NCBI GenBank assembly: GCA_017461365.1
Contig: JAFTYG010000076.1
Location: 1 to 63,949, forward strand
Direction: 5' to 3'
DNA from: Clostridia bacterium
GTDB lineage: Bacteria > Bacillota > Clostridia > Oscillospirales > CAG-272
DNA length: 63,949 nucleotides
The notes under the pieces were generated by a model. That model made no database searches. It had not been told where the DNA came from and saw nothing but the letters and a program-made list of their open reading frames with translations. Shown here piece by piece: positions 1 through 63,949 of the stretch; position 1 is the stretch's first letter, and each line of letters opens with the position of its first letter. The translations under genes and the position numbers were made by a program.

Positions 1-359
1 ACGTGTCGTCGGGTACGAAATTTGACGACCGTATCGCTGTTTACGGCTTCGGTATGGACGTGCACAACCGCACTGAGTCCGAGAGTGGAAACTTTAAAAT
101 AGAGATAGCCGAAAAATATTACATACCGTACAGAAGCCTTATCCCAAAGAAATGCAAAAATCTGCTTGTGGCGGGGAAAACACTTTCCTGTGAGTCTCAG
201 GCTGTCGGCGGTATGAGATGTATGCCTGCGGCGATGGCCATGGGACAGGCGGTGGGGATTGCGTGCGCTATGGCTGTGAACGGACGTATCGGAGTCCGTG
301 ATATAAACGTGGGAGAGCTTCAAAAGGAGCTTATACGCGAGGGAGCAATACTTAATTGA
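1..359 (+). CDS. FAD-dependent oxidoreductase, C-terminal part (cut by the left edge)
   Basis: The frame is open from the left edge and stops at TGA 357-359, so only about the last 119 residues are visible and the start lies outside. What remains fits the end of the FAD_oxidored family (single-FAD flavoproteins acting on small organic substrates): a KNLLVAGKTLSCE segment, then a small-residue run GGMRCMPAAMAMGQAVGIA that in such proteins lines the FAD site, then a helical tail ending REGAILN. The substrate cannot be told. The broken SDR gene 26 bases downstream suggests both once belonged to one oxidative catabolic locus; that is inference. Confidence 0.75.
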   Translation, partial: VSSGTKFDDRIAVYGFGMDVHNRTESESGNFKIEIAEKYYIPYRSLIPKKCKNLLVAGKTLSCESQAVGGMRCMPAAMAMGQAVGIACAMAVNGRIGVRDINVGELQKELIREGAILN

Positions 360-385
360 AATTTTATTGACAAGGAGCGATAACC

Positions 386-691
386 ATGGAATTCGAGGGA
401 AAAACAGCCCTTATTACGGGAGCTGCTGTTGGAATAGGACGCGCAACCGCTCTCTTGCTTGCCAAGGAGGTGACCTCCAAGGGTGTGCTTGTCAACGCAG
501 TCTCCCCGGGAAGCGTTTCATCCTCAGAAGAGTCCGATATAGATTTTACGTCTCCGTCCGAGCTCGCATTTATTGGCAGAACGGGAAGCGGCAGAGAGAA
601 CGCAGAGCTTATATGCTTCCTCGCTTCGGATAAGGCAAGCTATATCTCGGGACAGAACATACAGATAGACGGATGCAGAAAAAAGCAGTGA
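386..691 (+). pseudogene. Short-chain dehydrogenase/reductase remnant with a large in-frame internal deletion
   Basis: The 101 residues join the two ends of a classical SDR (family length about 250). The N-terminus keeps the Rossmann strand and cofactor loop (TGAAVGIGRA, residues 12-21). At residue 28 the sequence jumps to the second half: GVLVNAVSPGSV (the usual NxVxPG), then GRTGSGRENAELICFLASD and a terminal SYISGQNIQIDGC typical of SDR C-termini. Missing are the NNAG strand, the catalytic Ser and the YxxxK pair, so it cannot be an active reductase. SDRs often carry LAKE both after helix 1 and before the VNxVxPG strand, and the junction here is exactly LAKE, which suggests loss by recombination between two short repeats. 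Start codon ATG 386 has AAGGAGCG upstream. Confidence 0.8.
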
Positions 692-725
692 TATTTTTTA
701 TTGAATGCCGTTCTGTATAAAAAAC

Positions 726-762
726 AAAAAAGGAACTTTCGATAAACGAAAGTTCCTTTTTT
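726..762. terminator. Bidirectional intrinsic terminator after the SDR remnant
   Basis: A perfect inverted repeat (AAGGAACTTTCG / CGAAAGTTCCTT, loop ATAAA) is flanked by A-run on the left and T-run on the right. It can end transcription from the oxidoreductase/SDR side. Confidence 0.85.
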
Positions 763-792
763 ATGATGCGAGTAAAAGGACAAGTTGAACAT

Positions 793-920
793 GTTTCGCA
801 AGCGAAACGGTAAGGTTGTCTTGGCGGTCATAGACCGTCATTTGCTTTACAAACCGTCAAGCGTTGCCTTCACCGAGAACCCTCGGTCAGAACCTGACGG
901 TTGTGTCACTAAAATGACAC
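793..920. repeat. Intergenic cluster of inverted repeats
   Basis: The spacer between the SDR remnant and the first lipoprotein gene has no plausible gene but holds several hairpins: GTTTCGC/GCGAAAC (793-808), GGCGGTCA/TGACCGTC-like arms (823-840), AACCGTCA (852-859) pairing with TGACGGTT (895-902) around a nested ACCGAG/CTCGGT (872-887), and GTGTCA/TGACAC (903-920). It may be a terminator group for the lipoprotein operon arriving from the right or a worn repeat element. No second copy of the whole block was seen in this window. Confidence 0.5.
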
Positions 921-942
921 GTCTCCACACTCGGTAAACGGT

Positions 943-2178
943 TTAACCCTTACCACCATACAGATAATATCCAGAAATAATTTCTCCGCTGTATTTATCT
1001 ATCCATTCTCTTGTATATAAAACAGGCTGTCGACCGACAACTTTTTGAATGACTATAACGTAAATATGATCGGGAGCTACGGCATTGACATCGTGCACAA
1101 AACGATAGCCGTCTTCTTCATTATGTATATCTTCATCAAAAAATTTATTTTTGACAATTTCTATCGCTTCATCCACGGAAAGTACCTTGCCGTCCGTGTT
1201 GTATGTAGACGCTGTAATTTCTCCCGTAAAAGCATTCACCAATATTTGATCATGTGAATTGACGGAATACGGCGGTCTACATTCATCCCCCACCCCGGCA
1301 CCGTTTGAGCTCCATTCCACATTAAAAGCAAAGCGATAATGATCCGTGTCAGAATTCGGTGTATCGATCAACACGATTCTGACTGTCCAGATTGTTCCGG
1401 CAGAGACCTCTGTGCTACCGTCTTGGTTATCCCAATATTCGTTTGCTAAATTCCATGCTTGTTCCGCGGTTATTGGATAGAGAGGCGTCAGCTCAAATTG
1501 AGAAAATTTCATTCTTTCGTAGCGTATGTTATTACGGTAAGTATCATATTCATCTCCCGTAACAGCCTCTCCCTCTACGAAATGTTCATATTTTGTGGGA
1601 TTTTTGGAATATTTAAGGCTGTAGATGGATCTTATGTTTAACGTTTCTCCGTCAAAGATGATTTTATTCAGTCCGCACTTCCATCCCTCTGCTTCAGAAG
1701 AATCATACCAATGAAAAGTTCCGTCTGTATTAAATTTAGAAAAATCACCGATATTCAAACAATAACTGTACACCTTACCGTTATGGTACCGTAAAATGAT
1801 ATATTCATGGTTGGGAGATTTAATAACGTATTCGTTGACGCCATCTTGATCCACATCCAGTATAGCTTTTGTGAGTAATTTACACTCATCTAACATTATG
1901 TTATCACTTGGAAAATGGCAGGCTTTCAATTTTATCTCACCTAAGCGCTCGTCAAAAACGCATATTTCATCGTTGATCACCGATTCGTACATTTTCATAG
2001 CTATCTCAGCTTCGGAGGCGGGCGGAGTAACATTATCATCGTTTACGTTATCATTATTTAAATCGGACGAGCCGCTATTTTCGTTTGACAATAGATCATT
2101 TTGATTTTCGTTTAATTCACACGAAAACAGAGAAAGTATCATTATCAAGCAAAGCAAAAGAGCAATAAGTTTTTTCAT
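943..2178 (-). CDS. Putative secreted lipoprotein, paralogue of the next gene upstream
   Basis: A 411-residue protein with a lipoprotein signal peptide: KK at the start, hydrophobic core, lipobox LFSC with the lipidated Cys at residue 20, then an Asn/Asp/Ser-rich linker to about residue 53. A calcium-loop-like DVDQDGVNEYVI lies at 108-119. The rest looks like beta-rich extracellular domains with no known catalytic motif; the C-terminal quarter (DEAIEIVKNKFF) resembles PepSY-type segments, but weakly. It is expected to sit on the outer face of the membrane. RBS AAGGAGA precedes ATG 2178. It lies 58 bases behind a paralogue with the same signal, linker and DxDxDGxNEYVI motif, so the two are a tandem duplication and probably one transcript. 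Function unknown. Confidence 0.75.
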   Translation of the reverse strand: MKKLIALLLCLIMILSLFSCELNENQNDLLSNENSGSSDLNNDNVNDDNVTPPASEAEIAMKMYESVINDEICVFDERLGEIKLKACHFPSDNIMLDECKLLTKAILDVDQDGVNEYVIKSPNHEYIILRYHNGKVYSYCLNIGDFSKFNTDGTFHWYDSSEAEGWKCGLNKIIFDGETLNIRSIYSLKYSKNPTKYEHFVEGEAVTGDEYDTYRNNIRYERMKFSQFELTPLYPITAEQAWNLANEYWDNQDGSTEVSAGTIWTVRIVLIDTPNSDTDHYRFAFNVEWSSNGAGVGDECRPPYSVNSHDQILVNAFTGEITASTYNTDGKVLSVDEAIEIVKNKFFDEDIHNEEDGYRFVHDVNAVAPDHIYVIVIQKVVGRQPVLYTREWIDKYSGEIISGYYLYGGKG

Positions 2179-2236
2179 TAAAATCTCCTTAAATCTTTAT
2201 TGACGGTAGTGATACATCGTCACCTTGGTGAAAGGA

Positions 2237-3247
2237 TTATCCCTTTCCGTCGGGAATGGGATCTACATACTCCCGACACTCACCGGTTATGGCATTTATG
2301 CGTAAGTTTTCGAGTATATATATAGGCTCAGAAGATGATACTTGCCAACCGTCAAACCAGTGATGGTAATGAAACTCTTGCAGTTCTGCGCAGTAATATT
2401 CATCGTCCTCAGAGGGCTTCTCGGTTATGACAACTTTGTAAACGATCGTTGTTCCTGCCGCACCTTCCCGACGCTCATCAATATTTCCTAAATAATCATC
2501 AGCAATTTTCCAAGCCATCTCGGTATTTATAGGATATTGACACGAAACGTCAAAAGGCGTAAATTGAGCCCACGTTTTGCGGTTGTTAGTATAATATCCC
2601 AGATATTCTTCCCGTGTTACCTGACGGTCCTCAAGGTAATATTCCGATGCATATTCCGCATATTTAAAAACATCTTTTAACCTGTAAATTTCCTTAATGA
2701 CCGCAAAAGAACTATCAAAGGTTATTCTATTTAAGCCAATTGTTTTTGCATCATTTGTTGAATCGCTATCAGTGGAGTACCAATAAAATGTTCCATCCGT
2801 GTTTAATCTGTAAAGACTCTTTGAATCAAAGCTATAACTGTAAATATTGCCGTCATAGTAACGCAGAATAATATGATCTCTTTGGGGTGATTGTATAACG
2901 TATTCATTGATTCCGTCGCCGTCCATATCCAATATTGCCTTATTGATAAACTCACATTCTCCAACGGTCACGTTATTGGTAAGAAATCGGCAGTCACTTA
3001 AGCTGATCTCTCCCAGTTGCTCGTCAAAAACGCACGTTTCCCCTTTGATTACAGCTTCGTACATTTCCATAGCGATCTCTGCTTCGGAGGGCTGCGGAGC
3101 GATATTATCGTTTGTGGTATCGTCATTTATATCGGTTGAGTCGCTATTTTCGTTTGACGATAGATCATTTTGATTTTGATCGGATTTACATGAAAACAGC
3201 GAAAGTATCATTATAAAGCAAAGCAAAAGCGCAATATATTTTTTCAT
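2237..3247 (-). CDS. Putative secreted lipoprotein, tandem paralogue
   Basis: 336 residues from ATG 3247, chosen because GGAG sits eight bases upstream and the product then begins with a clean lipoprotein signal (lipobox LFSC, Cys20); a longer frame upstream would bury the signal and cross the promoter. After an N/S/D/T linker the order matches its neighbour at 943-2178: AEIAMEMYEAVI, CVFDEQLGEI, then DMDGDGINEYVI, an EF-hand-like acidic loop. The C-terminus is shorter than in the paralogue and ends in a region with INAITGE. No enzyme motif is visible. First gene of a two-gene lipoprotein operon; function not recognised. Confidence 0.75.
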   Translation of the reverse strand: MKKYIALLLCFIMILSLFSCKSDQNQNDLSSNENSDSTDINDDTTNDNIAPQPSEAEIAMEMYEAVIKGETCVFDEQLGEISLSDCRFLTNNVTVGECEFINKAILDMDGDGINEYVIQSPQRDHIILRYYDGNIYSYSFDSKSLYRLNTDGTFYWYSTDSDSTNDAKTIGLNRITFDSSFAVIKEIYRLKDVFKYAEYASEYYLEDRQVTREEYLGYYTNNRKTWAQFTPFDVSCQYPINTEMAWKIADDYLGNIDERREGAAGTTIVYKVVITEKPSEDDEYYCAELQEFHYHHWFDGWQVSSSEPIYILENLRINAITGECREYVDPIPDGKG

Positions 3248-3278
3248 TTCTGATCTCCAAATTTGTGTCGGTAAAATC

Positions 3279-3307
3279 AGTATAACATACCAAAAAACGC
3301 CTGTCAA
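3279..3307 (-). promoter_or_regulatory. Sigma-A type promoter for the lipoprotein pair
   Basis: On the minus strand TTGACA (3307-3302), a 17-base spacer and TATACT (3284-3279). It lies about 30 bases ahead of the ATG at 3247. Confidence 0.7.
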
Positions 3308-3401
3308 TACGGTGGGGGAAAGTTTTTTTAAAAGGCACTTTTTTTCGCTAAGGTGGTGAAAAAAACCAAAAATGAGAAATATTTACTATAGAATTTAATA
3401 C

Positions 3402-3552
3402 AAATCAAGGCGTAAGCCTTGCATATCCCTTCGGGGAATGACGGGCTACGCCCTTATTGCATCAAGCAGCATAAATACACCTTCGGTGATGATATGCACG
3501 CCAAAGCGTGGTGATATACGCCTTCGGCGGTGATATGCCAAGCCTGTGATTT
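3402..3552. repeat. MITE-like intergenic repeat beside tRNA-Arg
   Basis: About 150 bases bounded by imperfect inverted ends (AAATCAAGGC...CTTGCATATC on the left, GATATGCCAAGCCTGTGATTT on the right). Inside are degenerate repeats of a GGTGATATRC unit mixed with small hairpins (GCGTAAGC, CCTTCGG, CGCCTTCGGCGG). No ORF with a ribosome-binding site is present. With 3308-3401, which is A/T-rich and shows nothing, this accounts for the gap between the lipoprotein promoter and the tRNA. Confidence 0.55.
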
Positions 3553-3555
3553 GGA

Positions 3556-3590
3556 TAAAAAAATTCCTCGGAATAATCCGAGGAATTTTT
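3556..3590 (-). terminator. Intrinsic terminator of tRNA-Arg
   Basis: Inverted repeat AATTCCTCGG / CCGAGGAATT (3562-3587) directly follows the tRNA 3' end on the minus strand and is followed by a run of U. Confidence 0.85.
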
Positions 3591-3667
3591 TGGCACGGCG
3601 TAAGGGATTCGAACCCCCGACCTTTTGGTTCGTAGCCAAACACTCTATCCAGCTGAGCTAACGCCGC
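3591..3667 (-). tRNA. tRNA-Arg (anticodon ACG)
   Basis: A complete 77-base cloverleaf can be folded: acceptor GCGGCGT with ACGCCGT, D arm GCTC...GAGT, anticodon stem TTTGG/CCAAA with loop CTACGAA giving anticodon ACG (read as ICG), T arm with TTCGAAT, discriminator G and an encoded CCA. It reads CGN arginine codons after A34 deamination. It stands alone, with its own terminator, on the minus strand. Confidence 0.95.
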
Positions 3668-3772
3668 ATACGCTCTTTCGTGCGTACCCGTATATTATAC
3701 CACAAAAAATTTTTTTGTCAAGGGCTTTTTGAAAAATATTTTATTTTTATTATAAATTATCTTTGTTTAATA

Positions 3773-3801
3773 TTGAAAAAATTCGAGTAGTGTGATATAA
3801 T
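3773..3801 (+). promoter_or_regulatory. Promoter for the PAP2-GDPD pair
   Basis: TTGAAA (3773-3778), 17-base spacer, TATAAT (3796-3801) with an extended -10 TGA just before it. Confidence 0.75.
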
Positions 3802-3883
3802 AAGTAAAAATGCTGCTGTTTAGGTAACATTCGAATTGGAGTTGCCTGAATGGCTACGTATAATATAAAAAGCGAGGATGTTT

Positions 3884-4576
3884 ATGGAGCTTACAGCGGT
3901 AGCCGAATGGCTTAATACAACTTTTGCGGGCTTTGACTATTCCATACTTGAATTTTACCATAATATAGCCCTGAGTGCGAATTTTATCGTTGAACCTATA
4001 ATGGATTTTTTCAGTATTATAGGAGATAACGGATATTTCAGCTTTCTTCTTGCGTTTGTTCTGATGCTCTTTAAAAAAACGCGAAAGGCAGGCGTGTGCG
4101 TTCTTTTCTCGATAGGCTTTGGAGCGCTTATTACAAACATTACCTTAAAGGAGCTTATAGCGCGTCCGCGTCCCTTTCAGAGCGGAGTTACGGAATTTTA
4201 TGAGTGGTGGTGTTACTCGGGTGCGTCTGAGGTCAGCGAATTTTCTTTTCCGTCAGGTCACGTAACGGCGGCAATGGCGTCTATGACGGGACTCTGCCTG
4301 TCGGTGAAGGGAAAGTGGAGATGGCTCATAGCTCCTGCGTCGGTCTACGTTGTGATAATGATGGCGGCAAGAAACTACCTTATGGTACATTACCCCACTG
4401 ACGTTATTGCGGGCGTTATCGTCGGAGCGGTCGGCGCTGTGGCGGCGTTCTTTACGGTAAAGGGAATATTCGCGCTTGTCACAAAATATTCTGACAAGAA
4501 GTTTTTTGCGTTCGTATTGAATTTTGATATTAAAGACCTGTTCGTAAAGAAGCGGTCTGAAATGAAGGGAGAATAA
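3884..4576 (+). CDS. PAP2-family membrane phosphatase
   Basis: A 230-residue integral membrane protein with the three PAP2 active-site motifs: KELIARPRP (Kx6RP type), FSFPSGHVTA (PSGH) and ARNYLMVHYPTD (Rx5Hx3D; the usual Ser before the Arg is Ala). Such enzymes remove phosphate from lipid phosphates such as phosphatidate or undecaprenyl pyrophosphate on the outer face of the membrane. About six hydrophobic segments are visible. The start at 3884 is preferred over ATG 3878 because GAGG then has a proper six-base spacing. The glycerophosphodiesterase gene begins three bases after its stop, which points to lipid turnover, but the exact substrate is unknown. Confidence 0.88.
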   Translation: MELTAVAEWLNTTFAGFDYSILEFYHNIALSANFIVEPIMDFFSIIGDNGYFSFLLAFVLMLFKKTRKAGVCVLFSIGFGALITNITLKELIARPRPFQSGVTEFYEWWCYSGASEVSEFSFPSGHVTAAMASMTGLCLSVKGKWRWLIAPASVYVVIMMAARNYLMVHYPTDVIAGVIVGAVGAVAAFFTVKGIFALVTKYSDKKFFAFVLNFDIKDLFVKKRSEMKGE

Positions 4577-4579
4577 ATT

Positions 4580-5317
4580 ATGAAAAAAATAGTTGTTGAG
4601 GGACACAGAGGATATTGCGCAAAATATCCCGAAAATACGCTTATTTCCTATGCGGCTGCAATGGATCTCGGAGTTGACGCGTTCGAATTCGACGTGTGGC
4701 TCACATCGGACAAGGTGCCTGTGCTTATGCACGACGGAAACGCGCTCCGCACCTGTGGCGTGGACGTTCACGTAAGAGACCTGACGCTTGAAGAAGTAAA
4801 GAAGCTTGACGCGTGCTATGAGGCGAAGTTCGGAGATCAGTACAAGAACATGGATATTCGTGTGCCTACTCTTGAGGAGACTCTCGCTCTCGCGGCAGAG
4901 AAGCGCCCCGATATTTGGTACGGAGTTGAGATAAAGGAATACACTGAGGAGACTGTTGATCTTACTATGGAGCTCCTCAACAAGTACGGCGTGTTCGACC
5001 GTTGCTATTTCTACGCCTTTGACGGAAATACGCTCAAATACATAAAGGAAAAGTATAACGGACGCACAATGGGATACCCCGACGTGGCAATGAAGGTGAT
5101 GATAGAGAACGGCTACGATTACTACGACGAGATAGGACTTTCGATGAAGTTTGTCCGCTCCGAACTCTGCCCATTCTACGTGGCAAAGAGAATGCCCGTT
5201 CATATGTACTGCGCGGATACCGAGGAGGACGTGCGCCTTTGTATTGAGAAGGGCGCAGATCTTATCACGGCAAACGATCCCGTACCGCTTATGAGAGTTC
5301 TCGGCAGGATAGAATAA
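4580..5317 (+). CDS. Glycerophosphodiester phosphodiesterase (GDPD family)
   Basis: 245 residues with the GDPD TIM-barrel signature: GHRGYCAKYPENT at 8-20 (catalytic His, Arg and the ENT motif), FEFDVWLTSD with the Ca/Mg-binding acidic residues, and LMHDGN with the second catalytic His. It hydrolyses glycerophosphodiesters (from deacylated phospholipids) to glycerol-3-phosphate and an alcohol. There is no signal peptide, so it should act in the cytoplasm, like UgpQ. It is translationally coupled to the PAP2 gene (3-base gap, GGGAG before ATG), and the downstream end lacks an obvious T-run hairpin before the mgtE promoter. Confidence 0.9.
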   Translation: MKKIVVEGHRGYCAKYPENTLISYAAAMDLGVDAFEFDVWLTSDKVPVLMHDGNALRTCGVDVHVRDLTLEEVKKLDACYEAKFGDQYKNMDIRVPTLEETLALAAEKRPDIWYGVEIKEYTEETVDLTMELLNKYGVFDRCYFYAFDGNTLKYIKEKYNGRTMGYPDVAMKVMIENGYDYYDEIGLSMKFVRSELCPFYVAKRMPVHMYCADTEEDVRLCIEKGADLITANDPVPLMRVLGRIE

Positions 5318-5337
5318 AATTTTTTATTGGAAAAATA

Positions 5338-5366
5338 TTGATTTTTTTGCTGATCTGTGATATACT
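5338..5366 (+). promoter_or_regulatory. Promoter of the mgtE leader
   Basis: TTGATT (5338-5343), 17-base spacer, TATACT (5361-5366) with extended-10 TGA. Transcription would begin near 5373, giving a leader of about 220 bases before mgtE. Confidence 0.7.
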
Positions 5367-5426
5367 ATTAAAAGGCGTTACGGACGCTTAAAAATATAAC
5401 GAATAAAATGAAAGAGGGGTGACGAG

Positions 5427-5537
5427 ATGAACGCGGACAGTAATGGGCACGGGTGTTTCTTATGCGATTTTACTGTAATTCAATACATACGGAAAGGGCG
5501 TTTATCCGCACCCTGTCTTTTGTCGAGCTGTAATTAA
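5427..5537 (+). CDS. Possible 36-residue leader peptide ahead of mgtE
   Basis: An ORF of 36 codons starts at ATG 5427 behind AAAGAGGGGTGACGAG, a strong ribosome-binding site, and ends at TAA 5535. It is cysteine-rich (four Cys) and contains HGCFLCDF and a late APCLLSSC. It lies between the promoter and the terminator that precedes mgtE, the arrangement of a translated attenuator leader. I recognise no known leader peptide; a 36-codon frame could arise by chance, but the RBS and the position make it worth listing. Confidence 0.45.
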   Translation: MNADSNGHGCFLCDFTVIQYIRKGRLSAPCLLSSCN

Positions 5538-5565
5538 AATACAGTTCTGCTTTTGGCGCGCAAAA

Positions 5566-5593
5566 ATCCCTTTCCGAGGAAAGGGGTTTTTTT
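5566..5593 (+). terminator. Intrinsic terminator / attenuator immediately before mgtE
   Basis: CCCTTTCC pairs with GGAAAGGG around a tight loop and is followed by seven T (5587-5593). The ATG of mgtE is at 5595, and its only Shine-Dalgarno (AAAGGGG) is the 3' arm of this stem, so the same bases would serve termination and translation control. Upstream, ACGGGTG can pair with CGCACCC and GGACAG with CTGTC, giving the leader alternative structure. Confidence 0.75.
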
Positions 5594-5594
5594 A

Positions 5595-7001
5595 ATGGAA
5601 AACAAGGATATTTACGAAGCAGAGGGAAGAGACTACCGCGCCGATATATTGGATATTATACGGAGCGACAAGGAAGACGACGAAATAAAGCTGTTGCTTG
5701 AGGACTACCACGATTACGATATTGCGTCTGTCCTTGAAGAGCTGACCACGGAGGAAAATGACAGACTTTTTCGTATTCTCGGTAACGAGGGTATGTCGGA
5801 TGTCGTGCCTTTTCTTGAGGATGCGGGAGAATATCTCTCGGAGCTTGACGCCGAAGATGCGGCTGACATTATCGAGCAGATGGATGCCGACGAGGCTCTC
5901 GAGGTGCTTGACGACCTTGACGAGGACGTAAGGCAGGAGGTCCTCGAGCGTATAGAGGACGATGAGATAAAAGAGGATATCGAGCTACTCGACTCTTACG
6001 GAGATGATGAATTCGGAAGCAGGATGAGCACGAATTACATCGTTATCCGACGTGATCTCAGCGTAAAGACGGCTATGAAAACGCTTATTGCAGAGGCGGC
6101 GGAGAACGACAACATATATACAATATTCGTTGCAAACGAGGACGGCAGCTTTTACGGAGCTATCGACCTCAAGGAGCTTATCGTTGCAAGAAGCGATACG
6201 CCTCTGGAGGATCTGATATATACGAACTTCCCGTACGTGTACGACAAGGACAGCATTTCCGAAAATATCGAGCGCTTGCGCGGATATTCGGAGGATCTGA
6301 TACCTGTTCTTTCATCGGAGAACGGAATACTGCTCGGTGTTATCACCGCCATAGACATTACCGAGATCGTGGACGAGGAGTTCGGAGACGACTACGCAAA
6401 GCTGGCGGCGCTTTCCTCTGAGGAGGAAAAGGATGAAACGCTTTTCAAGAGTATGAAAAAGAGAGTTCCGTGGCTTATCGCGCTTCTCTTTATGGGACTC
6501 GGCGTTTCGGCTGTAGTGGGACTTTTTGAAAGTGTGGTCGACGAGCTGCCGATGATAGTCGCGTTTCAATCGCTCATTCTCGGAATGGCGGGTAACGTCG
6601 GAACGCAGTCGCTTGCTGTCACCGTCAGAGCGCTTGGAGCGGATGAGGCTCTCGGCTTCAAGAAGCAATTCTTCATAATCGTCAAGGAGACGCGCGTGGC
6701 TCTGCTCAACGGCTTGGTGCTTGGAGTATTCTCATTTGTTATAGTCGGGGCGTACCTTTTGCTGTTCGGCGGATACGGAGCATCTGTGGCGTTTGCTACC
6801 GCAGGCTGTGTTGGCGCGGCGCTTATGTTTGCTATGGCAATATCGGGCTTTACGGGCGCGGCGATACCTATGTGCTTCTACCGCCTCGGAATAGATCCCG
6901 CTGTTGCGTCGGGACCGCTTATAACTACCGTAAACGACCTTGTGGCGGTCGTAAGCTACTACGGACTTGCATGGGCGCTGTTGCTCAATTTCGGAAGATA
7001 A
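5595..7001 (+). CDS. mgtE: Magnesium transporter MgtE
   Basis: 468 residues with the full MgtE order: an acidic helical N domain (about 15-130), a CBS pair (about 135-255, ending VITAIDITEIVDEE) and a membrane domain of five helices from about 295, with the MAGNVGTQSLAVTVRALG pore segment. MgtE is a Mg2+-gated channel for Mg2+ uptake in the inner membrane; the acidic N and CBS domains sense internal Mg2+. ATG 5595 was chosen over an upstream in-frame ATG at 5553 because the latter lies inside the terminator stem region and lacks an RBS. Expression is likely controlled by the leader and terminator just upstream. Confidence 0.95.
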   Translation: MENKDIYEAEGRDYRADILDIIRSDKEDDEIKLLLEDYHDYDIASVLEELTTEENDRLFRILGNEGMSDVVPFLEDAGEYLSELDAEDAADIIEQMDADEALEVLDDLDEDVRQEVLERIEDDEIKEDIELLDSYGDDEFGSRMSTNYIVIRRDLSVKTAMKTLIAEAAENDNIYTIFVANEDGSFYGAIDLKELIVARSDTPLEDLIYTNFPYVYDKDSISENIERLRGYSEDLIPVLSSENGILLGVITAIDITEIVDEEFGDDYAKLAALSSEEEKDETLFKSMKKRVPWLIALLFMGLGVSAVVGLFESVVDELPMIVAFQSLILGMAGNVGTQSLAVTVRALGADEALGFKKQFFIIVKETRVALLNGLVLGVFSFVIVGAYLLLFGGYGASVAFATAGCVGAALMFAMAISGFTGAAIPMCFYRLGIDPAVASGPLITTVNDLVAVVSYYGLAWALLLNFGR

Positions 7002-7007
7002 ATAAAG

Positions 7008-7034
7008 CACCTCGGTCATTATCGACCGAGGTGT
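7008..7034. terminator. Terminator between mgtE and the convergent nucleotidyltransferase
   Basis: CACCTCGGTC / GACCGAGGTG with a short loop, between two converging genes; only a weak T-rich tail (TTCTATATTT). Confidence 0.75.
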
Positions 7035-7044
7035 TCTATATTTA

Positions 7045-7929
7045 TTAAAATAGCTTTTCAGGATATTCACTTCTTGCGTGCTTTTCTTTAAGCGCTTCTG
7101 CCACGGTGGGTTTATCCTCTATATACGTCACGCCGAACCAAACGGCGTCGGTGGAGAGAACAGAGACGGTAAGCTTACCGACCGTTATCATTTTATCAAC
7201 CAACGTGGGCAGGGCGTACTCCGCGCGTATATCTCCATCGGGGATAGCTTTGAGAAAGGCTTCAAATCCTTTTTCCATGCTCTCAAATATATCGGGTGTA
7301 AAGCCCCACATATTCATGGAAACAAGCGAGTCGCCGTCAAGCAGACCGCTATCGGCATCAAATATTTCGCCTGCGTCGTTCACTGTTATCTTATAGGTTT
7401 CGGTCACGCCGATTAGCTGTCCGCCGCTTACGTTGCAGATGCCGCGCGTAACTGCACCGTTACGGCTTACTGTGTTCTTTAAGCGGTAAGCCACCATTGC
7501 GGCTTCTTTGTCACGAAGATCTATCAGCTTTTTTTGCATTACGGCGAAAGCGTCTCTGCCGTAGAAATCATCGGCATTGATCACCGCAAAGGGCTCGGTG
7601 ATGGCATCCTTGGCGCAGAGCACTGCGTGTACGGTGCCGAAGGGCTTTACGCGTCCGTCGGGAATTTTATATAAGCTCGGTACAGATGAAAAATCCTGAT
7701 ACACATAGCGTATTTCAACTCCGTTTATGTTTTTGCAAAATCCCTCTATTATGCTTTGGTGCTCGGGTTTAATGACGAATACGATCTTGGAAAATCCTGC
7801 GCGTATGGCATCGAAGATCGAATACTGCATAAGTATCTCTCCGTGAGGTCCTATGCCGTCTATCTGCTTATTTCCGCCGTAACGCGAGCCAAGTCCTGCC
7901 GCCATTATGAGTAAGGTGGTCTTATTCAT
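7045..7929 (-). CDS. NTP-transferase family nucleotidyltransferase
   Basis: 294 residues with the sugar-phosphate nucleotidyltransferase fold: MAAGLGSRYGGNKQID at the N-terminus (the G-x-G-x-R nucleotide loop followed by a Lys), and AVINADDFYGRDAF in the middle with the Asp that binds the metal. Such enzymes join an NTP and a sugar-1-phosphate or phosphorylated alcohol to give an NDP-activated product and PPi. The substrate is not clear; the loop differs from RmlA and GalU. It stands alone, with its own promoter facing away from the AraC gene, so a role in cell-surface polysaccharide or teichoic-type polymers is only a guess. Confidence 0.8.
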   Translation of the reverse strand: MNKTTLLIMAAGLGSRYGGNKQIDGIGPHGEILMQYSIFDAIRAGFSKIVFVIKPEHQSIIEGFCKNINGVEIRYVYQDFSSVPSLYKIPDGRVKPFGTVHAVLCAKDAITEPFAVINADDFYGRDAFAVMQKKLIDLRDKEAAMVAYRLKNTVSRNGAVTRGICNVSGGQLIGVTETYKITVNDAGEIFDADSGLLDGDSLVSMNMWGFTPDIFESMEKGFEAFLKAIPDGDIRAEYALPTLVDKMITVGKLTVSVLSTDAVWFGVTYIEDKPTVAEALKEKHARSEYPEKLF

Positions 7930-7962
7930 TATCTCATCCTCGCTTTTGTTTTTATTGTCTTT

Positions 7963-7991
7963 ATTATATCATATAAATTCATTTATGTCAA
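7963..7991 (-). promoter_or_regulatory. Promoter of the nucleotidyltransferase
   Basis: Minus strand TTGACA (7991-7986), 17-base spacer, TATAAT (7968-7963). The -35 box lies only 13 bases from that of the divergent araC-type promoter, so one bound regulator could affect both. Confidence 0.8.
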
Positions 7992-8004
7992 GTGTCGTAT
8001 AGTA

Positions 8005-8033
8005 TTGACAAAAACAAAAAAATGTTGTATAAT
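8005..8033 (+). promoter_or_regulatory. Promoter of the AraC-type regulator
   Basis: TTGACA (8005-8010), 17-base spacer, TATAAT (8028-8033). Confidence 0.85.
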
Positions 8034-8071
8034 ATTTAATATGATTTTGTTTTTAAGGAGAGCTGAGGAAA

Positions 8072-8959
8072 ATGAATTACAAATACCATCTTGATAATTC
8101 GTATCATAAGACTCCTCTGTTTTTCGGGCAGACTCGTTTGTGGCAGATAGGCAGGCTTTACTGCAAGCCCTCAAACAAGATAACGGCGCATAAGCAACCA
8201 CAGGACGTTTACGAGCTTACGGTCGTTACCTCGGGCAAGGGAACCGTGTACATAAACGGAGAGGGCGTACCCGTTAGGGCGGGGGATATTCATTTGGCTT
8301 TTCCCGAGGAGCTGCATGAGATAGTATCCGACGGCTCGGATCCGTTGCACTTTGATTTCTTTTCATTTGTCAGCTCTAATGAGGAATATCGGGGTGAGCT
8401 TTTGCGTATCTCGGCAGAGAACAGAGACGTCGACAAGCGCGTATTTCACGACGACAGCATATGCGACTTTGTGCGGAGCGGAATAAGAGAGATAAACGTA
8501 AAGGACAAGTACTTCGATAAAATGATGGCGAATATATGCGAGCAGATAATAATAAGCGTTATCCGTTCCTTTGAGCGCACCGCGAAGGGAGAGCAGAAGA
8601 ATACTGCCACCGATGCCGACTCGCTTTGCTATCAGGCGATGGATTACATAGACAGTCACCTTTTTTCGATGCGCAGTCTTACTGAAATATCAGACTCAAT
8701 GAATTATAATTACAGCTATCTTTCCAATCTTTTTAAAAAGAATATGGGACAGGGATTGCTTGATTATTACAGAATACGCCGACTTGAAATATCAAAGCGT
8801 CTGCTCCTCGAAAAGGGAAGAAATATAACGCAGATCGCGGAGATGCTCAACTATTCTTCGGTATATGCATTCAGCAGAGCATTTCGCGCGCAGTACGGAA
8901 TATCACCAAATCAGTATAAAAAGAACAACGCCTCGGACATTGTCGATGGCTCCAAATAA
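8072..8959 (+). CDS. AraC-family transcriptional regulator with cupin sensor
   Basis: 295 residues. The N-terminal part is a cupin-like sensor (GKGTVYINGEGVPVRAGDIH, about 62-82), expected to bind a small ligand such as a sugar. The C-terminal 100 residues hold the two helix-turn-helix units of AraC/XylS regulators: SLTEISDSMNYNYSYLSNLF and ITQIAEMLNYSSVYAFSRAF followed by YGISPNQYK. AAGGAG precedes ATG 8072. It converges on the small peptide and the secreted repeat protein at 9013-12267, and an AraC gene of the same architecture lies next to the similar surface locus at 33605, so control of the neighbouring surface genes is likely but unproven. Confidence 0.9.
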   Translation: MNYKYHLDNSYHKTPLFFGQTRLWQIGRLYCKPSNKITAHKQPQDVYELTVVTSGKGTVYINGEGVPVRAGDIHLAFPEELHEIVSDGSDPLHFDFFSFVSSNEEYRGELLRISAENRDVDKRVFHDDSICDFVRSGIREINVKDKYFDKMMANICEQIIISVIRSFERTAKGEQKNTATDADSLCYQAMDYIDSHLFSMRSLTEISDSMNYNYSYLSNLFKKNMGQGLLDYYRIRRLEISKRLLLEKGRNITQIAEMLNYSSVYAFSRAFRAQYGISPNQYKKNNASDIVDGSK

Positions 8960-8967
8960 AACAATTA

Positions 8968-9014
8968 AAATATCCCATCCTCGGCTTTTTCGTGGCTGAG
9001 GATGGGATATTTTT
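8968..9014. terminator. Bidirectional terminator between the AraC gene and the small peptide gene
   Basis: Long inverted repeat AAATATCCCATCCTCGG / CTGAGGATGGGATATTTTT. It ends the AraC transcript and, read on the other strand, the peptide operon; it touches the stop codon of the latter. Confidence 0.9.
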
Positions 9015-9168
9015 ACGTTAGCTTGTCAAAATCTATTTCTGTGCCCGTTCCTTTTCCGCCGTCTGCGACACCGATAAAGGTGTCGTCGGGATCGTTTTCG
9101 GAGAGGGTGAGAATATCTTCCTTGGCAAAATACAGGATGGAAGAGATTGGAGACGTATATATTTTCAT
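9013..9168 (-). CDS. Small 51-residue protein of unknown function, paired with a secreted repeat protein
   Basis: ATG 9168 follows a good RBS (AGAGGTG) and lies 12 bases behind the stop of the large surface protein, so it is the second gene of that operon; TAA is at 9013-9015. The product begins MKIYTSP, has FAKEDILTLSE in the middle and an acidic, Gly-rich tail (DGGKGTGTEIDFDKLT). It has no cysteine, signal peptide or membrane segment. A second small gene at 33391, also behind secreted proteins and before an AraC gene, encodes a peptide with the same plan (MK.Y/V.TP, then EDI[LV]T[LI]S at the same distance). I know no characterised family for it; a peptide signal, adaptor or modified peptide precursor are possibilities only. 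Confidence 0.7.
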   Translation of the reverse strand: MKIYTSPISSILYFAKEDILTLSENDPDDTFIGVADGGKGTGTEIDFDKLT

Positions 9169-9180
9169 TTTTCACCTCTT

Positions 9181-12100
9181 TTATCTTGCCTGCATTACGC
9201 CGTGAACGTAGGTTACGTCTCTGGACGCGCCCAAATATTCATTTCCCGCATCATCGACCGCATACGGAGTTGCCGTCAGAGTAACGCTTCCGTCGGAGGA
9301 TATTCCCTCAAGCGGAATATTGTTTACTATCACGGCGTAGACATACGTTCCGCCGAGAGACTCTGCGCTTATCTCTGTCTGCTCTCCGCCGTTTTCCGTA
9401 GCGAGCAGTGTGGTGAACACATAATTGCTGTCTATGTCAATAGGCTTACCGTCGTTTGCTTGCAGACGGAGCCCAAGCTTTTTATAGCTCAGCGTGTCGT
9501 TTACGGTTATGATGAAGCGAACCGAGAATACCTCTTTTTCAGCTCCGTTTACCGTGATCTTCTCGGTCGTTCCTTGCTGAACGCCGTAGACCGCGGGAGT
9601 GCCGAGAACGATATACGTTCCGTCTGTGCTCGGCATGAATTTGCCGAGCTTGCTTGCGTATGTATTGCTCTCGCTGTTGAGAACGGCAAGGATACTGTCA
9701 ATATCTTCAAGCGTTTCGGTTCCGCTGCTTGAGTTTTTGAGCTTTACCGATCGGTTGTTTTCAAGAATGGGCTCTCCGCCGTAGACGATCTGCGTATCGG
9801 TGTTGTTTTCAGCTTTTCCCGCATTGACCGAATTTTTGACCGTGAGCGTATTTGTATCGGTATATCCGACTATTGCGCCCGAGCCTGCCGTTGCAGAGCC
9901 GACCGTGCCGAGATTTACCGCGCCCGTTACGTATATTTCGCTCTCTCCCATAGCGACACTTGTAACGGCGCCTGCGTATGCGTTCGGCATATTGCCCGTA
10001 TTCGCTACGTTGCTTGTATTTATCATATCGCTTACGGTGAGCTTCGTCTTTTCGCCGATATGTCCGACAGCTCCGCCTGCGTACGCCGCCCCGATAACTT
10101 CTCCGCGTGTAAGTCCTCCGCTGATGATGACTGTCGATGTGTCCTCTGCGCTTGCGACAGAGCCGATATATCCGCCCGCTGAGCCTTCGTTGGAAGTGAT
10201 GCTCGCGTAGCTGTTGCAGTCCGTCATAGAAATACTTCCGAACGATCTGCCTATATATGCGCCCATATCGCCGTTTCCGACGGCAACGCAACAAATATCA
10301 ATATTCTCAAGTGTGAGCGACGAGCCCGCAGAAAGCTCTCCGACAAGCGCGGCGGCGCTGTCGACAGATGCCTCTGCCTTTACAGATATGCAATTGTTTT
10401 CCCATCCGAGCCTCAACGATCTTACGGTAGAAGCTCCTTCAATATTCATAAGTCCGCAATTTACGGCAGAATAGTTATATATTGCGTATCCGTTGCCGTC
10501 AAGCACAGAATTGCAGAGTGTTGCTGCGGTGGAAGAAAGCTCCTCGCCCGACATATCAATATTGTCCGTGAGTGTGAATCTTCCTCTTGTATAGTTCTTT
10601 ATCGCTTTGAGCTCTTCTTTTGAGGATATATCTACCGAAAGATCGGTAAGCACATATCCGTTTGTGATTATTTTTCCGTTATTTACTGCATTTATGATAC
10701 CCGTGAGCTGTTTTCCGCTTACGGGAATATCCAAGAAGCTTGCGTTTGTGTTCAGTGTGACCGTTGCCGCGCTCTTGCCGTCGGCAATTGCGAGTATGGC
10801 ATCGGTTACGGGCGCCCATATTTCAAAGCTCAGCGTTACCGTCTGCGACTCGCGTGTATATGCCGCCGTTGCGGTTGCCGTGCCTATGTCGGTGTTATTT
10901 GTATATGTGATCTCTCCAAGAGGCTCACCGAGCCAACCTGAGCTGTATTCTACCGTAACGGGCGTTTTAGGCTGTCCGTCGTATTGGAGAGAAGCATTTT
11001 CGGCGAGCTTCAGCGTTGCCGTTGCCGTGTGTCCGCAACCGCAGGAGCAGGTCTCGGTTATAACGTTTTCGCTTGCCTTGTGAGTCAGTGTGTGTTTATT
11101 GTTATACACTGATACACCGATCATGATCATAGCCATTGTGCCGTCTTGCGCTCCGGTTTTTATGGAGGTTGCCGACGGATCGGAAAATACAAGATTTGTC
11201 ATTCCGTCTACGTCTTTTCTGTGTCTGCTTCCTGCGTAGATCGCTATATCGTCGTCCGATGAGCTGAAGGTAATATTAGCGCCGCTTCCAAGTACAAGCG
11301 TGATGTTTCCGCTGACTCCGCGCGAGCTTTGCCACTTGAATAAATCATATTCGTTATAGCATCCGCCGTAAATTCTGCGTGAGACCGTACCGCCCCACAC
11401 CCGCAGAAGCACGTTTCCCGTCACCATTGCTCCCTCCGAGCCTCCGAATATCTGTTCGAACGTACCGCCCGTGACGGTGGTAACGGTGTTGCTTACGCAA
11501 TCAACGTCCTTTCCCGCGCCGTAGATGCTCATTACATTGCCGCCTATGGCATTGAGATAGGCGGTGCCCGAGATCTTAGCGCCCGAGCCCTGAGATCCGC
11601 CGTAAATGTAGTTTGCCTTCATATTGTCGGCTACCGTCAGATTGGTATTGCCGCCGACCGTATCACTGACACCGCCACCGAAAACAGTATATATAGCATC
11701 GTGGCTTGCCGCGTCGCAGGCGGAGTTAGCACTTCCGCCGACGTACACGTTTGTGTCGCCCGTAACGGTTCCTTTGTTACTTCCGCCATAGATCTTGTAG
11801 TAGTTACCCGAAAGGAGAGTGAGGCTCGTGCTCGCGACCGTCGTGCCTCCGCCTCCGCCGTAGATCGCTGAGACTGTACCCGAAACGGTAACATCCGAGT
11901 CTACCTTAAGGGCGTTTCCGTTGGCGCAGACCGTGCCTTTCCACTTCAGGGTAACGTTATCGAATGTCACGTTGTCTCTTATATTGAGAACTGACAGGCC
12001 CGACGCGTCGAAAGTGCCGCCTGTGATAGTTACCGACTTACCGTGAGCCGTCCAATTGAAGCCCGATGGCAGGGTGTACGTTCCTTTTACGGTAATAGTA

Positions 12101-12267
12101 CCGCCGTTCTCAACGTTATTGATCGCCTCGTTGAGGTCGCTGTATTCCGCGTTGGCGCCACTGTTGGAAAGGGTAACTCCCCCCGCCGCAAAAGCGCCCG
12201 TTTCGGCTATCGGAACGATCAGCATGATCAGTACAAGCGCAAGCGCTAAAGACAATACTTTTTTCAT
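9181..12267 (-). CDS. Large secreted beta-helix/GLUG-like surface protein
   Basis: 1028 residues from ATG 12267; AAAGGA has the right spacing for this codon and not for an ATG six bases earlier. A Sec signal peptide (KK, hydrophobic core, GAFA-A cleavage about residue 26) is followed by a long run of short Gly-rich beta repeats (YGGGG, IYGGSN, VFGGG, IYGGSQ, IFGGSEG) that look like a right-handed parallel beta-helix to about residue 390. A middle domain and then GLUG-like repeats (LDGNGYAIYNY, GALVGEL-type, GGYIGSV, GGAVGHIG) follow to about 860. The last 136 residues form a separate domain (FSVRFIITVNDTLSYKKLG ... VTLTATPYAVDDAG) shared with the protein at 26840. Likely extracellular adhesion or glycan binding; no LPXTG or SLH anchor is seen. 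Confidence 0.8.
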   Translation of the reverse strand: MKKVLSLALALVLIMLIVPIAETGAFAAGGVTLSNSGANAEYSDLNEAINNVENGGTITVKGTYTLPSGFNWTAHGKSVTITGGTFDASGLSVLNIRDNVTFDNVTLKWKGTVCANGNALKVDSDVTVSGTVSAIYGGGGGTTVASTSLTLLSGNYYKIYGGSNKGTVTGDTNVYVGGSANSACDAASHDAIYTVFGGGVSDTVGGNTNLTVADNMKANYIYGGSQGSGAKISGTAYLNAIGGNVMSIYGAGKDVDCVSNTVTTVTGGTFEQIFGGSEGAMVTGNVLLRVWGGTVSRRIYGGCYNEYDLFKWQSSRGVSGNITLVLGSGANITFSSSDDDIAIYAGSRHRKDVDGMTNLVFSDPSATSIKTGAQDGTMAMIMIGVSVYNNKHTLTHKASENVITETCSCGCGHTATATLKLAENASLQYDGQPKTPVTVEYSSGWLGEPLGEITYTNNTDIGTATATAAYTRESQTVTLSFEIWAPVTDAILAIADGKSAATVTLNTNASFLDIPVSGKQLTGIINAVNNGKIITNGYVLTDLSVDISSKEELKAIKNYTRGRFTLTDNIDMSGEELSSTAATLCNSVLDGNGYAIYNYSAVNCGLMNIEGASTVRSLRLGWENNCISVKAEASVDSAAALVGELSAGSSLTLENIDICCVAVGNGDMGAYIGRSFGSISMTDCNSYASITSNEGSAGGYIGSVASAEDTSTVIISGGLTRGEVIGAAYAGGAVGHIGEKTKLTVSDMINTSNVANTGNMPNAYAGAVTSVAMGESEIYVTGAVNLGTVGSATAGSGAIVGYTDTNTLTVKNSVNAGKAENNTDTQIVYGGEPILENNRSVKLKNSSSGTETLEDIDSILAVLNSESNTYASKLGKFMPSTDGTYIVLGTPAVYGVQQGTTEKITVNGAEKEVFSVRFIITVNDTLSYKKLGLRLQANDGKPIDIDSNYVFTTLLATENGGEQTEISAESLGGTYVYAVIVNNIPLEGISSDGSVTLTATPYAVDDAGNEYLGASRDVTYVHGVMQAR

Positions 12268-12322
12268 AAACATTATCCTTTCAATACGTATAATATTTGA
12301 TACGCCATTATATTCCAATTTT

Positions 12323-12351
12323 ATTGTATCATAAATCAAAGGCAATGTCAA
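12323..12351 (-). promoter_or_regulatory. Promoter of the surface protein-peptide operon
   Basis: Minus strand TTGACA (12351-12346), 17-base spacer, TACAAT (12328-12323), about 55 bases before the start codon. It lies just past the end of the enzyme I-like gene. Confidence 0.8.
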
Positions 12352-12385
12352 TAGAAAAAATAAACGGTGGAAATATTCGTTTTTA

Positions 12386-13516
12386 TCAGAGTCTTGTAAG
12401 CGCTTTTGCAAGACCGCTTCTCAGCTCGGAAACACTGTTTTGTCGAGTAGCGTATTCCGAGATACGTCCGTCGATAAGAGCGCGGAGAAGTGACGGAGAG
12501 AGGGTGTTTTTGTAGAGAATGACCGAGTGCTTTATATCTTTTCTTTCTTCTTTGATCTTCATTATATCCTCGCAGAGGCGTAAAATAAGCTCCTCGGGGA
12601 TATTCTGCTTGCGTCCGCTCATGAGCTCCGCCATTCTTTCGACGTCATAGACAAAAAAGTCCGCGCCTCTGAGATCGGCGGCAAAACGAAGAAGATGCGG
12701 TGAGTCTATGCGCAGACCTCGTGGAAGATAGCCGTTGAACTCCCGTCCGTCACCCTCAAGCTCGCAAAAGGCATTGCAAAAATTTCCGAAAGCTCCGACA
12801 AGCTCTTTTTCGGTAAGGACATTACAGAAAAGCAAAGATACCTCTCCCCATACCGCCGCTCTCATAAGAGCGCGAAGCTCTGTCTGCATATCCTTTCTTG
12901 CCGACAGCGTAAACGTCACCTTATGCCCGACAGCGCTCTCGGCAATATCTCTGTATTTTGAGTACAGCGCCTCTTCATCCCCGATGGCGGGCGACGGACG
13001 TATGATATATCCGTCGGCTGTATCCGTGAGAAGAAAGCGCGCCTCAGGGATAGCCGAGATATTTATTCTTCTGCCGCAGGGAAGAATAAGCGGACGTTCG
13101 TGAACCGACGGACGGCAGGAGCGGAGCAGAGGAGTATATTTATTTACCGTTACGATGTTAGGAGAGACGTACAGCTTTCCCGCGTCGGTATCAAGCAGTG
13201 CTATCCTGCCTCCGCATTCGCGCGGAAGCTCGGACAGAGCTATTGAGGGACAGGAAACGTCATGCTCATGCGCACCGACGTGCTCGGATATACGCACGAC
13301 TCCCACCGTACGACCGTCGTCATCGGAAAGAGAACATCTTTCGTTGTCCTCGATAACGGCAAGCAGCGCCTCATTTCCCGCAAAGCTCCCCATGGCTGTT
13401 TCAAAAACGAGCCGACCGACAACGGGAGCGCCACGGCGCAGGCATCTTCCCGAGAATATCCGTTCCTTTGCGGGAGTATCTGAGCGGCATACGTTATTTT
13501 CGGTTCTTTCAAGCAT
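12386..13516 (-). CDS. Degenerate PTS enzyme I-like protein (PEP-utilising fold, probably not catalytic)
   Basis: 376 residues. The C-terminal half follows PTS enzyme I closely in plan: MQTELRALMRAAVWGEVSLL matches its LxxQLRAILRA..G...IMFPM element, GLRIDSPHLLRFAADLRGADFF matches GIMIEIPSAA..AD.....DFFSIGTNDL, and the end SPSLLRALIDGRISEYA matches the P.LLGLGI.EFS end. But the PEP-binding SIGTNDL has become VYDVERM, the catalytic CGE loop has become LYKNT, and the GGRTSHAAI histidine segment is only vaguely recalled by HVGAHEHDVSCPSIAL. It is therefore likely a pseudoenzyme or regulator. ATG 13516 sits five bases after GAGGGGG, which is the 3' arm of a terminator stem. It follows typA on the same strand. 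Confidence 0.6.
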   Translation of the reverse strand: MLERTENNVCRSDTPAKERIFSGRCLRRGAPVVGRLVFETAMGSFAGNEALLAVIEDNERCSLSDDDGRTVGVVRISEHVGAHEHDVSCPSIALSELPRECGGRIALLDTDAGKLYVSPNIVTVNKYTPLLRSCRPSVHERPLILPCGRRINISAIPEARFLLTDTADGYIIRPSPAIGDEEALYSKYRDIAESAVGHKVTFTLSARKDMQTELRALMRAAVWGEVSLLFCNVLTEKELVGAFGNFCNAFCELEGDGREFNGYLPRGLRIDSPHLLRFAADLRGADFFVYDVERMAELMSGRKQNIPEELILRLCEDIMKIKEERKDIKHSVILYKNTLSPSLLRALIDGRISEYATRQNSVSELRSGLAKALTRL

Positions 13517-13566
13517 AAAAACCCCCTCGGCAAACAAGCTTAGATTTATCTTGCCGCCAAGGGGGG
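13517..13566 (-). terminator. Terminator between typA and the enzyme I-like gene
   Basis: On the minus strand CCCCCTTGGCGGCAA pairs imperfectly with TTGTTTGCCGAGGGGG, followed by TTTTT and directly by ATG 13516. As at mgtE, the ribosome-binding site of the downstream gene is part of the stem. Confidence 0.7.
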
Positions 13567-13587
13567 AACTTTATACGCTTTTTGAAA

Positions 13588-15423
13588 TTATTTTGCCGCC
13601 TCGCGTCTTGCTTTCATCATAGCCTTCATACGAAGCTCTGTGTTAAGTATCTTCTTGCGCAGACGTATCGACTTGGGAGTTACCTCGATAAGCTCATCGT
13701 CGGTGATGAACTCGATAGCCTCCTCAAGGCTGAATATGATGGGGGGAGTGAGAAGAAGCTTTTCGTCAGCTCCCGCGGAGCGGATAGCCGTGAGCTGCTT
13801 TTTCTTGCAGGGGTTGACGGAAATGTCGTCATTCTTGGGGTTCATTCCAACGATCATTCCCTCGTAAACGGGAGTCTGAGGTCCTACGAAGAGGTTTCCT
13901 CTCTCCTGCGTGTTGTAGAGACCGTAGCGCGTTGTCTCACCCGTTTCGGATGCGACGAGCGAGCCTGTAAATCTCATAGTTACCTCGCCCTTGTAAGGCT
14001 GATAACCGTCGAAGAGCGTATTCATAATACCCTCGCCGCGCGTAGCCGTCAGAAATTCGGAACGGTAGCCAAACAAGCAACGCGAGGGAATAGAATATTC
14101 TATTCTCATGCGTGTGCCGAGAGGGTTCATCTCAAGCAGCTCGCCCTTTCTCTGACCGAGCTTTTCAACAACAGCGCCGACATATTCGGAGGGAACGTCG
14201 AGCGTTACCTTTTCCATAGGCTCGCACTTTACGCCGTCGATCTCCTTGAAGAGCACACGGGGGTTGGAGCAGGTCATCTCATATCCCTCGCGGCGCATAG
14301 TCTCGATAAGTATGGAGAGGTGCATCTCGCCTCTGCCCGCTACCATAAATTCATCTGTTGTCTCACCGTCGGATACACGGAGAGATACGTCCTTGAGAAG
14401 CTCCTTGTAGAGTCTGTCGCGGAGCTGACGGGAGGTAACGAATTTGCCCTCTTTTCCCGCAAAGGGGCTGTCGTTTACCGCAAACGTCATCTCAAGCGTC
14501 GGCTCGCTGACCTTTACGAATTCGAGAGGCTCGGGGCAAGCAAGGCTTGTGATGGTATCTCCTATCGTTATGCTCTCAGCGCCCGAGAAGCAAACGATGT
14601 CGCCCATCTTTGCCGTCTCAACGGGAACTCTCTGCAAGCCGTCGATCTGGTACATGGAAACTATCTTTGTACGCTTGGGCGCGCCCTCGGAGTGATAGTT
14701 GCAGATGTATGCATCCTGATTGGTTCTTATAGATCCGCGCTCGATACGTCCGATGCCTATGCGTCCGACGTATTCGTTGTAGTCGATAGATGAAACGAGA
14801 AGCTGAAGCTCACCCTCATCGTCACCCTCGGGAGCGGGGATGTAATCGAGTATTTTTGTAAAGAGAGGAACGAGGTCTGTTCCCGCGACGTCAGGATCCT
14901 CGGTGGCTGTTCCCGCTCTGCCCGAGCAGTAGAGCATGGGGCTGTCGAGCTGTTCGTCCGATGCGTTGAGGTCGATGAGCAATTCAAGTATCTCGTCCTC
15001 TACCTCACCGAGACGGGCGTCGGGCTTGTCTATCTTGTTTATTACGATGATAACTCTGTGGTTGAGCTCCAGAGCGCGCTGAAGCACGAAGCGTGTCTGA
15101 GGCATAGGGCCCTCAGCCGCGTCAACAAGGAGGATAACGCCGTTTACCATTTTCAGTATGCGTTCTACCTCTCCGCCGAAGTCTGCGTGTCCGGGGGTAT
15201 CGATAAGATTTATCTTTACGTCCTTGTAATATACCGAGGTGTTTTTTGCAAGGATGGTGATACCTCTTTCCTTTTCAAGATCGCCCGAGTCCATAACGCG
15301 GGTGACGGTCTCCTGATTTTCTCTGTATATACCGCCCTGCTTGAGCATTTCGTCGACGAGGGTAGTCTTTCCGTGGTCGACATGGGCGATTATTGCGACG
15401 TTTCTCAAATCACTTCTGATCAC
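13588..15423 (-). CDS. typA: Ribosome-associated GTPase TypA/BipA
   Basis: 611 residues, the family length. The G domain has AHVDHGKTT (P-loop, 15-23), RGITI with [12 protein letters not shown] (G2/G3) and NKIDKPDA (G4), then the beta-barrel domain 2, EF-G-like domain V and the BipA-specific C-terminus ending [14 protein letters not shown]. TypA binds 70S ribosomes and helps large-subunit assembly and growth under stress or cold. Translation starts at GTG 15423 with AAGGAG nine bases upstream. It has a 250-base intergenic region ahead of it with a TATAAT at 15472-15467 (minus strand) but no good -35 box. Confidence 0.96.
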
Positions 15424-15611
15424 AGCTTTTATCTCCTTTTTTTATGAAATCCTTTAACAACTCATTATTATACCACAAAACTTCAATATTATAAAGATGC
15501 CAAACGACGAAATTTTAAAAAAATCTGATTTTTTTGTTGTGCAATTTTTCACAAATCAGCAAAAAAAGGTAAATTTTCATAAAATATTTGTTAAAGCATC
15601 ATTTACTGACA

Positions 15612-15640
15612 TTGACATAGCCCGAAAACTGTGGTATAAT
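15612..15640 (+). promoter_or_regulatory. Promoter of the HAD-rimO-pgsA operon
   Basis: TTGACA (15612-15617), 17-base spacer, TATAAT (15635-15640). Confidence 0.85.
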
Positions 15641-15674
15641 TACTGTGTATGAATTTAGCAAAGGTGAATTTACG

Positions 15675-16346
15675 ATGGAAAATATAAAACGCATACGTCT
15701 TTTGATACTTGATCTTGACGGAACGATTGCCGACACGATAGGCTCTATCCGTGACGGAGTAAATATGGCTATGGAAAAATACGGCTTTCCCACAAAGACC
15801 TATGAACAAACGCGTATGAATATAGGAAACGGAGCGCGTGAGCTTGTGCGTCTTTCGATGCCTGCGTCGGCTTCTGCTGACGGGGAGCTCGTTGACAGAG
15901 TGCTTGCGGACTATGACAGAGCATACGGCATCACTTACAAAAACTGCGACAGATGCTACGACGGAATGAAAGAAGCGCTCATTACCCTCAAAGAAATAGG
16001 ATATACTCTTGCGGTGCTCTCGAACAAGCAGGATAAATTCGTAAAGGCTATGATAGGCGAGCTTCTTTCCGAGGGGCTTGTGTCTGTGACTATGGGGCAG
16101 ACCGAGCTACCCAAAAAGCCCGATCCGACGGTGCCTCTTATGATAGCTCGCGAGCTCGGCTTTGAGCCTGCGCAGACGGCGTTTGTCGGAGACAGCGATG
16201 TGGATATTATGACAGGCAAGAACGCGGGAATGTTCACTGTTGGATGCGCTTGGGGTTACCGAGACAGAGAAGTCCTTGAGAAGTCGGGGGCAGATGTTGT
16301 CCTTGATGCTCCCGCAGAGCTTTCAGAGATCTTTTCGGCATTTTAA
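15675..16346 (+). CDS. HAD-superfamily hydrolase, phosphoglycolate phosphatase-like
   Basis: 223 residues. Motif I LILDLDGTIADT gives the Asp nucleophile and acid/base (Asp13, Asp15); motif II is the AVLSNK segment; motif III/IV are the Lys of PKKPDP and GDSDVDIMTGKNAG near the C-terminus. The cap domain after motif I is helical, as in Gph/PgpX-type phosphatases of small phosphorylated metabolites (2-phosphoglycolate, nucleotides, PPi). Start ATG 15675 has AAAGGTG upstream; an earlier in-frame ATG at 15645 overlaps the promoter's start region and lacks an RBS. First gene of an operon with rimO and pgsA. Confidence 0.85.
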   Translation: MENIKRIRLLILDLDGTIADTIGSIRDGVNMAMEKYGFPTKTYEQTRMNIGNGARELVRLSMPASASADGELVDRVLADYDRAYGITYKNCDRCYDGMKEALITLKEIGYTLAVLSNKQDKFVKAMIGELLSEGLVSVTMGQTELPKKPDPTVPLMIARELGFEPAQTAFVGDSDVDIMTGKNAGMFTVGCAWGYRDREVLEKSGADVVLDAPAELSEIFSAF

Positions 16347-16383
16347 ATAATACTTTTGCATATTGATTGATAGAGGAGAAAAA

Positions 16384-17727
16384 ATGAAGATCGGATTTAT
16401 TTCTTTGGGTTGCTCGAAAAATCAGCTTGACACCGAGGTTATGCTCCATGAGGCGGCAAGCGCGGGATATGAGATAACTCCCGACGAGACCGAGGCGGAC
16501 GTTGTTATAATCAACACCTGCGGATTTATAGAAAACGCGAAGAAGGAAGCTATTGACAACATACTTGATATAGCTTGGCTGAAAAAGAACAGAGATCTTA
16601 AAGCCATAATCGTTACGGGCTGTCTTGCCGAGAGATACAGAGAGGGGATACTCGATGAATTTCCCGAGGTCGATGCGGTGCTCGGCGTAGGAAGCATACA
16701 CAATATCGTCGAGGCTATCGAGGCAGTTACCGTAAAAAAGAAAAAGGGCTCTAAGAGAAGATATTCCTCGTTCGAGGACAAAAATACGGTGCGTCTCGGC
16801 GGAGACAGAATACTGACAACACCCGAATACACCTCATACTTAAAGATAGCCGAGGGCTGTGACAACCGTTGCTCTTATTGCGCTATTCCGTCCATACGCG
16901 GCAATTTTAGAAGCCGTCCAATGGAGGAGCTTATCAAGGAGGCTAAGGATCTTGAGGCCCTCGGAGTCAAGGAGCTCAACATAATAGCTCAGGACATCAC
17001 GCGCTACGGTCTTGATCTTTACGGAAAGTACAGTCTCGCTGAGCTTATACACAGGATCACCGAGGCAACGGAGATACCGTGGATAAGACTTCTTTACTGC
17101 TATCCCGACAAGGTAACGGATGAGTTGATAGCCGAAATACGTGACAATCCGCGTGTGCTCAAATATATTGATATGCCCCTGCAACACATCAGCGACAGGA
17201 TGCTCACGGCGATGAACCGTCACGGCGACAGTGCGATGATAAAGGACGTTATCGCAAAGCTTCGCCGCGAGATACCCGAAATAGTTATCCGTACTACCTT
17301 TATAGTTGGCTTCCCCGGGGAGACCGAGGAGGATTTTTCGGAGCTTTGCGAGTTTGTCAAGGAGACGAAGTTCGAGCGTGCGGGCGTGTTCACTTACTCG
17401 CGCGAGGAGGATACGGCGGCGTACGATTTCCCCGATCAGATCGACGAGCAGGTAAAGCTCGACAGAATGGATATGGTAATGCGCGAGCAGCTTGAGATAA
17501 ACGAGGCGAGAAACAAGACTAAGGTCGGACAGGTGATCACAGTTCTTTGCGAGGACTTTGATCCCGTCAGCGAAGCGCATTTTGGACGCAGTGCTGAGGA
17601 TGCTCCCGAGATAGACGGAAAGGTATATTTCAAGGCGGACAGACGGATAGCTCCCGGTTCGTTCGTAAAGGTGAAGATACGCGAGGTGCTTGATTACGAC
17701 CTTATGGGAAGAGCCATACTCGATTGA
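16384..17727 (+). CDS. rimO: Ribosomal protein S12 methylthiotransferase RimO
   Basis: 447 residues. The UPF0004 domain binds the auxiliary 4Fe-4S cluster through SLGCSKNQ (Cys10), NTCGFI and VTGCLAERY; the radical-SAM core has GCDNRCSYCAIPSIRG (CxxxCxxC); a TRAM domain ends the protein (GKVYFKADRRIAPGSFVKVKI). RimO adds a methylthio group to a conserved aspartate of ribosomal protein S12 using two SAM. The SIRG after the cluster motif and the overall spacing favour RimO over MiaB or MtaB. ATG 16384 follows AGAGGAG. It shares the transcript with the HAD hydrolase and pgsA. Confidence 0.95.
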   Translation: MKIGFISLGCSKNQLDTEVMLHEAASAGYEITPDETEADVVIINTCGFIENAKKEAIDNILDIAWLKKNRDLKAIIVTGCLAERYREGILDEFPEVDAVLGVGSIHNIVEAIEAVTVKKKKGSKRRYSSFEDKNTVRLGGDRILTTPEYTSYLKIAEGCDNRCSYCAIPSIRGNFRSRPMEELIKEAKDLEALGVKELNIIAQDITRYGLDLYGKYSLAELIHRITEATEIPWIRLLYCYPDKVTDELIAEIRDNPRVLKYIDMPLQHISDRMLTAMNRHGDSAMIKDVIAKLRREIPEIVIRTTFIVGFPGETEEDFSELCEFVKETKFERAGVFTYSREEDTAAYDFPDQIDEQVKLDRMDMVMREQLEINEARNKTKVGQVITVLCEDFDPVSEAHFGRSAEDAPEIDGKVYFKADRRIAPGSFVKVKIREVLDYDLMGRAILD

Positions 17728-17745
17728 TTTTAAGGAGAATTTGAT

Positions 17746-18375
17746 ATGAAAATGAATTTGCCTAACAAACTTACGGTGCTCAGACTTTGTCTTGTTCCCG
17801 TGCTTATCATTTTCGGTATGTTGCCCGAAGCGTGGATACCGTGGTATATCTCTTATACCGTATGCGCAGCTTTGTTTATCGGTACGGCAATTACCGATAT
17901 GCTTGACGGAAAGATAGCGAGAAAGAACAACCTTGTTACCGATTTCGGAAAGTTCCTCGATCCCGTTGCGGACAAATTTATGGTCATCGGCGCAATGTTC
18001 GTGATACTTTACAAGTTTGACAATCTTCGCACAATAATGATATTTGCGCTTCTTATCGTGGTGTTCCGCGAGCTTGCGGTAACGTCTATGCGTCTTGTGG
18101 TATCGACGGGGCAGAATATCGTTGTTGCGGCAAATAAGCTCGGAAAGCTCAAGACGGTGTTGCAGATCGTGGCTATCTCCACGGTGTTTTTAGAGCCCGT
18201 GGTACAGCTCTGCGTTATGAAAATAGGTGAGCTTATCACAAAGCAGAGTCTTGCGTGGAGAACCGATATAATACCGCTTACGTGGATAACGCTTGCGCTC
18301 TCTATCGTTCTTACCGTATGGTCGGGCGTGGCTTATCTTAAAGCATATTGGAAATATCTCGATCCCGAGAAATAA
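17746..18375 (+). CDS. pgsA: CDP-diacylglycerol-glycerol-3-phosphate 3-phosphatidyltransferase
   Basis: 209 residues, membrane bound. It carries the CDP-alcohol phosphotransferase motif (DMLDGKIARK followed by GKFLDPVADK; DGxxAR...GxxxDxxxD). PgsA makes phosphatidylglycerol phosphate from CDP-diacylglycerol and glycerol-3-phosphate, the committed step to phosphatidylglycerol and cardiolipin. Hydrophobic helices surround the motif and the C-terminus ends in two more. AAGGAG precedes ATG 17746, 18 bases after rimO. Last gene of the operon, followed by a terminator. Confidence 0.93.
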   Translation: MKMNLPNKLTVLRLCLVPVLIIFGMLPEAWIPWYISYTVCAALFIGTAITDMLDGKIARKNNLVTDFGKFLDPVADKFMVIGAMFVILYKFDNLRTIMIFALLIVVFRELAVTSMRLVVSTGQNIVVAANKLGKLKTVLQIVAISTVFLEPVVQLCVMKIGELITKQSLAWRTDIIPLTWITLALSIVLTVWSGVAYLKAYWKYLDPEK

Positions 18376-18382
18376 AAAATAC

Positions 18383-18425
18383 AGCTCGGCTTGCTTATCA
18401 AATCGATGAGCAAGCCGAGCTTTTG
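18383..18425 (+). terminator. Terminator of the HAD-rimO-pgsA operon
   Basis: GCTCGGCTTGCT / AGCAAGCCGAGC stem followed by TTTTG. Confidence 0.85.
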
Positions 18426-18445
18426 TAATTGTTGTAGCTGTGATG

Positions 18446-18618
18446 TTCCAAATTGAAGTTTATCTTTTTCGCCGTTGGCGAAAAGGCACGAACGAGGTTC
18501 CTACTCCGCTGCGCTCCGTGGCAAGAACAGAGTTCATACTCCGCTGCGCTCCGTGGCAAGAACATAGTTCTTTCTCCGCTGCGCTCCGTGGGTAAGTGCG
18601 TCAAATTCCAATTTGTAT
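18446..18618. repeat. Intergenic repeat element, family A copy 1 (MITE-like)
   Basis: The left end TTCCAAATTGAAGTTTATC runs into a CTTTTTCGCC-GTT-GGCGAAAAG hairpin; the right end TCAAATTCCAATTTGTAT is its inverted partner. The left 40 bases match, nearly base for base in reverse complement, the right end of the element at 52862-53029, and the ends also match those at 49050-49229. The centre differs: here it is a 35-base tandem repeat. No coding capacity is seen. Confidence 0.7.
18497..18600. repeat. 35-base tandem repeat, three copies
   Basis: The segment CTCCGCTGCGCTCCGTGG recurs at 18504, 18539 and 18574, an exact 35-base period, within units GTTC..CTCCGCTGCG...GGCAAGAACA. A partial fourth unit precedes it (GGCACGAACGAG, 18485-18496). 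It is nested inside the family A element. There are no unique spacers, so it is not a CRISPR array. Confidence 0.85.
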
Positions 18619-18623
18619 CTTAA

Positions 18624-19076
18624 CTAAACAACAAATCCCTTATAAATATCTGCCGCATATGCGTAGAGTGCGGAATATACAAAAAACCATGCGGGAGCAT
18701 ACGTTACTGCAAGCACCGCATCGATCACTGTTCCCAATGCGGAGGGCTTCCTTATGCGGCAGAGGATATACAACCCGACAAACAGCAAAAACGCCGCAAG
18801 GCTAAACGCCATAAGAGCAATACTTGTGGGATAGCGTATAGGATGTCTTGAGGGGTTCGTCATAACATGACACAGCGCAAACGAGCAGAAGCCGTAAGCT
18901 CCGAGCGCGGAGGTCAATGACAGACCGAACGCGCAAAGTCGGGTGCTTACCGAGGCAATGCCTGAAAGCTTTTTTCTCAGCGCAACATCTGCGATAGCGT
19001 GGAATAGTATAGGAAAGAAAAAGAGTGTCACCAAAAAGAGGATATAATTGTATTGCAAAGCCGAGAGCTCAGGCAT
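18624..19076 (-). CDS. Small integral membrane protein of unknown function
   Basis: 150 residues with about four hydrophobic segments (near 10-30, 45-70, 82-107 and 118-145) and short charged loops; no family motif recognised. Its ATG lies four bases after the stop of the sugar-phosphate isomerase gene, so it is translated with it. The C-terminus ends DIYKGFVV. It could be an inner-membrane accessory protein, but nothing in the sequence gives a function. Confidence 0.65.
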   Translation of the reverse strand: MPELSALQYNYILFLVTLFFFPILFHAIADVALRKKLSGIASVSTRLCAFGLSLTSALGAYGFCSFALCHVMTNPSRHPIRYPTSIALMAFSLAAFLLFVGLYILCRIRKPSALGTVIDAVLAVTYAPAWFFVYSALYAYAADIYKGFVV

Positions 19077-19080
19077 AAGC

Positions 19081-19920
19081 TCATTTACAATAGTCCTCTC
19101 CCATTATCTCCGCTACAAGTACGGGCAGAGTGCTGAGCATCACGTCAGAGGCTTCAGGGGAGAGCTTGCTTGACAGCACGATCTCCAAGGAGAACACACC
19201 GTCAAATCCGACCTCTTTGAGTGCCGCGTAAAACTCTTTCCAATCTATCTTTCCGAAGAATGGGAACAGATGGTCGTCCTTGTACTTTGAATTGTCGTGT
19301 ACGTGCAGGACTCGCAGATCCTTGCCTGCCATTCTTACCGCATCTGCAGGAGATACACCGAGTATATTCGAGTGTCCCGTATCAAGGCAGAGCTTAAAAT
19401 TATCGTCGTTTATCTCACGGACAAAGCGCAGAGTTTCATCGGGGGGAGAGATACGCAGAGCGGGGAATGGCATATTTTCATAGCAGATAGTTATGCCGCG
19501 TTCCTTGGCGTAGGGAAGAAGATCGCGGAAAAATTCAAGATTTATGCGCCAGAATTCCTCGGCGTCGGGCTCATTCTTTGAGCCATAGGGCATAACGGGG
19601 TGGATAACCCAATTTTCACAACCTACAGCCGCTGTTGCGCGCAGACTTCTTTTCATTACCTCGGCGCGGGTACGTCTTTCCTCGGGGGTACTGTCCTTTG
19701 GTGGGTGTATCCACGGACCGTGTACCTGATTTATCGTTACGCCCGCCGCATCGGCAAGAGCCTTTTCATGCAGAGCGCTTTCTATATATTGCTCCTCCGT
19801 AAGCCCATTGAGCTCTCCCTCAAAGGGAACGTCGGCATAGTCGAAGCCGTATTCCTTTATTTTGTTGTATCTATCGTCTCCGTACCTCATAAAGGCACGG
19901 GTGCTTATTCCTAATTTCAT
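19081..19920 (-). CDS. Sugar phosphate isomerase/epimerase family protein (AP-endonuclease-2 type TIM barrel)
   Basis: 279 residues from ATG 19920, which has AAAGGCGG upstream. The barrel shows the usual metal-ligand strands: ICYENMPF (Glu), FKLCLDTGHSNIL (Asp, His), LRVLHVHDNSKYKDDHLFPF (His) and FSLEIVLS (Glu near the end). This pattern is that of xylose isomerase-like sugar epimerases and inositol-pathway isomerases; the substrate cannot be assigned. The protein is cytoplasmic. It has its own promoter and is followed by the small membrane protein gene in the same operon. Confidence 0.85.
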   Translation of the reverse strand: MKLGISTRAFMRYGDDRYNKIKEYGFDYADVPFEGELNGLTEEQYIESALHEKALADAAGVTINQVHGPWIHPPKDSTPEERRTRAEVMKRSLRATAAVGCENWVIHPVMPYGSKNEPDAEEFWRINLEFFRDLLPYAKERGITICYENMPFPALRISPPDETLRFVREINDDNFKLCLDTGHSNILGVSPADAVRMAGKDLRVLHVHDNSKYKDDHLFPFFGKIDWKEFYAALKEVGFDGVFSLEIVLSSKLSPEASDVMLSTLPVLVAEIMGEDYCK

Positions 19921-19950
19921 TTTTTTACCGCCTTTCATATTGTTGGGTAT

Positions 19951-19979
19951 ATTATATCACATAAAGCAAAAAAATTCAA
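19951..19979 (-). promoter_or_regulatory. Promoter of the isomerase operon
   Basis: Minus strand TTGAAT (19979-19974), 17-base spacer, TATAAT (19956-19951). Confidence 0.75.
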
Positions 19980-20062
19980 TAAAATAAAAAAACAAACGAA
20001 AACAAGCAAAAAATTCAGACCTTTGTAAAAAAATAAAACATTAAAAAATCTCTGACACAGCG

Positions 20063-20095
20063 CGAGGCTGAGCCACATTTATTGGCTCAGCCTCG
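20063..20095. terminator. Strong hairpin after the sialidase-like gene
   Basis: CGAGGCTGAGCCA / TGGCTCAGCCTCG with a 7-base loop, just past the stop codon on the minus strand. The U-run is displaced (a T-run about 20 bases further), so it is a probable but not classical terminator. Confidence 0.65.
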
Positions 20096-20101
20096 TATAG
20101 A

Positions 20102-21265
20102 TCAGTTTTCTTCAAGCTCGGAGAAATATACCTTTGTTATTTTCTCGCTGTTAAGTGTATAGTCCGAGCCGTCGCTGTGGTAGTAGGAGACCACAAAGCC
20201 GTCGGATGTCTCGCAGATAGCGGGGTAGCAGTAGCTGTCCTTGTAGTCGTCCTCCAAAAGATATGCCGACTCCGCAAAATGCGCAAGTCCGCCCGCTGCA
20301 AAGGTTTTTCCCGTTGTATCAAATGAGCGTCCGTCGTCAATGCTGACAGCGCAGACAAAGGGGGTGCGCTTGGTGTTCTTTCTTGCCGAATAGTCGGTGC
20401 GGAGAACATTGTAGGACAGGGGATTGAATATGGCTACCGTGTATTTACCTACCTTTTTTACTCTCATAGGTGAGTCGGGGGAGGTAAAGCAGAAATTGGG
20501 AGCTACGGGTGCCCAGGTCTTGCCGTTGTCCTTTGAGAAGGTCTGATACTGATGACCGTATGCCGATCTGAAATAGAGCCAAAGCTCGCCGTTTTCGTAT
20601 TCGTAGATGCCGGGCTCTGCAAAGCCTGTAGTGTCGGTGTAGGGGGAATGTATCTCGCAGTCAAGGGAATACCAGCTCTTTCCGTTGTCGTCGGAGGCAG
20701 AGATAAGAATAACACCGCCCGTTTCAAGTATCACATTTCCGTTCTTGTCAAATACCGTGTCACAGCTCTTTCCGTGGAGCGCCATTGGCACAAGTATGCG
20801 TCCGTCGCGCTGAACCGTCACGCCGTCGTTTATCACGCAATAATAGCCGTCGTCGATGCCGAGCTCACGGGGCTCACTGAAGCTCTTTCCCTCGTCCTTT
20901 GAATAGCGGAATAGGGGCATACATATGATATTTCCGTTTGCCTGTCTTTCCTTGCGGAGGTAAACACAGCCGACCTCACCGCTCTTCATACGGAAAAGGC
21001 TGACAGACATTATGTTTTCGGCTTTTTCATCCTTTTCAAAAAGGACAAATGGCTTGCTAAAGCTCTCTCCCTCGTCGTAAGAATAGCAGGCGCTTATGCG
21101 CGCTGTGCAGTGATCTGCCCAGCCGTCACCGTAGTATTCTGTATATGCGTGAAGTATCGAGCCGTCATTCAGTCTTATAAAAGTGCCCTCGCCGTTTCGG
21201 GGATTGCCCTCTTTAGTATGTAAAAACGCGACCTCACGTCCGATTTTTTTAAGTCCTTTGTTCAT
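20102..21265 (-). CDS. BNR/Asp-box repeat protein, sialidase-like glycoside hydrolase fold
   Basis: 387 residues with five Asp boxes (SYDEGESF, SKDEGKSF, SDDNGKSW, SKDNGKTW, SIDDGRSF), the mark of a six-bladed sialidase beta-propeller; an RLNDGSILHAY strand opens the first blade. Sialidases cleave terminal sialic acids, but many BNR proteins of this size are not sialidases and the arginine triad cannot be placed with certainty. There is no signal peptide, which argues for a cytoplasmic enzyme acting on imported glycans. GGAGG precedes ATG 21265. It lies alone between the isomerase operon and groESL, with its own promoter. Confidence 0.75.
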   Translation of the reverse strand: MNKGLKKIGREVAFLHTKEGNPRNGEGTFIRLNDGSILHAYTEYYGDGWADHCTARISACYSYDEGESFSKPFVLFEKDEKAENIMSVSLFRMKSGEVGCVYLRKERQANGNIICMPLFRYSKDEGKSFSEPRELGIDDGYYCVINDGVTVQRDGRILVPMALHGKSCDTVFDKNGNVILETGGVILISASDDNGKSWYSLDCEIHSPYTDTTGFAEPGIYEYENGELWLYFRSAYGHQYQTFSKDNGKTWAPVAPNFCFTSPDSPMRVKKVGKYTVAIFNPLSYNVLRTDYSARKNTKRTPFVCAVSIDDGRSFDTTGKTFAAGGLAHFAESAYLLEDDYKDSYCYPAICETSDGFVVSYYHSDGSDYTLNSEKITKVYFSELEEN

Positions 21266-21296
21266 TATATACCTCCGAGTTTATTTAGGATACTTG

Positions 21297-21325
21297 ATTA
21301 TAGCAAAAAAAAGCTTTGATTTCAA
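21297..21325 (-). promoter_or_regulatory. Promoter of the sialidase-like gene
   Basis: Minus strand TTGAAA (21325-21320), 17-base spacer, TATAAT (21302-21297). Confidence 0.75.
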
Positions 21326-21330
21326 TTCAA

Positions 21331-21365
21331 AAAAAGGACAACAAATAATTTTGCTGTCCTTTTTG
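21331..21365 (-). terminator. Terminator of the groESL operon
   Basis: AAAAAGGACA / TGTCCTTTTT stem with U-run on the minus strand, 19 bases past the groEL stop and directly before the next promoter. Confidence 0.8.
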
Positions 21366-21383
21366 TATATTTTGGGAGGGTTA

Positions 21384-23057
<1,674 letters not shown>

Positions 23058-23342
23058 TTACTCAACAATAGCGAGAATGTCGCTCTGACGTACGATGCTG
23101 TATTCAATGCCGTCTGCCTTCACCTCTGTGCCCGAGTACTTGGATGTTATGACCTTGTCTCCGACTTTAACGGTCATAACTACCTCCTTGCCGTCTACCA
23201 TTCCGCCGGGGCCTACTGCTACTACCTCAGCTATCTGGGGCTTCTCCTGCGCCGAGGGTGTAAGTATGATACCGCTGGTCGTCTTTTCCTCCGCCTCAAC
23301 GGGCTTTACAACAACTCTGTCTGCTAAAGGTCTGATTGTCAT
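23058..23342 (-). CDS. groES: Co-chaperonin GroES (10 kDa)
   Basis: 94 residues beginning MTIRPLADRVVVKP with the mobile loop EAEEKTTSGIILT and a C-terminal SDILAIVE, the full GroES pattern. The heptamer caps GroEL. AGGAGG precedes ATG 23342. First gene of the operon; the CIRCE operator lies 55 bases upstream. Confidence 0.99.
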   Translation of the reverse strand: MTIRPLADRVVVKPVEAEEKTTSGIILTPSAQEKPQIAEVVAVGPGGMVDGKEVVMTVKVGDKVITSKYSGTEVKADGIEYSIVRQSDILAIVE

Positions 23343-23396
23343 TTTTAGATCCTCCTTTTAATAAATATTTATTGTTATGATTTTTTAATCTATGTT

Positions 23397-23423
23397 TTGG
23401 CACTCGCAAACCCTGAGTGCTAA
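23397..23423 (-). promoter_or_regulatory. CIRCE operator (HrcA binding site) of groESL
   Basis: TTGGCACTC-N9-GAGTGCTAA, one mismatch from the consensus TTAGCACTC-N9-GAGTGCTAA. HrcA represses groESL here until heat shock. A TATAAT-like -10 lies just upstream in the direction of transcription (TATAATCTG near 23436-23431). Confidence 0.95.
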
Positions 23424-23571
23424 TCACAGATTATATTTTACACCTTTTTTTAGAAAAATCAAGTGTTTTTTCAATAATTAACAGTTAATTAACATTTTAT
23501 TCGCACTTGTAGAGTGCTAAAGCATCTTTTTGCGGCGAGATAGAATAAAAACATACAAAATCGGAGGAAAA

Positions 23572-24891
23572 ATGATAGATCTGCTCAATAAATACGTTCT
23601 CGGGGCGGCTGTGCCGAGCTTGCTTGTGATATTCGGAATTTATTTTGGCTTTCGTCTCGGATGGTTTCATATTCTTCATCCGATAAAGACGGTGAGGCTT
23701 GCGCTGTCGGGCGGAGGTAAGCAGGCATTCTCCGCGCTTACTTTAGCGCTTGCGGGGACTCTTGGTGTGGGGAATATCGTGGGAGTTGCGGCGGCTATTG
23801 CGGGAGGCGGATGCGGCGCGGTGTTCTGGATGTGGGTAAGCGCATTTTTCGCTATGATATTAAAATATTCCGAGATCGTTTTGGCTATGCGTCACCGAAG
23901 ATATGATAAGAACGAAAACGCTCACGGCTCGGCAATGTATTATATAAATGATAGCTTTTTGTCAAGAGGCTATAAAAAAACGGGCGCGATCCTGTCTGCC
24001 GTCTTTGCGCTTTTCTTCATTCTGAATTCGCTTACGATGGGAAGCCTGATACAGGTCGGCGCTGTCACGGACTCTCTCAGTTCCGCATTTTCCGTGCCCG
24101 AGCCGATTACTGCGGCAGCTCTCGCGGCGCTCACGCTTTTCGTTCTGCTTGGAGGGAAAAATACAGTGCTCAAGCTCACCGAAAGGATAGTTCCCTTGAT
24201 GACGCTCTGCGTTCTCGTTCTCTCTGCCGCCGTCCTTGTGATAAAGGCAGAGGCGCTTCCCTCGGCTTTTGCGAGAATATTCTCCGAGGCGCTTGACTTT
24301 CGCGCCGTGGGCGGAGGTGTGTTCGGATTTTTTCTGTCCGACGCGGTCCGTCTTGGAACGATGCGCGGGCTCGTTTCTAATGAGGCGGGATGCGGTACGT
24401 CGCCCACGGCGCACGCCGAATCTAAAAACGCTCTGCCCGCTGTTCAAGGGATCTGGGGCATATTCGAGGTATTTGTAGATACCATAATTTTGTGTACCGT
24501 TACGGCGCTTGTAATAATAGTCAGCGGTGTGCCGCTTGAGGGGGAGAGCTTTATGGATATGACACTTTCCGCCTATGCGTCGGTGCTTGGCGAATGGTCG
24601 TCGTATCTGCTTGCAGCGGCGGTGCTCTGCTTCGGATTTGCCACGGTGGTGTGCTGGTCGCACTACGGCAAGGAGGGCGTGCATTATCTTTCGGAAAAGC
24701 CGTGGGCAAGAAGAGCGTTTTGCATAGTTTACGTCTGTTCGGTGCTCCTTGGAGGCTTTGTATCCTCGGGCGCGCCGTGGCGACTTGCCGATCTTGCCAT
24801 CGGAGCTATGACGGTGATAAATCTTTTCGTCCTCTTCCTTGCACGTAAGGAGATAGATGAGGAGAGTCGACTTTTACTCAAAAAGAGTTGA
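23572..24891 (+). CDS. Alanine/glycine:cation symporter family protein (AGCS)
   Basis: 439 residues, about ten membrane segments. It has LALAGTLGVGNIVGVAAAIAGGG, the AGCS family signature region, and RLGTMRGLVSNEAGCGTSP in the middle. These proteins import alanine or glycine with Na+ or H+. The start at ATG 23572 is fixed by GGAGG; an upstream in-frame ATG lacks an RBS. It is slightly shorter than AlsT proteins (about 450-480). The gene stands divergent from groESL. Its stop codon overlaps the promoter of the next gene. Confidence 0.9.
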   Translation: MIDLLNKYVLGAAVPSLLVIFGIYFGFRLGWFHILHPIKTVRLALSGGGKQAFSALTLALAGTLGVGNIVGVAAAIAGGGCGAVFWMWVSAFFAMILKYSEIVLAMRHRRYDKNENAHGSAMYYINDSFLSRGYKKTGAILSAVFALFFILNSLTMGSLIQVGAVTDSLSSAFSVPEPITAAALAALTLFVLLGGKNTVLKLTERIVPLMTLCVLVLSAAVLVIKAEALPSAFARIFSEALDFRAVGGGVFGFFLSDAVRLGTMRGLVSNEAGCGTSPTAHAESKNALPAVQGIWGIFEVFVDTIILCTVTALVIIVSGVPLEGESFMDMTLSAYASVLGEWSSYLLAAAVLCFGFATVVCWSHYGKEGVHYLSEKPWARRAFCIVYVCSVLLGGFVSSGAPWRLADLAIGAMTVINLFVLFLARKEIDEESRLLLKKS

Positions 24892-24916
24892 CTTTTTTCT
24901 GTCTTTGTGTTATCAT
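24888..24916 (+). promoter_or_regulatory. Promoter of the pyrophosphatase-like gene
   Basis: TTGACT (24888-24893, overlapping the symporter stop codon), 17-base spacer, TATCAT (24911-24916). Confidence 0.65.
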
Positions 24917-24944
24917 AAACAAAAATACACATAGGGAGACAGAT

Positions 24945-25316
24945 ATGAATTTCGAAGAAAGAAAAGCGCTTGTGAGGTGGTATCTGGGCAAGACGATAAA
25001 GATAGGGATAGACAGACCTATCGGATATATTCACAAAAAGGAAAAATATACGCTTGAATATAAAATAAATTACGGATATATTCCGAACGTCCTCGGTGGG
25101 GACGGAGAGGAGCTTGACGTTTATCTGCTCGGAGTTGATACGCCCGTTGAGGAATACACGGGCAGAGTTATAGCCATAGCTCACAGGCGGAACGACGTTG
25201 AGGATAAGCTCGTAATGGCGCCCGAGGGTGTTATGCTTTCGGCAGAGGAGATATATAAAGAAATAGAATTTCAGGAACGCTATTACGATACGTATATAGA
25301 AACGCTCGGGGAATAA
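24945..25316 (+). CDS. Short inorganic pyrophosphatase-like protein
   Basis: 123 residues resembling the core of family I soluble pyrophosphatase: EYKINYGYIPNVLGGDGEELDVYLLG matches the family's NYGxIPxT...DGDPLDVxxL signature, except that the third acidic residue is Glu instead of Asp (DGEELD). Family I enzymes are about 170-180 residues, so the N-terminal strand with the first metal ligands is largely absent. It may be a true short PPase of Clostridia or a relative with another phosphate substrate. ATG 24945 follows AGGGAGA. A thioredoxin-like gene follows 49 bases on. Confidence 0.7.
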   Translation: MNFEERKALVRWYLGKTIKIGIDRPIGYIHKKEKYTLEYKINYGYIPNVLGGDGEELDVYLLGVDTPVEEYTGRVIAIAHRRNDVEDKLVMAPEGVMLSAEEIYKEIEFQERYYDTYIETLGE

Positions 25317-25365
25317 GCGGCTGCAGGTTGGGCACACTAAACGTATAAAAATACGGAGGTGCGCT

Positions 25366-25704
25366 ATGATAGAAAATTGGAACGGTCAGCGCTTTAAGGA
25401 TGAAATATTCGTTTCGGGAAAGCTTGCGGGAGTGGAATTTTACAGCGATACCTGCCCCGCGTGCAGAACGCTCGGCGCAGTTCTTGACAGAGTAGCGGAG
25501 AGCTACAAGGACAGAATGGCGTTCGGAAAGGTCAACGTCAACAGCGAGGAGGCGCTTGCCGAGAGGTACGCCATACGCTCTGTGCCTACCTTTATGGTCT
25601 TTTGCGAGGGCAGAGGCGTGTCCGAGCGTGTGGGAGCCGTGGGGCAGAGAGAGCTTTCGGGAATGATAGACGCGGCAATAGAAAAGACCGAGGGGAAAAA
25701 ATAA
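25366..25704 (+). CDS. Thioredoxin-fold protein with a CPAC active site
   Basis: 112 residues with the thioredoxin fold: FYSDTCPACRTLG (active site CPAC where thioredoxin has CGPC), FGKVNVNSE and RSVPTFMVF with the cis-proline. It should exchange thiols and disulfides in the cytoplasm; the changed dipeptide would shift its redox potential. There is no signal peptide. GGAGG precedes ATG 25366. It probably shares a transcript with the pyrophosphatase-like gene. Confidence 0.88.
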   Translation: MIENWNGQRFKDEIFVSGKLAGVEFYSDTCPACRTLGAVLDRVAESYKDRMAFGKVNVNSEEALAERYAIRSVPTFMVFCEGRGVSERVGAVGQRELSGMIDAAIEKTEGKK

Positions 25705-25717
25705 ATTTTCTTCGGTA

Positions 25718-25746
25718 TTTACAAAACGGGAATAATGTGGTATAAT
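25718..25746 (+). promoter_or_regulatory. Promoter of the gene at 25796
   Basis: TTTACA (25718-25723), 17-base spacer, TATAAT (25741-25746) with GTGG before it. Confidence 0.75.
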
Positions 25747-25795
25747 CTGTATGGGGGCGTTCCGTCCCCATATTTTGAGTTAATGAGAGGGACAG

Positions 25796-26383
25796 ATGGC
25801 GTATTCGGTTATCGTTGTGAGTCTTGCCGTATTACTCCTTGCGGCGGCGGTGGCGTATCCTTACATATCGGGTATGGTGATGAAGTCGGCTATGCTCAGA
25901 GCGCTTCGCGTAACTGCGCGTAAGGCGGGCTTCAGATGCCGCAGATCGTTTAAAAATATCTTTCTTGTGCGCAATCGCTCGGCAAGATACGATATGGTAA
26001 TATACAATGAAAAAAAGCTCTACGCCGTAAAGCTTTGGTCATCCTATTTTTCGTATAATATGCTTCACGTTATGAGAGACGGAAGAATAAAGGAAAGACG
26101 GAGAACGCGCTCGGTGTTTAAGATGTCCGATAACGATACGGTATATACGGGCGGATTTGCGCAGAGAGTGCCGAAAACGAGGCTTGCAAAGAAGTATGCC
26201 AAGGGCAGAGAAGTGGTTGAGCGGATATTGCTTATCTACCCGTCGTACGAAAGAATAGCCGCAGAGAGCGGAAAGGGGCTCGTTACGCTGAAAACGGGGG
26301 ACGAGCTGTTCGGAAAGATCATATATTCACCGTCGGCGTTTATGAATAAATTGAAAGCGGACGGGGATAAAGAGACGAAATAA
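25796..26383 (+). CDS. Membrane-anchored protein of unknown function
   Basis: 195 residues. One hydrophobic segment at the N-terminus (about 4-30, VIVVSLAVLLLAAAVAYPYI) is followed by a basic cytoplasmic or surface domain. The body (RYDMVIYNEKKLYAVKLWSSYF) recalls restriction-endonuclease-like folds such as NERD in having a D-x..x-K spacing, but this is weak. AGAGGGACAG precedes ATG 25796. It has its own promoter and terminator. Function not recognised. Confidence 0.65.
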   Translation: MAYSVIVVSLAVLLLAAAVAYPYISGMVMKSAMLRALRVTARKAGFRCRRSFKNIFLVRNRSARYDMVIYNEKKLYAVKLWSSYFSYNMLHVMRDGRIKERRRTRSVFKMSDNDTVYTGGFAQRVPKTRLAKKYAKGREVVERILLIYPSYERIAAESGKGLVTLKTGDELFGKIIYSPSAFMNKLKADGDKETK

Positions 26384-26416
26384 GTGTGGTGACATCAAAG
26401 CTACTCCAAACTATGA

Positions 26417-26446
26417 GGCGGCTCGGTTTTAACGAGCCGCTTTTTT
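26417..26446 (+). terminator. Terminator after the 25796 gene
   Basis: GCGGCTCG / CGAGCCGC stem, loop TTTTAA-type, followed by TTTTTT. Confidence 0.9.
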
Positions 26447-26719
26447 GCGAAAAAATACGCGATGTTCGTATATTTAAGATCTGCAAGCCGAAAAATTTTC
26501 TCGGATCTTTCGGTGTAAAAGGTCGAATAAATCTCTTGTGAAAAATGTATAAAAAAATGTGACCAAAATGTTTCGAAACCGCTCCCGAAGAATTTTTCGG
26601 ACGGCTTTTGGAGTTTTTGACGGGAAGATTTTGAGCCATTCGGAGGGTAAAATTTTGCCCGAAAATTTAAATGCTGAACGATTTTTACAAAAAAGGCTCG
26701 ATTTTGAATTTTTCGTGAA
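26447..26719. other. Gene-free spacer before the secretion cassette
   Basis: About 270 A/T-rich bases. I see no ORF with a ribosome-binding site, no long inverted repeat and no known RNA. GGGTAAAATTTTGCCC (about 26645-26660) is a short hairpin. Room for regulator binding ahead of the promoter at 26720. Confidence 0.5.
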
Positions 26720-26748
26720 TTGAAAATACTTTTCAAGTGTGTTATGAT
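26720..26748 (+). promoter_or_regulatory. Promoter of the secretion cassette
   Basis: TTGAAA (26720-26725), 17-base spacer, TATGAT (26743-26748); transcription would start about 85 bases before the first gene. Confidence 0.7.
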
Positions 26749-26839
26749 ATTAGTAGAGTAATGCTTGTAATTACGCCGATTTATGAGCAGAATGCACAAA
26801 AGCTCTAAACAAAAACACTTAGAAAAGGAGATCAAAGAG

Positions 26840-29800
26840 ATGAAAAAAACATTAGCAATCTTCCTGTCGCTCGTAATGCTGTTTTCGGTATTCAGCGTTA
26901 TGGCGACCGCGACTGACGGTACACAAACCGTTTCGGACGCGATCGAGATCGACACGGCTGAGGAATTCCTCAATATTCCCACCACAGGTCTCGACAAAAA
27001 CTATATCCTGACAAAGGATATAACCATCACAAGCGATGCATATTCACCTATCGGTGATTATACAAACCGCTTCAAGGGTACATTCGACGGTAACGGTAAG
27101 ACCATTACTGTTGATATTACCTGCACAAACGTAGTTGACACTGCAGAGGGCGGACATACTATGGCAGGCGCAAAGTATGTAGGTCTTTTCGGCGCAACTG
27201 AAGATGCAACCATTAAGAACTTGACGGTCAAGGGCGAAATGACCGTGGCTGTGGCATACGGCTGTATCGGCGGAGTCGTAGGTGCGGCGTTTGGCGAAAC
27301 GACAGTTAAAAACGTTGTGACCGACATCAATATGGCGGTTAAATTGGACGACGGTGACAGCAAGATCGAGCATCTGGCTTCAAACGTGGGCGGCGTTATC
27401 GGTCGTATCCATCGCAAGAACGCTGATACTACCGATATGGTAACAGTAACGGTTGAGGATGTGTACACCCTCGGTACACTCTTCGTTGATGATAATGAGG
27501 AGAATACAGGTACTGCTCCTGCGGGAGATGCAGAATACGTTTACGGCGTGGCAGGTACACCTGTTGGCGGTATGATCGGTCTTATCGGACACCTTGTTGA
27601 CTTGCAGATCACAAGATGCGTCAACTTCTCAGATGTGAGAGTAAGCGCAAGCGGCGGTAACATAGCGGGTATTATCGGTATGAACGCGTACAAGGTTGAC
27701 GGCGCTAATCCCGCAAGCAAGGACATGATGAAGATAACGATGACGTGGTGCGCAAATCACGGCGACGTTATCCGTACGTATGATAACGGTGAACGTGTTT
27801 CTGCTATAATCGCTTGTATGCAGGGAACGGTAGCTATGGAGAATTGCTATAACTCGGGAGTGCTCAGTGATTCGACAGGCGTAGATAACTATCAGAAGGA
27901 TACTCAGATGGCGGGCTTCTTCGGTAACGTAAGTATGTGTTATATGAAGAACAGCTTCTCGACGACCTTTGTTGACATATTTATGGTAAAGGCTACCGAT
28001 ACGAACCGCACAAACGTAGCGGCGTGCACCAAGAATTTCGTCACGTCCGATTGCGGAACTCCCGCAGGCGCTACTGCGCTTGATTACGTAGCGGGCGATT
28101 CGGCTGACCGTATGTACAGCCTGCTCGTAAAGGAATATGAAGGCGAGGAGATGGCGACAAAGCTCGAGGTTCGTGAGATCGAGGGCGAGAGAGTTATCTG
28201 CTTCAACTTCGTTCCTGCTTTTACTGACAGTGCAACCGTAATAGAGATAGACAGCGCAGAGGAATTTGCAAAGATCGGCAACGATGCGGGCTATCCTCTC
28301 AGCGGCAGCTACAAGTTGACTGCTGACATAAACGTTGGAAATACCATGATAGGCAGCTATGCAGCTCCCTTTACAGGTAAGTTTGACGGTAATGGCAAGA
28401 CTGTAACGGTCGATATTGACTATACCGACCTTACTACAACAAATACCGTTGCGGGATGCGCGAACGTTGGTCTGTTTGCTTGTATCAAGAACGCAACGAT
28501 ATGCAACGTAAATGTAAAGGGCACAATGGACGTCAAGACTGTCTGCGGATATATCGGCGGACTCGTCGGCGGCTCTTACGGTGAAAGTAACATATACGGC
28601 TGTGACGTTGATGTGCAGATGACTCTTGTACTTGACGGTGCGGCTAAAGCTGAGATTGAAAACGCAAAGAACTATGCGTCTATGGTAGGCGGCGTTGTCG
28701 GTATGTTCCAGCATAGCGGTACTGATATGATGCAGAGATCGGATGTACGCAACTGTGTTAACCGCGGAGATATTTCCGTTACAAGCGCGGCGACGGGAAC
28801 CGGAACAGCAAGCACCTACAGCGCCGGAGGAAACGGTGGATACGGCGGTATAGTCGGCGCTTCGGGCTGCACATCTCAGCAGGGATGCATGGACGTTGAA
28901 ATTACCGATTGTATCAACTACGGCGATATTACCGTTAATATGGGTGCGCAGAATATCGGCGGAATTATGGGCATGACAAGTACGAGTGGTGTATCCAGAG
29001 CAACTCTGTTCCGTTGCGCAAACTACGGTGATATTACAAGAGGTCTCACTTACGCTGACCGTGTAACAGCAACCGTCGGATATACAAGATTCTGCGACGT
29101 ACAGTATTGCATGAACGCAGGAAACTTGGATGCAGGTCCTAAAACTCATCCCGATGATGAGACGGTTACGCTTACTCCCCTGACAGCTATTATCGGTCAC
29201 TCTACAAAGCTTAACCGAAATCACAAAAACTTCTCGCTTACAATTGCAGATTATTTCAAGAGCTCTAAGGGCACGGCGATACTTTCCGCAGGTAACTATT
29301 ACCTCAGTGATCAGAACGCTTCCAATACAGTAGGAACAGCCCTCAGCGTAAGCTCCGAGGCAACTCTCGTAGAGATCATAAACGCGTATGTTGCAGCATT
29401 TGCAAATAACGACGGAATGTCCTCTACCTTCAAGGCGTACGGTATCTACAACACAGCAAATGGTACAGGCGCATACATCGGCTTCTCCAAGCCCGAGGGT
29501 GTAACCTACTACGGCTATCAGACGACCAACGTATCTGACGGAACCTACAACATCCGTTTCGTTTCTCTCGTTGACTCTCTTGTATACGAAAAAGTAGGCT
29601 ACCAGATCAAGGGTACGTACTACGATGCGGCTAAGCAGAAGAACGTAACTCTCGTATGGAACAAGGAGTGCTCCACCGTTTACACGTCCCTTACGGGCTC
29701 TGTTGACGGAACCGAGATCGCATACTCTGTCGTAGGCAGCGACTACATTATGGCTCTCGCTATCACCGACGTTCCCGTATCTGTAGGTGAGATAACATTT

Positions 29801-29884
29801 GAGATAACACCTTATTCTGTAGATGACGGTGTAACGACTAACGGAACGGCTAAAACTATCGTTTATACTCCCGCAGCAGAGTGA
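26840..29884 (+). CDS. Large secreted GLUG-repeat surface protein with two tandem modules
   Basis: 1014 residues from ATG 26840 (AAAAGGAG upstream). A Sec signal peptide ends near MATA (residue 24). Two copies of a ~420-residue module follow, starting at about 34 and 466; each opens with I-E-I-D-[ST]-A-E-E-F, has G-x-F-D-G-N-G-K-T-[IV]-T-V-D-I and then GLUG-type strands (VGLFG, GGVVGAA, GGVIGRI, GGIMGM). Such repeats form beta-helices in adhesins and carbohydrate-binding proteins. Residues 890-1014 are a separate domain (YNIRFVSLVDSLVYEKVGY ... ITFEITPYSVDDG) that also ends the protein at 9181. No cell-wall sorting signal is visible. First gene of a cassette with two lipoproteins, a small peptide and AraC. 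Confidence 0.8.
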   Translation: MKKTLAIFLSLVMLFSVFSVMATATDGTQTVSDAIEIDTAEEFLNIPTTGLDKNYILTKDITITSDAYSPIGDYTNRFKGTFDGNGKTITVDITCTNVVDTAEGGHTMAGAKYVGLFGATEDATIKNLTVKGEMTVAVAYGCIGGVVGAAFGETTVKNVVTDINMAVKLDDGDSKIEHLASNVGGVIGRIHRKNADTTDMVTVTVEDVYTLGTLFVDDNEENTGTAPAGDAEYVYGVAGTPVGGMIGLIGHLVDLQITRCVNFSDVRVSASGGNIAGIIGMNAYKVDGANPASKDMMKITMTWCANHGDVIRTYDNGERVSAIIACMQGTVAMENCYNSGVLSDSTGVDNYQKDTQMAGFFGNVSMCYMKNSFSTTFVDIFMVKATDTNRTNVAACTKNFVTSDCGTPAGATALDYVAGDSADRMYSLLVKEYEGEEMATKLEVREIEGERVICFNFVPAFTDSATVIEIDSAEEFAKIGNDAGYPLSGSYKLTADINVGNTMIGSYAAPFTGKFDGNGKTVTVDIDYTDLTTTNTVAGCANVGLFACIKNATICNVNVKGTMDVKTVCGYIGGLVGGSYGESNIYGCDVDVQMTLVLDGAAKAEIENAKNYASMVGGVVGMFQHSGTDMMQRSDVRNCVNRGDISVTSAATGTGTASTYSAGGNGGYGGIVGASGCTSQQGCMDVEITDCINYGDITVNMGAQNIGGIMGMTSTSGVSRATLFRCANYGDITRGLTYADRVTATVGYTRFCDVQYCMNAGNLDAGPKTHPDDETVTLTPLTAIIGHSTKLNRNHKNFSLTIADYFKSSKGTAILSAGNYYLSDQNASNTVGTALSVSSEATLVEIINAYVAAFANNDGMSSTFKAYGIYNTANGTGAYIGFSKPEGVTYYGYQTTNVSDGTYNIRFVSLVDSLVYEKVGYQIKGTYYDAAKQKNVTLVWNKECSTVYTSLTGSVDGTEIAYSVVGSDYIMALAITDVPVSVGEITFEITPYSVDDGVTTNGTAKTIVYTPAAE

Positions 29885-29934
29885 TCTCTACGTTTTGAAA
29901 AAAGCTGAACAGATCACATAGGAGGGAATTTATT

Positions 29935-31473
29935 ATGGCAAAAATGACAAAAAGAATATTATGTATAACTCTTGCTCTTCTTATGCTTCTCGTTTCCCTC
30001 GCCGCTTGCTCGAACGACAAGGGCGATGAGGAAGAAAGCAAGGAGCAAACAAATAACGACGTAGTAGATACGGGTACGACTACTACTCCCACAGAGGACG
30101 AGGGCGACGGCTTTGACCTGCCCGACACCGATTGGGGCGGACGCGACTTTACTATGCTCGTACGTTCTGCCAGATTGGACCAGTTCGGAGAGGGCGACAT
30201 CGAATTCGGAAGCTCTCAGCTCGACAAGGCTATCTACGAAAGAAATCAGAAGGTACAGACCGAGTACAATATCAATATCAAGTGGCTGACGGTTCCCGAT
30301 ACGGGCGCTGACGGCGTAAAGGGCTCGGATATGGTGCTCAAGCTCGATGCTTCCGCTCTCGGAGGATGCAAAGACTACGACGCCGTTGCTCCCGACTACT
30401 ATTGGAAGTGTGAGACAAAGGGATATTTTGTCAATCTTCTTACTCTCGATTATTTCAACTTTGACGCCCCTTGGTGGTGGAGCAACTGGAACGAGTGCTA
30501 CACGCTTGACAACAAGCTGATGACCTGTGTGGGTTGGCTTACTCTTGACATCGTTCAGGGTATGGAGGTAGTGTACTTCAATACTCAGCTCATGGAAGAG
30601 ACGACCGACGAGGACGTATATGAGCTCGTTTACAACGGCGAGTGGACTCTTGACAAGATGATACAGCTTTCCAAGAATGCGACCTACAACGTTCAGTGGT
30701 CGGGCGCCCCTGGCGAAACAGGCGCTCTCGGTGACGATTACGTTCACGGAACTATTCTTCACTACATGGGCTTGCGCTCTCTCTTCTTCTCACTCGGCGG
30801 ACGCTTTGCAAACTACGAGGATGACGGTTCTATAACCTATAGCTTTGCAAACAACAAGAACCAGAGCATCGTATCCACCCTCTCCGAGTGGATAGTAGGT
30901 AACCCCGAGGTATTCTACGCATCCTACAACAAGGTCAACGGTCACGGTCTCGGTGTAAACGAGCGTCCCACAGATACCGCTGAATACTTTGCAGGCAACC
31001 ACGCGTTATTCTATTGCTACGGTCTGAGAACGGCAGAGCTTCTTGCAAGCCTTGATATGGAATTCGGAATACTTCCTCCTCCCACTGCCGAAGAGGGCGC
31101 GGAATACGTTACCACCACGTTCGGTACGTCCTATTTCGCTATCGAGAGAGGACGCTCCCAGGAGCAGCAGGAGTTCGCGGCATTCATTCTTGAGGCTCTG
31201 AACTACTACTCCTACACGATGGTAAAGGACGTATATTACGAAAAGACCTTGAAGCTTCAGTACGGCGGAACAGACGTACAGGCTAAGGACATGATCGATA
31301 TGGTCGTTGAGCGTGCATACCTTGACTTCGCTTACATAAGCCAGGCAGGCTATCTTATTGAAAAGGTTCTTGACTGCATTATGAACGAAACGAGCCTCAG
31401 CTCGGTATGGATCTCCAACGAGTCGAACGTAACAAGCGCTCTTGCTAATTATCTGAACGGTTATCTGAAATAA
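29935..31473 (+). CDS. Extracellular solute-binding lipoprotein (ABC-type, family 1-like)
   Basis: 512 residues. Lipoprotein signal with lipobox LAAC (Cys at about 25), then an acidic/Thr-rich linker to about 60. The body has the plan of large sugar-binding proteins of ABC importers, with WKCETKGYFVNL, DAPWWWSNWNEC and YFNTQLMEE (the hinge-strand element followed by an asparagine). A WWW cluster near residue 180 suggests a stacking site for a glycan. No permease or ATPase genes are next to it, so it either uses distant ones or acts as a binding protein only. GGAGGG precedes ATG 29935. It lies 50 bases after the surface protein gene and 14 before the next. Confidence 0.82.
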   Translation: MAKMTKRILCITLALLMLLVSLAACSNDKGDEEESKEQTNNDVVDTGTTTTPTEDEGDGFDLPDTDWGGRDFTMLVRSARLDQFGEGDIEFGSSQLDKAIYERNQKVQTEYNINIKWLTVPDTGADGVKGSDMVLKLDASALGGCKDYDAVAPDYYWKCETKGYFVNLLTLDYFNFDAPWWWSNWNECYTLDNKLMTCVGWLTLDIVQGMEVVYFNTQLMEETTDEDVYELVYNGEWTLDKMIQLSKNATYNVQWSGAPGETGALGDDYVHGTILHYMGLRSLFFSLGGRFANYEDDGSITYSFANNKNQSIVSTLSEWIVGNPEVFYASYNKVNGHGLGVNERPTDTAEYFAGNHALFYCYGLRTAELLASLDMEFGILPPPTAEEGAEYVTTTFGTSYFAIERGRSQEQQEFAAFILEALNYYSYTMVKDVYYEKTLKLQYGGTDVQAKDMIDMVVERAYLDFAYISQAGYLIEKVLDCIMNETSLSSVWISNESNVTSALANYLNGYLK

Positions 31474-31487
31474 GCGGGGTAAGAGCT

Positions 31488-33368
31488 ATGAAAAAGAAGA
31501 TATTTGCAATTCTGTGCGCTTCTTTAGCCCTTATGATGCTTTTCTCAGCGTGTAACAACACAACGGACGATCCCGAGGACAGTGTTACCGACACGTCTAC
31601 CCCCGATGATACGTCGGGGGAGACTGAGCCTGTCGTCGAGGTCGAGCCCACAAAGGTCTCCGATTACGTTATGATCACTCCCAAAAATATGACAGACTGG
31701 GAGACCGATATGGCGAACAGTCTATATTCCAAGGTCGAGAGCAAGACTGGTGTCAAGCTCGAATACGAGGCGGAAAATTACACCTCAGAGACCGACGAGA
31801 GATATGAGATCGTTGTGGGTATTACGGGACGCGCGGAGACGACCGAAGCGCTCAGCAAATTAAGTTTTAACGAGTACGGAATTTTTGTTTCTGACTACAA
31901 GATAGTCATTACGGGATGGACCGACTACACAGCAAGACTTGCTGTACTCGAATTCAACAACCAGATAGCGGATTTCCTAACCGCAGGAGAAGATGGCGTG
32001 TATTACTTTGATTTTGATGGAAACAATGAATTTAAGTACGTCTATACAGACTACTACGGAGAGCTCCCTCCCTTTGAGGGAACTGTAAGCGGTGTGTATG
32101 ACTGCGGCGACGATTGCTATTCCGTATGGTACGGGGATGCGGCTGATACCGCATTTGCAAGCTATTCGGCAACCGTTGCGGGCGCGGGCTACACGCTTAC
32201 GAACGAGAACAAGATCGGTTCAAATTCCTATGCAACGTACATAAAAGATGACAGACTTATCCACATCTACTACGTTTCGTCGGAAAAGTCGCTCCGTGTT
32301 GTTTACGGTCCCAACGACGTAAACCCCGAACTTATGCAGACAGAGGCAGAACAGGCATCCGCGAAGAAGGTAACTCCCTCCGCAACTCTTATGCCCATGA
32401 AGTATATTTCTGCCGAGGGTGGCGGAGCTTGTATGGTATTCCTTCTTGAGGACGGCACGTTCTTCGTTATCGACGGAGGATGGAAGGAAGAGGCTGACGT
32501 TCTTTACAACACGCTCAAGGCGCTCAACGAGGACGCAAACGGTCCTGATGCTCCTATAGTTATTTCGTCCTGGTTTATGTCTCACGGACACGGCGACCAC
32601 TACGGATGTCTCTACGCGTTCGCGCCCAAGTACGGCAAGGAGGTCATTGTGAACTCCTTCATATGCAACGGTGTACACGACGTTCAGACCTCCAGCACAC
32701 GTGTTGCGACCGACACGTATCTGCAAAAGAACAAGCTCAAGTCGGGCGCTCTGAACTATTTCAAGACATCTGACGGCGAGATACCTCAGGTAATGAAGAT
32801 CCACACGGGACAGAAGCTTACGTTCGGCGGAGCTGAGATAGACGTTCTGTTTACTCATGAGGACGTTTTCGACAAGAAGATCACAAACTTCAACGATTTC
32901 AACACTATCCTTCGTCTGAAGCTCGGCGGAAATACCTTCATACTTGCAAACGACGCTTGTAAGAAGGAGCTTCCCGCGATGATCGAGGAGATAGACGACG
33001 AAGAGCTGCAGGCTGAGTTCTGTATGGTAACGCACCACGGAGCGGACAGCGGATACACTGAGTTCTACAGAGTTGTGGGAGCTAAGTGGTATTTCTGGCC
33101 CAACTCCAAGGCGCATTTCATCCGCGATACCGAAACGTTGGCTCTCGAGTGGGCAGTGTACGTTGTAAACAACAATGAAGAGCTCTATCTGGCTGATACC
33201 TACTGTAACACGCTTGTGCTTCCTTATGAGGCGGCTTCGGTTATCAAGTGGAATCCCGATAACGAAAAGCCCTCCGATTATCATTCGGATTATTCGGTAA
33301 GCATAACGCCATCTTACGGTGAGACAGCTAAATGGACAGACGGCGTTGAGCCTTCGGCAAACGCATAA
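31488..33368 (+). CDS. Lipoprotein with a C-terminal metallo-beta-lactamase fold
   Basis: 626 residues. Lipobox FSAC (Cys21), an acidic Thr/Asp linker to about 50, an unknown N-terminal region (55-300) and a C-terminal metallo-hydrolase domain. The latter has SHGHGDH (365-371, HxHxDH metal motif), ILANDAC (Asp489) and VTHHGADSG (His516-517), the order seen in the ComEC/Rec2-type branch that acts on phosphodiesters or nucleic acid. An export signal on such a domain is unusual. The protein should sit on the outer face of the membrane. Start ATG 31488 has GGGGTAAGAG. It is followed after 22 bases by the small peptide gene. Substrate unknown. Confidence 0.8.
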   Translation: MKKKIFAILCASLALMMLFSACNNTTDDPEDSVTDTSTPDDTSGETEPVVEVEPTKVSDYVMITPKNMTDWETDMANSLYSKVESKTGVKLEYEAENYTSETDERYEIVVGITGRAETTEALSKLSFNEYGIFVSDYKIVITGWTDYTARLAVLEFNNQIADFLTAGEDGVYYFDFDGNNEFKYVYTDYYGELPPFEGTVSGVYDCGDDCYSVWYGDAADTAFASYSATVAGAGYTLTNENKIGSNSYATYIKDDRLIHIYYVSSEKSLRVVYGPNDVNPELMQTEAEQASAKKVTPSATLMPMKYISAEGGGACMVFLLEDGTFFVIDGGWKEEADVLYNTLKALNEDANGPDAPIVISSWFMSHGHGDHYGCLYAFAPKYGKEVIVNSFICNGVHDVQTSSTRVATDTYLQKNKLKSGALNYFKTSDGEIPQVMKIHTGQKLTFGGAEIDVLFTHEDVFDKKITNFNDFNTILRLKLGGNTFILANDACKKELPAMIEEIDDEELQAEFCMVTHHGADSGYTEFYRVVGAKWYFWPNSKAHFIRDTETLALEWAVYVVNNNEELYLADTYCNTLVLPYEAASVIKWNPDNEKPSDYHSDYSVSITPSYGETAKWTDGVEPSANA

Positions 33369-33390
33369 TTTGGCAAAGGAGGATCAATAT

Positions 33391-33528
33391 ATGAAATATG
33401 TAACTCCCACTGCCGAAATTCAGGTTTTGCGCACAGAGGACATCGTGACGATCTCGATCTCAGAGATCGCATCGTACGGATCGTCGGTTGGTTTCTGGCA
33501 GGGAACTGAAGAAGATTTCGGCGCATAA
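33391..33528 (+). CDS. Small 45-residue protein related to the one at 9013
   Basis: ATG 33391 is eight bases after AAAGGAGG; a longer frame upstream would overlap the lipoprotein end and has no RBS. The product begins MKYVTPTAEI, has RTEDIVTISIS in the middle and ends in an aromatic, acidic tail (GFWQGTEEDFGA). It lacks cysteine, a signal peptide and membrane segments. Its start and the EDIVTIS block line up with MK.YTSP and EDILTLS of the peptide at 9013-9168, which also follows a secreted protein. The gene lies between the MBL lipoprotein and the AraC gene. No known family; see the findings. Confidence 0.7.
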   Translation: MKYVTPTAEIQVLRTEDIVTISISEIASYGSSVGFWQGTEEDFGA

Positions 33529-33540
33529 AAACAAACAAGT

Positions 33541-33567
33541 CCCCTCCCGCGAGCTTCGCGGGAGGGG
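33541..33567 (+). terminator. Hairpin between the small peptide and AraC genes
   Basis: CCCCTCCCGCGA / TCGCGGGAGGGG, very stable, followed 11 bases later by TTTTT. It likely ends most of the surface-gene transcript, with the AraC gene reached by read-through. Confidence 0.65.
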
Positions 33568-33604
33568 CAAGGGCTTATTTTTCGAAGGTCAGAAAGGGAA
33601 GAGT

Positions 33605-34462
33605 ATGGCATTTGAATACACCCACAAGGGTGACGAATTCGTATTTGAAAATTATATTCCGTCCTCGGGCAGCGAGATACTGTATATTCAGCAGGCAGGC
33701 TATACCTCGCCGCGCGGAAGTTACCATATCAAGAGGAAAGCCTCGGTAAAGAACGTGATGTTCGTTATCGAATACATCCTTGACGGAAAGGGATATATAA
33801 TATACGACGGCAAAAAGTACAGTGTTGGCAAGGGCGATTTTTATATGCTCGACGACACGCACGACCATCAGTATTATTCGGATCAGAATGAGCCCTTGTC
33901 CAAAATATGGATAAACGCGTACGGCAGCTTTATTGAAAAGAACGTGGAGTCGTTCGGATTTCCGCATATTATCATACAGCACGTTGACGTTGAGGAGGAG
34001 CTTCTCGCCATTCACAATATGCTGAAGGGAAAGACGGCTTACGAGGCAAAGGAAATGACTGCGGAGCTTTGTGTGGGACTCTTCCGACTTTTCTATAAGG
34101 TGTACGTTGATTACAGAGATAAGCGTGAGCACGGAGACAGACTTTTCAAGATACAGAATTACATTCAGGAGCATATCACCGACGGTGTTACCGTTGAAAA
34201 GATATGCGCGGATAACTTTATCAGCAAGTCAACGCTGTACAGACTGTTCAAGACCGAGCTCGGAATATCGCCTACCGAGTATATCAAAAATCAGAAGATA
34301 CGTATCGCGTGCAGGATACTTAAGCTGACAAGCATTGATATAAGCGAGATAGTCAGACAGCTCGGATTTTACGATAATTCTCATTTTTCGAGAACGTTTT
34401 ATTCGGTGATGAATATATCTCCCGCCGCGTATCGAAAAAGCAAAGACAAAAAATTGAATTAG
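33605..34462 (+). CDS. AraC-family transcriptional regulator
   Basis: 285 residues from ATG 33605 (GAAAGGGAAGAG upstream; the frame continues further up but crosses the hairpin). The N-terminal cupin has GKGYIIYDGKKYSVGKGDFYML; the C-terminal double helix-turn-helix has VEKICADNFISKSTLYRLFK and ISEIVRQLGFYDNSHFSRTF with ISPAAYRK. Architecture is the same as the AraC protein at 8072, which neighbours the other surface-protein locus. It probably senses a carbohydrate-type signal and controls the cassette upstream; the ligand is unknown. Confidence 0.9.
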   Translation: MAFEYTHKGDEFVFENYIPSSGSEILYIQQAGYTSPRGSYHIKRKASVKNVMFVIEYILDGKGYIIYDGKKYSVGKGDFYMLDDTHDHQYYSDQNEPLSKIWINAYGSFIEKNVESFGFPHIIIQHVDVEEELLAIHNMLKGKTAYEAKEMTAELCVGLFRLFYKVYVDYRDKREHGDRLFKIQNYIQEHITDGVTVEKICADNFISKSTLYRLFKTELGISPTEYIKNQKIRIACRILKLTSIDISEIVRQLGFYDNSHFSRTFYSVMNISPAAYRKSKDKKLN

Positions 34463-34489
34463 GATCGAATTGAGATCGAACAAAAAGAG

Positions 34490-34528
34490 GACAGGTTCTC
34501 CGAAGCGCGCGGAGAGCCTGCTTTTTTT
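34490..34528 (+). terminator. Terminator of the AraC gene
   Basis: CAGGTTCTCCG / CGGAGAGCCTG stem followed by seven T. Confidence 0.9.
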
Positions 34529-34570
34529 GTATTTATAAATGAATAATTATAAAAATATTCATTACGCGTC

Positions 34571-34599
34571 TTGACTTTTTATTCAAAAAGAATTATAAT
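34571..34599 (+). promoter_or_regulatory. Promoter of the nusB-ybaK operon
   Basis: TTGACT (34571-34576), 17-base spacer, TATAAT (34594-34599). Confidence 0.8.
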
Positions 34600-34697
34600 A
34601 TATAAGATGGGTTATTGTGCCCGACAGAAGACATCGGGCGCATCTTGACATTACATATTTGAAAGGAAAACGGATAAAAATATCCGCGATTATCGCT

Positions 34698-35144
34698 ATG
34701 TCAGAAAACATGATAACAAGACGACAGGCAAGAGAGCTTTTGCTCGGTCTGCTTTTTGAAAGCGAATTCCGTACCGATGAGGATTATATCGCTATCTACG
34801 CCACATCGGCGGAGGAGCGTCTTATTCCCGACGATCCGTACGTAAAAAACGCGTATTATACGATATGCGAAAACAAAGAAACGATAGACGCAAAAATTGG
34901 CGAATGCGCAAAGGGATGGAGAACCGACAGACTTTCCAAGATGTCGCGCTCGCTTCTTCGCCTCGGCGCATATGAGATGCTTTACGAAAAGGGAATACCT
35001 TATACCGTAACGATAAATGAGGTCATAGAGCTTGCAAAGACCTACGACGATCCCAAGGCGCGCTCCTTTATAAACGGCGTACTCAACGGCGTAAAGGACA
35101 GCGCGATCGCCTCGGGCGTTGAAAAGACAGAGCGCAGAAAATGA
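34698..35144 (+). CDS. nusB: Transcription antitermination factor NusB
   Basis: 148 residues of the all-helical NusB fold: ITRRQARELLLGLLFESEF at the start and SRSLLRLGAYEMLY...PYTVTINEVIELAKTYDDPKARSFINGVL, the family's core signature. With NusE (S10) it binds boxA RNA and prevents early termination in rRNA operons. The start is uncertain: ATG 34698 and ATG 34710 both have weak Shine-Dalgarno sites. First gene of an eleven-gene operon; its last four bases overlap the next start (ATGA). Confidence 0.9.
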   Translation: MSENMITRRQARELLLGLLFESEFRTDEDYIAIYATSAEERLIPDDPYVKNAYYTICENKETIDAKIGECAKGWRTDRLSKMSRSLLRLGAYEMLYEKGIPYTVTINEVIELAKTYDDPKARSFINGVLNGVKDSAIASGVEKTERRK

Positions 35145-36100
35145 CCGACTGCGCCGTAGGCTTCGATACAAGCAATTATACCACCTCGATAGCCGTCTGT
35201 ACGCTTGACGGCAAGGTAGTGGCGAACCTCAAAAAGCCTCTTCCCGTAAAGGCGGGACAGAGGGGGCTTCGGCAGTCGGACGCGGTGTTCGAGCATACGA
35301 GAAACCTGCCCGAGCTTGCAAAGAGTCTGAAAATCTTCTTAGCTGAGAACGATCTTCGTCCCGTTGCCGTCGGAGTATCGGCAACGCCGAGAGACGCCGA
35401 GGGCTCTTATATGCCCTGCTTTCTTTCGGGTGTGGCGGCGGCGGAGGTGTTTTCGTCGGCGCTGAATATTCCGCTGTATAAATTTTCACATCAGAACGGC
35501 CATATAATGGCGGCTGTGTATTCGAGCGGCGAGACGGCGCGCTTGAAAAATACTCCGTTCGTGGCGTTCCACGTTTCGGGCGGAACGACAGAAGCTCTTT
35601 ACGTCGAGCCGAATGATAACGGGCTTTCGGTCACGCTTGCGGGTGAGACCGACGATATAAACGCAGGTCAGCTTATCGATCGCGTGGGAGTAATGATGGG
35701 GCTTTCCTTTCCCGCAGGCAGGGAAATGGAGCGTTTAGCCTCCGAATATCGGGGGAAAATATATAGGCATCCCATTTGCGTAAGGGACGGAAGATGCTCG
35801 CTCTCGGGCGGTGAGAATATCGCCGCGAGACTCTATGAGGGCGAAAAGGACGAAAAAGCCGTGGCGGCGTTCGTTTTTGATTTCGTTTGCAGAACTCTTT
35901 TGGCTATGGGGGAGGATATGGAGGAACGCTTCGGCAGAACTCCCGTTCTGTTCGCGGGGGGCGTTATGTCCAACAAGCTGATGAGAGAAAGACTCAGCGC
36001 GCGCTTTGATGCGTGTTATGCCGAGCCCGAGTTTTCAGCTGACAACGCGGCAGGCATCGCAATTCTTTGCAGAAATGCATACTTGAACGATTTGAAATAA
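35141..36100 (+). CDS. TsaD/Kae1-like ATPase-fold protein
   Basis: 319 residues of the ASKHA fold as in TsaD: VGFDTSNYTTSIAV at the N-terminus (phosphate loop), KFSHQNGHIMAA with the two histidines of the HxxxH iron site, HVSGGTTEALYV, DINAGQLIDRVG and LFAGGVMSNKLMRERL. TsaD makes t6A37 in tRNA, but its motifs usually read HMEGH and the protein has about 340 residues; Clostridia carry a second paralogue of this kind in the nusB neighbourhood. Whether this one is the tRNA enzyme or a paralogue cannot be settled from here. Coupled to nusB by a 4-base overlap and 18 bases before xseA. Confidence 0.75.
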   Translation: MTDCAVGFDTSNYTTSIAVCTLDGKVVANLKKPLPVKAGQRGLRQSDAVFEHTRNLPELAKSLKIFLAENDLRPVAVGVSATPRDAEGSYMPCFLSGVAAAEVFSSALNIPLYKFSHQNGHIMAAVYSSGETARLKNTPFVAFHVSGGTTEALYVEPNDNGLSVTLAGETDDINAGQLIDRVGVMMGLSFPAGREMERLASEYRGKIYRHPICVRDGRCSLSGGENIAARLYEGEKDEKAVAAFVFDFVCRTLLAMGEDMEERFGRTPVLFAGGVMSNKLMRERLSARFDACYAEPEFSADNAAGIAILCRNAYLNDLK

Positions 36101-36118
36101 AGCAAAAGGAGAGAGCTT

Positions 36119-37372
36119 GTGAATTTGAATACTAATGCCAATACGGAAGCTCTTTCCGTAACAGACGTAAACAGATATATAAAAATGCTTATAGCCTCTG
36201 ACGACGTACTGTCGGCTGTGGCGATAAGAGGAGAAATATCGAATTTCAAGAGACACACCTCGGGACATCTGTATTTCACCCTCAAGGACAGCGGCGCTGA
36301 GATCTCTGCGGTCATGTTCAGGGGAGATACGGGAAGGCTTACCTTTAATCCCTCCGACGGGATGAAGGTGGTGGTCTACGGAAATATCGACGTGTATGAA
36401 AAAACGGGCAAATATCAGGTCTACGTCCGCAACATGATAGCTGACGGCGTGGGCGCGATGGCAGAGGCTTACGAGAGACTGAAGCGTAAGCTTGAGGCGG
36501 AGGGACTTTTTGCCGAGGAAAGAAAGAGACCTTTGCCGCGATTTCCGCAGTGCATAGGCGTTATAACGGCGTCGACGGGAGCGGCTATAAGAGATATACT
36601 CAATATTACGGGCAGAAGGTATCCTCAGGCTAAGATACTTATTTATCCCTCGCTCGTTCAGGGAGTAGATGCCCCTGCGTCGCTTTGTATGGGACTTGAA
36701 ATGCTCAACGCATACGGAGAGTGTGACGTTATCATAATAGGACGCGGCGGAGGCTCTATCGAGGATCTTTGGGCGTTCAATGATGAAAGACTTGTGCGTA
36801 CCGTCGCTGCATCGGCAGTACCCGTCATATCGGCGGTCGGACATGAGACCGATTTCACGCTTTGCGACTTCGCATCTGACAGACGCGCTCCGACTCCCTC
36901 GGCGGCGGCAGAGATCGCCACGCCCGACGCGGCGGCTCTTCTGTCTTACACGCAAAGCGCAAGAGAACGGCTCGATAAGGATATTGATACTGTAATAAAG
37001 GTAAGAGGACAGAAGCTCGGACAGACGGAAAACGCGCTCTCTGCGCGATCGCCCGAAGCAAGGCTCTCTTATATGAGAAAAGAGCTTGAGCATAAAAAGG
37101 AGCGTATGGACACGTCGGTCGACAGATTGCGTGACCGACGGACGTCGGAATACCGCGCGCTTGTGGAAAAGCTCGACGCGCTCAATCCGCTGAGAGTGTT
37201 GCAAAGAGGATACAGCGCCGTAAAGGACGGTGACGGACGCGTAATAGGAAGCGTCGGTGAGTTGTCCGAGGGGCAGAGAGTTACCGTGATAATGTCCGAC
37301 GGACGGGCAGAGGCGGAAATAATTTCCGTTGAAGAAAATGAAGATAGCGGAGGACGTACAGATGCCTGCTGA
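36119..37372 (+). CDS. xseA: Exodeoxyribonuclease VII large subunit
   Basis: 417 residues starting at GTG 36119 (AAAGGAG upstream). The N-terminal OB fold (IRGEISNFKRHTSGHLYFTLKD) binds DNA; the catalytic region has GVITASTGAAIRDIL, DVIIIGRGGGSIEDLWAFNDE and SAVGHETDFTLCDFASDRRAPTPS in the standard order, followed by the coiled-coil and a C-terminal barrel. With XseB it degrades single-stranded DNA to short oligonucleotides. Overlaps xseB by 11 bases. Confidence 0.97.
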   Translation: MNLNTNANTEALSVTDVNRYIKMLIASDDVLSAVAIRGEISNFKRHTSGHLYFTLKDSGAEISAVMFRGDTGRLTFNPSDGMKVVVYGNIDVYEKTGKYQVYVRNMIADGVGAMAEAYERLKRKLEAEGLFAEERKRPLPRFPQCIGVITASTGAAIRDILNITGRRYPQAKILIYPSLVQGVDAPASLCMGLEMLNAYGECDVIIIGRGGGSIEDLWAFNDERLVRTVAASAVPVISAVGHETDFTLCDFASDRRAPTPSAAAEIATPDAAALLSYTQSARERLDKDIDTVIKVRGQKLGQTENALSARSPEARLSYMRKELEHKKERMDTSVDRLRDRRTSEYRALVEKLDALNPLRVLQRGYSAVKDGDGRVIGSVGELSEGQRVTVIMSDGRAEAEIISVEENEDSGGRTDAC

Positions 37373-37619
37373 GAAGATAAATATAAATGAAGAAATAAAG
37401 TTAGAGGACGCCATGAAGCGTCTTGACGGAGTAGTGCGCGCTCTCGACGCGGAGGGCTTGGAGCTTGAGGAGTCTCTGCGACTCTATGAGGAGGGCGTTG
37501 CGCTTGTGAGAGTTTGCCACGAGAAGCTGTCTGAGGCGGAGCGCCGTGTTAAGGTGATCAGAATGAGCGCCGACGGGGAGATGGTAGAGACCGAGCTTGA
37601 TCCCTCGGAGGGAAAGTAA
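37362..37619 (+). CDS. xseB: Exodeoxyribonuclease VII small subunit
   Basis: 85 residues with LEDAMKRLDGVVRALDAEGL and LEESLRLYEEGVALVR, the helical hairpin of XseB that binds the large subunit. ATG 37362 follows GGAGG inside the end of xseA, giving translational coupling. Usual size for the family. Confidence 0.95.
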   Translation: MPAEKININEEIKLEDAMKRLDGVVRALDAEGLELEESLRLYEEGVALVRVCHEKLSEAERRVKVIRMSADGEMVETELDPSEGK

Positions 37620-37623
37620 AACG

Positions 37624-38511
37624 ATGGCTGACGTAAAGGAAAAGATAAAGCAGAACGCCGAGCGGATCGAAAGGGTGCTTGCGTCTTATTGCAAGGATGG
37701 CGACGGTGAGCTTTGCGAGCTGTTTGACTCAGAAAGATATTCCTTGCTCGGCGGCGGTAAGCGCATACGTCCGTTCATAGTCAACGAGGTCTGCGCGGCT
37801 CTCGGCGGTGACGTGGGGGTATCCATGCCTTACGGCGCGGCTCTTGAAATAATACATACCTATTCGCTTATCCATGACGATCTTCCGTGTATGGATGATG
37901 ACGACATGCGAAGAGGGAAGCCGACAAACCACAAGGTATTCGGATATTCCACCGCGCTCCTTGCGGGCGATGCGCTCCTGACAAAGGCGTTCCTCACGGC
38001 GGCAAGCAACAAAGGGGCTACCGACAAAATGAACGCCGAGGCGGTACGGCTTATCGCGGAGGCTGCGGGTGAGTGTGGAATGATAGGCGGACAAATAATC
38101 GACCTTGCGGGTGAGCATAAAAAGCTGAGCTTCGAACAGCTTTTGCGTCTGCACAGACTAAAAACGGGAGCGCTCATAAGGTGCGCCGCTTGCCTCGGAG
38201 CTCTGTCGGCGGGATATGGCGCGGACAGCAAGGAATATAAGGAGGCGGAGGCATATGCGGACGGCATAGGACTTGCATTTCAGGTCGTAGACGATATACT
38301 TGACGCTACTTCTACCGAGGAGGAGCTCGGAAAGAGCGTTGGCGGTGACGCGGAGCACGGAAAGACCACGTTTCTTACCTACTTTGACGTAGATGGCGCA
38401 AAAGAGTACGCAAAGGAGCTTACCGACCGCTCGGTAGCTGTGATCGCTGAGTGGAAAAATCCCGAAACGCTTATCGAGCTTGCCTATTACCTTTTGGAAA
38501 GAAAAAATTAG
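37624..38511 (+). CDS. ispA: Polyprenyl (farnesyl) diphosphate synthase
   Basis: 295 residues with the two aspartate-rich motifs of trans-prenyltransferases: SLIHDDLPCMDDDDMRRG (first, with the CM in the position typical of short-chain bacterial FPP synthases) and FQVVDDILD (second), plus GGKRIRP. It condenses IPP with DMAPP/GPP to farnesyl diphosphate for undecaprenyl carriers. ATG 37624 follows GAGGGAAAG and lies four bases after the xseB stop. In many Clostridia dxs follows at this point; here it does not. Confidence 0.95.
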   Translation: MADVKEKIKQNAERIERVLASYCKDGDGELCELFDSERYSLLGGGKRIRPFIVNEVCAALGGDVGVSMPYGAALEIIHTYSLIHDDLPCMDDDDMRRGKPTNHKVFGYSTALLAGDALLTKAFLTAASNKGATDKMNAEAVRLIAEAAGECGMIGGQIIDLAGEHKKLSFEQLLRLHRLKTGALIRCAACLGALSAGYGADSKEYKEAEAYADGIGLAFQVVDDILDATSTEEELGKSVGGDAEHGKTTFLTYFDVDGAKEYAKELTDRSVAVIAEWKNPETLIELAYYLLERKN

Positions 38512-38555
38512 TTTATATACAGAGACACATAGAAGAAAGGCTGAATAGTGAAAAT

Positions 38556-39059
38556 ATGGATAAGATATTAAACGCGATAAAGGACTTTTGGGGCAATTAT
38601 ATGCTTGTCAGCGCTATCATATCGTGGTTTTTGGCGCAGGTGATCAAGATATTCACAAACCTTTTCGTGAAGAAAAAATTCGACATAAAGATGATGTTCT
38701 CCAACGGAGGTATGCCAAGCTCCCATTCAGCGACCGTTCTGGCGCTCAGTACGTCGGCGGCAATATCCTGCGGATTTGCCTCTCCCGCGTTTGCTATCAG
38801 CGGCATACTTTCGGTAATCGTAATGAACGACGCATTCGGTGTGCGTTGGCAGGCGGGACAGCAGGCGCAGATAATAAATAAAATGATAGGCATACTTTTC
38901 TCGAATACCGATCAGGTAGACGTAAAGCTCAAGGAGATCATAGGACATACGCCATTTCAGGTGTTTATGGGAGCGCTTCTCGGCATTGTGGTCTCGGTTG
39001 CGTACGCCTTTATACTCAAGGGCTTCGGCGTTAGCGTATTTGCGCCCGTGTGGTTATGA
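38556..39059 (+). CDS. Divergent PAP2-family membrane protein (DUF212)
   Basis: 167 residues with the DUF212 signature MMFSNGGMPSSHSATVLAL and four to five membrane segments. The PSSHSA motif is that of the PAP2 fold, so a phosphatase role on polyprenyl or lipid phosphates is likely but untested for this subfamily; its place after ispA fits polyprenyl metabolism. The start ATG 38556 has only a distant AGAAAGG. The last four bases overlap the tlyA start. Confidence 0.85.
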   Translation: MDKILNAIKDFWGNYMLVSAIISWFLAQVIKIFTNLFVKKKFDIKMMFSNGGMPSSHSATVLALSTSAAISCGFASPAFAISGILSVIVMNDAFGVRWQAGQQAQIINKMIGILFSNTDQVDVKLKEIIGHTPFQVFMGALLGIVVSVAYAFILKGFGVSVFAPVWL

Positions 39060-39838
39060 GAGCGGACGTTTATCTGAGCTCCTTCGGACATACGCAGAGC
39101 CGAAAAAAAGCGCAGGATCTTATAGATGCGGGGGCTGTACGTATTGACGGAGAGGTAGTAAAAAAGGCTTCGGTGCTTGTCAACGAGGAAGTTCCGCACG
39201 AGGTCGCCATAGAGGAGATATTCAAGTTCGTCAGTCGAGGCGGAATGAAGCTCGAAGCGGCACTTGATGCTTTCGGAGTAAACGTCAACCGAAAGAAAGC
39301 GGTGGACGTAGGTGCGTCCACGGGAGGATTTACCGACTGTCTGCTTAAAAGGGGCGCGGCAAAGGTATATTCGGTCGACGCGGGAGTCGGACAGCTCCAT
39401 GAGAGTCTGCGAGCCGACAGCCGAGTTGTCTGCATTGAAAAATTCAATGCCCGTCAGCTTACCGAGGAGACGACAGAAGGGCTTTGCGAGATAGCCGTGA
39501 CCGACGTTTCCTTTATCTCGCAGACCTATATCATCCCGAATATCTCGGCGGTGCTCTGCGACGGAGGAGAGTTTGTAAGCCTTATCAAGCCCCAGTTCGA
39601 GGCGGGTAAAAGCGCTCTCGGAAAGGGCGGTATCGTCCATAACAGCGCATATCGCTATCTTGCGGTAAAGCGCGTTATAGAGTGTGCGCACGATAACGGA
39701 TTTGACTGCGTGGGACTTATCCGCTCGCCTATCGAGGGCGGAGACGGAAACAAGGAGTATCTTGCGCATTTCGTAAAGCGTTTTTGCTTGAAGCCCCGTG
39801 TGGACGATAAAATAATGAAAAAGATCACCGCTATGTAA
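39056..39838 (+). CDS. tlyA: TlyA-family rRNA methyltransferase (S4 domain + FtsJ-like)
   Basis: 260 residues. N-terminal S4 RNA-binding domain (RADVYLSSFGHTQSRKKAQDL, residues 2-60), then KAVDVGASTGGFTDCLL, the SAM-binding motif I of TlyA/RrmJ-like enzymes, and LIKPQFEAGK in motif IV. TlyA methylates ribose 2'-O of rRNA (C1409 of 16S, and in some species C1920 of 23S). ATG 39056 overlaps the previous stop as ATGA; an in-frame GTG two codons earlier is an alternative. Confidence 0.92.
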   Translation: MRADVYLSSFGHTQSRKKAQDLIDAGAVRIDGEVVKKASVLVNEEVPHEVAIEEIFKFVSRGGMKLEAALDAFGVNVNRKKAVDVGASTGGFTDCLLKRGAAKVYSVDAGVGQLHESLRADSRVVCIEKFNARQLTEETTEGLCEIAVTDVSFISQTYIIPNISAVLCDGGEFVSLIKPQFEAGKSALGKGGIVHNSAYRYLAVKRVIECAHDNGFDCVGLIRSPIEGGDGNKEYLAHFVKRFCLKPRVDDKIMKKITAM

Positions 39839-39866
39839 CCGAGAAATACCGAAAGGAAATATCAAA

Positions 39867-40736
39867 GTGAAAAAAATAGCGTTAATAACGAATTACAATA
39901 TATCCGAAAAGCTTGCGGCGGCAATGCGCGTTGCCGATAAGATAGCCTCTTACACCGAGGAGATACTTATTCCCGTCAGCTTTAAGGAAAGAGTGATGCG
40001 GAGTAAAAATCACCGTAAGGAATTTACATATAAGTCGGTCGAGGAATTGTATTCCACGGCAGAGCTTGTGATAGTTCTCGGCGGAGACGGCGCAATGCTT
40101 GATACGGCAAGAAGAGTAGCCGCAACGGGTACGCCGATAATCGGAATAAATATGGGAAGAGTTGGCTATATGGCGGAGCTTGAAATGGATGAGCTCGATT
40201 TGCTTCCCAAGTTTTTTGAGGGAAAATACCGTATAGACGAGAGAGCTATGCTCGAAGCCGAGGTCATTTCGGGAAAGGGAATGAAGAAATTTTCGGAATT
40301 CGCTCTGAACGAAGCGACCATAACGAACGGAAGCGCCGCAAGGATAGTTGATCTTCAGCTCTCCGACGGAGACGAGCTCGTTTACACATACAGAGCCGAC
40401 GGTCTTGTCATCGCTACGCCAACGGGCTCGACGGCATATTCGCTGTCAGCGGGAGGACCTATAATCGATCCCAAGCTCGCCTGCCTTTGCGTAACGCCGA
40501 TCTGTCCGCACACCTTTTCGGCGCGTCCGCTCGTTTTTCCCGATACGGCGGAGTTAAGAGTAAAGAATATCTGCGTGCGCGAAAAGGTGCTCAAGCTTAC
40601 CCTTGACGGCAGAGCTACCTACGACCTTTACTATGGAGACTCCGTAACGGTACGCCGTTCGGGGCTTACGGTAAAGCTCGTCAGGATAAAGGAGCAGAGC
40701 TTTTATTCAAAAATACGGATGAAGAAATTTGTTTAA
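39867..40736 (+). CDS. nadK: NAD kinase
   Basis: 289 residues with VLGGDGAMLDTAR (GGDG nucleotide motif), GINMGRVGYMAE, ALNEATITNGSAARIVDLQL (NE motif) and TPTGSTAYSLSAGGPII. It phosphorylates NAD to NADP with ATP or polyphosphate. It starts at GTG 39867 after GAAAGGAAA. The strand order follows the operon usual in Clostridia (tlyA-nadK-argR-recN). Confidence 0.97.
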   Translation: MKKIALITNYNISEKLAAAMRVADKIASYTEEILIPVSFKERVMRSKNHRKEFTYKSVEELYSTAELVIVLGGDGAMLDTARRVAATGTPIIGINMGRVGYMAELEMDELDLLPKFFEGKYRIDERAMLEAEVISGKGMKKFSEFALNEATITNGSAARIVDLQLSDGDELVYTYRADGLVIATPTGSTAYSLSAGGPIIDPKLACLCVTPICPHTFSARPLVFPDTAELRVKNICVREKVLKLTLDGRATYDLYYGDSVTVRRSGLTVKLVRIKEQSFYSKIRMKKFV

Positions 40737-40748
40737 ACGAGGTACAAA

Positions 40749-41204
40749 ATGAAATCCGAAAGACAGAACCGAATACTCGAGCTTGTGTCAAAGTATGAGA
40801 TAGAGACGCAGGAGGATATGATCGAGCGTTTACGTTCCGAGGGCTATATGGTAACTCAGGCGACGGTGTCGAGAGACCTGAAGGAATTGAAGCTTACAAA
40901 GGCGCTGACGGCGAGAGGAACTTACAGATATTGCGTATCTCAAAGCAGAAATCATACGGGAAACGTCCGCCTCAACAACGCCATGGCAGACTCCATACTG
41001 CACGTTGACTACTCAATGAACAACGTGGTCATAAAGACCTACCCCGGACTTGCGCAGGCGGTGGCATCGGCTATCGATGCTATGAATATGCACAGCATAC
41101 TCGGCTGTGTTGCGGGCGACGATACAATAATCATCGTATCGAGAGACGAGAAAAGCTCGGCAGAGATAAGCGAGAAGATACGGGAGCTTATGAAGGCTCT
41201 CTGA
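40749..41204 (+). CDS. argR: Arginine repressor ArgR/AhrC
   Basis: 151 residues. N-terminal winged helix (MIERLRSEGYMVTQATVSRDLKEL) and C-terminal hexamer/arginine-binding domain (LGCVAGDDTIIIVSRD with the Asp pair that binds arginine). It represses arginine synthesis and can activate catabolism. It lies 12 bases after nadK; ATG is preceded by AACGAGG. Confidence 0.96.
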   Translation: MKSERQNRILELVSKYEIETQEDMIERLRSEGYMVTQATVSRDLKELKLTKALTARGTYRYCVSQSRNHTGNVRLNNAMADSILHVDYSMNNVVIKTYPGLAQAVASAIDAMNMHSILGCVAGDDTIIIVSRDEKSSAEISEKIRELMKAL

Positions 41205-41234
41205 TAAATAAAGAGAAAAAAGGAGGCGCTCGTT

Positions 41235-42911
41235 TTGATAGAGTCATTACATATTGAGAATATAGCCGTCGTAAAGTCGCTTGACGTTGATTTCGGCAAG
41301 GGAATGACCGTGCTGACGGGTGAGACGGGCGCGGGTAAATCAATAATCATAGACAGCTTAAACCTTTTGCTCGGAGGACGGGCGGATAAGGAATTCATAA
41401 GAAACGGCGAGACGAGAGGAGAGGTCAGTGCGCTCTTTTCGGATATTCCCGAGGGCACGTCGGCGTTGCTTTCGGAGCTCGGATTTTCCGCGCCCGACGG
41501 AACGCTTATGCTGTCGAGAGCCATTACTCAGACGGGCTCGTCGGCGCGGCTCAACGGAAGAGCCATAACAGCGGGAGTGCTCCGCGAGATAGCCGCGACG
41601 CTTTTTAATATCCACGGGCAGAATGACAATCAAAAGCTGCTAGATCCGCAGAACCATGTGGAGCTTCTTGACTCATACGCGGAAAACGGAGAGCTTCGAA
41701 AGACCTACGGAGAGCTTTACAAAAAAATACTCCATCTAAAAATAGAAATAGACAGCCTCAGACGCGACCGACGCGAGAGCGAACGGCTCTCCGAAATGCT
41801 CAGATTTCAGGTAGCCGACATCGATGCGGCGAAGCTGAAAAAGGGAGAAGAGGAAGCGCTTGAAGAGCTTATAAAACGCCTGAGAAGCGCCGAGCAGATA
41901 ACGAAATGCTGTAATTTTGTGGCGAAAGCTCTCGAGGGCGGCGAAAAATCGCGCGGTGCTATATACCTTACCGACAGAGCCGCGGCGGCGATGGACAGTA
42001 TATCCGACAGTATGCCCGAGGCGGAGAAGCTGTCCGAGAGGCTGAACAATATAAGATATGAGCTTGAGGACATCGCGGAAACTGCGGCAAGTCTTGACGG
42101 ATTTGGCGGAGAGGATGCGGCTGAAAAGCTCGACAGAGCCGAGGCAAGACTCGACGTAATAAGGAGACTTGAAAAAAAGTACGGCGCAAGCGTTGAAGAG
42201 GTGCTCGAATTCAGAAACGATGCCTTCGAGCGACTCTCGAATATCGAAAATATTGATGAAAAGAGCGAAGAGCTTGAGGACGAGCTGAGAGAGCTTTCCG
42301 AGAGAGCTGAGAAGGTCGCGGCAGAGCTTACCGAAAGACGAAAGAGCTCGGCGCGCGGACTTGTAAAAAAGGTTACGGAAACACTTGCCTTTCTCGATAT
42401 GCCTAAGGTGCGCTTTGACGTTGGAATAAAGAGGACGCAGGATTTTTGCGCGACGGGCAGAGACGCGGTCGAATTTATGATCTCGACCAACCCGGGTGAG
42501 CCCCTGATGCCCATGGCAAAGATAGCCTCGGGCGGTGAGCTTGCAAGAATTATGCTCTCGCTCAAAAACGTGCTCAATGAGTGCGACGGTATAGATACCG
42601 TTATATTTGACGAGATAGATACGGGAATTTCGGGTAAGACCTCACGCAAGGTCGGCATAAAGCTCAAGGAGATAGGCAGAGGCGCGCAGGTAATTTGTGT
42701 TACACACTCTGCGCAGATAGCATCGCTTGCGCATAATCACTTCTTTATTTCCAAAAAAGAGGTTGGCGGACGCGCTGAGACGACACTGCGTCTGCTTGAC
42801 AGAGAGGGCAGAGAAGCCGAAATAGCAAGAATACTCGGCGGTATCGAGATAACCGACGCGCAGAGAGAGGCGGCAAGAGAGATGATAGCCGATGGAGAGA
42901 ATTACGGATGA
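41235..42911 (+). CDS. recN: DNA repair protein RecN (SMC-like ATPase)
   Basis: 558 residues. Walker A GETGAGKS (28-35), a long coiled-coil middle (about 160-370), the ABC signature region IASGGELARIMLSL, and Walker B DTVIFDEIDTGISG near 450. RecN holds broken DNA ends together for recombination. Translation starts at TTG 41235 behind AAGGAGG. In spore-forming Clostridia spoIVB and spo0A usually come next; here ybaK does, overlapping by four bases. Confidence 0.96.
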   Translation: MIESLHIENIAVVKSLDVDFGKGMTVLTGETGAGKSIIIDSLNLLLGGRADKEFIRNGETRGEVSALFSDIPEGTSALLSELGFSAPDGTLMLSRAITQTGSSARLNGRAITAGVLREIAATLFNIHGQNDNQKLLDPQNHVELLDSYAENGELRKTYGELYKKILHLKIEIDSLRRDRRESERLSEMLRFQVADIDAAKLKKGEEEALEELIKRLRSAEQITKCCNFVAKALEGGEKSRGAIYLTDRAAAAMDSISDSMPEAEKLSERLNNIRYELEDIAETAASLDGFGGEDAAEKLDRAEARLDVIRRLEKKYGASVEEVLEFRNDAFERLSNIENIDEKSEELEDELRELSERAEKVAAELTERRKSSARGLVKKVTETLAFLDMPKVRFDVGIKRTQDFCATGRDAVEFMISTNPGEPLMPMAKIASGGELARIMLSLKNVLNECDGIDTVIFDEIDTGISGKTSRKVGIKLKEIGRGAQVICVTHSAQIASLAHNHFFISKKEVGGRAETTLRLLDREGREAEIARILGGIEITDAQREAAREMIADGENYG

Positions 42912-43390
42912 AGATAAATAAGACAAACGCTATGCGTCAGCTTGACGCGGCGAAGGTAAAATACGAGATATGCAGCTATGAGGTCGATGAAAACGATCTG
43001 TCGGGCACGCACATAGCCGAGCAGATAGGTTTGCCGTTTGAGGAAGTGTTCAAGACTATCGTTACAAAGGGCGACAAAACGGGATATACCGTTTTCTGTA
43101 TTCCATGCCACAAGGAGATCGACCTCAAACGCGCCGCGCAGGTAACGGGAAATAAAAAAATTGAGCCGTTGCACGTTAAAGACCTGCTCGGAATTACGGG
43201 CTATATCAGAGGCGGATGCTCACCTGTTGGAATGAAGAAAAAGTTTCCCACATACTTTGACGAGAGCGCCGCGAGCCTTGAGAGACTGACCGTCAGCGCG
43301 GGAGTGCGCGGTATGCAACTCCTTTTGTCGGCAGAGGACATAATAAAATTCACGGGCGCGAAGCTCGCGAAAATAACGGCGGAGCAATGA
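42908..43390 (+). CDS. ybaK: Cys-tRNA(Pro)/Cys-tRNA(Cys) deacylase YbaK
   Basis: 160 residues of the YbaK/ProX editing fold: EEVFKTIVTKGDKTGYTVFCIP, LGITGYIRGGCSPVGMKKKFPTY (the GGxSPxG loop) and a C-terminal KFTGAKLAKIT. It hydrolyses Cys-tRNA(Pro) made by error by prolyl-tRNA synthetase. Coupled to recN by ATGA. Last gene of the nusB operon; its stop codon lies inside the terminator stem. Confidence 0.93.
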   Translation: MKINKTNAMRQLDAAKVKYEICSYEVDENDLSGTHIAEQIGLPFEEVFKTIVTKGDKTGYTVFCIPCHKEIDLKRAAQVTGNKKIEPLHVKDLLGITGYIRGGCSPVGMKKKFPTYFDESAASLERLTVSAGVRGMQLLLSAEDIIKFTGAKLAKITAEQ

Positions 43391-43405
43391 GCTCCGCCGT
43401 TTTTA
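43376..43405 (+). terminator. Terminator of the nusB-ybaK operon
   Basis: ACGGCGGAGC / GCTCCGCCGT with a five-base loop, overlapping the ybaK stop and followed by TTTTT. Confidence 0.9.
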
Positions 43406-43412
43406 GCGCGAA

Positions 43413-43796
43413 TTATTCTTCCGGAAAATACCACGGACATATTACCACGTTGGCTAATCCCGTTTCTACGTCAAAGCCAATGTAACAGTATTCGGCAGGT
43501 TCTTTTCCAAATAGCTTTCTTTTGTTGTTTCTGTAGCATATGCTGACCATCGGTTGCTGCTCGCCTTGACTATTGTAGCATTCAAAAGGTAGTTGATTTA
43601 TCAGCTCGGGGGTGTCATATTTTTTTATCAGCTGATCGTAAGATTTTCCTATGATTTCAGAATTACAATCAATAGGCTCGTAAAAATAACTGTTGATGGA
43701 AATACAGTTTCCTTCATTTAAAGAAAATGTACAGCTACATAGAGAAAACAGCAAAAGTATTATTGTTAAAAGTAAAGAAATATATTTTTTTAGCAT
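43413..43796 (-). CDS. Small putative lipoprotein, BamE-like plan
   Basis: 127 residues with lipobox SLCSC (Cys22 region) after a long hydrophobic signal. The mature part has IIGKSYDQLIKKYDTPELI and CYIGFDVETGLANVVICPW. The same two blocks are in the next gene (IIGHTAEEIMERYGTP; YIQFDEETGLANSMIHPW), so the pair arose by duplication. The G.s...l...yG.P helix-start recalls the BamE/SmpA-like fold, used elsewhere as a protein-binding module; function here unknown. ATG 43796 follows AGAGGTCG; second gene of the operon, 39 bases behind its paralogue. Confidence 0.7.
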   Translation of the reverse strand: MLKKYISLLLTIILLLFSLCSCTFSLNEGNCISINSYFYEPIDCNSEIIGKSYDQLIKKYDTPELINQLPFECYNSQGEQQPMVSICYRNNKRKLFGKEPAEYCYIGFDVETGLANVVICPWYFPEE

Positions 43797-43835
43797 AACG
43801 ACCTCTACGATATTGGATATTATCTCTGATATAGA

Positions 43836-44192
43836 TCAATAACGGAATCCATTTGCATCAGTCCACGGATGAATCATTGAATTAGCTAAGCCGGTTTCTT
43901 CATCGAATTGAATATACAAAAATTCTACATATCCATCCAAAAACTCACTAATATCTCCTGTTTGATAGGCAATAGCAGATATATATTCCACATTGCCTTC
44001 ACCCTCATCAAAATACCTTATAAAATACGGAGTTCCGTACCGTTCCATAATTTCTTCGGCTGTATGACCGATTATTAGTTCCGCTTCATACTCGCTTGGC
44101 AACGGGTTATATCTATATACCGTACATCCGCAAAAGCAAGAAAGTGAAAAACCAAGTATAAGAAATAAAGTAATAATTTTTTTATTAACCAT
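43836..44192 (-). CDS. Small putative lipoprotein, paralogue of the preceding
   Basis: 118 residues; hydrophobic signal with lipobox FCGC at about residue 22. Mature part: IIGHTAEEIMERYGTPYFI, then acidic DEGEGNVEYIS and FDEETGLANSMIHPWTD. It shares its whole plan with the protein at 43413 and should be exposed on the outer side of the membrane. AGAGGAAG precedes ATG 44192. First gene of the pair, with its own promoter. Lower GC than the surrounding housekeeping genes, which may mark transfer. No function recognised. Confidence 0.7.
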   Translation of the reverse strand: MVNKKIITLFLILGFSLSCFCGCTVYRYNPLPSEYEAELIIGHTAEEIMERYGTPYFIRYFDEGEGNVEYISAIAYQTGDISEFLDGYVEFLYIQFDEETGLANSMIHPWTDANGFRY

Positions 44193-44297
44193 AGCGTAAT
44201 TCTTCCTCTAAAAAGCTATCAGTACTCTCCGTGTGCGTTTGTCGGTTTCCTACTGACTCGGAAATATTTGAAAAAATACCAAATATTCCTTAAATAC

Positions 44298-44326
44298 ATT
44301 ATATCACATTGTCAAAACTTTGTCAA
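44298..44326 (-). promoter_or_regulatory. Promoter of the small lipoprotein pair
   Basis: Minus strand TTGACA (44326-44321), 17-base spacer, TATAAT (44303-44298). The remaining 44193-44497 spacer holds only this and the argS promoter. Confidence 0.8.
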
Positions 44327-44432
44327 TTGACACTATATACAAATACGCATAGTAAGGATTGTATATTGTGAAGATATGTATGGGAAAAAGAGAATTATTT
44401 GCACATATAAGAGAATAATTTATAAAAAGCCC

Positions 44433-44461
44433 TTGAAAAAAACAGAAATATGATGTATAAT
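44433..44461 (+). promoter_or_regulatory. Promoter of argS
   Basis: TTGAAA (44433-44438), 17-base spacer, TATAAT (44456-44461). The mRNA leader is only about 30 bases, so there is no room for a T-box. Confidence 0.75.
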
Positions 44462-44497
44462 TAAAAGGTTAAATAAGCTATAACAGGAGAATGAAGG

Positions 44498-46234
44498 ATG
44501 ATAAGTATTAAAAAGATGATCGCCGAGGCGATAGTCGCCCGTGTGCTTGAAATTAAAAACGACGCAGAGCTTGACGCGTTGACCGTGTCGGCAATGCTTG
44601 AATATCCCCCCGATGCAAAGATGGGAGACTTAGCGCTTCCTTGCTTCAAGCTCTCCAAAATACTCAGAAGCTCTCCCGTAAAGATAGCCGAGACCGTTGC
44701 CGAGGGCTTTTCCGTACCTTGCGTAGCAAAAGCAGAGGCGGTAAACGGATACTTCAATATATTCCTTGACGGAGAATATCTTGCGTCAAAGGTCATAGCA
44801 GAGGCAAGAGAAAAGGGCGCAAAATACGGCGCGCCCGACCTCGGAGAGGGTAAGACGGTCGTGCTTGACTATTCCTCACCGAACGTCGCAAAGCCTTTCC
44901 ATATAGGACATCTCGGAACGACCGTTATCGGTCATTCACTCAAAATGCTTCACGAATTCGCAGGTTATAAGTGCGTAGGCATCAATTACCTCGGAGACTG
45001 GGGAACACAGTTTGGTAAGCTCATCACCGCTTACCGCAAGTGGGGAAATAAGGAAGAGGTTGAACAGAGAGGTATCGACGCTCTTGTAGAGCTTTACGTT
45101 CGTGTAAATAACGCTATTTCGGGAAATGAGGAGCAGGGAATCCCCGCCGATCCCGCGCTTGCCGACGAGGCGAGAGCCGAATTCCACAAGATGGAAGAGG
45201 GAGACGAGGAAAATATCGCTCTTTGGAAATGGTTTGTTGAGATAAGCCTCGCCGAGTATCAAAAGACTTATGCTCAGCTCGGAATAGAATTCGACAGCTA
45301 TAAGGGCGAGTCCTTCTATACCGATAAGATGCCCGCAGAGGTTCAGAAGCTCCGAGATAAGGGACTTCTCAAAATAGATGACGGCGCGTCTATCGTCGAC
45401 CTTGAAGAATACGGAATGCCTCCATGTCTCATACTTAAACGTGACGGCTCAACTCTTTATCCGACAAGAGATATTGCGGCGGCTGTTTACAGAAAGAATA
45501 CCTACAACTTCGACAAGGCGATATACGTCACAAGCGCGGGACAGAGCCTCCACTTCGCTCAGTGGTTCAAGGTCGTTGAGCTTATGGGCTACGATTGGGC
45601 AGACAAGCTCGTCCACGTTCCTTACGGAACTGTCAGCATAAACGGCGCAAAGCTCGCAACAAGAACGGGTAACGTAATACTTCTGCGCGACCTCTTTGCT
45701 ACGGCTATCGAGAAGGTAGCGGGCATTATGGACGAGAAAAATCCCAACCTTGCAAATAAGGAAAAGATAGCTGAGCAGATAGGTGTGGGAGCGGTGGTAT
45801 TCTACTACCTTTCCAACAACCGTATCAGAGATATAAACTTCGTTATGGAGGATGCTCTCAGCTTTGACGGCAACACGGGCCCCTACGTTCAGTACACATA
45901 TGCGCGTACCTGCTCAGTGCTCGAAAAAGGCGGAGAGTACGACAGAAGCGCCGCGCTTTGCGTAACGACACCCGAGGAGACCGAGCTTGCAAAGACACTT
46001 CTCAGATTTGAGGAAAACGTTGTCGACGCGATAGATACCTATGAGCCCTCGGTAATAACGAGATATATTCTCGACGTTGCGGGCGCATTCAACAGATTTT
46101 ATCATAATTGCTCCATTCTCGGAGCTGAGAACGAGCAGATAAAGAACACTCGTCTTGCTCTTACCGAGGCTGCAAAGACAGTTCTCGGAAACGCATTCGG
46201 ACTTATCTGCCTTACGAAAACAGAGAAGGTATAA
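44498..46234 (+). CDS. argS: Arginyl-tRNA synthetase
   Basis: 578 residues. N-terminal Arg-specific domain (2-90), catalytic class I core with SSPNVAKPFHIGHLGTT (HIGH motif), the KLATRTGN segment in the KMSKS position (a common ArgRS variation) and a helical anticodon-binding domain ending GLICLTKTEKV with ArgRS-type C-terminus. It charges tRNA-Arg; one such tRNA gene lies at 3591. AGGAGAATGAAGG precedes ATG 44498. Confidence 0.97.
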   Translation: MISIKKMIAEAIVARVLEIKNDAELDALTVSAMLEYPPDAKMGDLALPCFKLSKILRSSPVKIAETVAEGFSVPCVAKAEAVNGYFNIFLDGEYLASKVIAEAREKGAKYGAPDLGEGKTVVLDYSSPNVAKPFHIGHLGTTVIGHSLKMLHEFAGYKCVGINYLGDWGTQFGKLITAYRKWGNKEEVEQRGIDALVELYVRVNNAISGNEEQGIPADPALADEARAEFHKMEEGDEENIALWKWFVEISLAEYQKTYAQLGIEFDSYKGESFYTDKMPAEVQKLRDKGLLKIDDGASIVDLEEYGMPPCLILKRDGSTLYPTRDIAAAVYRKNTYNFDKAIYVTSAGQSLHFAQWFKVVELMGYDWADKLVHVPYGTVSINGAKLATRTGNVILLRDLFATAIEKVAGIMDEKNPNLANKEKIAEQIGVGAVVFYYLSNNRIRDINFVMEDALSFDGNTGPYVQYTYARTCSVLEKGGEYDRSAALCVTTPEETELAKTLLRFEENVVDAIDTYEPSVITRYILDVAGAFNRFYHNCSILGAENEQIKNTRLALTEAAKTVLGNAFGLICLTKTEKV

Positions 46235-46237
46235 AAA

Positions 46238-46261
46238 ACGGGCGAACGCAGTTCGCCCGCA
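46238..46261 (+). terminator. Weak hairpin after argS
   Basis: CGGGCGAA / TTCGCCCG with a 5-base loop but no U-run (CAAATCAG follows), so probably a partial or processed end. Confidence 0.45.
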
Positions 46262-46299
46262 AATCAGTTAATAATTTTGTATATAGAGAGGAAAACACA

Positions 46300-47025
46300 A
46301 TGTCAGGACACAGCAAATGGGCTAACATCAAGCACAAAAAGGAAAAGACCGACGCGCAGAGAGCGAAGGTGTTCACAAAAATAGGTAAAGAAATAACCAT
46401 CGCCGTTAAGGAGGGCGGCGGAGATCCCGCATCGAATGCAAAGCTCCGCGACCTTATCTTAAAGGCAAAATCCAACAACGTACCTAATGACAATATCGAG
46501 AGGACCATCAAAAAGGCTCTCGGCGGAACGGGCGAGTCCTATGAGGAGATCGTTTACGAGGGCTACGGCCCCGCAGGCATCGCTGTTATCGTAGAGACCA
46601 CCACCGATAACCGCAACCGTACCGCAGGCAACGTCCGCTCTTATTTCTCCAAGTACCACGGAAATATGGGACAGACGGGATGCGTATCCTATCTTTTCTC
46701 CGAGAAAGGAGTTATCGTTATCGGTAACGAGGACGGAGATATTGACGAGGATAAGCTCATGGAAACGGCTCTCGAAGCAGGCGCGGAGGACTTCGCGGCT
46801 GAGGGAGAGGTATTTGAGATCTATACCGAGCCCGACGATCTTTACGCTGTAAAGGAAGCCTTGGAGGGTGCGGGATACGAGCTTCTCTCGGCAGAAAAGA
46901 GCAAGGTTCCCTCAAACTACGTTGAGCTTGAAAGCGAAGAGGACATAAAGTTTATGGAGCTTCTTATTGAAAAGCTCGAGGATGACGACGACGTAATGAA
47001 CGTCTACCATAACTGGGAGAACTGA
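46300..47025 (+). CDS. yebC: YebC/PmpR-family DNA-binding protein
   Basis: 241 residues with the family start MSGHSKWANIKHKKEKTDAQRAKVFTKIG-type opening (only the first part is cited here), then a middle YEGYGPAGIAVIVETTTDNRNRT and an acidic C-terminus (EKLEDDDDVMNVYHNW). YebC proteins act as transcription regulators and, in recent work, help ribosomes through proline stretches. RBS AGAGAGGAAA precedes ATG 46300. Confidence 0.95.
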   Translation: MSGHSKWANIKHKKEKTDAQRAKVFTKIGKEITIAVKEGGGDPASNAKLRDLILKAKSNNVPNDNIERTIKKALGGTGESYEEIVYEGYGPAGIAVIVETTTDNRNRTAGNVRSYFSKYHGNMGQTGCVSYLFSEKGVIVIGNEDGDIDEDKLMETALEAGAEDFAAEGEVFEIYTEPDDLYAVKEALEGAGYELLSAEKSKVPSNYVELESEEDIKFMELLIEKLEDDDDVMNVYHNWEN

Positions 47026-47039
47026 TCCTGTTACCGTTT

Positions 47040-48455
47040 ATGGGAAAATATAAACGACTACTGTCAAATATGGCAATCTTAGGGGCGGGTACCTTTGCAT
47101 CAAAGGTACTTGTCCTTCTGCTTATGCCCTTTTATACGAGCATACTTTCGACAGCCGAATTCGGTACGGCAGACCTTATCTCGCAAACGGCAAATCTGCT
47201 TATTCCTTTGGCGGCTGTGGGAATATGCGACGGTATATTCCGATTTACGCTCGACTCGGCTGAGGACAAGAAAAAGATACTGTCCACGGGCTTGGCTATA
47301 CTTTTTTTCGGAAGCGTGGCTATGTGCGGATTTGTGCAGATACTTTGGCTGTTTGATACCCTCGACGACTATATTCTGCTCATCGCGCTTTACGTTATAG
47401 CGGCAAATCTGCACCTTGCCTTCGCAAATTATATAAGAGCCGAGGGTAAAAACGTACTTTTTGCGGTGCAGGGAATTATAAACACCGTACTGACTATCTT
47501 GCTCAATATACTTTTTCTTGTGGCGTTCGACATGGGAAGTACAGGGTACGTTCTGTCGGTCGTTGTTGCCGACTTCACGCTTTGCTTAATACTCTTTTTT
47601 ACGGCAAAGCTCTACAAATGCATATCCGTAAAGTCGGTTGACGGACGTGTGGCAAAGGATATGCTGAAGTTCAGTATTCCGTATATCCCGACAACTATTA
47701 TGTGGCTCATAACCTCGGTGTCGGACAGATATATAGTTACCGCCTACCGAAGTGTTGAGGAAAACGGACTTTACGCGGCGGCGTATAAGTTGCCGACGAT
47801 GCTCTCGCTTGTCAGCGGAGTATTTATCGAGGCGTGGCATTTTTCTGCCGTAAAGGACGCATCCGACGAAGAAAGATCGAGCTTTTTCGGAAACGTTTAC
47901 GATAATTTTATGGGCTTTATGTTCTTCTGCGGCGCGTGTATCATCGCGTGCGCGAAGATATTTACGAAAATATTGCTCTCCGACGCATATTTTGAGTCGT
48001 GGAGATACGTTCCGATGCTCGTTATAGCTACGGTCTTTTCCACGCTCGTTTCATTCCTCGGAAGCGTGTATTTTCTTAAAAAGAAGAGTGCGCTCTCAAT
48101 GCTTACGGCGATGGCGGGAGCGGTGACAAATATTATCTTGAATTTTCTTTTCATCCCGAAATGGGGTGCGATCGGAGCGGCGGCGGCAACGCTTGCCTGC
48201 TACGTGCTTGTGTATGTGATCAGAGCGGTGAATACAAAAAAGTATGTGCAGTTTGATCTTCATACCGTAAGGCTTATAATAAATACGCTTCTGCTCGGCG
48301 CGCAGATGGCGGCGTGGTTTATGCCTTGGAGATATATGTGGGTGGCACAGATGATCATCCCCGTGTTTATCCTCATCTTTAACGGACGCGGAATATTTTC
48401 GAGTATTCTCAAAATATTGAAAAGATTTTTTGGAAAAAACTCGAAAAAAATTTAA
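47040..48455 (+). CDS. Polysaccharide flippase / MATE-like exporter (Wzx type)
   Basis: 471 residues, about 12-14 membrane helices over the whole length, with the opening NMAILGAGTFASKVLVLLLMPFYT typical (shown in part) of polysaccharide_synt flippases and a basic end. Such proteins move lipid-linked sugar units across the membrane. No glycosyltransferase gene is adjacent, so the carbohydrate is unknown. It starts 15 bases after yebC without a clear Shine-Dalgarno, so it is likely read by coupling. Confidence 0.85.
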   Translation: MGKYKRLLSNMAILGAGTFASKVLVLLLMPFYTSILSTAEFGTADLISQTANLLIPLAAVGICDGIFRFTLDSAEDKKKILSTGLAILFFGSVAMCGFVQILWLFDTLDDYILLIALYVIAANLHLAFANYIRAEGKNVLFAVQGIINTVLTILLNILFLVAFDMGSTGYVLSVVVADFTLCLILFFTAKLYKCISVKSVDGRVAKDMLKFSIPYIPTTIMWLITSVSDRYIVTAYRSVEENGLYAAAYKLPTMLSLVSGVFIEAWHFSAVKDASDEERSSFFGNVYDNFMGFMFFCGACIIACAKIFTKILLSDAYFESWRYVPMLVIATVFSTLVSFLGSVYFLKKKSALSMLTAMAGAVTNIILNFLFIPKWGAIGAAAATLACYVLVYVIRAVNTKKYVQFDLHTVRLIINTLLLGAQMAAWFMPWRYMWVAQMIIPVFILIFNGRGIFSSILKILKRFFGKNSKKI

Positions 48456-48463
48456 AAAAGCTA

Positions 48464-48492
48464 TTGCAAAACTGCGACTGTTATGTTATAAT
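48464..48492 (+). promoter_or_regulatory. Promoter of rplS
   Basis: TTGCAA (48464-48469), 17-base spacer, TATAAT (48487-48492). Confidence 0.8.
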
Positions 48493-48499
48493 ATTATGC

Positions 48500-48593
48500 G
48501 TGTGTGCCGAATGATCGGCAAAACAGATTATTTTAGGGTAGTCCGCTGCGAGGCTCTGCATGAATACCCGTTATTTTAAGGAGGACTGAAAAA
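48500..48593 (+). promoter_or_regulatory. Structured rplS leader (candidate L19 leader)
   Basis: Between promoter and start codon: TGCCGAATGATCGGCA hairpin, then GGGTA...TACCC closing around GTCCGCTGCGAGGCTCTGCATGAA. A similar two-hairpin leader precedes rplS in many Bacillota and is thought to bind L19 for autoregulation. The match rests on position and plan only. Confidence 0.4.
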
Positions 48594-48935
48594 ATGGATC
48601 TTATTCAGGCTTTTACAAATGAGCAGCTCAAGACCGAAGTACCGGTCATCAACGTTGGTGACACTATCCGTGTTCACAACAAGATCAAGGAGGGTTCTCG
48701 CGAGAGAATTCAGATGTTCGAGGGTACCGTTATCGCTAAGCACGGCGGCGGAATTTCCGAGACATTCACTGTAAGACGTGTTTCCTACGGCTGCGGTGTA
48801 GAGAAGACCTTCCCCATCCACTCTCCCAACGTAGAAAAGGTTGACGTTATCCGTCAGGGTAAGGTCAGAAGAGCAAAGCTCTACTATCTGCGCGACAGAG
48901 TTGGTAAGGCATCCAAGGTTAAGGAAAAGATCTAA
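48594..48935 (+). CDS. rplS: Ribosomal protein L19
   Basis: 113 residues, complete: [41 protein letters not shown] and [19 protein letters not shown] with [17 protein letters not shown]. It lies at the 30S-50S interface. AAGGAGG precedes ATG 48594. Transcribed alone. Confidence 0.98.
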
Positions 48936-48944
48936 CCGAAGCCA

Positions 48945-48989
48945 AAAAATAAAGAGACAGGCAGTAATTGCTTGTCTCTTTATTTTTTT
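48945..48989 (+). terminator. Terminator of rplS
   Basis: AAATAAAGAGACAGGCA / TTGCTTGTCTCTTTATTT with T-run; a second palindrome (GGTTACTTTTCTTTT / AAGAAAAGTAACC) follows to 49022. Confidence 0.85.
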
Positions 48990-49049
48990 GGTTACTTTTC
49001 TTTTGAAAAAGAAAAGTAACCAAAAGAAAACATTGCATTGGGTTTGTGC

Positions 49050-49229
49050 TTCAAATTGGAATTTGTCGGGGAGTCGTTATGTTCGCACAAACCCAAACTG
49101 TGATAAAGTAACTCAAAGCCTTCTCCAGCGGGAGAACTACTTCGCTACACATAGTAGCTTCCCACGCTGGGGAAGGCTTTGATGTTAGTTTACCCACCAA
49201 TACAATCTGTTCGATAAACTCCAATTTAA
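49050..49229. repeat. Intergenic repeat element, family A copy 2
   Basis: Left end TTCAAATTGGAATTTGTCGG, right end CGATAAACTCCAATTTAA (its inverted partner). Inside: an arm TTGGGTTTGTGC / GCACAAACCCAA framing the left end (49039-49100) and a long GAAGGC-type hairpin (AGCCTTCTCCAGCG ... CGCTGGGGAAGGCT). The two ends match the elements at 52862 and 18446. No coding potential. Confidence 0.7.
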
Positions 49230-49239
49230 TGCTACCCGC

Positions 49240-49734
49240 TCAATCCCCCCTGAGCATTTTCTCTACCGTATCAAAAAACACCTCTCTGTCGTCCTCAGAA
49301 AGAATGGCGTAGGCGACGTAATTGCCGAAGGTCTTGACCTCCGCGCTCCTTAGCTTTTCAAGCTCCTTTGGCGCGTAGCTCGCAATAAATTCTCCCTTTT
49401 CTTCAAGAAGACCGTCAAGATACCTTTCCGTCAGCTCCGCAAGTCCGTCGCGCGACGCCTCGTCGGGAGCGTGAAAAACACCTATCTCGTTGATGTTCTC
49501 AGATGCCGTCGAATAACGAAGCGCGTGGTCGTCGTCAAGCTCGGTGTCCTCAAAATTGTACTTGATGTGATCACCGTCGAAGCTTTCATAGCCCATATCG
49601 ACAGGTATCTGCTCCTCGGCGCTGTCAAGGAGCTCAGAGCAAGGCACGTCGTCTCTGTATTCTCCCTTTTTTGAGCAGGCACAGAGGCTGAGCGCAAATG
49701 ATAAAATGATGGCAAAGCAAAGAATTTTTTTCAT
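49240..49734 (-). CDS. Lipoprotein with DUF4358-like domain
   Basis: 164 residues. Signal with lipobox LCAC (Cys20); a domain of about 110 residues with INEIGVFHAPDEASRDGLAE, ASYAPKELEKLRSAEVKTFG and NYVAYAILSEDD, the DUF4358 plan (function unknown, common in gut Clostridia). It is exported and lipidated. It follows the SGNH lipoprotein gene by nine bases, so the two are one operon and may work on the same surface substrate. Confidence 0.8.
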   Translation of the reverse strand: MKKILCFAIILSFALSLCACSKKGEYRDDVPCSELLDSAEEQIPVDMGYESFDGDHIKYNFEDTELDDDHALRYSTASENINEIGVFHAPDEASRDGLAELTERYLDGLLEEKGEFIASYAPKELEKLRSAEVKTFGNYVAYAILSEDDREVFFDTVEKMLRGD

Positions 49735-49743
49735 TTTCTACTC

Positions 49744-50532
49744 CTATTTGTATCCGTGTGTGCGGATATATTCAATTATTTTTATATATGCGTCACGCGT
49801 CAGGTGGTGTCCGTCACCTGCCTGATATTCGAGCTTCAGCCGACCGTTTGAGTCTGTCAGTATTTCGTTTACGTTGAGATACCGCAATCCCTCCTCGGTG
49901 CAAAGCTCCAACGCCCAGCCGTTGAGCGTCTCGATACGTTCGTTCAGCCCGTCAAGAGTGACCGAATAGCCGCTCATATCCATGTTTTCGGCTACGGGGT
50001 AGCACGAACCGAGGATGATCTTAGTGTCGGGGGATGACGAGCGCGCCGTATCTATGAGCTTTTTGTAGCAGCTTTTGAAATATTCCTCGCCTCGCTTCAC
50101 CTTTCCGACGGCTCCGTTGAGCCCAAAGGTCAAAAGAAGATACTCGGGGCGCTTTCTCTTTATCGCCTCTCCGAAGGATACAAGCTCTCCGCTTTCAGGA
50201 TGTATCACCTTCATATTTGCCGTTTCGCTGTCAAGTATCGCCGTTCCGCTTTCGTCGGCAAGCACCTGCGCCGTATCTCTGCCGCCCGAAAGCACGCCGC
50301 GACTCTTTAAGTGATAGGTCGTTGACTCACCGAAAAAAACAAAGCTGTCAATATAATCCTCTCCCATATCGTCGCTTTCCTCCAATACCGTAGGCGGCTC
50401 TTCCTCATCCGAGGTAGCTGCTGTCGGGGCGGATCTATCGCCATCCCCGCAGGCTGAGAAAAGTGTTACGCAAAGAGTTGCGCAAAGAAACAGAGAAAGT
50501 ATTATTGACAGCTTTTTTATAATTTTTTTCAT
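49744..50532 (-). CDS. SGNH/GDSL-family hydrolase, lipoprotein
   Basis: 262 residues from ATG 50532 (GAAAGG upstream). Lipobox FSAC at about residue 28, acidic linker to 55. SGNH blocks: FVFFGESTTYH (block I, Ser nucleophile), LLTFGLNGAVG (block III, Asn) and DGHHLTRDAY (block V, Asp-x-x-His). It should remove ester-linked acyl or acetyl groups from polysaccharides outside the membrane; substrate unknown. DUF4358 and SGNH proteins side by side are frequent in Clostridia. Confidence 0.85.
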   Translation of the reverse strand: MKKIIKKLSIILSLFLCATLCVTLFSACGDGDRSAPTAATSDEEEPPTVLEESDDMGEDYIDSFVFFGESTTYHLKSRGVLSGGRDTAQVLADESGTAILDSETANMKVIHPESGELVSFGEAIKRKRPEYLLLTFGLNGAVGKVKRGEEYFKSCYKKLIDTARSSSPDTKIILGSCYPVAENMDMSGYSVTLDGLNERIETLNGWALELCTEEGLRYLNVNEILTDSNGRLKLEYQAGDGHHLTRDAYIKIIEYIRTHGYK

Positions 50533-50577
50533 TTGCCTTTCGGTCTCCCACATTTTACTCAGACCGAGGCAAGAATA

Positions 50578-51009
50578 TCAGCGAAGCTTTTTGAATTTGC
50601 TTTCGTACACCTCTTCTTTTTTGCTGTTTCGCTTGAAGCTCCACGAAAGAAATGCGCATACACCGTAGATCAGAAAATAAAGAACGGTCACAGCGGCAAA
50701 GCCTATCATTATCTGAGAGCCCGAAAGGGAAAGAGGCAAAAAGAAGCAGACGTAAGAGCCGAAGATCAGTATAACGTACTGTATGGCAACTCTCAGCGCC
50801 TTGTTCCACGAGTCTATCCTCAGGATACATTGCGAAATAGCGCCGAGGACGGAAAAAATAAAAATGTAAAGAAGCCACGATGCCCGTATCGCGGGCTCTT
50901 CGGTCTCCACGTTCACCACCATCATCAGAGCCGCGTACAGCGCAGTGATAACGGTAAAGAATATGGACGTATCGGTAAGCATATTTTTCAGAATTTTTTT
51001 GATATTCAT
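50578..51009 (-). CDS. Small membrane protein (DUF3021-like)
   Basis: 143 residues with four membrane helices (near 18-37, 47-70, 75-97, 102-122) and a basic, charged C-terminus (RNSKKEEVYESKFKKLR). The layout resembles DUF3021 proteins, which often sit next to LytTR regulators; no such regulator is adjacent here. GGAAGG lies upstream of ATG 51009, a little far. It leads the operon with the SGNH and DUF4358 genes. Confidence 0.65.
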   Translation of the reverse strand: MNIKKILKNMLTDTSIFFTVITALYAALMMVVNVETEEPAIRASWLLYIFIFSVLGAISQCILRIDSWNKALRVAIQYVILIFGSYVCFFLPLSLSGSQIMIGFAAVTVLYFLIYGVCAFLSWSFKRNSKKEEVYESKFKKLR

Positions 51010-51045
51010 TGTATATGTTCGATCCTTCCTAAAGTGTACCCTAAC

Positions 51046-51074
51046 ACTATACCACATATACAAAATTTTTTCAA
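51046..51074 (-). promoter_or_regulatory. Promoter of the 51009-49240 operon
   Basis: Minus strand TTGAAA (51074-51069), 17-base spacer, TATAGT (51051-51046). Confidence 0.7.
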
Positions 51075-51093
51075 CAAATATTATGTAAATTTT

Positions 51094-51654
51094 TTAAATA
51101 TTATTAAGCATTATCTCAATAAGCTCGTCAAAAGCGGTAGAAAGCTCGGAGCGAAGTCTGCCTGTAAGTATTATTGCCTCGGCGTGCTTTTTTGAAAGCG
51201 CTCCCGATCTCACCTTTGCAAGCATACGTTTGTGAGCATTTCTTCCCTCGGACAAAAGCTGTCGGTAGCCTTGGAGATCGGGATTTTCATCAGGCTTTCG
51301 TATGCGGCGTAGGAGAAAAATTCCGTTCCGCAATTCCTCCGACAGCTTTATGCAGACAGCCGCTTCCTCATTGGTCTTCATAAATGTCGCGGTAGCCGAC
51401 GGATCGGACGTAAGCTCGGATACGGTGTCGATTATGCGTGAAAGACAATGAGCCGTGGCAGCTATGTTGTCGCGCTCAAGTGGCGGAAGAAAATCCGAAA
51501 AAAGAGCATCCTCGGTCTTGCATACAAGTCGGTCGCACTCGCGGCGTATGTCTGAGATGTTCGCCTTTTCTTCTGTGCCGCAGGCAAGACAGACAGCCGA
51601 AAGGGAGAGCTCGGACAGCTTTTCAAGATCCTCGAAATAATTGTATTTTACCAA
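51094..51654 (-). CDS. PhoU-like phosphate transport regulator (DUF47)
   Basis: 186 residues, all alpha, with ACGTEEKANISDIRRECDRL and LPPLERDNIAATAHCLSRIIDTV, the PhoU/DUF47 pattern with acidic/His metal positions. Such proteins regulate or accompany PiT-type transporters, and here it lies 26 bases behind the pit gene. No ATG has an RBS in the start region; TTG 51654 after GAAAGGCG is the best start. Function: regulator of phosphate flux, by context. Confidence 0.8.
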   Translation of the reverse strand: MVKYNYFEDLEKLSELSLSAVCLACGTEEKANISDIRRECDRLVCKTEDALFSDFLPPLERDNIAATAHCLSRIIDTVSELTSDPSATATFMKTNEEAAVCIKLSEELRNGIFLLRRIRKPDENPDLQGYRQLLSEGRNAHKRMLAKVRSGALSKKHAEAIILTGRLRSELSTAFDELIEIMLNNI

Positions 51655-51680
51655 ATATACATCACGCCTTTCTGTTTTTT

Positions 51681-52682
51681 TTATTGGAATAGAGCAGACA
51701 TCAGGAGAGAAAAAATAAATCCGAGAGCGGCGCATACGGGGAAGGTCAGCCCCCACGCGGCAAGCATCTGAGAAACGATGCGAAGATCAACTCCGCCGCG
51801 CTTACAAAAGCCCGTTCCCATAATGGCACAGGATTTTGAATGTGTGGTGCTTGCGGGAATACCGAGAAGAGAACAGATAAAGAGCACTGCGGATGAGGCT
51901 ATATCTGAGGCGCTTCCGCCTGCGGCGTCGAGATCGGTCATATCACAGCCGACCTTTTTTATTATCCTTGCGCCGCCGAGAGCCGTGCCGAGCGTCATTA
52001 CCGAAGCGCATATGAGAACGACTCCGATGGGGATATTTCCGTCAAAGACCTCGCCCCCGCTTCCAAGCGACAGAGCAAGCATATATATGCCCATAAATTT
52101 TTGTGAGTCCTGCGCTCCGTGTAAAAGAGCGCTCACTGCGGCGCTCAGCTTTTGCGCGCGTGAAAAATAAAGCATCGTTCGCCGCCGTTCGCTTCCTCGG
52201 AGAATGAAGCATAAGAGCTTGTTGACAACGTATCCGAGAACGAACGGCGGAAGAGTCGTGGCGAAAAGCCCCGTGAGCACAAGCGCCCATTCCTTTAGGT
52301 TGATTGCGTCAAGACTCATGCGCTCCGCTATCGCCGCACCCGTAATGCCCGAAATAAGGGCGTGGCTCTCGCTTGTGGGAAGTCCGAAACGCCACGCAAG
52401 CGTCGCCCAGAGTATGACCGCCGCAAGCCCCGCTGCTATCGCGTACAGCGCGCCCTTGCCGTCACTCCCGAGGTCTACGATATTGTAAAGAGTTTCAGCA
52501 ACGCGCGGACTTATCAGCGCCATTCCCACAGCTCCCGTAAAATTACATACTGAAGCCAACACAAGCGCGGAGGATGGGGACATTGAGCGCGTCGACACAC
52601 ATCCCGCGATGGCGTTCGGAGCGTCTGTCCATCCGTTGACAAGCACAACGAGCAAAATAAGAACTGTTATGACCGCTATCAT
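51681..52682 (-). CDS. pit: Inorganic phosphate transporter (PiT family)
   Basis: 333 residues, about 10 helices, with the two inverted PiT signatures: VNGWTDAPNAIAGCVSTRSMSP near the N-terminus (GxxDxxNAI) and a second LGIPASTTHSKSCAIMG at the C-terminal half. It imports phosphate by proton or sodium symport. GGAGGG precedes ATG 52682. It is shorter than PitA (499) as in most Bacillota. Operon with the DUF47 regulator. Confidence 0.92.
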   Translation of the reverse strand: MIAVITVLILLVVLVNGWTDAPNAIAGCVSTRSMSPSSALVLASVCNFTGAVGMALISPRVAETLYNIVDLGSDGKGALYAIAAGLAAVILWATLAWRFGLPTSESHALISGITGAAIAERMSLDAINLKEWALVLTGLFATTLPPFVLGYVVNKLLCFILRGSERRRTMLYFSRAQKLSAAVSALLHGAQDSQKFMGIYMLALSLGSGGEVFDGNIPIGVVLICASVMTLGTALGGARIIKKVGCDMTDLDAAGGSASDIASSAVLFICSLLGIPASTTHSKSCAIMGTGFCKRGGVDLRIVSQMLAAWGLTFPVCAALGFIFSLLMSALFQ

Positions 52683-52861
52683 ACCGCCATCCCTCCGACA
52701 AAAATATCACTATGTAAAACTTATGACGGGAAGGGCGCATAAATTCCAACGGACAAACAGGCAAAGCACAAAATATTTGCCGAGCAATATTAAAAAAAGC
52801 TACACAAGGGGAGGATTTTATGGTATAATATATTGAATGGCTTTGTGACTATTCTGGATAC

Positions 52862-53029
52862 GTTCAAATTGGAATTTGTCGGTGTGTTTGTATCGGTGGA
52901 AAAACTAACAAAAAAGCCTTCCCCCGCTGGGGAAGGCTGAATATTAGTTCGCCCACAGTTATTCTTTGTTTGTGTGAACATATCGACTTTTCGCCAACGG
53001 CGAAAAAGATAAACTCCAATTTGAAGATT
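52862..53029. repeat. Intergenic repeat element, family A copy 3
   Basis: Left end TTCAAATTGGAATTTGTCGG, right end GATAAACTCCAATTTGAAG; between them AGCCTTCCCCCGCTGG / GGGGAAGGCT hairpin and a CTTTTCGCC-AAC-GGCGAAAAAG hairpin next to the right end. The right 40 bases are nearly the reverse complement of the left end of copy 1 (18446). The gap 52683-53072 contains nothing else except a TATAAT at 52824 without a good -35. Confidence 0.75.
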
Positions 53030-53069
53030 TACTGAATAGTTATATAGACTTTTATTTTCAGAGGTTTGA

Positions 53070-55073
<2,004 letters not shown>

Positions 55074-55080
55074 GTGAAAA

Positions 55081-55248
55081 TGCACAGTGCACAATGCACA
55101 ACGCACAATTAAGGTAACTTTTCGTAAACGAAAAGTAATTTATTCAAATGACACTTTATAAATTTTTGTATTATTATACCTGAAAAATATAAGTCAATTT
55201 GCTTTTTGCCACAGGCAAAAAGCTACCTAAGTTGTGAACTGTGCATTG
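55081..55248. repeat. MITE-like intergenic element with inverted ends (family B)
   Basis: Left end CACAATGCACAACGCACAAT-TAAGGTAACTTTT, right end in reverse CAATGCACAGTTCACAACTTAGGTAGCTTTTT: about 30 bases of imperfect inverted repeat. Each end carries a hairpin (ACTTTTCG/CGAAAAGT left; GCTTTTTGCC/GGCAAAAAGC right). The middle is A/T-rich with no gene. Total about 168 bases. Confidence 0.7.
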
Positions 55249-55258
55249 GAATAGTTAC

Positions 55259-55822
55259 TTATACTCCCGTGAAAGCAACTATTCCCCTATATATCCCTTC
55301 GGCAAAGAGATCGGGACGGGTGTTCATTAAATTCGCGTCGTTAGGATTTGTGATAAATCCAAGCTCCACAAGCACCGATGGCATAGCGGTGCGGCGCAGA
55401 ACGTAAAGATTTGTGCGTACCTGCATACCTCTGTTTCGCAGTCCTGTCGTCTCGTTGAGCCCGACAAGAATATCCTCCCCGAGACTGAACGCGGCGGATG
55501 GCTCGGAAAAGGCGAACGCCTCGCTACCCGTGGCGGAACTGATGCTTGACGCGTTGGTATGTAGACTTATAAAATAATCCGCGCCCCATTCGTTTGCTTC
55601 GGAAACACGCAGACGCAGACTTGTAGAGTTTGATGTTCCTATCTGTGAGTCTGGAGTTGGACGCGAGAGCCTTACCTCAAAATTGCCGTTGGCGCGCAAA
55701 AGCTCCGCAAGATCAACGCCTACGCGGTAAACTATGTCCTGCTCTCGTAGTCCGTTTCCCTCAGCGCCCGCGTTCGGATTCTGCGGATTGTGTCCTTGAT
55801 CTATGTATATCTTTATCGCCAT
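55259..55822 (-). CDS. N-acetylmuramoyl-L-alanine amidase, Amidase_3 domain only
   Basis: 187 residues consisting of one Amidase_3 domain: IYIDQGHNPQNPNAG (zinc His), GLREQDIVYRVG (zinc Glu), FISLHTNASS (zinc His) and SVLVELGFITNPNDANLM (catalytic Glu). It cuts the amide bond between muramic acid and the stem peptide. ATG 55822 follows AAGGAG, and there is no signal peptide or binding domain, so its route to the wall is unknown. It diverges from rsmI. Confidence 0.88.
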   Translation of the reverse strand: MAIKIYIDQGHNPQNPNAGAEGNGLREQDIVYRVGVDLAELLRANGNFEVRLSRPTPDSQIGTSNSTSLRLRVSEANEWGADYFISLHTNASSISSATGSEAFAFSEPSAAFSLGEDILVGLNETTGLRNRGMQVRTNLYVLRRTAMPSVLVELGFITNPNDANLMNTRPDLFAEGIYRGIVAFTGV

Positions 55823-55905
55823 TGTGTACTCCTTCCGTAAATGTGTTCTATGTGCATAATATTCGGCGGGATGGCAGATTGTGAAAAAATAGAAGGAATT
55901 TTTAT

Positions 55906-56778
55906 ATGACGACTTATAAAAACTCAGAAGAAAAAAATCAAATAAGAGGCGGTGTCCTCTACCTTGTGGCAACGCCTATAGGTAATCTTGCCGATATGAG
56001 CGAACGCGCCCTCAAGGTGCTTTCCGAGGTCGACTTTATCGCGGCGGAGGATACGAGAAATTCTTTGCGCTTGCTCACGCATTTCAGCATTTCCAAGCCT
56101 ATGGTCTCGTATCACGACCACAATAGGCGCGAACGGGGTGAGGAGATAGCAGAAAGACTCCTTTCGGGGGAGTCCTGCGCGCTTATTACCGATGCGGGAA
56201 CTCCCGCAATATCCGATCCCGGGGAGGATATTGTCGCTCTTTGCGCAGAGCGAGGCATACCCGTAACGAGCGTCCCCGGGGCGTGCGCTATGATAACCGC
56301 GCTCACGCTTTCGGGGCTTCCTACCGCAAGATTTGTTTTTGAGGGCTTTTTGCCCGTTCAGAAAAAAGAGAGAAGAGAACGGCTCGAAGAGCTCGCATAT
56401 GAGAGAAGGACGTTTATACTCCACGAAGCGCCCCACAAGCTCCGTACGACTCTTTCCGACCTTGCCGAGGTATTGGGCACAGAGAGGAGAATATCCTTGT
56501 GCAGAGAGCTTACAAAGCTAAACGAGGACGTTCAGAGAACGACACTTGCCGACGCTGTGGAATATTACAGCGAAAAAGAGCCGAGAGGCGAATACGTTCT
56601 CGTTATAGAGGGAGGACGGAAAAAAAGAGAAGATACCTCGGAAAATACGATGACACCCGAGGAGGCTCTCGCATATTATCTTGAAGAGGGTATGAGCCGA
56701 AACGATGCGCTCAAAGCGGCGGCAAAAAGGCTCGGAATATCGAAAAACGAGCTCTATCGGCTGACTCTCGGCAAATAA
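55906..56778 (+). CDS. rsmI: 16S rRNA (cytidine-1402-2'-O)-methyltransferase
   Basis: 290 residues of the tetrapyrrole-methylase fold: GGVLYLVATPIGNLADMSERAL, AAEDTRNS and ITDAGTPAISDPGEDIV in standard order. RsmI methylates C1402 in the decoding centre of 16S rRNA. The last 60 residues form a helical C-terminal extension (MTPEEALAYYLEEGMSRNDA) as in longer RsmI proteins. RBS AGAAGGAA precedes ATG 55906. Confidence 0.96.
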   Translation: MTTYKNSEEKNQIRGGVLYLVATPIGNLADMSERALKVLSEVDFIAAEDTRNSLRLLTHFSISKPMVSYHDHNRRERGEEIAERLLSGESCALITDAGTPAISDPGEDIVALCAERGIPVTSVPGACAMITALTLSGLPTARFVFEGFLPVQKKERRERLEELAYERRTFILHEAPHKLRTTLSDLAEVLGTERRISLCRELTKLNEDVQRTTLADAVEYYSEKEPRGEYVLVIEGGRKKREDTSENTMTPEEALAYYLEEGMSRNDALKAAAKRLGISKNELYRLTLGK

Positions 56779-56858
56779 ATGAGACCTTTTTATTGCCAAT
56801 ATACAAAGAATTTGGTTGAAAATACATAACATTCTACATTTTGAATGGTGAAAAAAAC

Positions 56859-56887
56859 TTGATTTTTTGCGGATTTTGTGATATTAT
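56859..56887 (+). promoter_or_regulatory. Promoter of asd
   Basis: TTGATT (56859-56864), 17-base spacer, TATTAT (56882-56887). Confidence 0.65.
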
Positions 56888-56941
56888 ATACTGTATAACA
56901 GTGCAATAACGGTGTAATAATTATGAAAGGAATATACAACT

Positions 56942-58018
56942 ATGGAAAAGATGAAGGTTGGCGTTGTCGGCGCCACAGGTATGGTAGGTCAGCGTTTTCT
57001 GACTCTCCTTGAGGATCACCCCTATTTTGAGGTCGCTGCTCTTGCGGCTTCCGCACGTTCTGCGGGAAAGACCTATGAGGAGGCAGTAGGTGCACGTTGG
57101 AAGATGAAAACTCCCATGCCCGAGAAATACAAGAAAATGGTAGTTATCGATGCGGCAAATATCGAGGAGATGGGTAAGCTCTGCTCCTTCGTATTCTGCG
57201 CTGTCGATATGAAAAAGGACGAGATCAAGGCTCTTGAGGAAGCATACGCAAAGGCTGAGATCCCCGTTGTTTCCAATAACTCCGCAAACCGTTGGACTCC
57301 CGACGTACCTATGGTAATTCCGGAGATCAACGACGCGCACCTTGAGGTCATCGCGGCTCAGAGAAAGAGACTTGGAACAAAGAGAGGCTTTATAGCCGTA
57401 AAGCCCAACTGCTCTATCCAGTCCTACGTTCCTGCGCTTACACCCCTTTTGAAGTACGGCATCAAGGAAGTTGTAGCTACTACATATCAGGCAATCTCCG
57501 GCGCAGGTAAGACCTTCAACGAGTGGCCTGAAATGATAGACAATATCATTCCCTACATCGGCGGCGAGGAAGAGAAGAGCGAGCAGGAGCCCCTTCGTGT
57601 ATGGGGTAAGGTTGAAAACGGCGAGATCGTCAAGGCTGACGCTCCCGTAATCACCACACAGTGCATCCGCGTTCCCGTAAGCGACGGACACACTGCGGCT
57701 GTATTCGTTAAATTTGAGAATAAGCCTACTAAGGAAGAGATACTTGAGGCTTGGAAGAACTTCAAGGGCAAGCCCCAAGAGCTTGGACTCCCCCACGCTC
57801 CCGAGCAGTTCATTACCTACTTTGAGGAGGATAACCGTCCTCAGGCTGCTCTCGACCGCGATATATACGGCGGTATGGGCGTAACCGTAGGCAGACTCCG
57901 TGAGGATATAATCTATGACTACAAGTTCGTAGGACTTTCTCATAACACTCTCAGAGGTGCGGCAGGCGGAGCGGTGCTTATCGCTGAGCTCCTTTACAGA
58001 GAGGGTTACTTCAACTGA
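56942..58018 (+). CDS. asd: Aspartate-semialdehyde dehydrogenase
   Basis: 358 residues: VGVVGATGMVGQRFL (NADP-binding start), SNNSANRW, KPNCSIQSYVPAL with the catalytic Cys157, and a C-terminal HNTLRGAAGG. The sequence belongs to the longer fungal/archaeal-type branch, common in Clostridia. It reduces aspartyl phosphate to the semialdehyde for lysine, threonine and methionine synthesis and for diaminopimelate in peptidoglycan. ATG 56942 follows GAAAGGA. Expressed alone, with a hairpin downstream. Confidence 0.95.
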   Translation: MEKMKVGVVGATGMVGQRFLTLLEDHPYFEVAALAASARSAGKTYEEAVGARWKMKTPMPEKYKKMVVIDAANIEEMGKLCSFVFCAVDMKKDEIKALEEAYAKAEIPVVSNNSANRWTPDVPMVIPEINDAHLEVIAAQRKRLGTKRGFIAVKPNCSIQSYVPALTPLLKYGIKEVVATTYQAISGAGKTFNEWPEMIDNIIPYIGGEEEKSEQEPLRVWGKVENGEIVKADAPVITTQCIRVPVSDGHTAAVFVKFENKPTKEEILEAWKNFKGKPQELGLPHAPEQFITYFEEDNRPQAALDRDIYGGMGVTVGRLREDIIYDYKFVGLSHNTLRGAAGGAVLIAELLYREGYFN

Positions 58019-58026
58019 AAATAAAA

Positions 58027-58059
58027 AACAAGGCAGACCGTGAGCGATCTGCCTTGTTC
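58027..58059 (+). terminator. Hairpin between asd and the antiporter gene
   Basis: AACAAGGCAGA / TCTGCCTTGTT; the U-run is poor (CAATAT), so some read-through into the next gene is likely. Confidence 0.65.
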
Positions 58060-58079
58060 AATATAAAAAGGAGAAACTC

Positions 58080-59240
58080 ATGGTAATAAATATTATACTG
58101 TTTTGCGTTGGACTCCTTGTGCTCATAAAGGGCGGCGACTGGTTTGTGGACGGCTCTACGGGTATTGCGCGTAAGTTCCGTCTGCCCGAAATACTCATAG
58201 GCGCTACCGTCGTATCCATCGGAACGACACTTCCCGAGGTAATGGTCTCGGCGCAAGGCGCACTTGCGGGCTCGGGAGATATGGCATACGGAAACGCTAT
58301 GGGCTCGATAATCTGTAATACTTCGCTTATCGCGGCGCTGACAATAGCGATAAAGCCGAGCAAGGCGGACAGAAAGTCGCTGATATTACCGGTTTGTTTC
58401 TTCTTCGGCGCGGCGGCGCTTTATGCATTCGTTGCGTACTTTTTCGGACGCTTCTACCTTTGGGTGGGTATCGTTTTGCTCCTTGCCTTTGTTGCGTATA
58501 TGATCATAAATATCATTAAAGCTAAGCGATCCATGACAGAAAGCAAGAGTGACGTCGAGGCAATATCGGACGCGGCAGAAGAAGCTTCCGAGGAAGCACC
58601 TAAAGAGGGAAAAGATTTTCTCGGCTTCATACTTGTCGGTGCTTCAATGATCATAGCTCAGCTCATAATGACGTTCGGAACGGGCGAGAGTAGCTTTTTG
58701 GTCGGCGCTGTCGGTGCCGTTGTCCTTGCTGTCGGAATACTCAAGGCATTTCTCGGTAAAAAGCTGAAGCTCTTGAGCTCTAACGTACTTGTTATTATCC
58801 TCGGCGCGATATTGATCGCAATAGGCGCAGATTTTCTTGTTGATAACGGCATGGCGATAGCCGCGGCGGTGGGCGTGCCCGAAACCGTCATCGCGCTTAC
58901 TTTCGTGGCACTTGGCACTTCCTTGCCCGAGCTTGTAACGGCGATAACGTCTCTTGCGAAAGGACACAGCGCGCTCTCCCTCGGAAATATCATAGGAGCA
59001 AATCTCTTCAATCTTGTTCTCGTCAACGGCGTTGCGACGACGCTGAGTCCCTTTGACGTACCTACTGACTCTACACTTTTTGGGCATCCCACGTCATTGG
59101 TGTTAGATATTCCTATGATGATAGCGGTAATGCTTTTGCTGACAGTTCCCGCGCTGATACGGGGCAAGCTGTCAAGAGCGCAGGGAATTATCCTGCTTTG
59201 CCTGTATGCCGCATTTTGCGTGGTTCAGTTCGTTATTTGA
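58080..59240 (+). CDS. Calcium/sodium antiporter (CaCA family, YrbG-like)
   Basis: 386 residues, two halves of about five helices each with the family's repeated motif: GATVVSIGTTLPEVMVSAQGAL (alpha-1) and TFVALGTSLPELVTAITSLAKG (alpha-2), each followed by GN.xGS/GA.xxN. An acidic cytoplasmic loop (about 155-180) links the halves. It exports Ca2+ (or a similar divalent ion) in exchange for Na+ or K+. AAGGAG precedes ATG 58080. Confidence 0.93.
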   Translation: MVINIILFCVGLLVLIKGGDWFVDGSTGIARKFRLPEILIGATVVSIGTTLPEVMVSAQGALAGSGDMAYGNAMGSIICNTSLIAALTIAIKPSKADRKSLILPVCFFFGAAALYAFVAYFFGRFYLWVGIVLLLAFVAYMIINIIKAKRSMTESKSDVEAISDAAEEASEEAPKEGKDFLGFILVGASMIIAQLIMTFGTGESSFLVGAVGAVVLAVGILKAFLGKKLKLLSSNVLVIILGAILIAIGADFLVDNGMAIAAAVGVPETVIALTFVALGTSLPELVTAITSLAKGHSALSLGNIIGANLFNLVLVNGVATTLSPFDVPTDSTLFGHPTSLVLDIPMMIAVMLLLTVPALIRGKLSRAQGIILLCLYAAFCVVQFVI

Positions 59241-59245
59241 ATATA

Positions 59246-59286
59246 GAAAAGAGGTCGTCTGAAAAAAGATGACCTCTTTTTTCTTC
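59246..59286 (+). terminator. Terminator of the antiporter gene
   Basis: AAAAGAGGTCGTC / GATGACCTCTTTT stem followed by TTCTTC. Confidence 0.85.
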
Positions 59287-59317
59287 ATAAGACCGTCAAC
59301 AAATTTTCACAATCTAC

Positions 59318-59346
59318 TTGACAAATGTAAAAATAAGGTATATAAT
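59318..59346 (+). promoter_or_regulatory. Promoter of the Mn-riboswitch transcript
   Basis: TTGACA (59318-59323), 17-base spacer, TATAAT (59341-59346), near-consensus. The start would lie about nine bases before the aptamer. Confidence 0.85.
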
Positions 59347-59361
59347 AAACAAGTAATATGT

Positions 59362-59467
59362 AATAAAAGGGAGTAGTTTGCGCAGCTTTGCTGTGTCGGT
59401 TGTGTCGTCAGAACGGCTCGTATAGCCCGGGACAACCTGAACCTTGGTTTAAAACGAGACTTTTATC
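59362..59467 (+). promoter_or_regulatory. yybP-ykoY manganese riboswitch aptamer
   Basis: The aptamer has the key conserved elements: AAAAGGGAGTAG at the 5' end, GTCGTCAGAACG, CCGGGACAACC and AACGAGACTTTT at the 3' end, in the order and spacing of yybP-ykoY RNAs. P1 forms between ATAAAAG and CTTTTAT. This class binds Mn2+ (with Mg2+) and usually switches on Mn exporters. Confidence 0.85.
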
Positions 59468-59498
59468 ATACCGACGTGTGATAAGGTCTTATTTTTTT
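59455..59498 (+). terminator. Riboswitch expression platform (terminator)
   Basis: GAGACTTTTATCA can pair with TGATAAGGTCTT followed by seven T. The CTTTTAT strand is shared with P1 of the aptamer, so Mn-bound P1 would break this terminator: an ON switch. Confidence 0.75.
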
Positions 59499-59519
59499 AC
59501 TCCCGAGAAAGGTGAAAAA

Positions 59520-60647
59520 ATGGAGATACTGTACGAAAACATCCTTCTGCTGTTTCAGAACGGCGGTTGGCAGCGCGTTGTAATGTGGCTCATCGGCGCG
59601 CTTCTTATCTACCTTGCTATCAAAAAGGACATGGAGCCCACGTTGCTTCTTCCCATGGGATTTGGCGCTATCATAGTAAATATCCCCGCGATATACGACG
59701 GCGCGCTTTCCGAGCTTTTTGATATGGGTATTTCAAACGAGCTCTTCCCGCTGATACTCTTCATAGGTATCGGAGCAATGATCGACTTCGGTCCTCTGCT
59801 CTCAAACCCCAAGCTGATGATATTCGGCGCGGCGGCGCAGTTCGGTATATTCTTTACGTTCTGTCTCGCGTCTATATTCTTCACGCTCCCCGAGGCGGCA
59901 TCTATCGGTATCATAGGCGCGGCTGACGGTCCTACGGCTATCGTTGTCGCTATGCAGCTTCTCGGAAGCGACAATGGAATAACAGCGGCGATAATGGTCG
60001 CGGCGTACTCCTATATGGCGCTCGTTCCCGTTATCCAGCCTCCCATCATCAAGCTGATGACTACCAAAAAGGAACGCCTTATCCGTATGCCTTACAGACC
60101 TAAGGCCGTTTCAAAGACTGTAAAGATACTCTTCCCCATAGTTATAACCATAGTTGCGGGACTTATCGCGCCCGAGTCTATCGATCTTATCGGATTCCTT
60201 ATGTTTGGTAATCTCATTCGTGAGTGCGGAGTGCTCGACAGTCTCTCCGAGACAGCGCAGAAGGTGCTTGCAAATCTCATTACCATATTCCTCGGAATTA
60301 CCGTTGCAACACAGATGACGGCTGAAAAGTTCCTTCAGCCCTCCACTCTGCTTATTCTCGGTCTCGGACTTTTCGCATTTATCTTCGATACCGTAGGAGG
60401 AATTCTCGTTGCAAAGATCATCAACCTTTTCTCCAAGGAAAAGATCAATCCTATGATCGGCGCGGCAGGTATCTCGGCGTTCCCGATGGCGGGACGTGTA
60501 GTTCATAAGATGGGACTGAAAGAGGATCCTCAGAACTTCCTTCTTATGCATTCGATCGGTGTAAACGTATCGGGACAGATAGCATCCGTTATCGCAGGCG
60601 GATTGATACTGAGCTTTGCCAAGGATTTCGTAAATTTCCTCGGTTGA
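59520..60647 (+). CDS. Sodium ion-translocating decarboxylase beta subunit (OadB/GcdB/MmdB family)
   Basis: 375 residues, about nine to eleven helices, with the family segments FIGIGAMIDFGPLLSNP, GIIGAADGPTAIVVA and GAAGISAFPMAGRVVHKMG, the last two being the Na+-site half-helices of OadB. In known systems the beta subunit decarboxylates carboxybiotin delivered by alpha and pumps out Na+. ATG 59520 has AGAAAGGTG upstream. Only the beta and a gamma-like gene are here; no alpha or biotin-carrier gene lies nearby. It is directly behind a Mn riboswitch. Confidence 0.92.
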   Translation: MEILYENILLLFQNGGWQRVVMWLIGALLIYLAIKKDMEPTLLLPMGFGAIIVNIPAIYDGALSELFDMGISNELFPLILFIGIGAMIDFGPLLSNPKLMIFGAAAQFGIFFTFCLASIFFTLPEAASIGIIGAADGPTAIVVAMQLLGSDNGITAAIMVAAYSYMALVPVIQPPIIKLMTTKKERLIRMPYRPKAVSKTVKILFPIVITIVAGLIAPESIDLIGFLMFGNLIRECGVLDSLSETAQKVLANLITIFLGITVATQMTAEKFLQPSTLLILGLGLFAFIFDTVGGILVAKIINLFSKEKINPMIGAAGISAFPMAGRVVHKMGLKEDPQNFLLMHSIGVNVSGQIASVIAGGLILSFAKDFVNFLG

Positions 60648-60662
60648 TGAAAGGAGCAGATC

Positions 60663-60848
60663 ATGGATATATTCAAGAACATTGATATGAGCCGCTTTGT
60701 TTTCTCTCTGCAATATATGTGGAAGGGAATGCTTTGCATTTTCGTAGTTATAGCTGTTATCATACTTGTTGTTTACGCGCTGAATTTCTTTATCGGCAAG
60801 ATAGATAAGAAAAAACAGCTTAAAGAACAGGAAAAAGAGAATAACTGA
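60663..60848 (+). CDS. Small single-helix protein, OadG-like gamma subunit
   Basis: 61 residues: one membrane helix (about 20-45, GMLCIFVVIAVIILVVYALNFF) and a short Lys/Glu/Gln tail, as in gamma subunits that hold the decarboxylase complex together. AAAGGAG precedes ATG 60663; it starts 15 bases after the beta gene. Function by context. Confidence 0.7.
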   Translation: MDIFKNIDMSRFVFSLQYMWKGMLCIFVVIAVIILVVYALNFFIGKIDKKKQLKEQEKENN

Positions 60849-60852
60849 AATA

Positions 60853-60890
60853 CGGGCTTTCCCTCGCACTTGGGGGAAAGCCCGATTTTG
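60853..60890 (+). terminator. Terminator of the oadB/oadG-like operon
   Basis: CGGGCTTTCCC / GGGGAAAGCCCG stem followed by ATTTTG. Confidence 0.85.
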
Positions 60891-60922
60891 TGCTTCTGTC
60901 GGTCTTATTTTGAAAATTGTAC

Positions 60923-60950
60923 TTGACTTTTTTTGTTAAAGTGCTATAAT
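60923..60950 (+). promoter_or_regulatory. Promoter of the PHP-domain gene
   Basis: TTGACT (60923-60928), 16-base spacer, TATAAT (60945-60950). Confidence 0.75.
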
Positions 60951-60988
60951 ATGAGTGGTATAAATAAAAACACAAAGGAGAAAAGAAA

Positions 60989-62404
60989 ATGCTTCCAATG
61001 CCAACAAATTATTCGATCTTTCCCGCAGTATATCCCGCAGACAAGGATTCTGAGGTGTGGATAGTTCCAAGTGAGAGAGCCTTTCTTATGTTTGAGGGAG
61101 AGGAATATACCGTCACCGTCATCGGTGTTGACGAGGACGTTCCCGAAAGAAAAGATCCAAAGCACCATAATACCTTTACTGTAAAGGCGTCGGGAGGCGT
61201 TCTCAACTTTAAATATACGTTCCGCGGTGAGCAACAGCATACGGTCATAGTCAACTACAACGAAAAGAATATAGCTAAGCTCTCGGTATATTCGCTTCGT
61301 GAGGATCTCTACGCCCTCACACCTCTGCGCGGAGATCTTCATGCTCACAGCTATCGCTCCGACGGTAATAGAGATCCCGCCGCATTTCTCGGACATTACC
61401 GCGAGCAGGGCTACGATTTCACTACGCTTTCTGACCATAACAGATATTATCCCGGCGGAGAGATCGATGAAACTTATGCCGACGTAAAGCTCGGAATAAC
61501 GCATATCCAAGGCGAGGAGGTGCACGTTCCCGGTACTCCCATACATATCGTTCACGTCGGAGGAAAGAGCTCTGTCGCGCAGATATATATCGATAACTCC
61601 GAGGAATATCAGGCAGATATGGCGGAGCATAAGGCAAACGTCCCCGCATCTGTGCCCGAAAAATATTCCGAGCGCTACGCTATGGCAAAGTGGGTTTGCG
61701 ACAGCGTACATAAGGCGGGTGGACTTGCAATATTCCCCCATCCTTATTGGATGCCGGGTGACTCAAAGTCGTTTAACGTCTGCGATGAGCTTGCAATGAT
61801 ATTCTTAAAGGACGGAATGTTCGACGCGTTCGAGGTCATAGGCGGAATATCTCCGAAGCTCAATAACCGTCAGGTCGCTCTCTGGTGCGAAGCGAGAGCC
61901 GAGGGCGTTAATATCCCCGTTGTGGGATCAAGCGACGTACACGCTATGAAGGACGTGTCAATTTATCCCAATAACTTTACAGTAGCTTTCGCAAAGAGCA
62001 GAAGTGAAGAGGATATACTTGCCGCCATCAAGTCGGGAATGTCGGTTGCCGTTGAGTCTCAGGGCTATGAATACGACAGAATTTGCCGCGCTTACGGTAA
62101 GCTCAGACTTGTAAGCTACGCGCGTTTCCTGCTTGAGGATTACTTCCCGACGCTTCAGCGTATCTGTCAGGGCGAGGGCGTAGCTATGCGCGCTTACGCT
62201 ATGGGAGACGTTGATAAATCGGTAATTGAATGTCAGGTAGAGGTAACGGAGAGCTTTAAGGAGAGATATTTCGGAAGAAAAGCACCTAAGCTCCCGAGCG
62301 CTGAGATAATAGAGTTTGAGAACAGATGGAGAGAAAGACATTGCGAAGGACCTATCACTAAGGGAAGCCTTATTTATTCGGATAAGGTAACGAGACAGAT
62401 ATAA
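60989..62404 (+). CDS. PHP-domain metal-dependent hydrolase
   Basis: 471 residues. After an N-terminal beta region (1-110) the PHP motifs appear in order: LRGDLHAHSYRSDG (His118, His120), FTTLSDHNRYY, IQGEEVHV, AIFPHPYW and VVGSSDVHAMK. The metal cluster of PHP enzymes hydrolyses phosphoesters or related bonds. The long N- and C-terminal parts (the C-terminus has YARFLLEDYFPTLQRICQGEG) are not seen in short PHP phosphatases, and the substrate is unknown. AAAGGAG precedes ATG 60989. No signal peptide. It is followed by a bidirectional terminator. Confidence 0.88.
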   Translation: MLPMPTNYSIFPAVYPADKDSEVWIVPSERAFLMFEGEEYTVTVIGVDEDVPERKDPKHHNTFTVKASGGVLNFKYTFRGEQQHTVIVNYNEKNIAKLSVYSLREDLYALTPLRGDLHAHSYRSDGNRDPAAFLGHYREQGYDFTTLSDHNRYYPGGEIDETYADVKLGITHIQGEEVHVPGTPIHIVHVGGKSSVAQIYIDNSEEYQADMAEHKANVPASVPEKYSERYAMAKWVCDSVHKAGGLAIFPHPYWMPGDSKSFNVCDELAMIFLKDGMFDAFEVIGGISPKLNNRQVALWCEARAEGVNIPVVGSSDVHAMKDVSIYPNNFTVAFAKSRSEEDILAAIKSGMSVAVESQGYEYDRICRAYGKLRLVSYARFLLEDYFPTLQRICQGEGVAMRAYAMGDVDKSVIECQVEVTESFKERYFGRKAPKLPSAEIIEFENRWRERHCEGPITKGSLIYSDKVTRQI

Positions 62405-62450
62405 AAAACAAAAAAGATGCTTCAATTTACGAAGCATCTTTTTTGTTTTT
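62405..62450. terminator. Bidirectional terminator between the PHP and DMT genes
   Basis: AAAACAAAAAAGATGCTTC / GAAGCATCTTTTTTGTTTT, loop AATTTAC. It overlaps the last codons of the convergent DMT gene. Confidence 0.9.
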
Positions 62451-63314
62451 CGGTGTTATTTCGTTCCAAAGCGTAAAGCCAAGTATCAGCGCGCCGCCGA
62501 TGATCTGCAAGACCGTCATTTTCTCCCCGAGGACGAATACCGAAATAAGCACAGCAACAAGCGGATCAATGTAGCTGAGTATTGCCGCCTTCTGTCCCGT
62601 CAGCTCCTTGAGGGAAGAGAAGTACATACAATAGGTAATTCCCGTGTGTATAAGTCCGACGATAAGCAGACAAACAGTACCCTTCGCGTCAAGGCTCGTA
62701 ATATTTATACCGCCCGTAAAGATAACGTAAGGTATAAGTGTTACGATCGCCGCAAGAAATTGCAGAAAGGTCCTGTGTATTCCCTCAACGTTCTTGATAA
62801 ACTTGTTCAGCAGTATGACAGTAGCATAAAAAAGAGCCGCCAAAAGACCGAAAAGAATTCCGAGCAGATGGTTAGAGCCCTCCGCCGTGTCTCCAAGCCC
62901 TGTGATAAGTACAAGCCCTATAGTCGACATCGCAAAGCATATCCACTGCTTTGCACCCATTTTTTCCTTGAAAAGGATGGGGCAGACAAGCGTTACGATA
63001 ACGGGAGCAAAATAATAGCTCAGCGTTGCGGTCGATACGGTGGTGTACTTGTAGGCTTCAAAAAGAAATATCCAATTGATACCTATAGCGCAGCCCGAGA
63101 TAAGGAGTAAGGGTATCTCTTTTTTTATTTTTTTGAAAGGAATTTTCTGCTTTGTGACGAGCAGAAAAATACCGATAAGCGCCGCCGCAAGAACAGCGCG
63201 CCAAAGAGCTATCTCTCCTGAGGCGAGAGGGATGCTCTTTACAAAAAGCCCGATAGTGCCGAACACCGTCATAGAGAGGATCAGCATAATGCGAGGATCG
63301 AATTTTCGCTTCAT
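62427..63314 (-). CDS. DMT-superfamily (EamA) transporter
   Basis: 295 residues with ten membrane helices in two EamA repeats: GTIGLFVKSIPLASGEIALWR at the start and KELTGQKAAILSYIDPLVAVLISVFVLGE in the second half. EamA proteins export amino acids or other metabolites; the substrate is unknown. ATG 63314 follows AAAAGAG. Its stop codon lies within the terminator hairpin. Confidence 0.9.
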   Translation of the reverse strand: MKRKFDPRIMLILSMTVFGTIGLFVKSIPLASGEIALWRAVLAAALIGIFLLVTKQKIPFKKIKKEIPLLLISGCAIGINWIFLFEAYKYTTVSTATLSYYFAPVIVTLVCPILFKEKMGAKQWICFAMSTIGLVLITGLGDTAEGSNHLLGILFGLLAALFYATVILLNKFIKNVEGIHRTFLQFLAAIVTLIPYVIFTGGINITSLDAKGTVCLLIVGLIHTGITYCMYFSSLKELTGQKAAILSYIDPLVAVLISVFVLGEKMTVLQIIGGALILGFTLWNEITPKNKKDAS

Positions 63315-63346
63315 AGGGAATTCTCTTTTCTTAAAGTGATGTGATA

Positions 63347-63375
63347 ATTATACCGCAATATGAGAGCGATGTCAA
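63347..63375 (-). promoter_or_regulatory. Promoter of the DMT transporter
   Basis: Minus strand TTGACA (63375-63370), 17-base spacer, TATAAT (63352-63347). Confidence 0.8.
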
Positions 63376-63416
63376 TGATTATTCGCAAACGAATTTTTAC
63401 GGTTTTAAAATTAAAT

Positions 63417-63477
63417 AGAAGTCTGTTATGCCTTATGCGCAATATTACACAATGATAAGAAGTCTCTTATGTGTAAT
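63417..63477. repeat. Direct and inverted repeats ahead of the SipW-type gene
   Basis: AGAAGTCTGTTATG (63417) and AGAAGTCTCTTATG (63458) are direct repeats with a 41-base period; ATTACACA (63444-63451) and TGTGTAAT (63470-63477) form an inverted repeat. They lie 24 bases upstream of the -35 box and could be regulator sites. Confidence 0.45.
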
Positions 63478-63500
63478 GCTACAAAATTGAGGGCAATATC

Positions 63501-63528
63501 TTGACATTTTGGAGAAATGTGCTATAAT
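63501..63528 (+). promoter_or_regulatory. Promoter of the SipW-type protein gene
   Basis: TTGACA (63501-63506), 16-base spacer, TATAAT (63523-63528). Confidence 0.8.
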
Positions 63529-63580
63529 GGTAATTGGATATTAGTCACCCAAAATAAAAATTTAAGGAGGAAAAAGAAAA

Positions 63581-63949
63581 ATGACTAATAAGAAATCCAC
63601 AAAAAGAGCACTGATAGCAAGTGTAATTTCACTGTTGCTTTGCTTTACAATGCTCATGGGTACGACCTACGCGTGGTTTACCGACAGCGTAACGAGTGCC
63701 AACAACATCATCAAGACGGGTAATCTTGATGTTGAGCTCTATTGGACATCTACACCCGACGATGAAGATAGTTGGGCTAAGGTCGATGATGAGACCAACG
63801 TGTTCACAGAGACTCTTTGGGAGCCCGGCCACGCAGAGGTAGTTTACCTCAAGGTAGTAAACGAGGGCAGCCTTGCTCTCAAGTATCAGCTCGGTGTAAA
63901 CATAGCTAAGGAAACAGGCTCTGTTAACGTAAACAACGAGAACTTCAAG
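63581..63949 (+). CDS. SipW-dependent signal-peptide protein, TasA/CalY-like (cut by the right edge)
   Basis: ATG 63581 follows TAAGGAGG; 123 codons are visible and the frame is still open at the edge. The N-terminus is basic (TNKKSTKRAL), then a hydrophobic core and TTYAWFTDSVTSANNIIKTG, which is the SipW-type signal motif (AWFTD) followed by GNLDVELYW, as in TasA, CalY and camelysin. These proteins are cut by the ER-type signal peptidase SipW and form biofilm fibres or cell-surface layers in Bacillota. Whether this one is a fibre protein cannot be told from the fragment; genes for SipW and partners would be expected to the right. Confidence 0.85.
   Translation, partial: MTNKKSTKRALIASVISLLLCFTMLMGTTYAWFTDSVTSANNIIKTGNLDVELYWTSTPDDEDSWAKVDDETNVFTETLWEPGHAEVVYLKVVNEGSLALKYQLGVNIAKETGSVNVNNENFK

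Follow-up and report, generated by a model that had tools for sequence, protein, structure and literature searches.

Linear polyphosphorylated peptides (LPPs), represented by LppA, K, B, S, D and N of Paenibacillus alginolyticus, were described in 2026, mainly from Bacilli (PMC13381572). One to three precursors are encoded inside each cluster, the clusters often lie in capsule loci, and a comparable gene set was shown to phosphorylate and cleave a linear peptide (PMC13381572). The leader carries the motif YxxPxVLxHQxIxFETxxS, with the Ser at Tyr+18, and the biological role of both LPPs and paeninodins is stated there as unknown (PMC13381572).

The window analyzed here, a stretch of 63,949 nt from a Clostridia bacterium (GCA_017461365.1, contig JAFTYG010000076.1), encodes two small ORFs at two loci (Table 1). 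Both had been noted in a preliminary description, and both proved to be members of a multicopy family. With a probability of roughly 0.8, they encode precursors, each built of a leader and a core, for a RiPP pathway of the LPP type acting in trans. A Shine-Dalgarno-like stretch lies close 5' of each. The common N-terminal start reported previously exists, but its pattern is Y-x-x-P (MKI-YTSP in peptide 1 and MK-YVTP in peptide 2) and not [YV]-x-T-x-P. The element EDI[LV]T[LI]S was indeed found at the same distance in both peptides, and counting from YxxP placed Ser at Tyr+19 in both. By analogy with the LPP precursors, the putative leader/core boundary of peptide 1 was set two residues before this conserved Ser.

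Table 1. Features of the two window loci (window positions) and of the proposed maturation cassette (positions in locus L129).
Feature	Position	Strand	Remarks
AraC-family regulator next to peptide 1	8072..8959	+	such a gene adjoins only some of the peptides
Precursor peptide 1	9013..9168	-	51 aa + stop; YxxP leader, acidic tail
Ser23 of peptide 1 (Tyr+19), candidate phosphorylation site	9100..9102	-	Ser in 22/23 paralogues; analogy with LppA Ser3
Putative leader of peptide 1, residues 1-20	9109..9168	-	YTSP at 4-7; boundary by analogy with LPP
Large secreted surface protein 1	9181..12267	-	1028 aa from ATG 12267; stop 12 nt 5' of peptide 1
C-terminal beta-sandwich domain of surface protein 1	9196..9528	-	model mean pLDDT 79.9; weak FN3-like fold matches
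Large secreted surface protein 2	26840..29884	+	1014 aa from ATG 26840
C-terminal domain of surface protein 2	29546..29869	+	same family as that of protein 1
Lipoprotein-like protein between surface protein 2 and peptide 2	29935..31473	+	512 aa
Lipoprotein-like protein	31488..33368	+	626 aa; metallo-beta-lactamase match (PF00753 E 4e-5); 22 nt 5' of peptide 2
Precursor peptide 2	33391..33528	+	45 aa + stop; YxxP leader, acidic tail
Ser22 of peptide 2 (Tyr+19), candidate phosphorylation site	33454..33456	+	analogy with LPP
AraC-family regulator next to peptide 2	33605..34462	+	inferred start codon; such a gene adjoins only some of the peptides
HprK-like kinase	L129:1521-2228		TIGR04249 E 9e-9 (35 of 125 bits, below curated cut-off); GTGKST and GTPW-GK motifs in alignment
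PqqD-type discrete RRE	L129:2242-2505		PF05402 E 3e-17
SipW-like peptidase	L129:2498-2986		SEC11 profile E 6e-4; signal peptidase matches below cut-off

Searching the genome with the sequence of peptide 2 alone returned eight further places (E 0.007–0.95). A profile of 12 N-termini yielded 24 small-ORF places at E below 0.1, nearly all of them directly behind genes for secreted proteins. With a 25th place added later, the family comprises 24 distinct peptides at 25 places; the detailed counts cover the first 24 places, which correspond to 23 sequences. Since the genome searches recovered many further places, far beyond chance, the resemblance between peptide 1 and peptide 2 is one of paralogy. 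YxxP is present in 21 of the 23 sequences, the remaining two carrying Ala at the Pro position. The distance from Tyr to the conserved position is 19 in 22 sequences and 20 in one, and the position itself is occupied by Ser with a single exception (Thr). Close to the predicted cleavage site, the family consensus reads D-[IV]-x-T-x-S. The predicted cores have 23–35 aa, net charges of -2 to -6, no Cys and variable tails. No match was obtained for the 23 family members in NCBIfam, Pfam or PADLOC at E 0.01, or for the leader profile among PDB chains at E 1. Peptides with a related leader adjoin radical SAM genes.

One cassette of an HprK-like kinase, a PqqD-type RRE and a SipW/SEC11-like peptidase was found in this genome, on contig C69. 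In the peptidase, Ser33, His73 and Asp89 are invariant across 11 aligned sequences, and such a peptidase is present at 12 of the 17 kinase-PqqD loci read. Among PDB sequences, the RRE profile matched TbiB1 best (2.8e-10), followed by TfuB1, PbaB1 and LppB (3.1e-5); actinobacterial lasso RREs matched it better than LppB did, these values being profile scores and not a tree. The kinase also recalls ScmC of the SynChlorMet cassette, its match to TIGR04249 lying far below the cut-off (Table 1). A structure model of the kinase (mean pLDDT 57) was set aside.

Measured against the LPP description (PMC13381572), the likeness covers both precursors and enzymes. The former share a YxxP leader, a conserved N-terminus, a variable tail and a Ser at the third position of the predicted core; the latter comprise a discrete RRE, an HprK-like kinase adjoining it and a SipW-like peptidase with Ser, His and Asp. 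In relatives, NTP_transf_5 occurs at some loci and an MsbA-like transporter, recognised by reading, at one (L111). By the same comparison, the full leader motif is absent here, D-[IV]-x-T-x-S stands in place of F-E-T-x-x-S, and Ser is located at Tyr+19 instead of Tyr+18. The host belongs to the Clostridia, and its approximately 25 precursors lie dispersed across the genome, each kept together with a surface protein. In contrast to the LPP clusters, this genome's cassette has no adjoining transporter or NTP transferase and no precursor gene inside it; PF14907 was found on another contig of this genome and NTP_transf_5 in the L145 locus (Pfam).

The link of the peptides to the maturation cassette is strong. 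In an order sample of 245 genomes, a strong kinase (E ≤ 1e-50) was present in 51 of 57 peptide-bearing genomes compared with 9 of 188 others, counts that ignore phylogeny. The exceptions were six peptide-bearing genomes in which no strong kinase was present and, among the 60 genomes with a strong kinase, 9 in which no peptide was detected. Of the 53 genomes in the order sample that have both, at least 9 carry, by coordinates, a precursor 5' of the kinase on the same strand and no more than 1.3 kb away. The precursor is located in or nearly in the cluster in L096, L111, G044 and G053, and is separated by one intervening gene in G043; the L096 and L111 clusters were recognised by reading, and that of L111 also has an MsbA-like ABC transporter. 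The phylum sample (348 genomes) contributes little to the association: it gave only two peptide matches outside the order, both weak (E 0.002 and 0.007), one without YxxP and the other without the D-[IV]-x-T-x-S end, in genomes that both encode the kinase. A modified peptide had been one of several roles left open in the preliminary description, and this option is favoured by the cassette elsewhere in the genome and by the co-occurrence of kinase and peptide.

By analogy with LPP biosynthesis, the PqqD-type RRE would bind the YxxP leader, and the HprK-like kinase would phosphorylate the conserved Ser at Tyr+19. The SipW-like Ser-His-Asp peptidase would then cut off the leader near this Ser, so that the product would be an acidic, linear peptide some 23–35 residues long. 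The cassette on contig C69 would serve about 25 precursors on many contigs. As the most speculative step, the product might be exported and assist the surface protein with which it is paired, e.g., as a ligand, stabiliser or tether of the C-terminal domain.

A same-strand ORF ends 0–33 nt 5' of the peptide at each of the 24 places studied. The start of this ORF resembles a signal peptide in 21 cases, two ORFs are cut by contig ends and one is a fragment. Judging from spacing and strand, each precursor and its large secreted protein would form one operon-like run. The proteins of about 1000 aa noted previously are present at both window loci. Neither matches a Pfam family, nor does surface protein 1 match an NCBIfam family, and the 512-aa lipoprotein-like protein matched no family above its cut-off. 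A peptide behind a secreted gene, as claimed earlier, was found at both loci, but the direct neighbour at the second locus is the 626-aa lipoprotein-like protein, with the repeat protein two genes further up. Close arrangements of a large protein and a peptide were also found in many other genomes, with quite different large proteins. Pairing of a secreted protein with a small peptide is therefore general, but the AraC gene that had been counted as part of the functional unit falls outside it, since just 3 of the 24 places have an AraC gene no more than 500 nt away (5 within 1 kb and 9 within 5 kb).

A C-terminal beta-sandwich domain of about 110 aa is common to 15 of the 24 upstream ORFs; a comparison with PDB sequences gave no convincing match for it. 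Coordinates of the 20 domain places in the genome put a peptide directly after the domain at 15 and directly before it at one; at three others a peptide follows further along the same gene run, and at one none was found. As a prediction test, 13 of the 18 domain places of another genome (G028) were read. The domain was at the protein's end at 11 of these 13, and 8 of the 11 had a peptide, including four peptides that had escaped the earlier profile search. No peptide was found at the other three, or at the two places with an internal domain. Divergence of core and domain was correlated in the genome studied (r 0.29, p 0.003; local scoring r 0.20, p 0.03). Without the L039 sequence, r was 0.13 (p 0.13), whereas the other 14 leave-one-out runs gave p ≤ 0.03; nine pairs from G028 showed no co-divergence (r -0.13, p 0.79). 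Since the signal hinges on this one sequence and fails in G028, co-divergence of core and partner domain is not claimed here.

A structural role, as opposed to one in chemical warfare, is put forward tentatively, at somewhat less than even odds: each large surface protein would be delivered with its own phosphorylated peptide, one cassette would mature some two dozen such pairs, and the peptide would serve as ligand, tether or maturation factor of its protein's C-terminal region. The tie of an LPP-like machine to surface proteins, by position and co-occurrence, hints at a job for the LPP class and makes its role testable. RiPP mining for precursors adjacent to enzymes would probably miss most of these peptides. 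No report connecting such peptides with surface proteins was found in the open-licence literature, which is weak as evidence of absence.

It is rather unlikely, though the nearest competitor, that the products of the cassette act as independent secreted signals or antimicrobials and that the surface operons are just convenient expression sites with unrelated partners. The adjacency of precursor and kinase in some genomes, the precursor at L105 without a surface gene beside it and the lack of reproducible co-divergence fit this reading; the recurrence of the close arrangement in many genomes with very different large proteins argues against it, as do the loci read in G028, where a peptide occurs only with a C-terminal domain (the internal cases number only two). 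That the peptides are small cytosolic partners of the surface proteins, i.e., secretion chaperones or translational regulators, with the cassette association as a phylogenetic by-product, is improbable. They have no apparent signal peptide and occur once per secreted gene at tight spacing, as such partners might; however, precursors adjoin the kinase in several genomes, peptide-bearing and kinase-bearing genome sets mostly overlap, a conserved N-terminus with a variable tail is the layout of RiPPs, and peptides with related leaders neighbour radical SAM genes.

An LPP-like linear product is also preferred over lasso peptides with a remote cyclase, which are very improbable here. Paeninodin-type phosphorylated lasso systems have an RRE, an HprK-like kinase, an NTP transferase and a [Y/W]xxP leader (PMC13381572); the YxxP leader, the match of the PqqD protein to lasso RREs and the combination of HprK with an NTP transferase are features in common. 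Lasso cyclases are enzymes of the asparagine-synthase type, and G006 has an ORF resembling such a synthase on the strand opposite the peptide, at a distance of about 500 nt. Nevertheless, the SipW-like peptidase stands in the place of B2, and neither a B2 peptidase nor a macrolactam cyclase was recognised by eye among the genes around this genome's cassette. Hardly credible at all is the unit proposed in the preliminary description, when read as a single regulatory cassette of surface protein, peptide and AraC protein whose regulator binds the peptide as ligand: an AraC gene does adjoin the peptide at both window loci, but the counts over all 24 places given above speak against it.

The two AraC proteins themselves, with cupin and HTH parts, are present at the window loci as described previously. 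They match TIGR04094 (YSIRK-targeted surface antigen transcriptional regulator) at 58 and 77 bits and are not members, since the cut-off is 200. The name of this family calls to mind a regulator encoded next to a surface antigen. AraC genes are no constant neighbours of the peptides here.

The two small ORFs, two large secreted proteins and two AraC genes of the window were found where the preliminary description had placed them. The N-terminal motif proposed as common to both peptides was also present, but its form is Y-x-x-P and not the version first given; both peptides carry Ser at Tyr+19. Used as single queries, peptide 2 detected eight and peptide 1 three more places in the genome of the window (G000). 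With a profile of 12 N-termini, 25 matches were obtained, 24 of them small ORFs; the 25th, on contig C47 (E 0.38), sits within a 508-codon frame and was excluded. A broader profile added one place on C12. Since the copies on C52 and C92 are identical, the 25 places represent 24 distinct peptides. The G000 assembly is partly redundant, with contig pairs C69/C74 and C52/C92 repeating the same genes.

Coordinates of peptides, gene clusters and neighbouring features
Feature	Contig or locus	Position (strand)	Basis
Peptide 1, 51 aa	window	9013-9168 (-)	
Peptide 2, 45 aa	window	33391-33528 (+)	
Lipoprotein-like protein	window	31488-33368	
Additional family place	C12	130393	broader profile
Kinase, PqqD and peptidase trio of G000	C69	1521-2986	profile matches
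Surface-protein-like fragment, peptide, AraC-type ORF	L042	7138-8335	
Self-contained cluster, Oscillospiraceae MAG	L111	8001-12705	reading
S-layer-homology neighbours	L142	7169-7948	
S-layer-homology neighbours	L143	9134-10078	
NTP_transf_5 match of G000	L218 (C85)	6225-7388	

Neighbours and peptide anatomy were counted for the first 24 places, i.e., 23 sequences. At all 24 places, a same-strand ORF ended 0-33 nt upstream of the peptide, and 21 of these ORFs had a signal-peptide-like start by a simple hydrophobicity rule. Two were truncated by contig ends (L051, L055), and that at L042 is a 241-aa fragment without signal peptide. This surface-protein-like fragment precedes the peptide and a short AraC-type ORF adjoins, so that L042 looks like a rearranged locus. 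A lipoprotein-like gene lies directly upstream of the peptide at L040 and at window locus 2, where its product has a metallo-beta-lactamase match. The suggestion that AraC forms part of the unit did not survive: an AraC-type gene occurred within 500 nt of the peptide at just 3 of the 24 places, and widening the distance to 1, 3 and 5 kb raised this number to 5, 7 and 9.

In the family alignment, the leader region is conserved and the tail variable. The Tyr-Ser spacing is 19 in 22 of 23 sequences and 20 in one, 22 sequences have Ser at the conserved position and the remaining one Thr, and Pro stands at Tyr+3 in 21. With the leader taken to end two residues ahead of the conserved Ser, a limit borrowed from the linear polyphosphorylated peptides (LPP) of Bacilli, the predicted cores of the 23 sequences comprise 23-35 aa with a net charge of -2 to -6 and no Cys.

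The peptide was found in 17 of 59 genomes of the family-level sample, including G000. Among 31 loci from named genomes, for the most part Clostridia MAGs, 14 peptides lay by reading 10-38 nt downstream of a large ORF (two ORFs cut by the locus end), and 11 had longer tails, often with Cys, and a different consensus. A radical SAM motif was visible in a neighbouring ORF of five long-tail peptides (L099, L101, L112, L113, L115); the others with a related YxxP leader are at L088, L098, L100, L103, L106 and L107. The long-tail YxxP peptides are a related RiPP type. The remaining six lie beside kinase or PqqD genes (L096, L108, L111), upstream of a secreted-type gene (L093) or without informative neighbour (L102, L105). 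At 19 of 29 order-level loci, read with short flanks, an ORF of at least 100 aa ended at most 35 nt upstream of the peptide; one of these 19 ORFs, at L200 (108 aa), is doubtful.

G000 also encodes a cassette of HprK-like kinase, PqqD-type RRE and SipW-like peptidase (L129). The PqqD was identified by Pfam; kinase and peptidase had NCBIfam matches below cut-off. The peptidase profile weakly matched SEC11 signal peptidases, and Ser, His and Asp are invariant in 11 peptidase rows. The kinase profile had one match in G000. PqqD matches occurred in 46 of 59 family genomes (17/17 with and 29/42 without peptide). In the 17 genomes with the peptide, 18 PqqD loci were read; L130, a repeat of L129, and L131 stand outside this count. 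The kinase adjoins PqqD in 17; L148 is a radical SAM cluster. A SipW-like peptidase was visible in 12 of the 17 kinase-PqqD loci, at L147 as the start of a longer ORF, and none was seen in the simple ORF lists of L132, L135, L139, L141 and L143.

Peptide and kinase co-occurred. Of 245 genomes in the order sample, 57 had the peptide, 67 the kinase profile (E<=1e-10) and 53 both. At E<=1e-50, the kinase was present in 51/57 genomes with versus 9/188 without peptide (odds ratio 169, Fisher p 2e-36), and in 44/50 versus 8/187 (p 6e-33) after removal of the eight genomes of G000's family, five of which had given rows to a profile; these p-values take no account of shared ancestry, and the exclusion is incomplete, since named genomes also supplied peptide-profile rows and the L095 peptide is that of sample genome G270. 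In the phylum sample (348 genomes), four had a peptide match, two of them (G000, G076) already in the order sample, and 12 a kinase match (E<=1e-10); the kinase fell below E 1e-45 only in those four. The weak G319 match lacks YxxP, and its locus has kinase and PqqD, with no peptidase there. The weak G469 match has YNKP without the D-[IV]-x-T-x-S end and adjoins kinase, peptidase and a radical SAM gene.

Precursors were also found beside the cassette. The kinase directly follows the peptide in G044 and G053, and one gene separates them in G043; among the 53 genomes of the order sample that have both genes, coordinates place the peptide no more than 1.3 kb ahead of a same-strand kinase in at least 9. 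By reading, L096 has the order peptide-kinase-RRE-peptidase, and the L111 cluster comprises a 34-aa precursor, radical SAM protein, HprK-like kinase, PqqD RRE, SipW-like peptidase and MsbA-like ABC transporter. S-layer-homology proteins adjoin the kinase-PqqD genes in G043 and G053, compatible with, though no proof of, a surface role.

According to PMC13381572, LPP clusters encode YxxP-leader precursors together with an RRE, an HprK kinase, a SipW-like peptidase, an NTP transferase and an MsbA-like transporter; the RRE binds YxxP, the precursor is cut after Thr-1, the core bears several phosphates on Ser3, and the biological role is stated as unknown. This core gene set is the same in kind as that found with G000-type peptides. 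However, cleavage-site motif and gene layout differ, the G000 host probably belongs to another class, and by PDB matches the RRE profile is nearer to lasso RREs than to LppB. Thus, the system is classed as LPP-like and not as a proven LPP member. The genomes themselves show the peptide family, its linkage to upstream ORFs, the cassette and the peptide-kinase co-occurrence. By analogy with LPP, the RRE would bind the leader, the conserved Ser would be phosphorylated and the leader removed; most tentatively, the product may be exported and act as a partner at the cell surface. Co-divergence of the core with the partner domain, the ~110-aa C-terminal domain of many upstream surface proteins, was tested and failed to hold up.

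The single NTP_transf_5 match in G000 has surroundings that look like a polysaccharide locus, a setting that recalls the LPP of Bacilli, whose clusters often lie in capsule loci.
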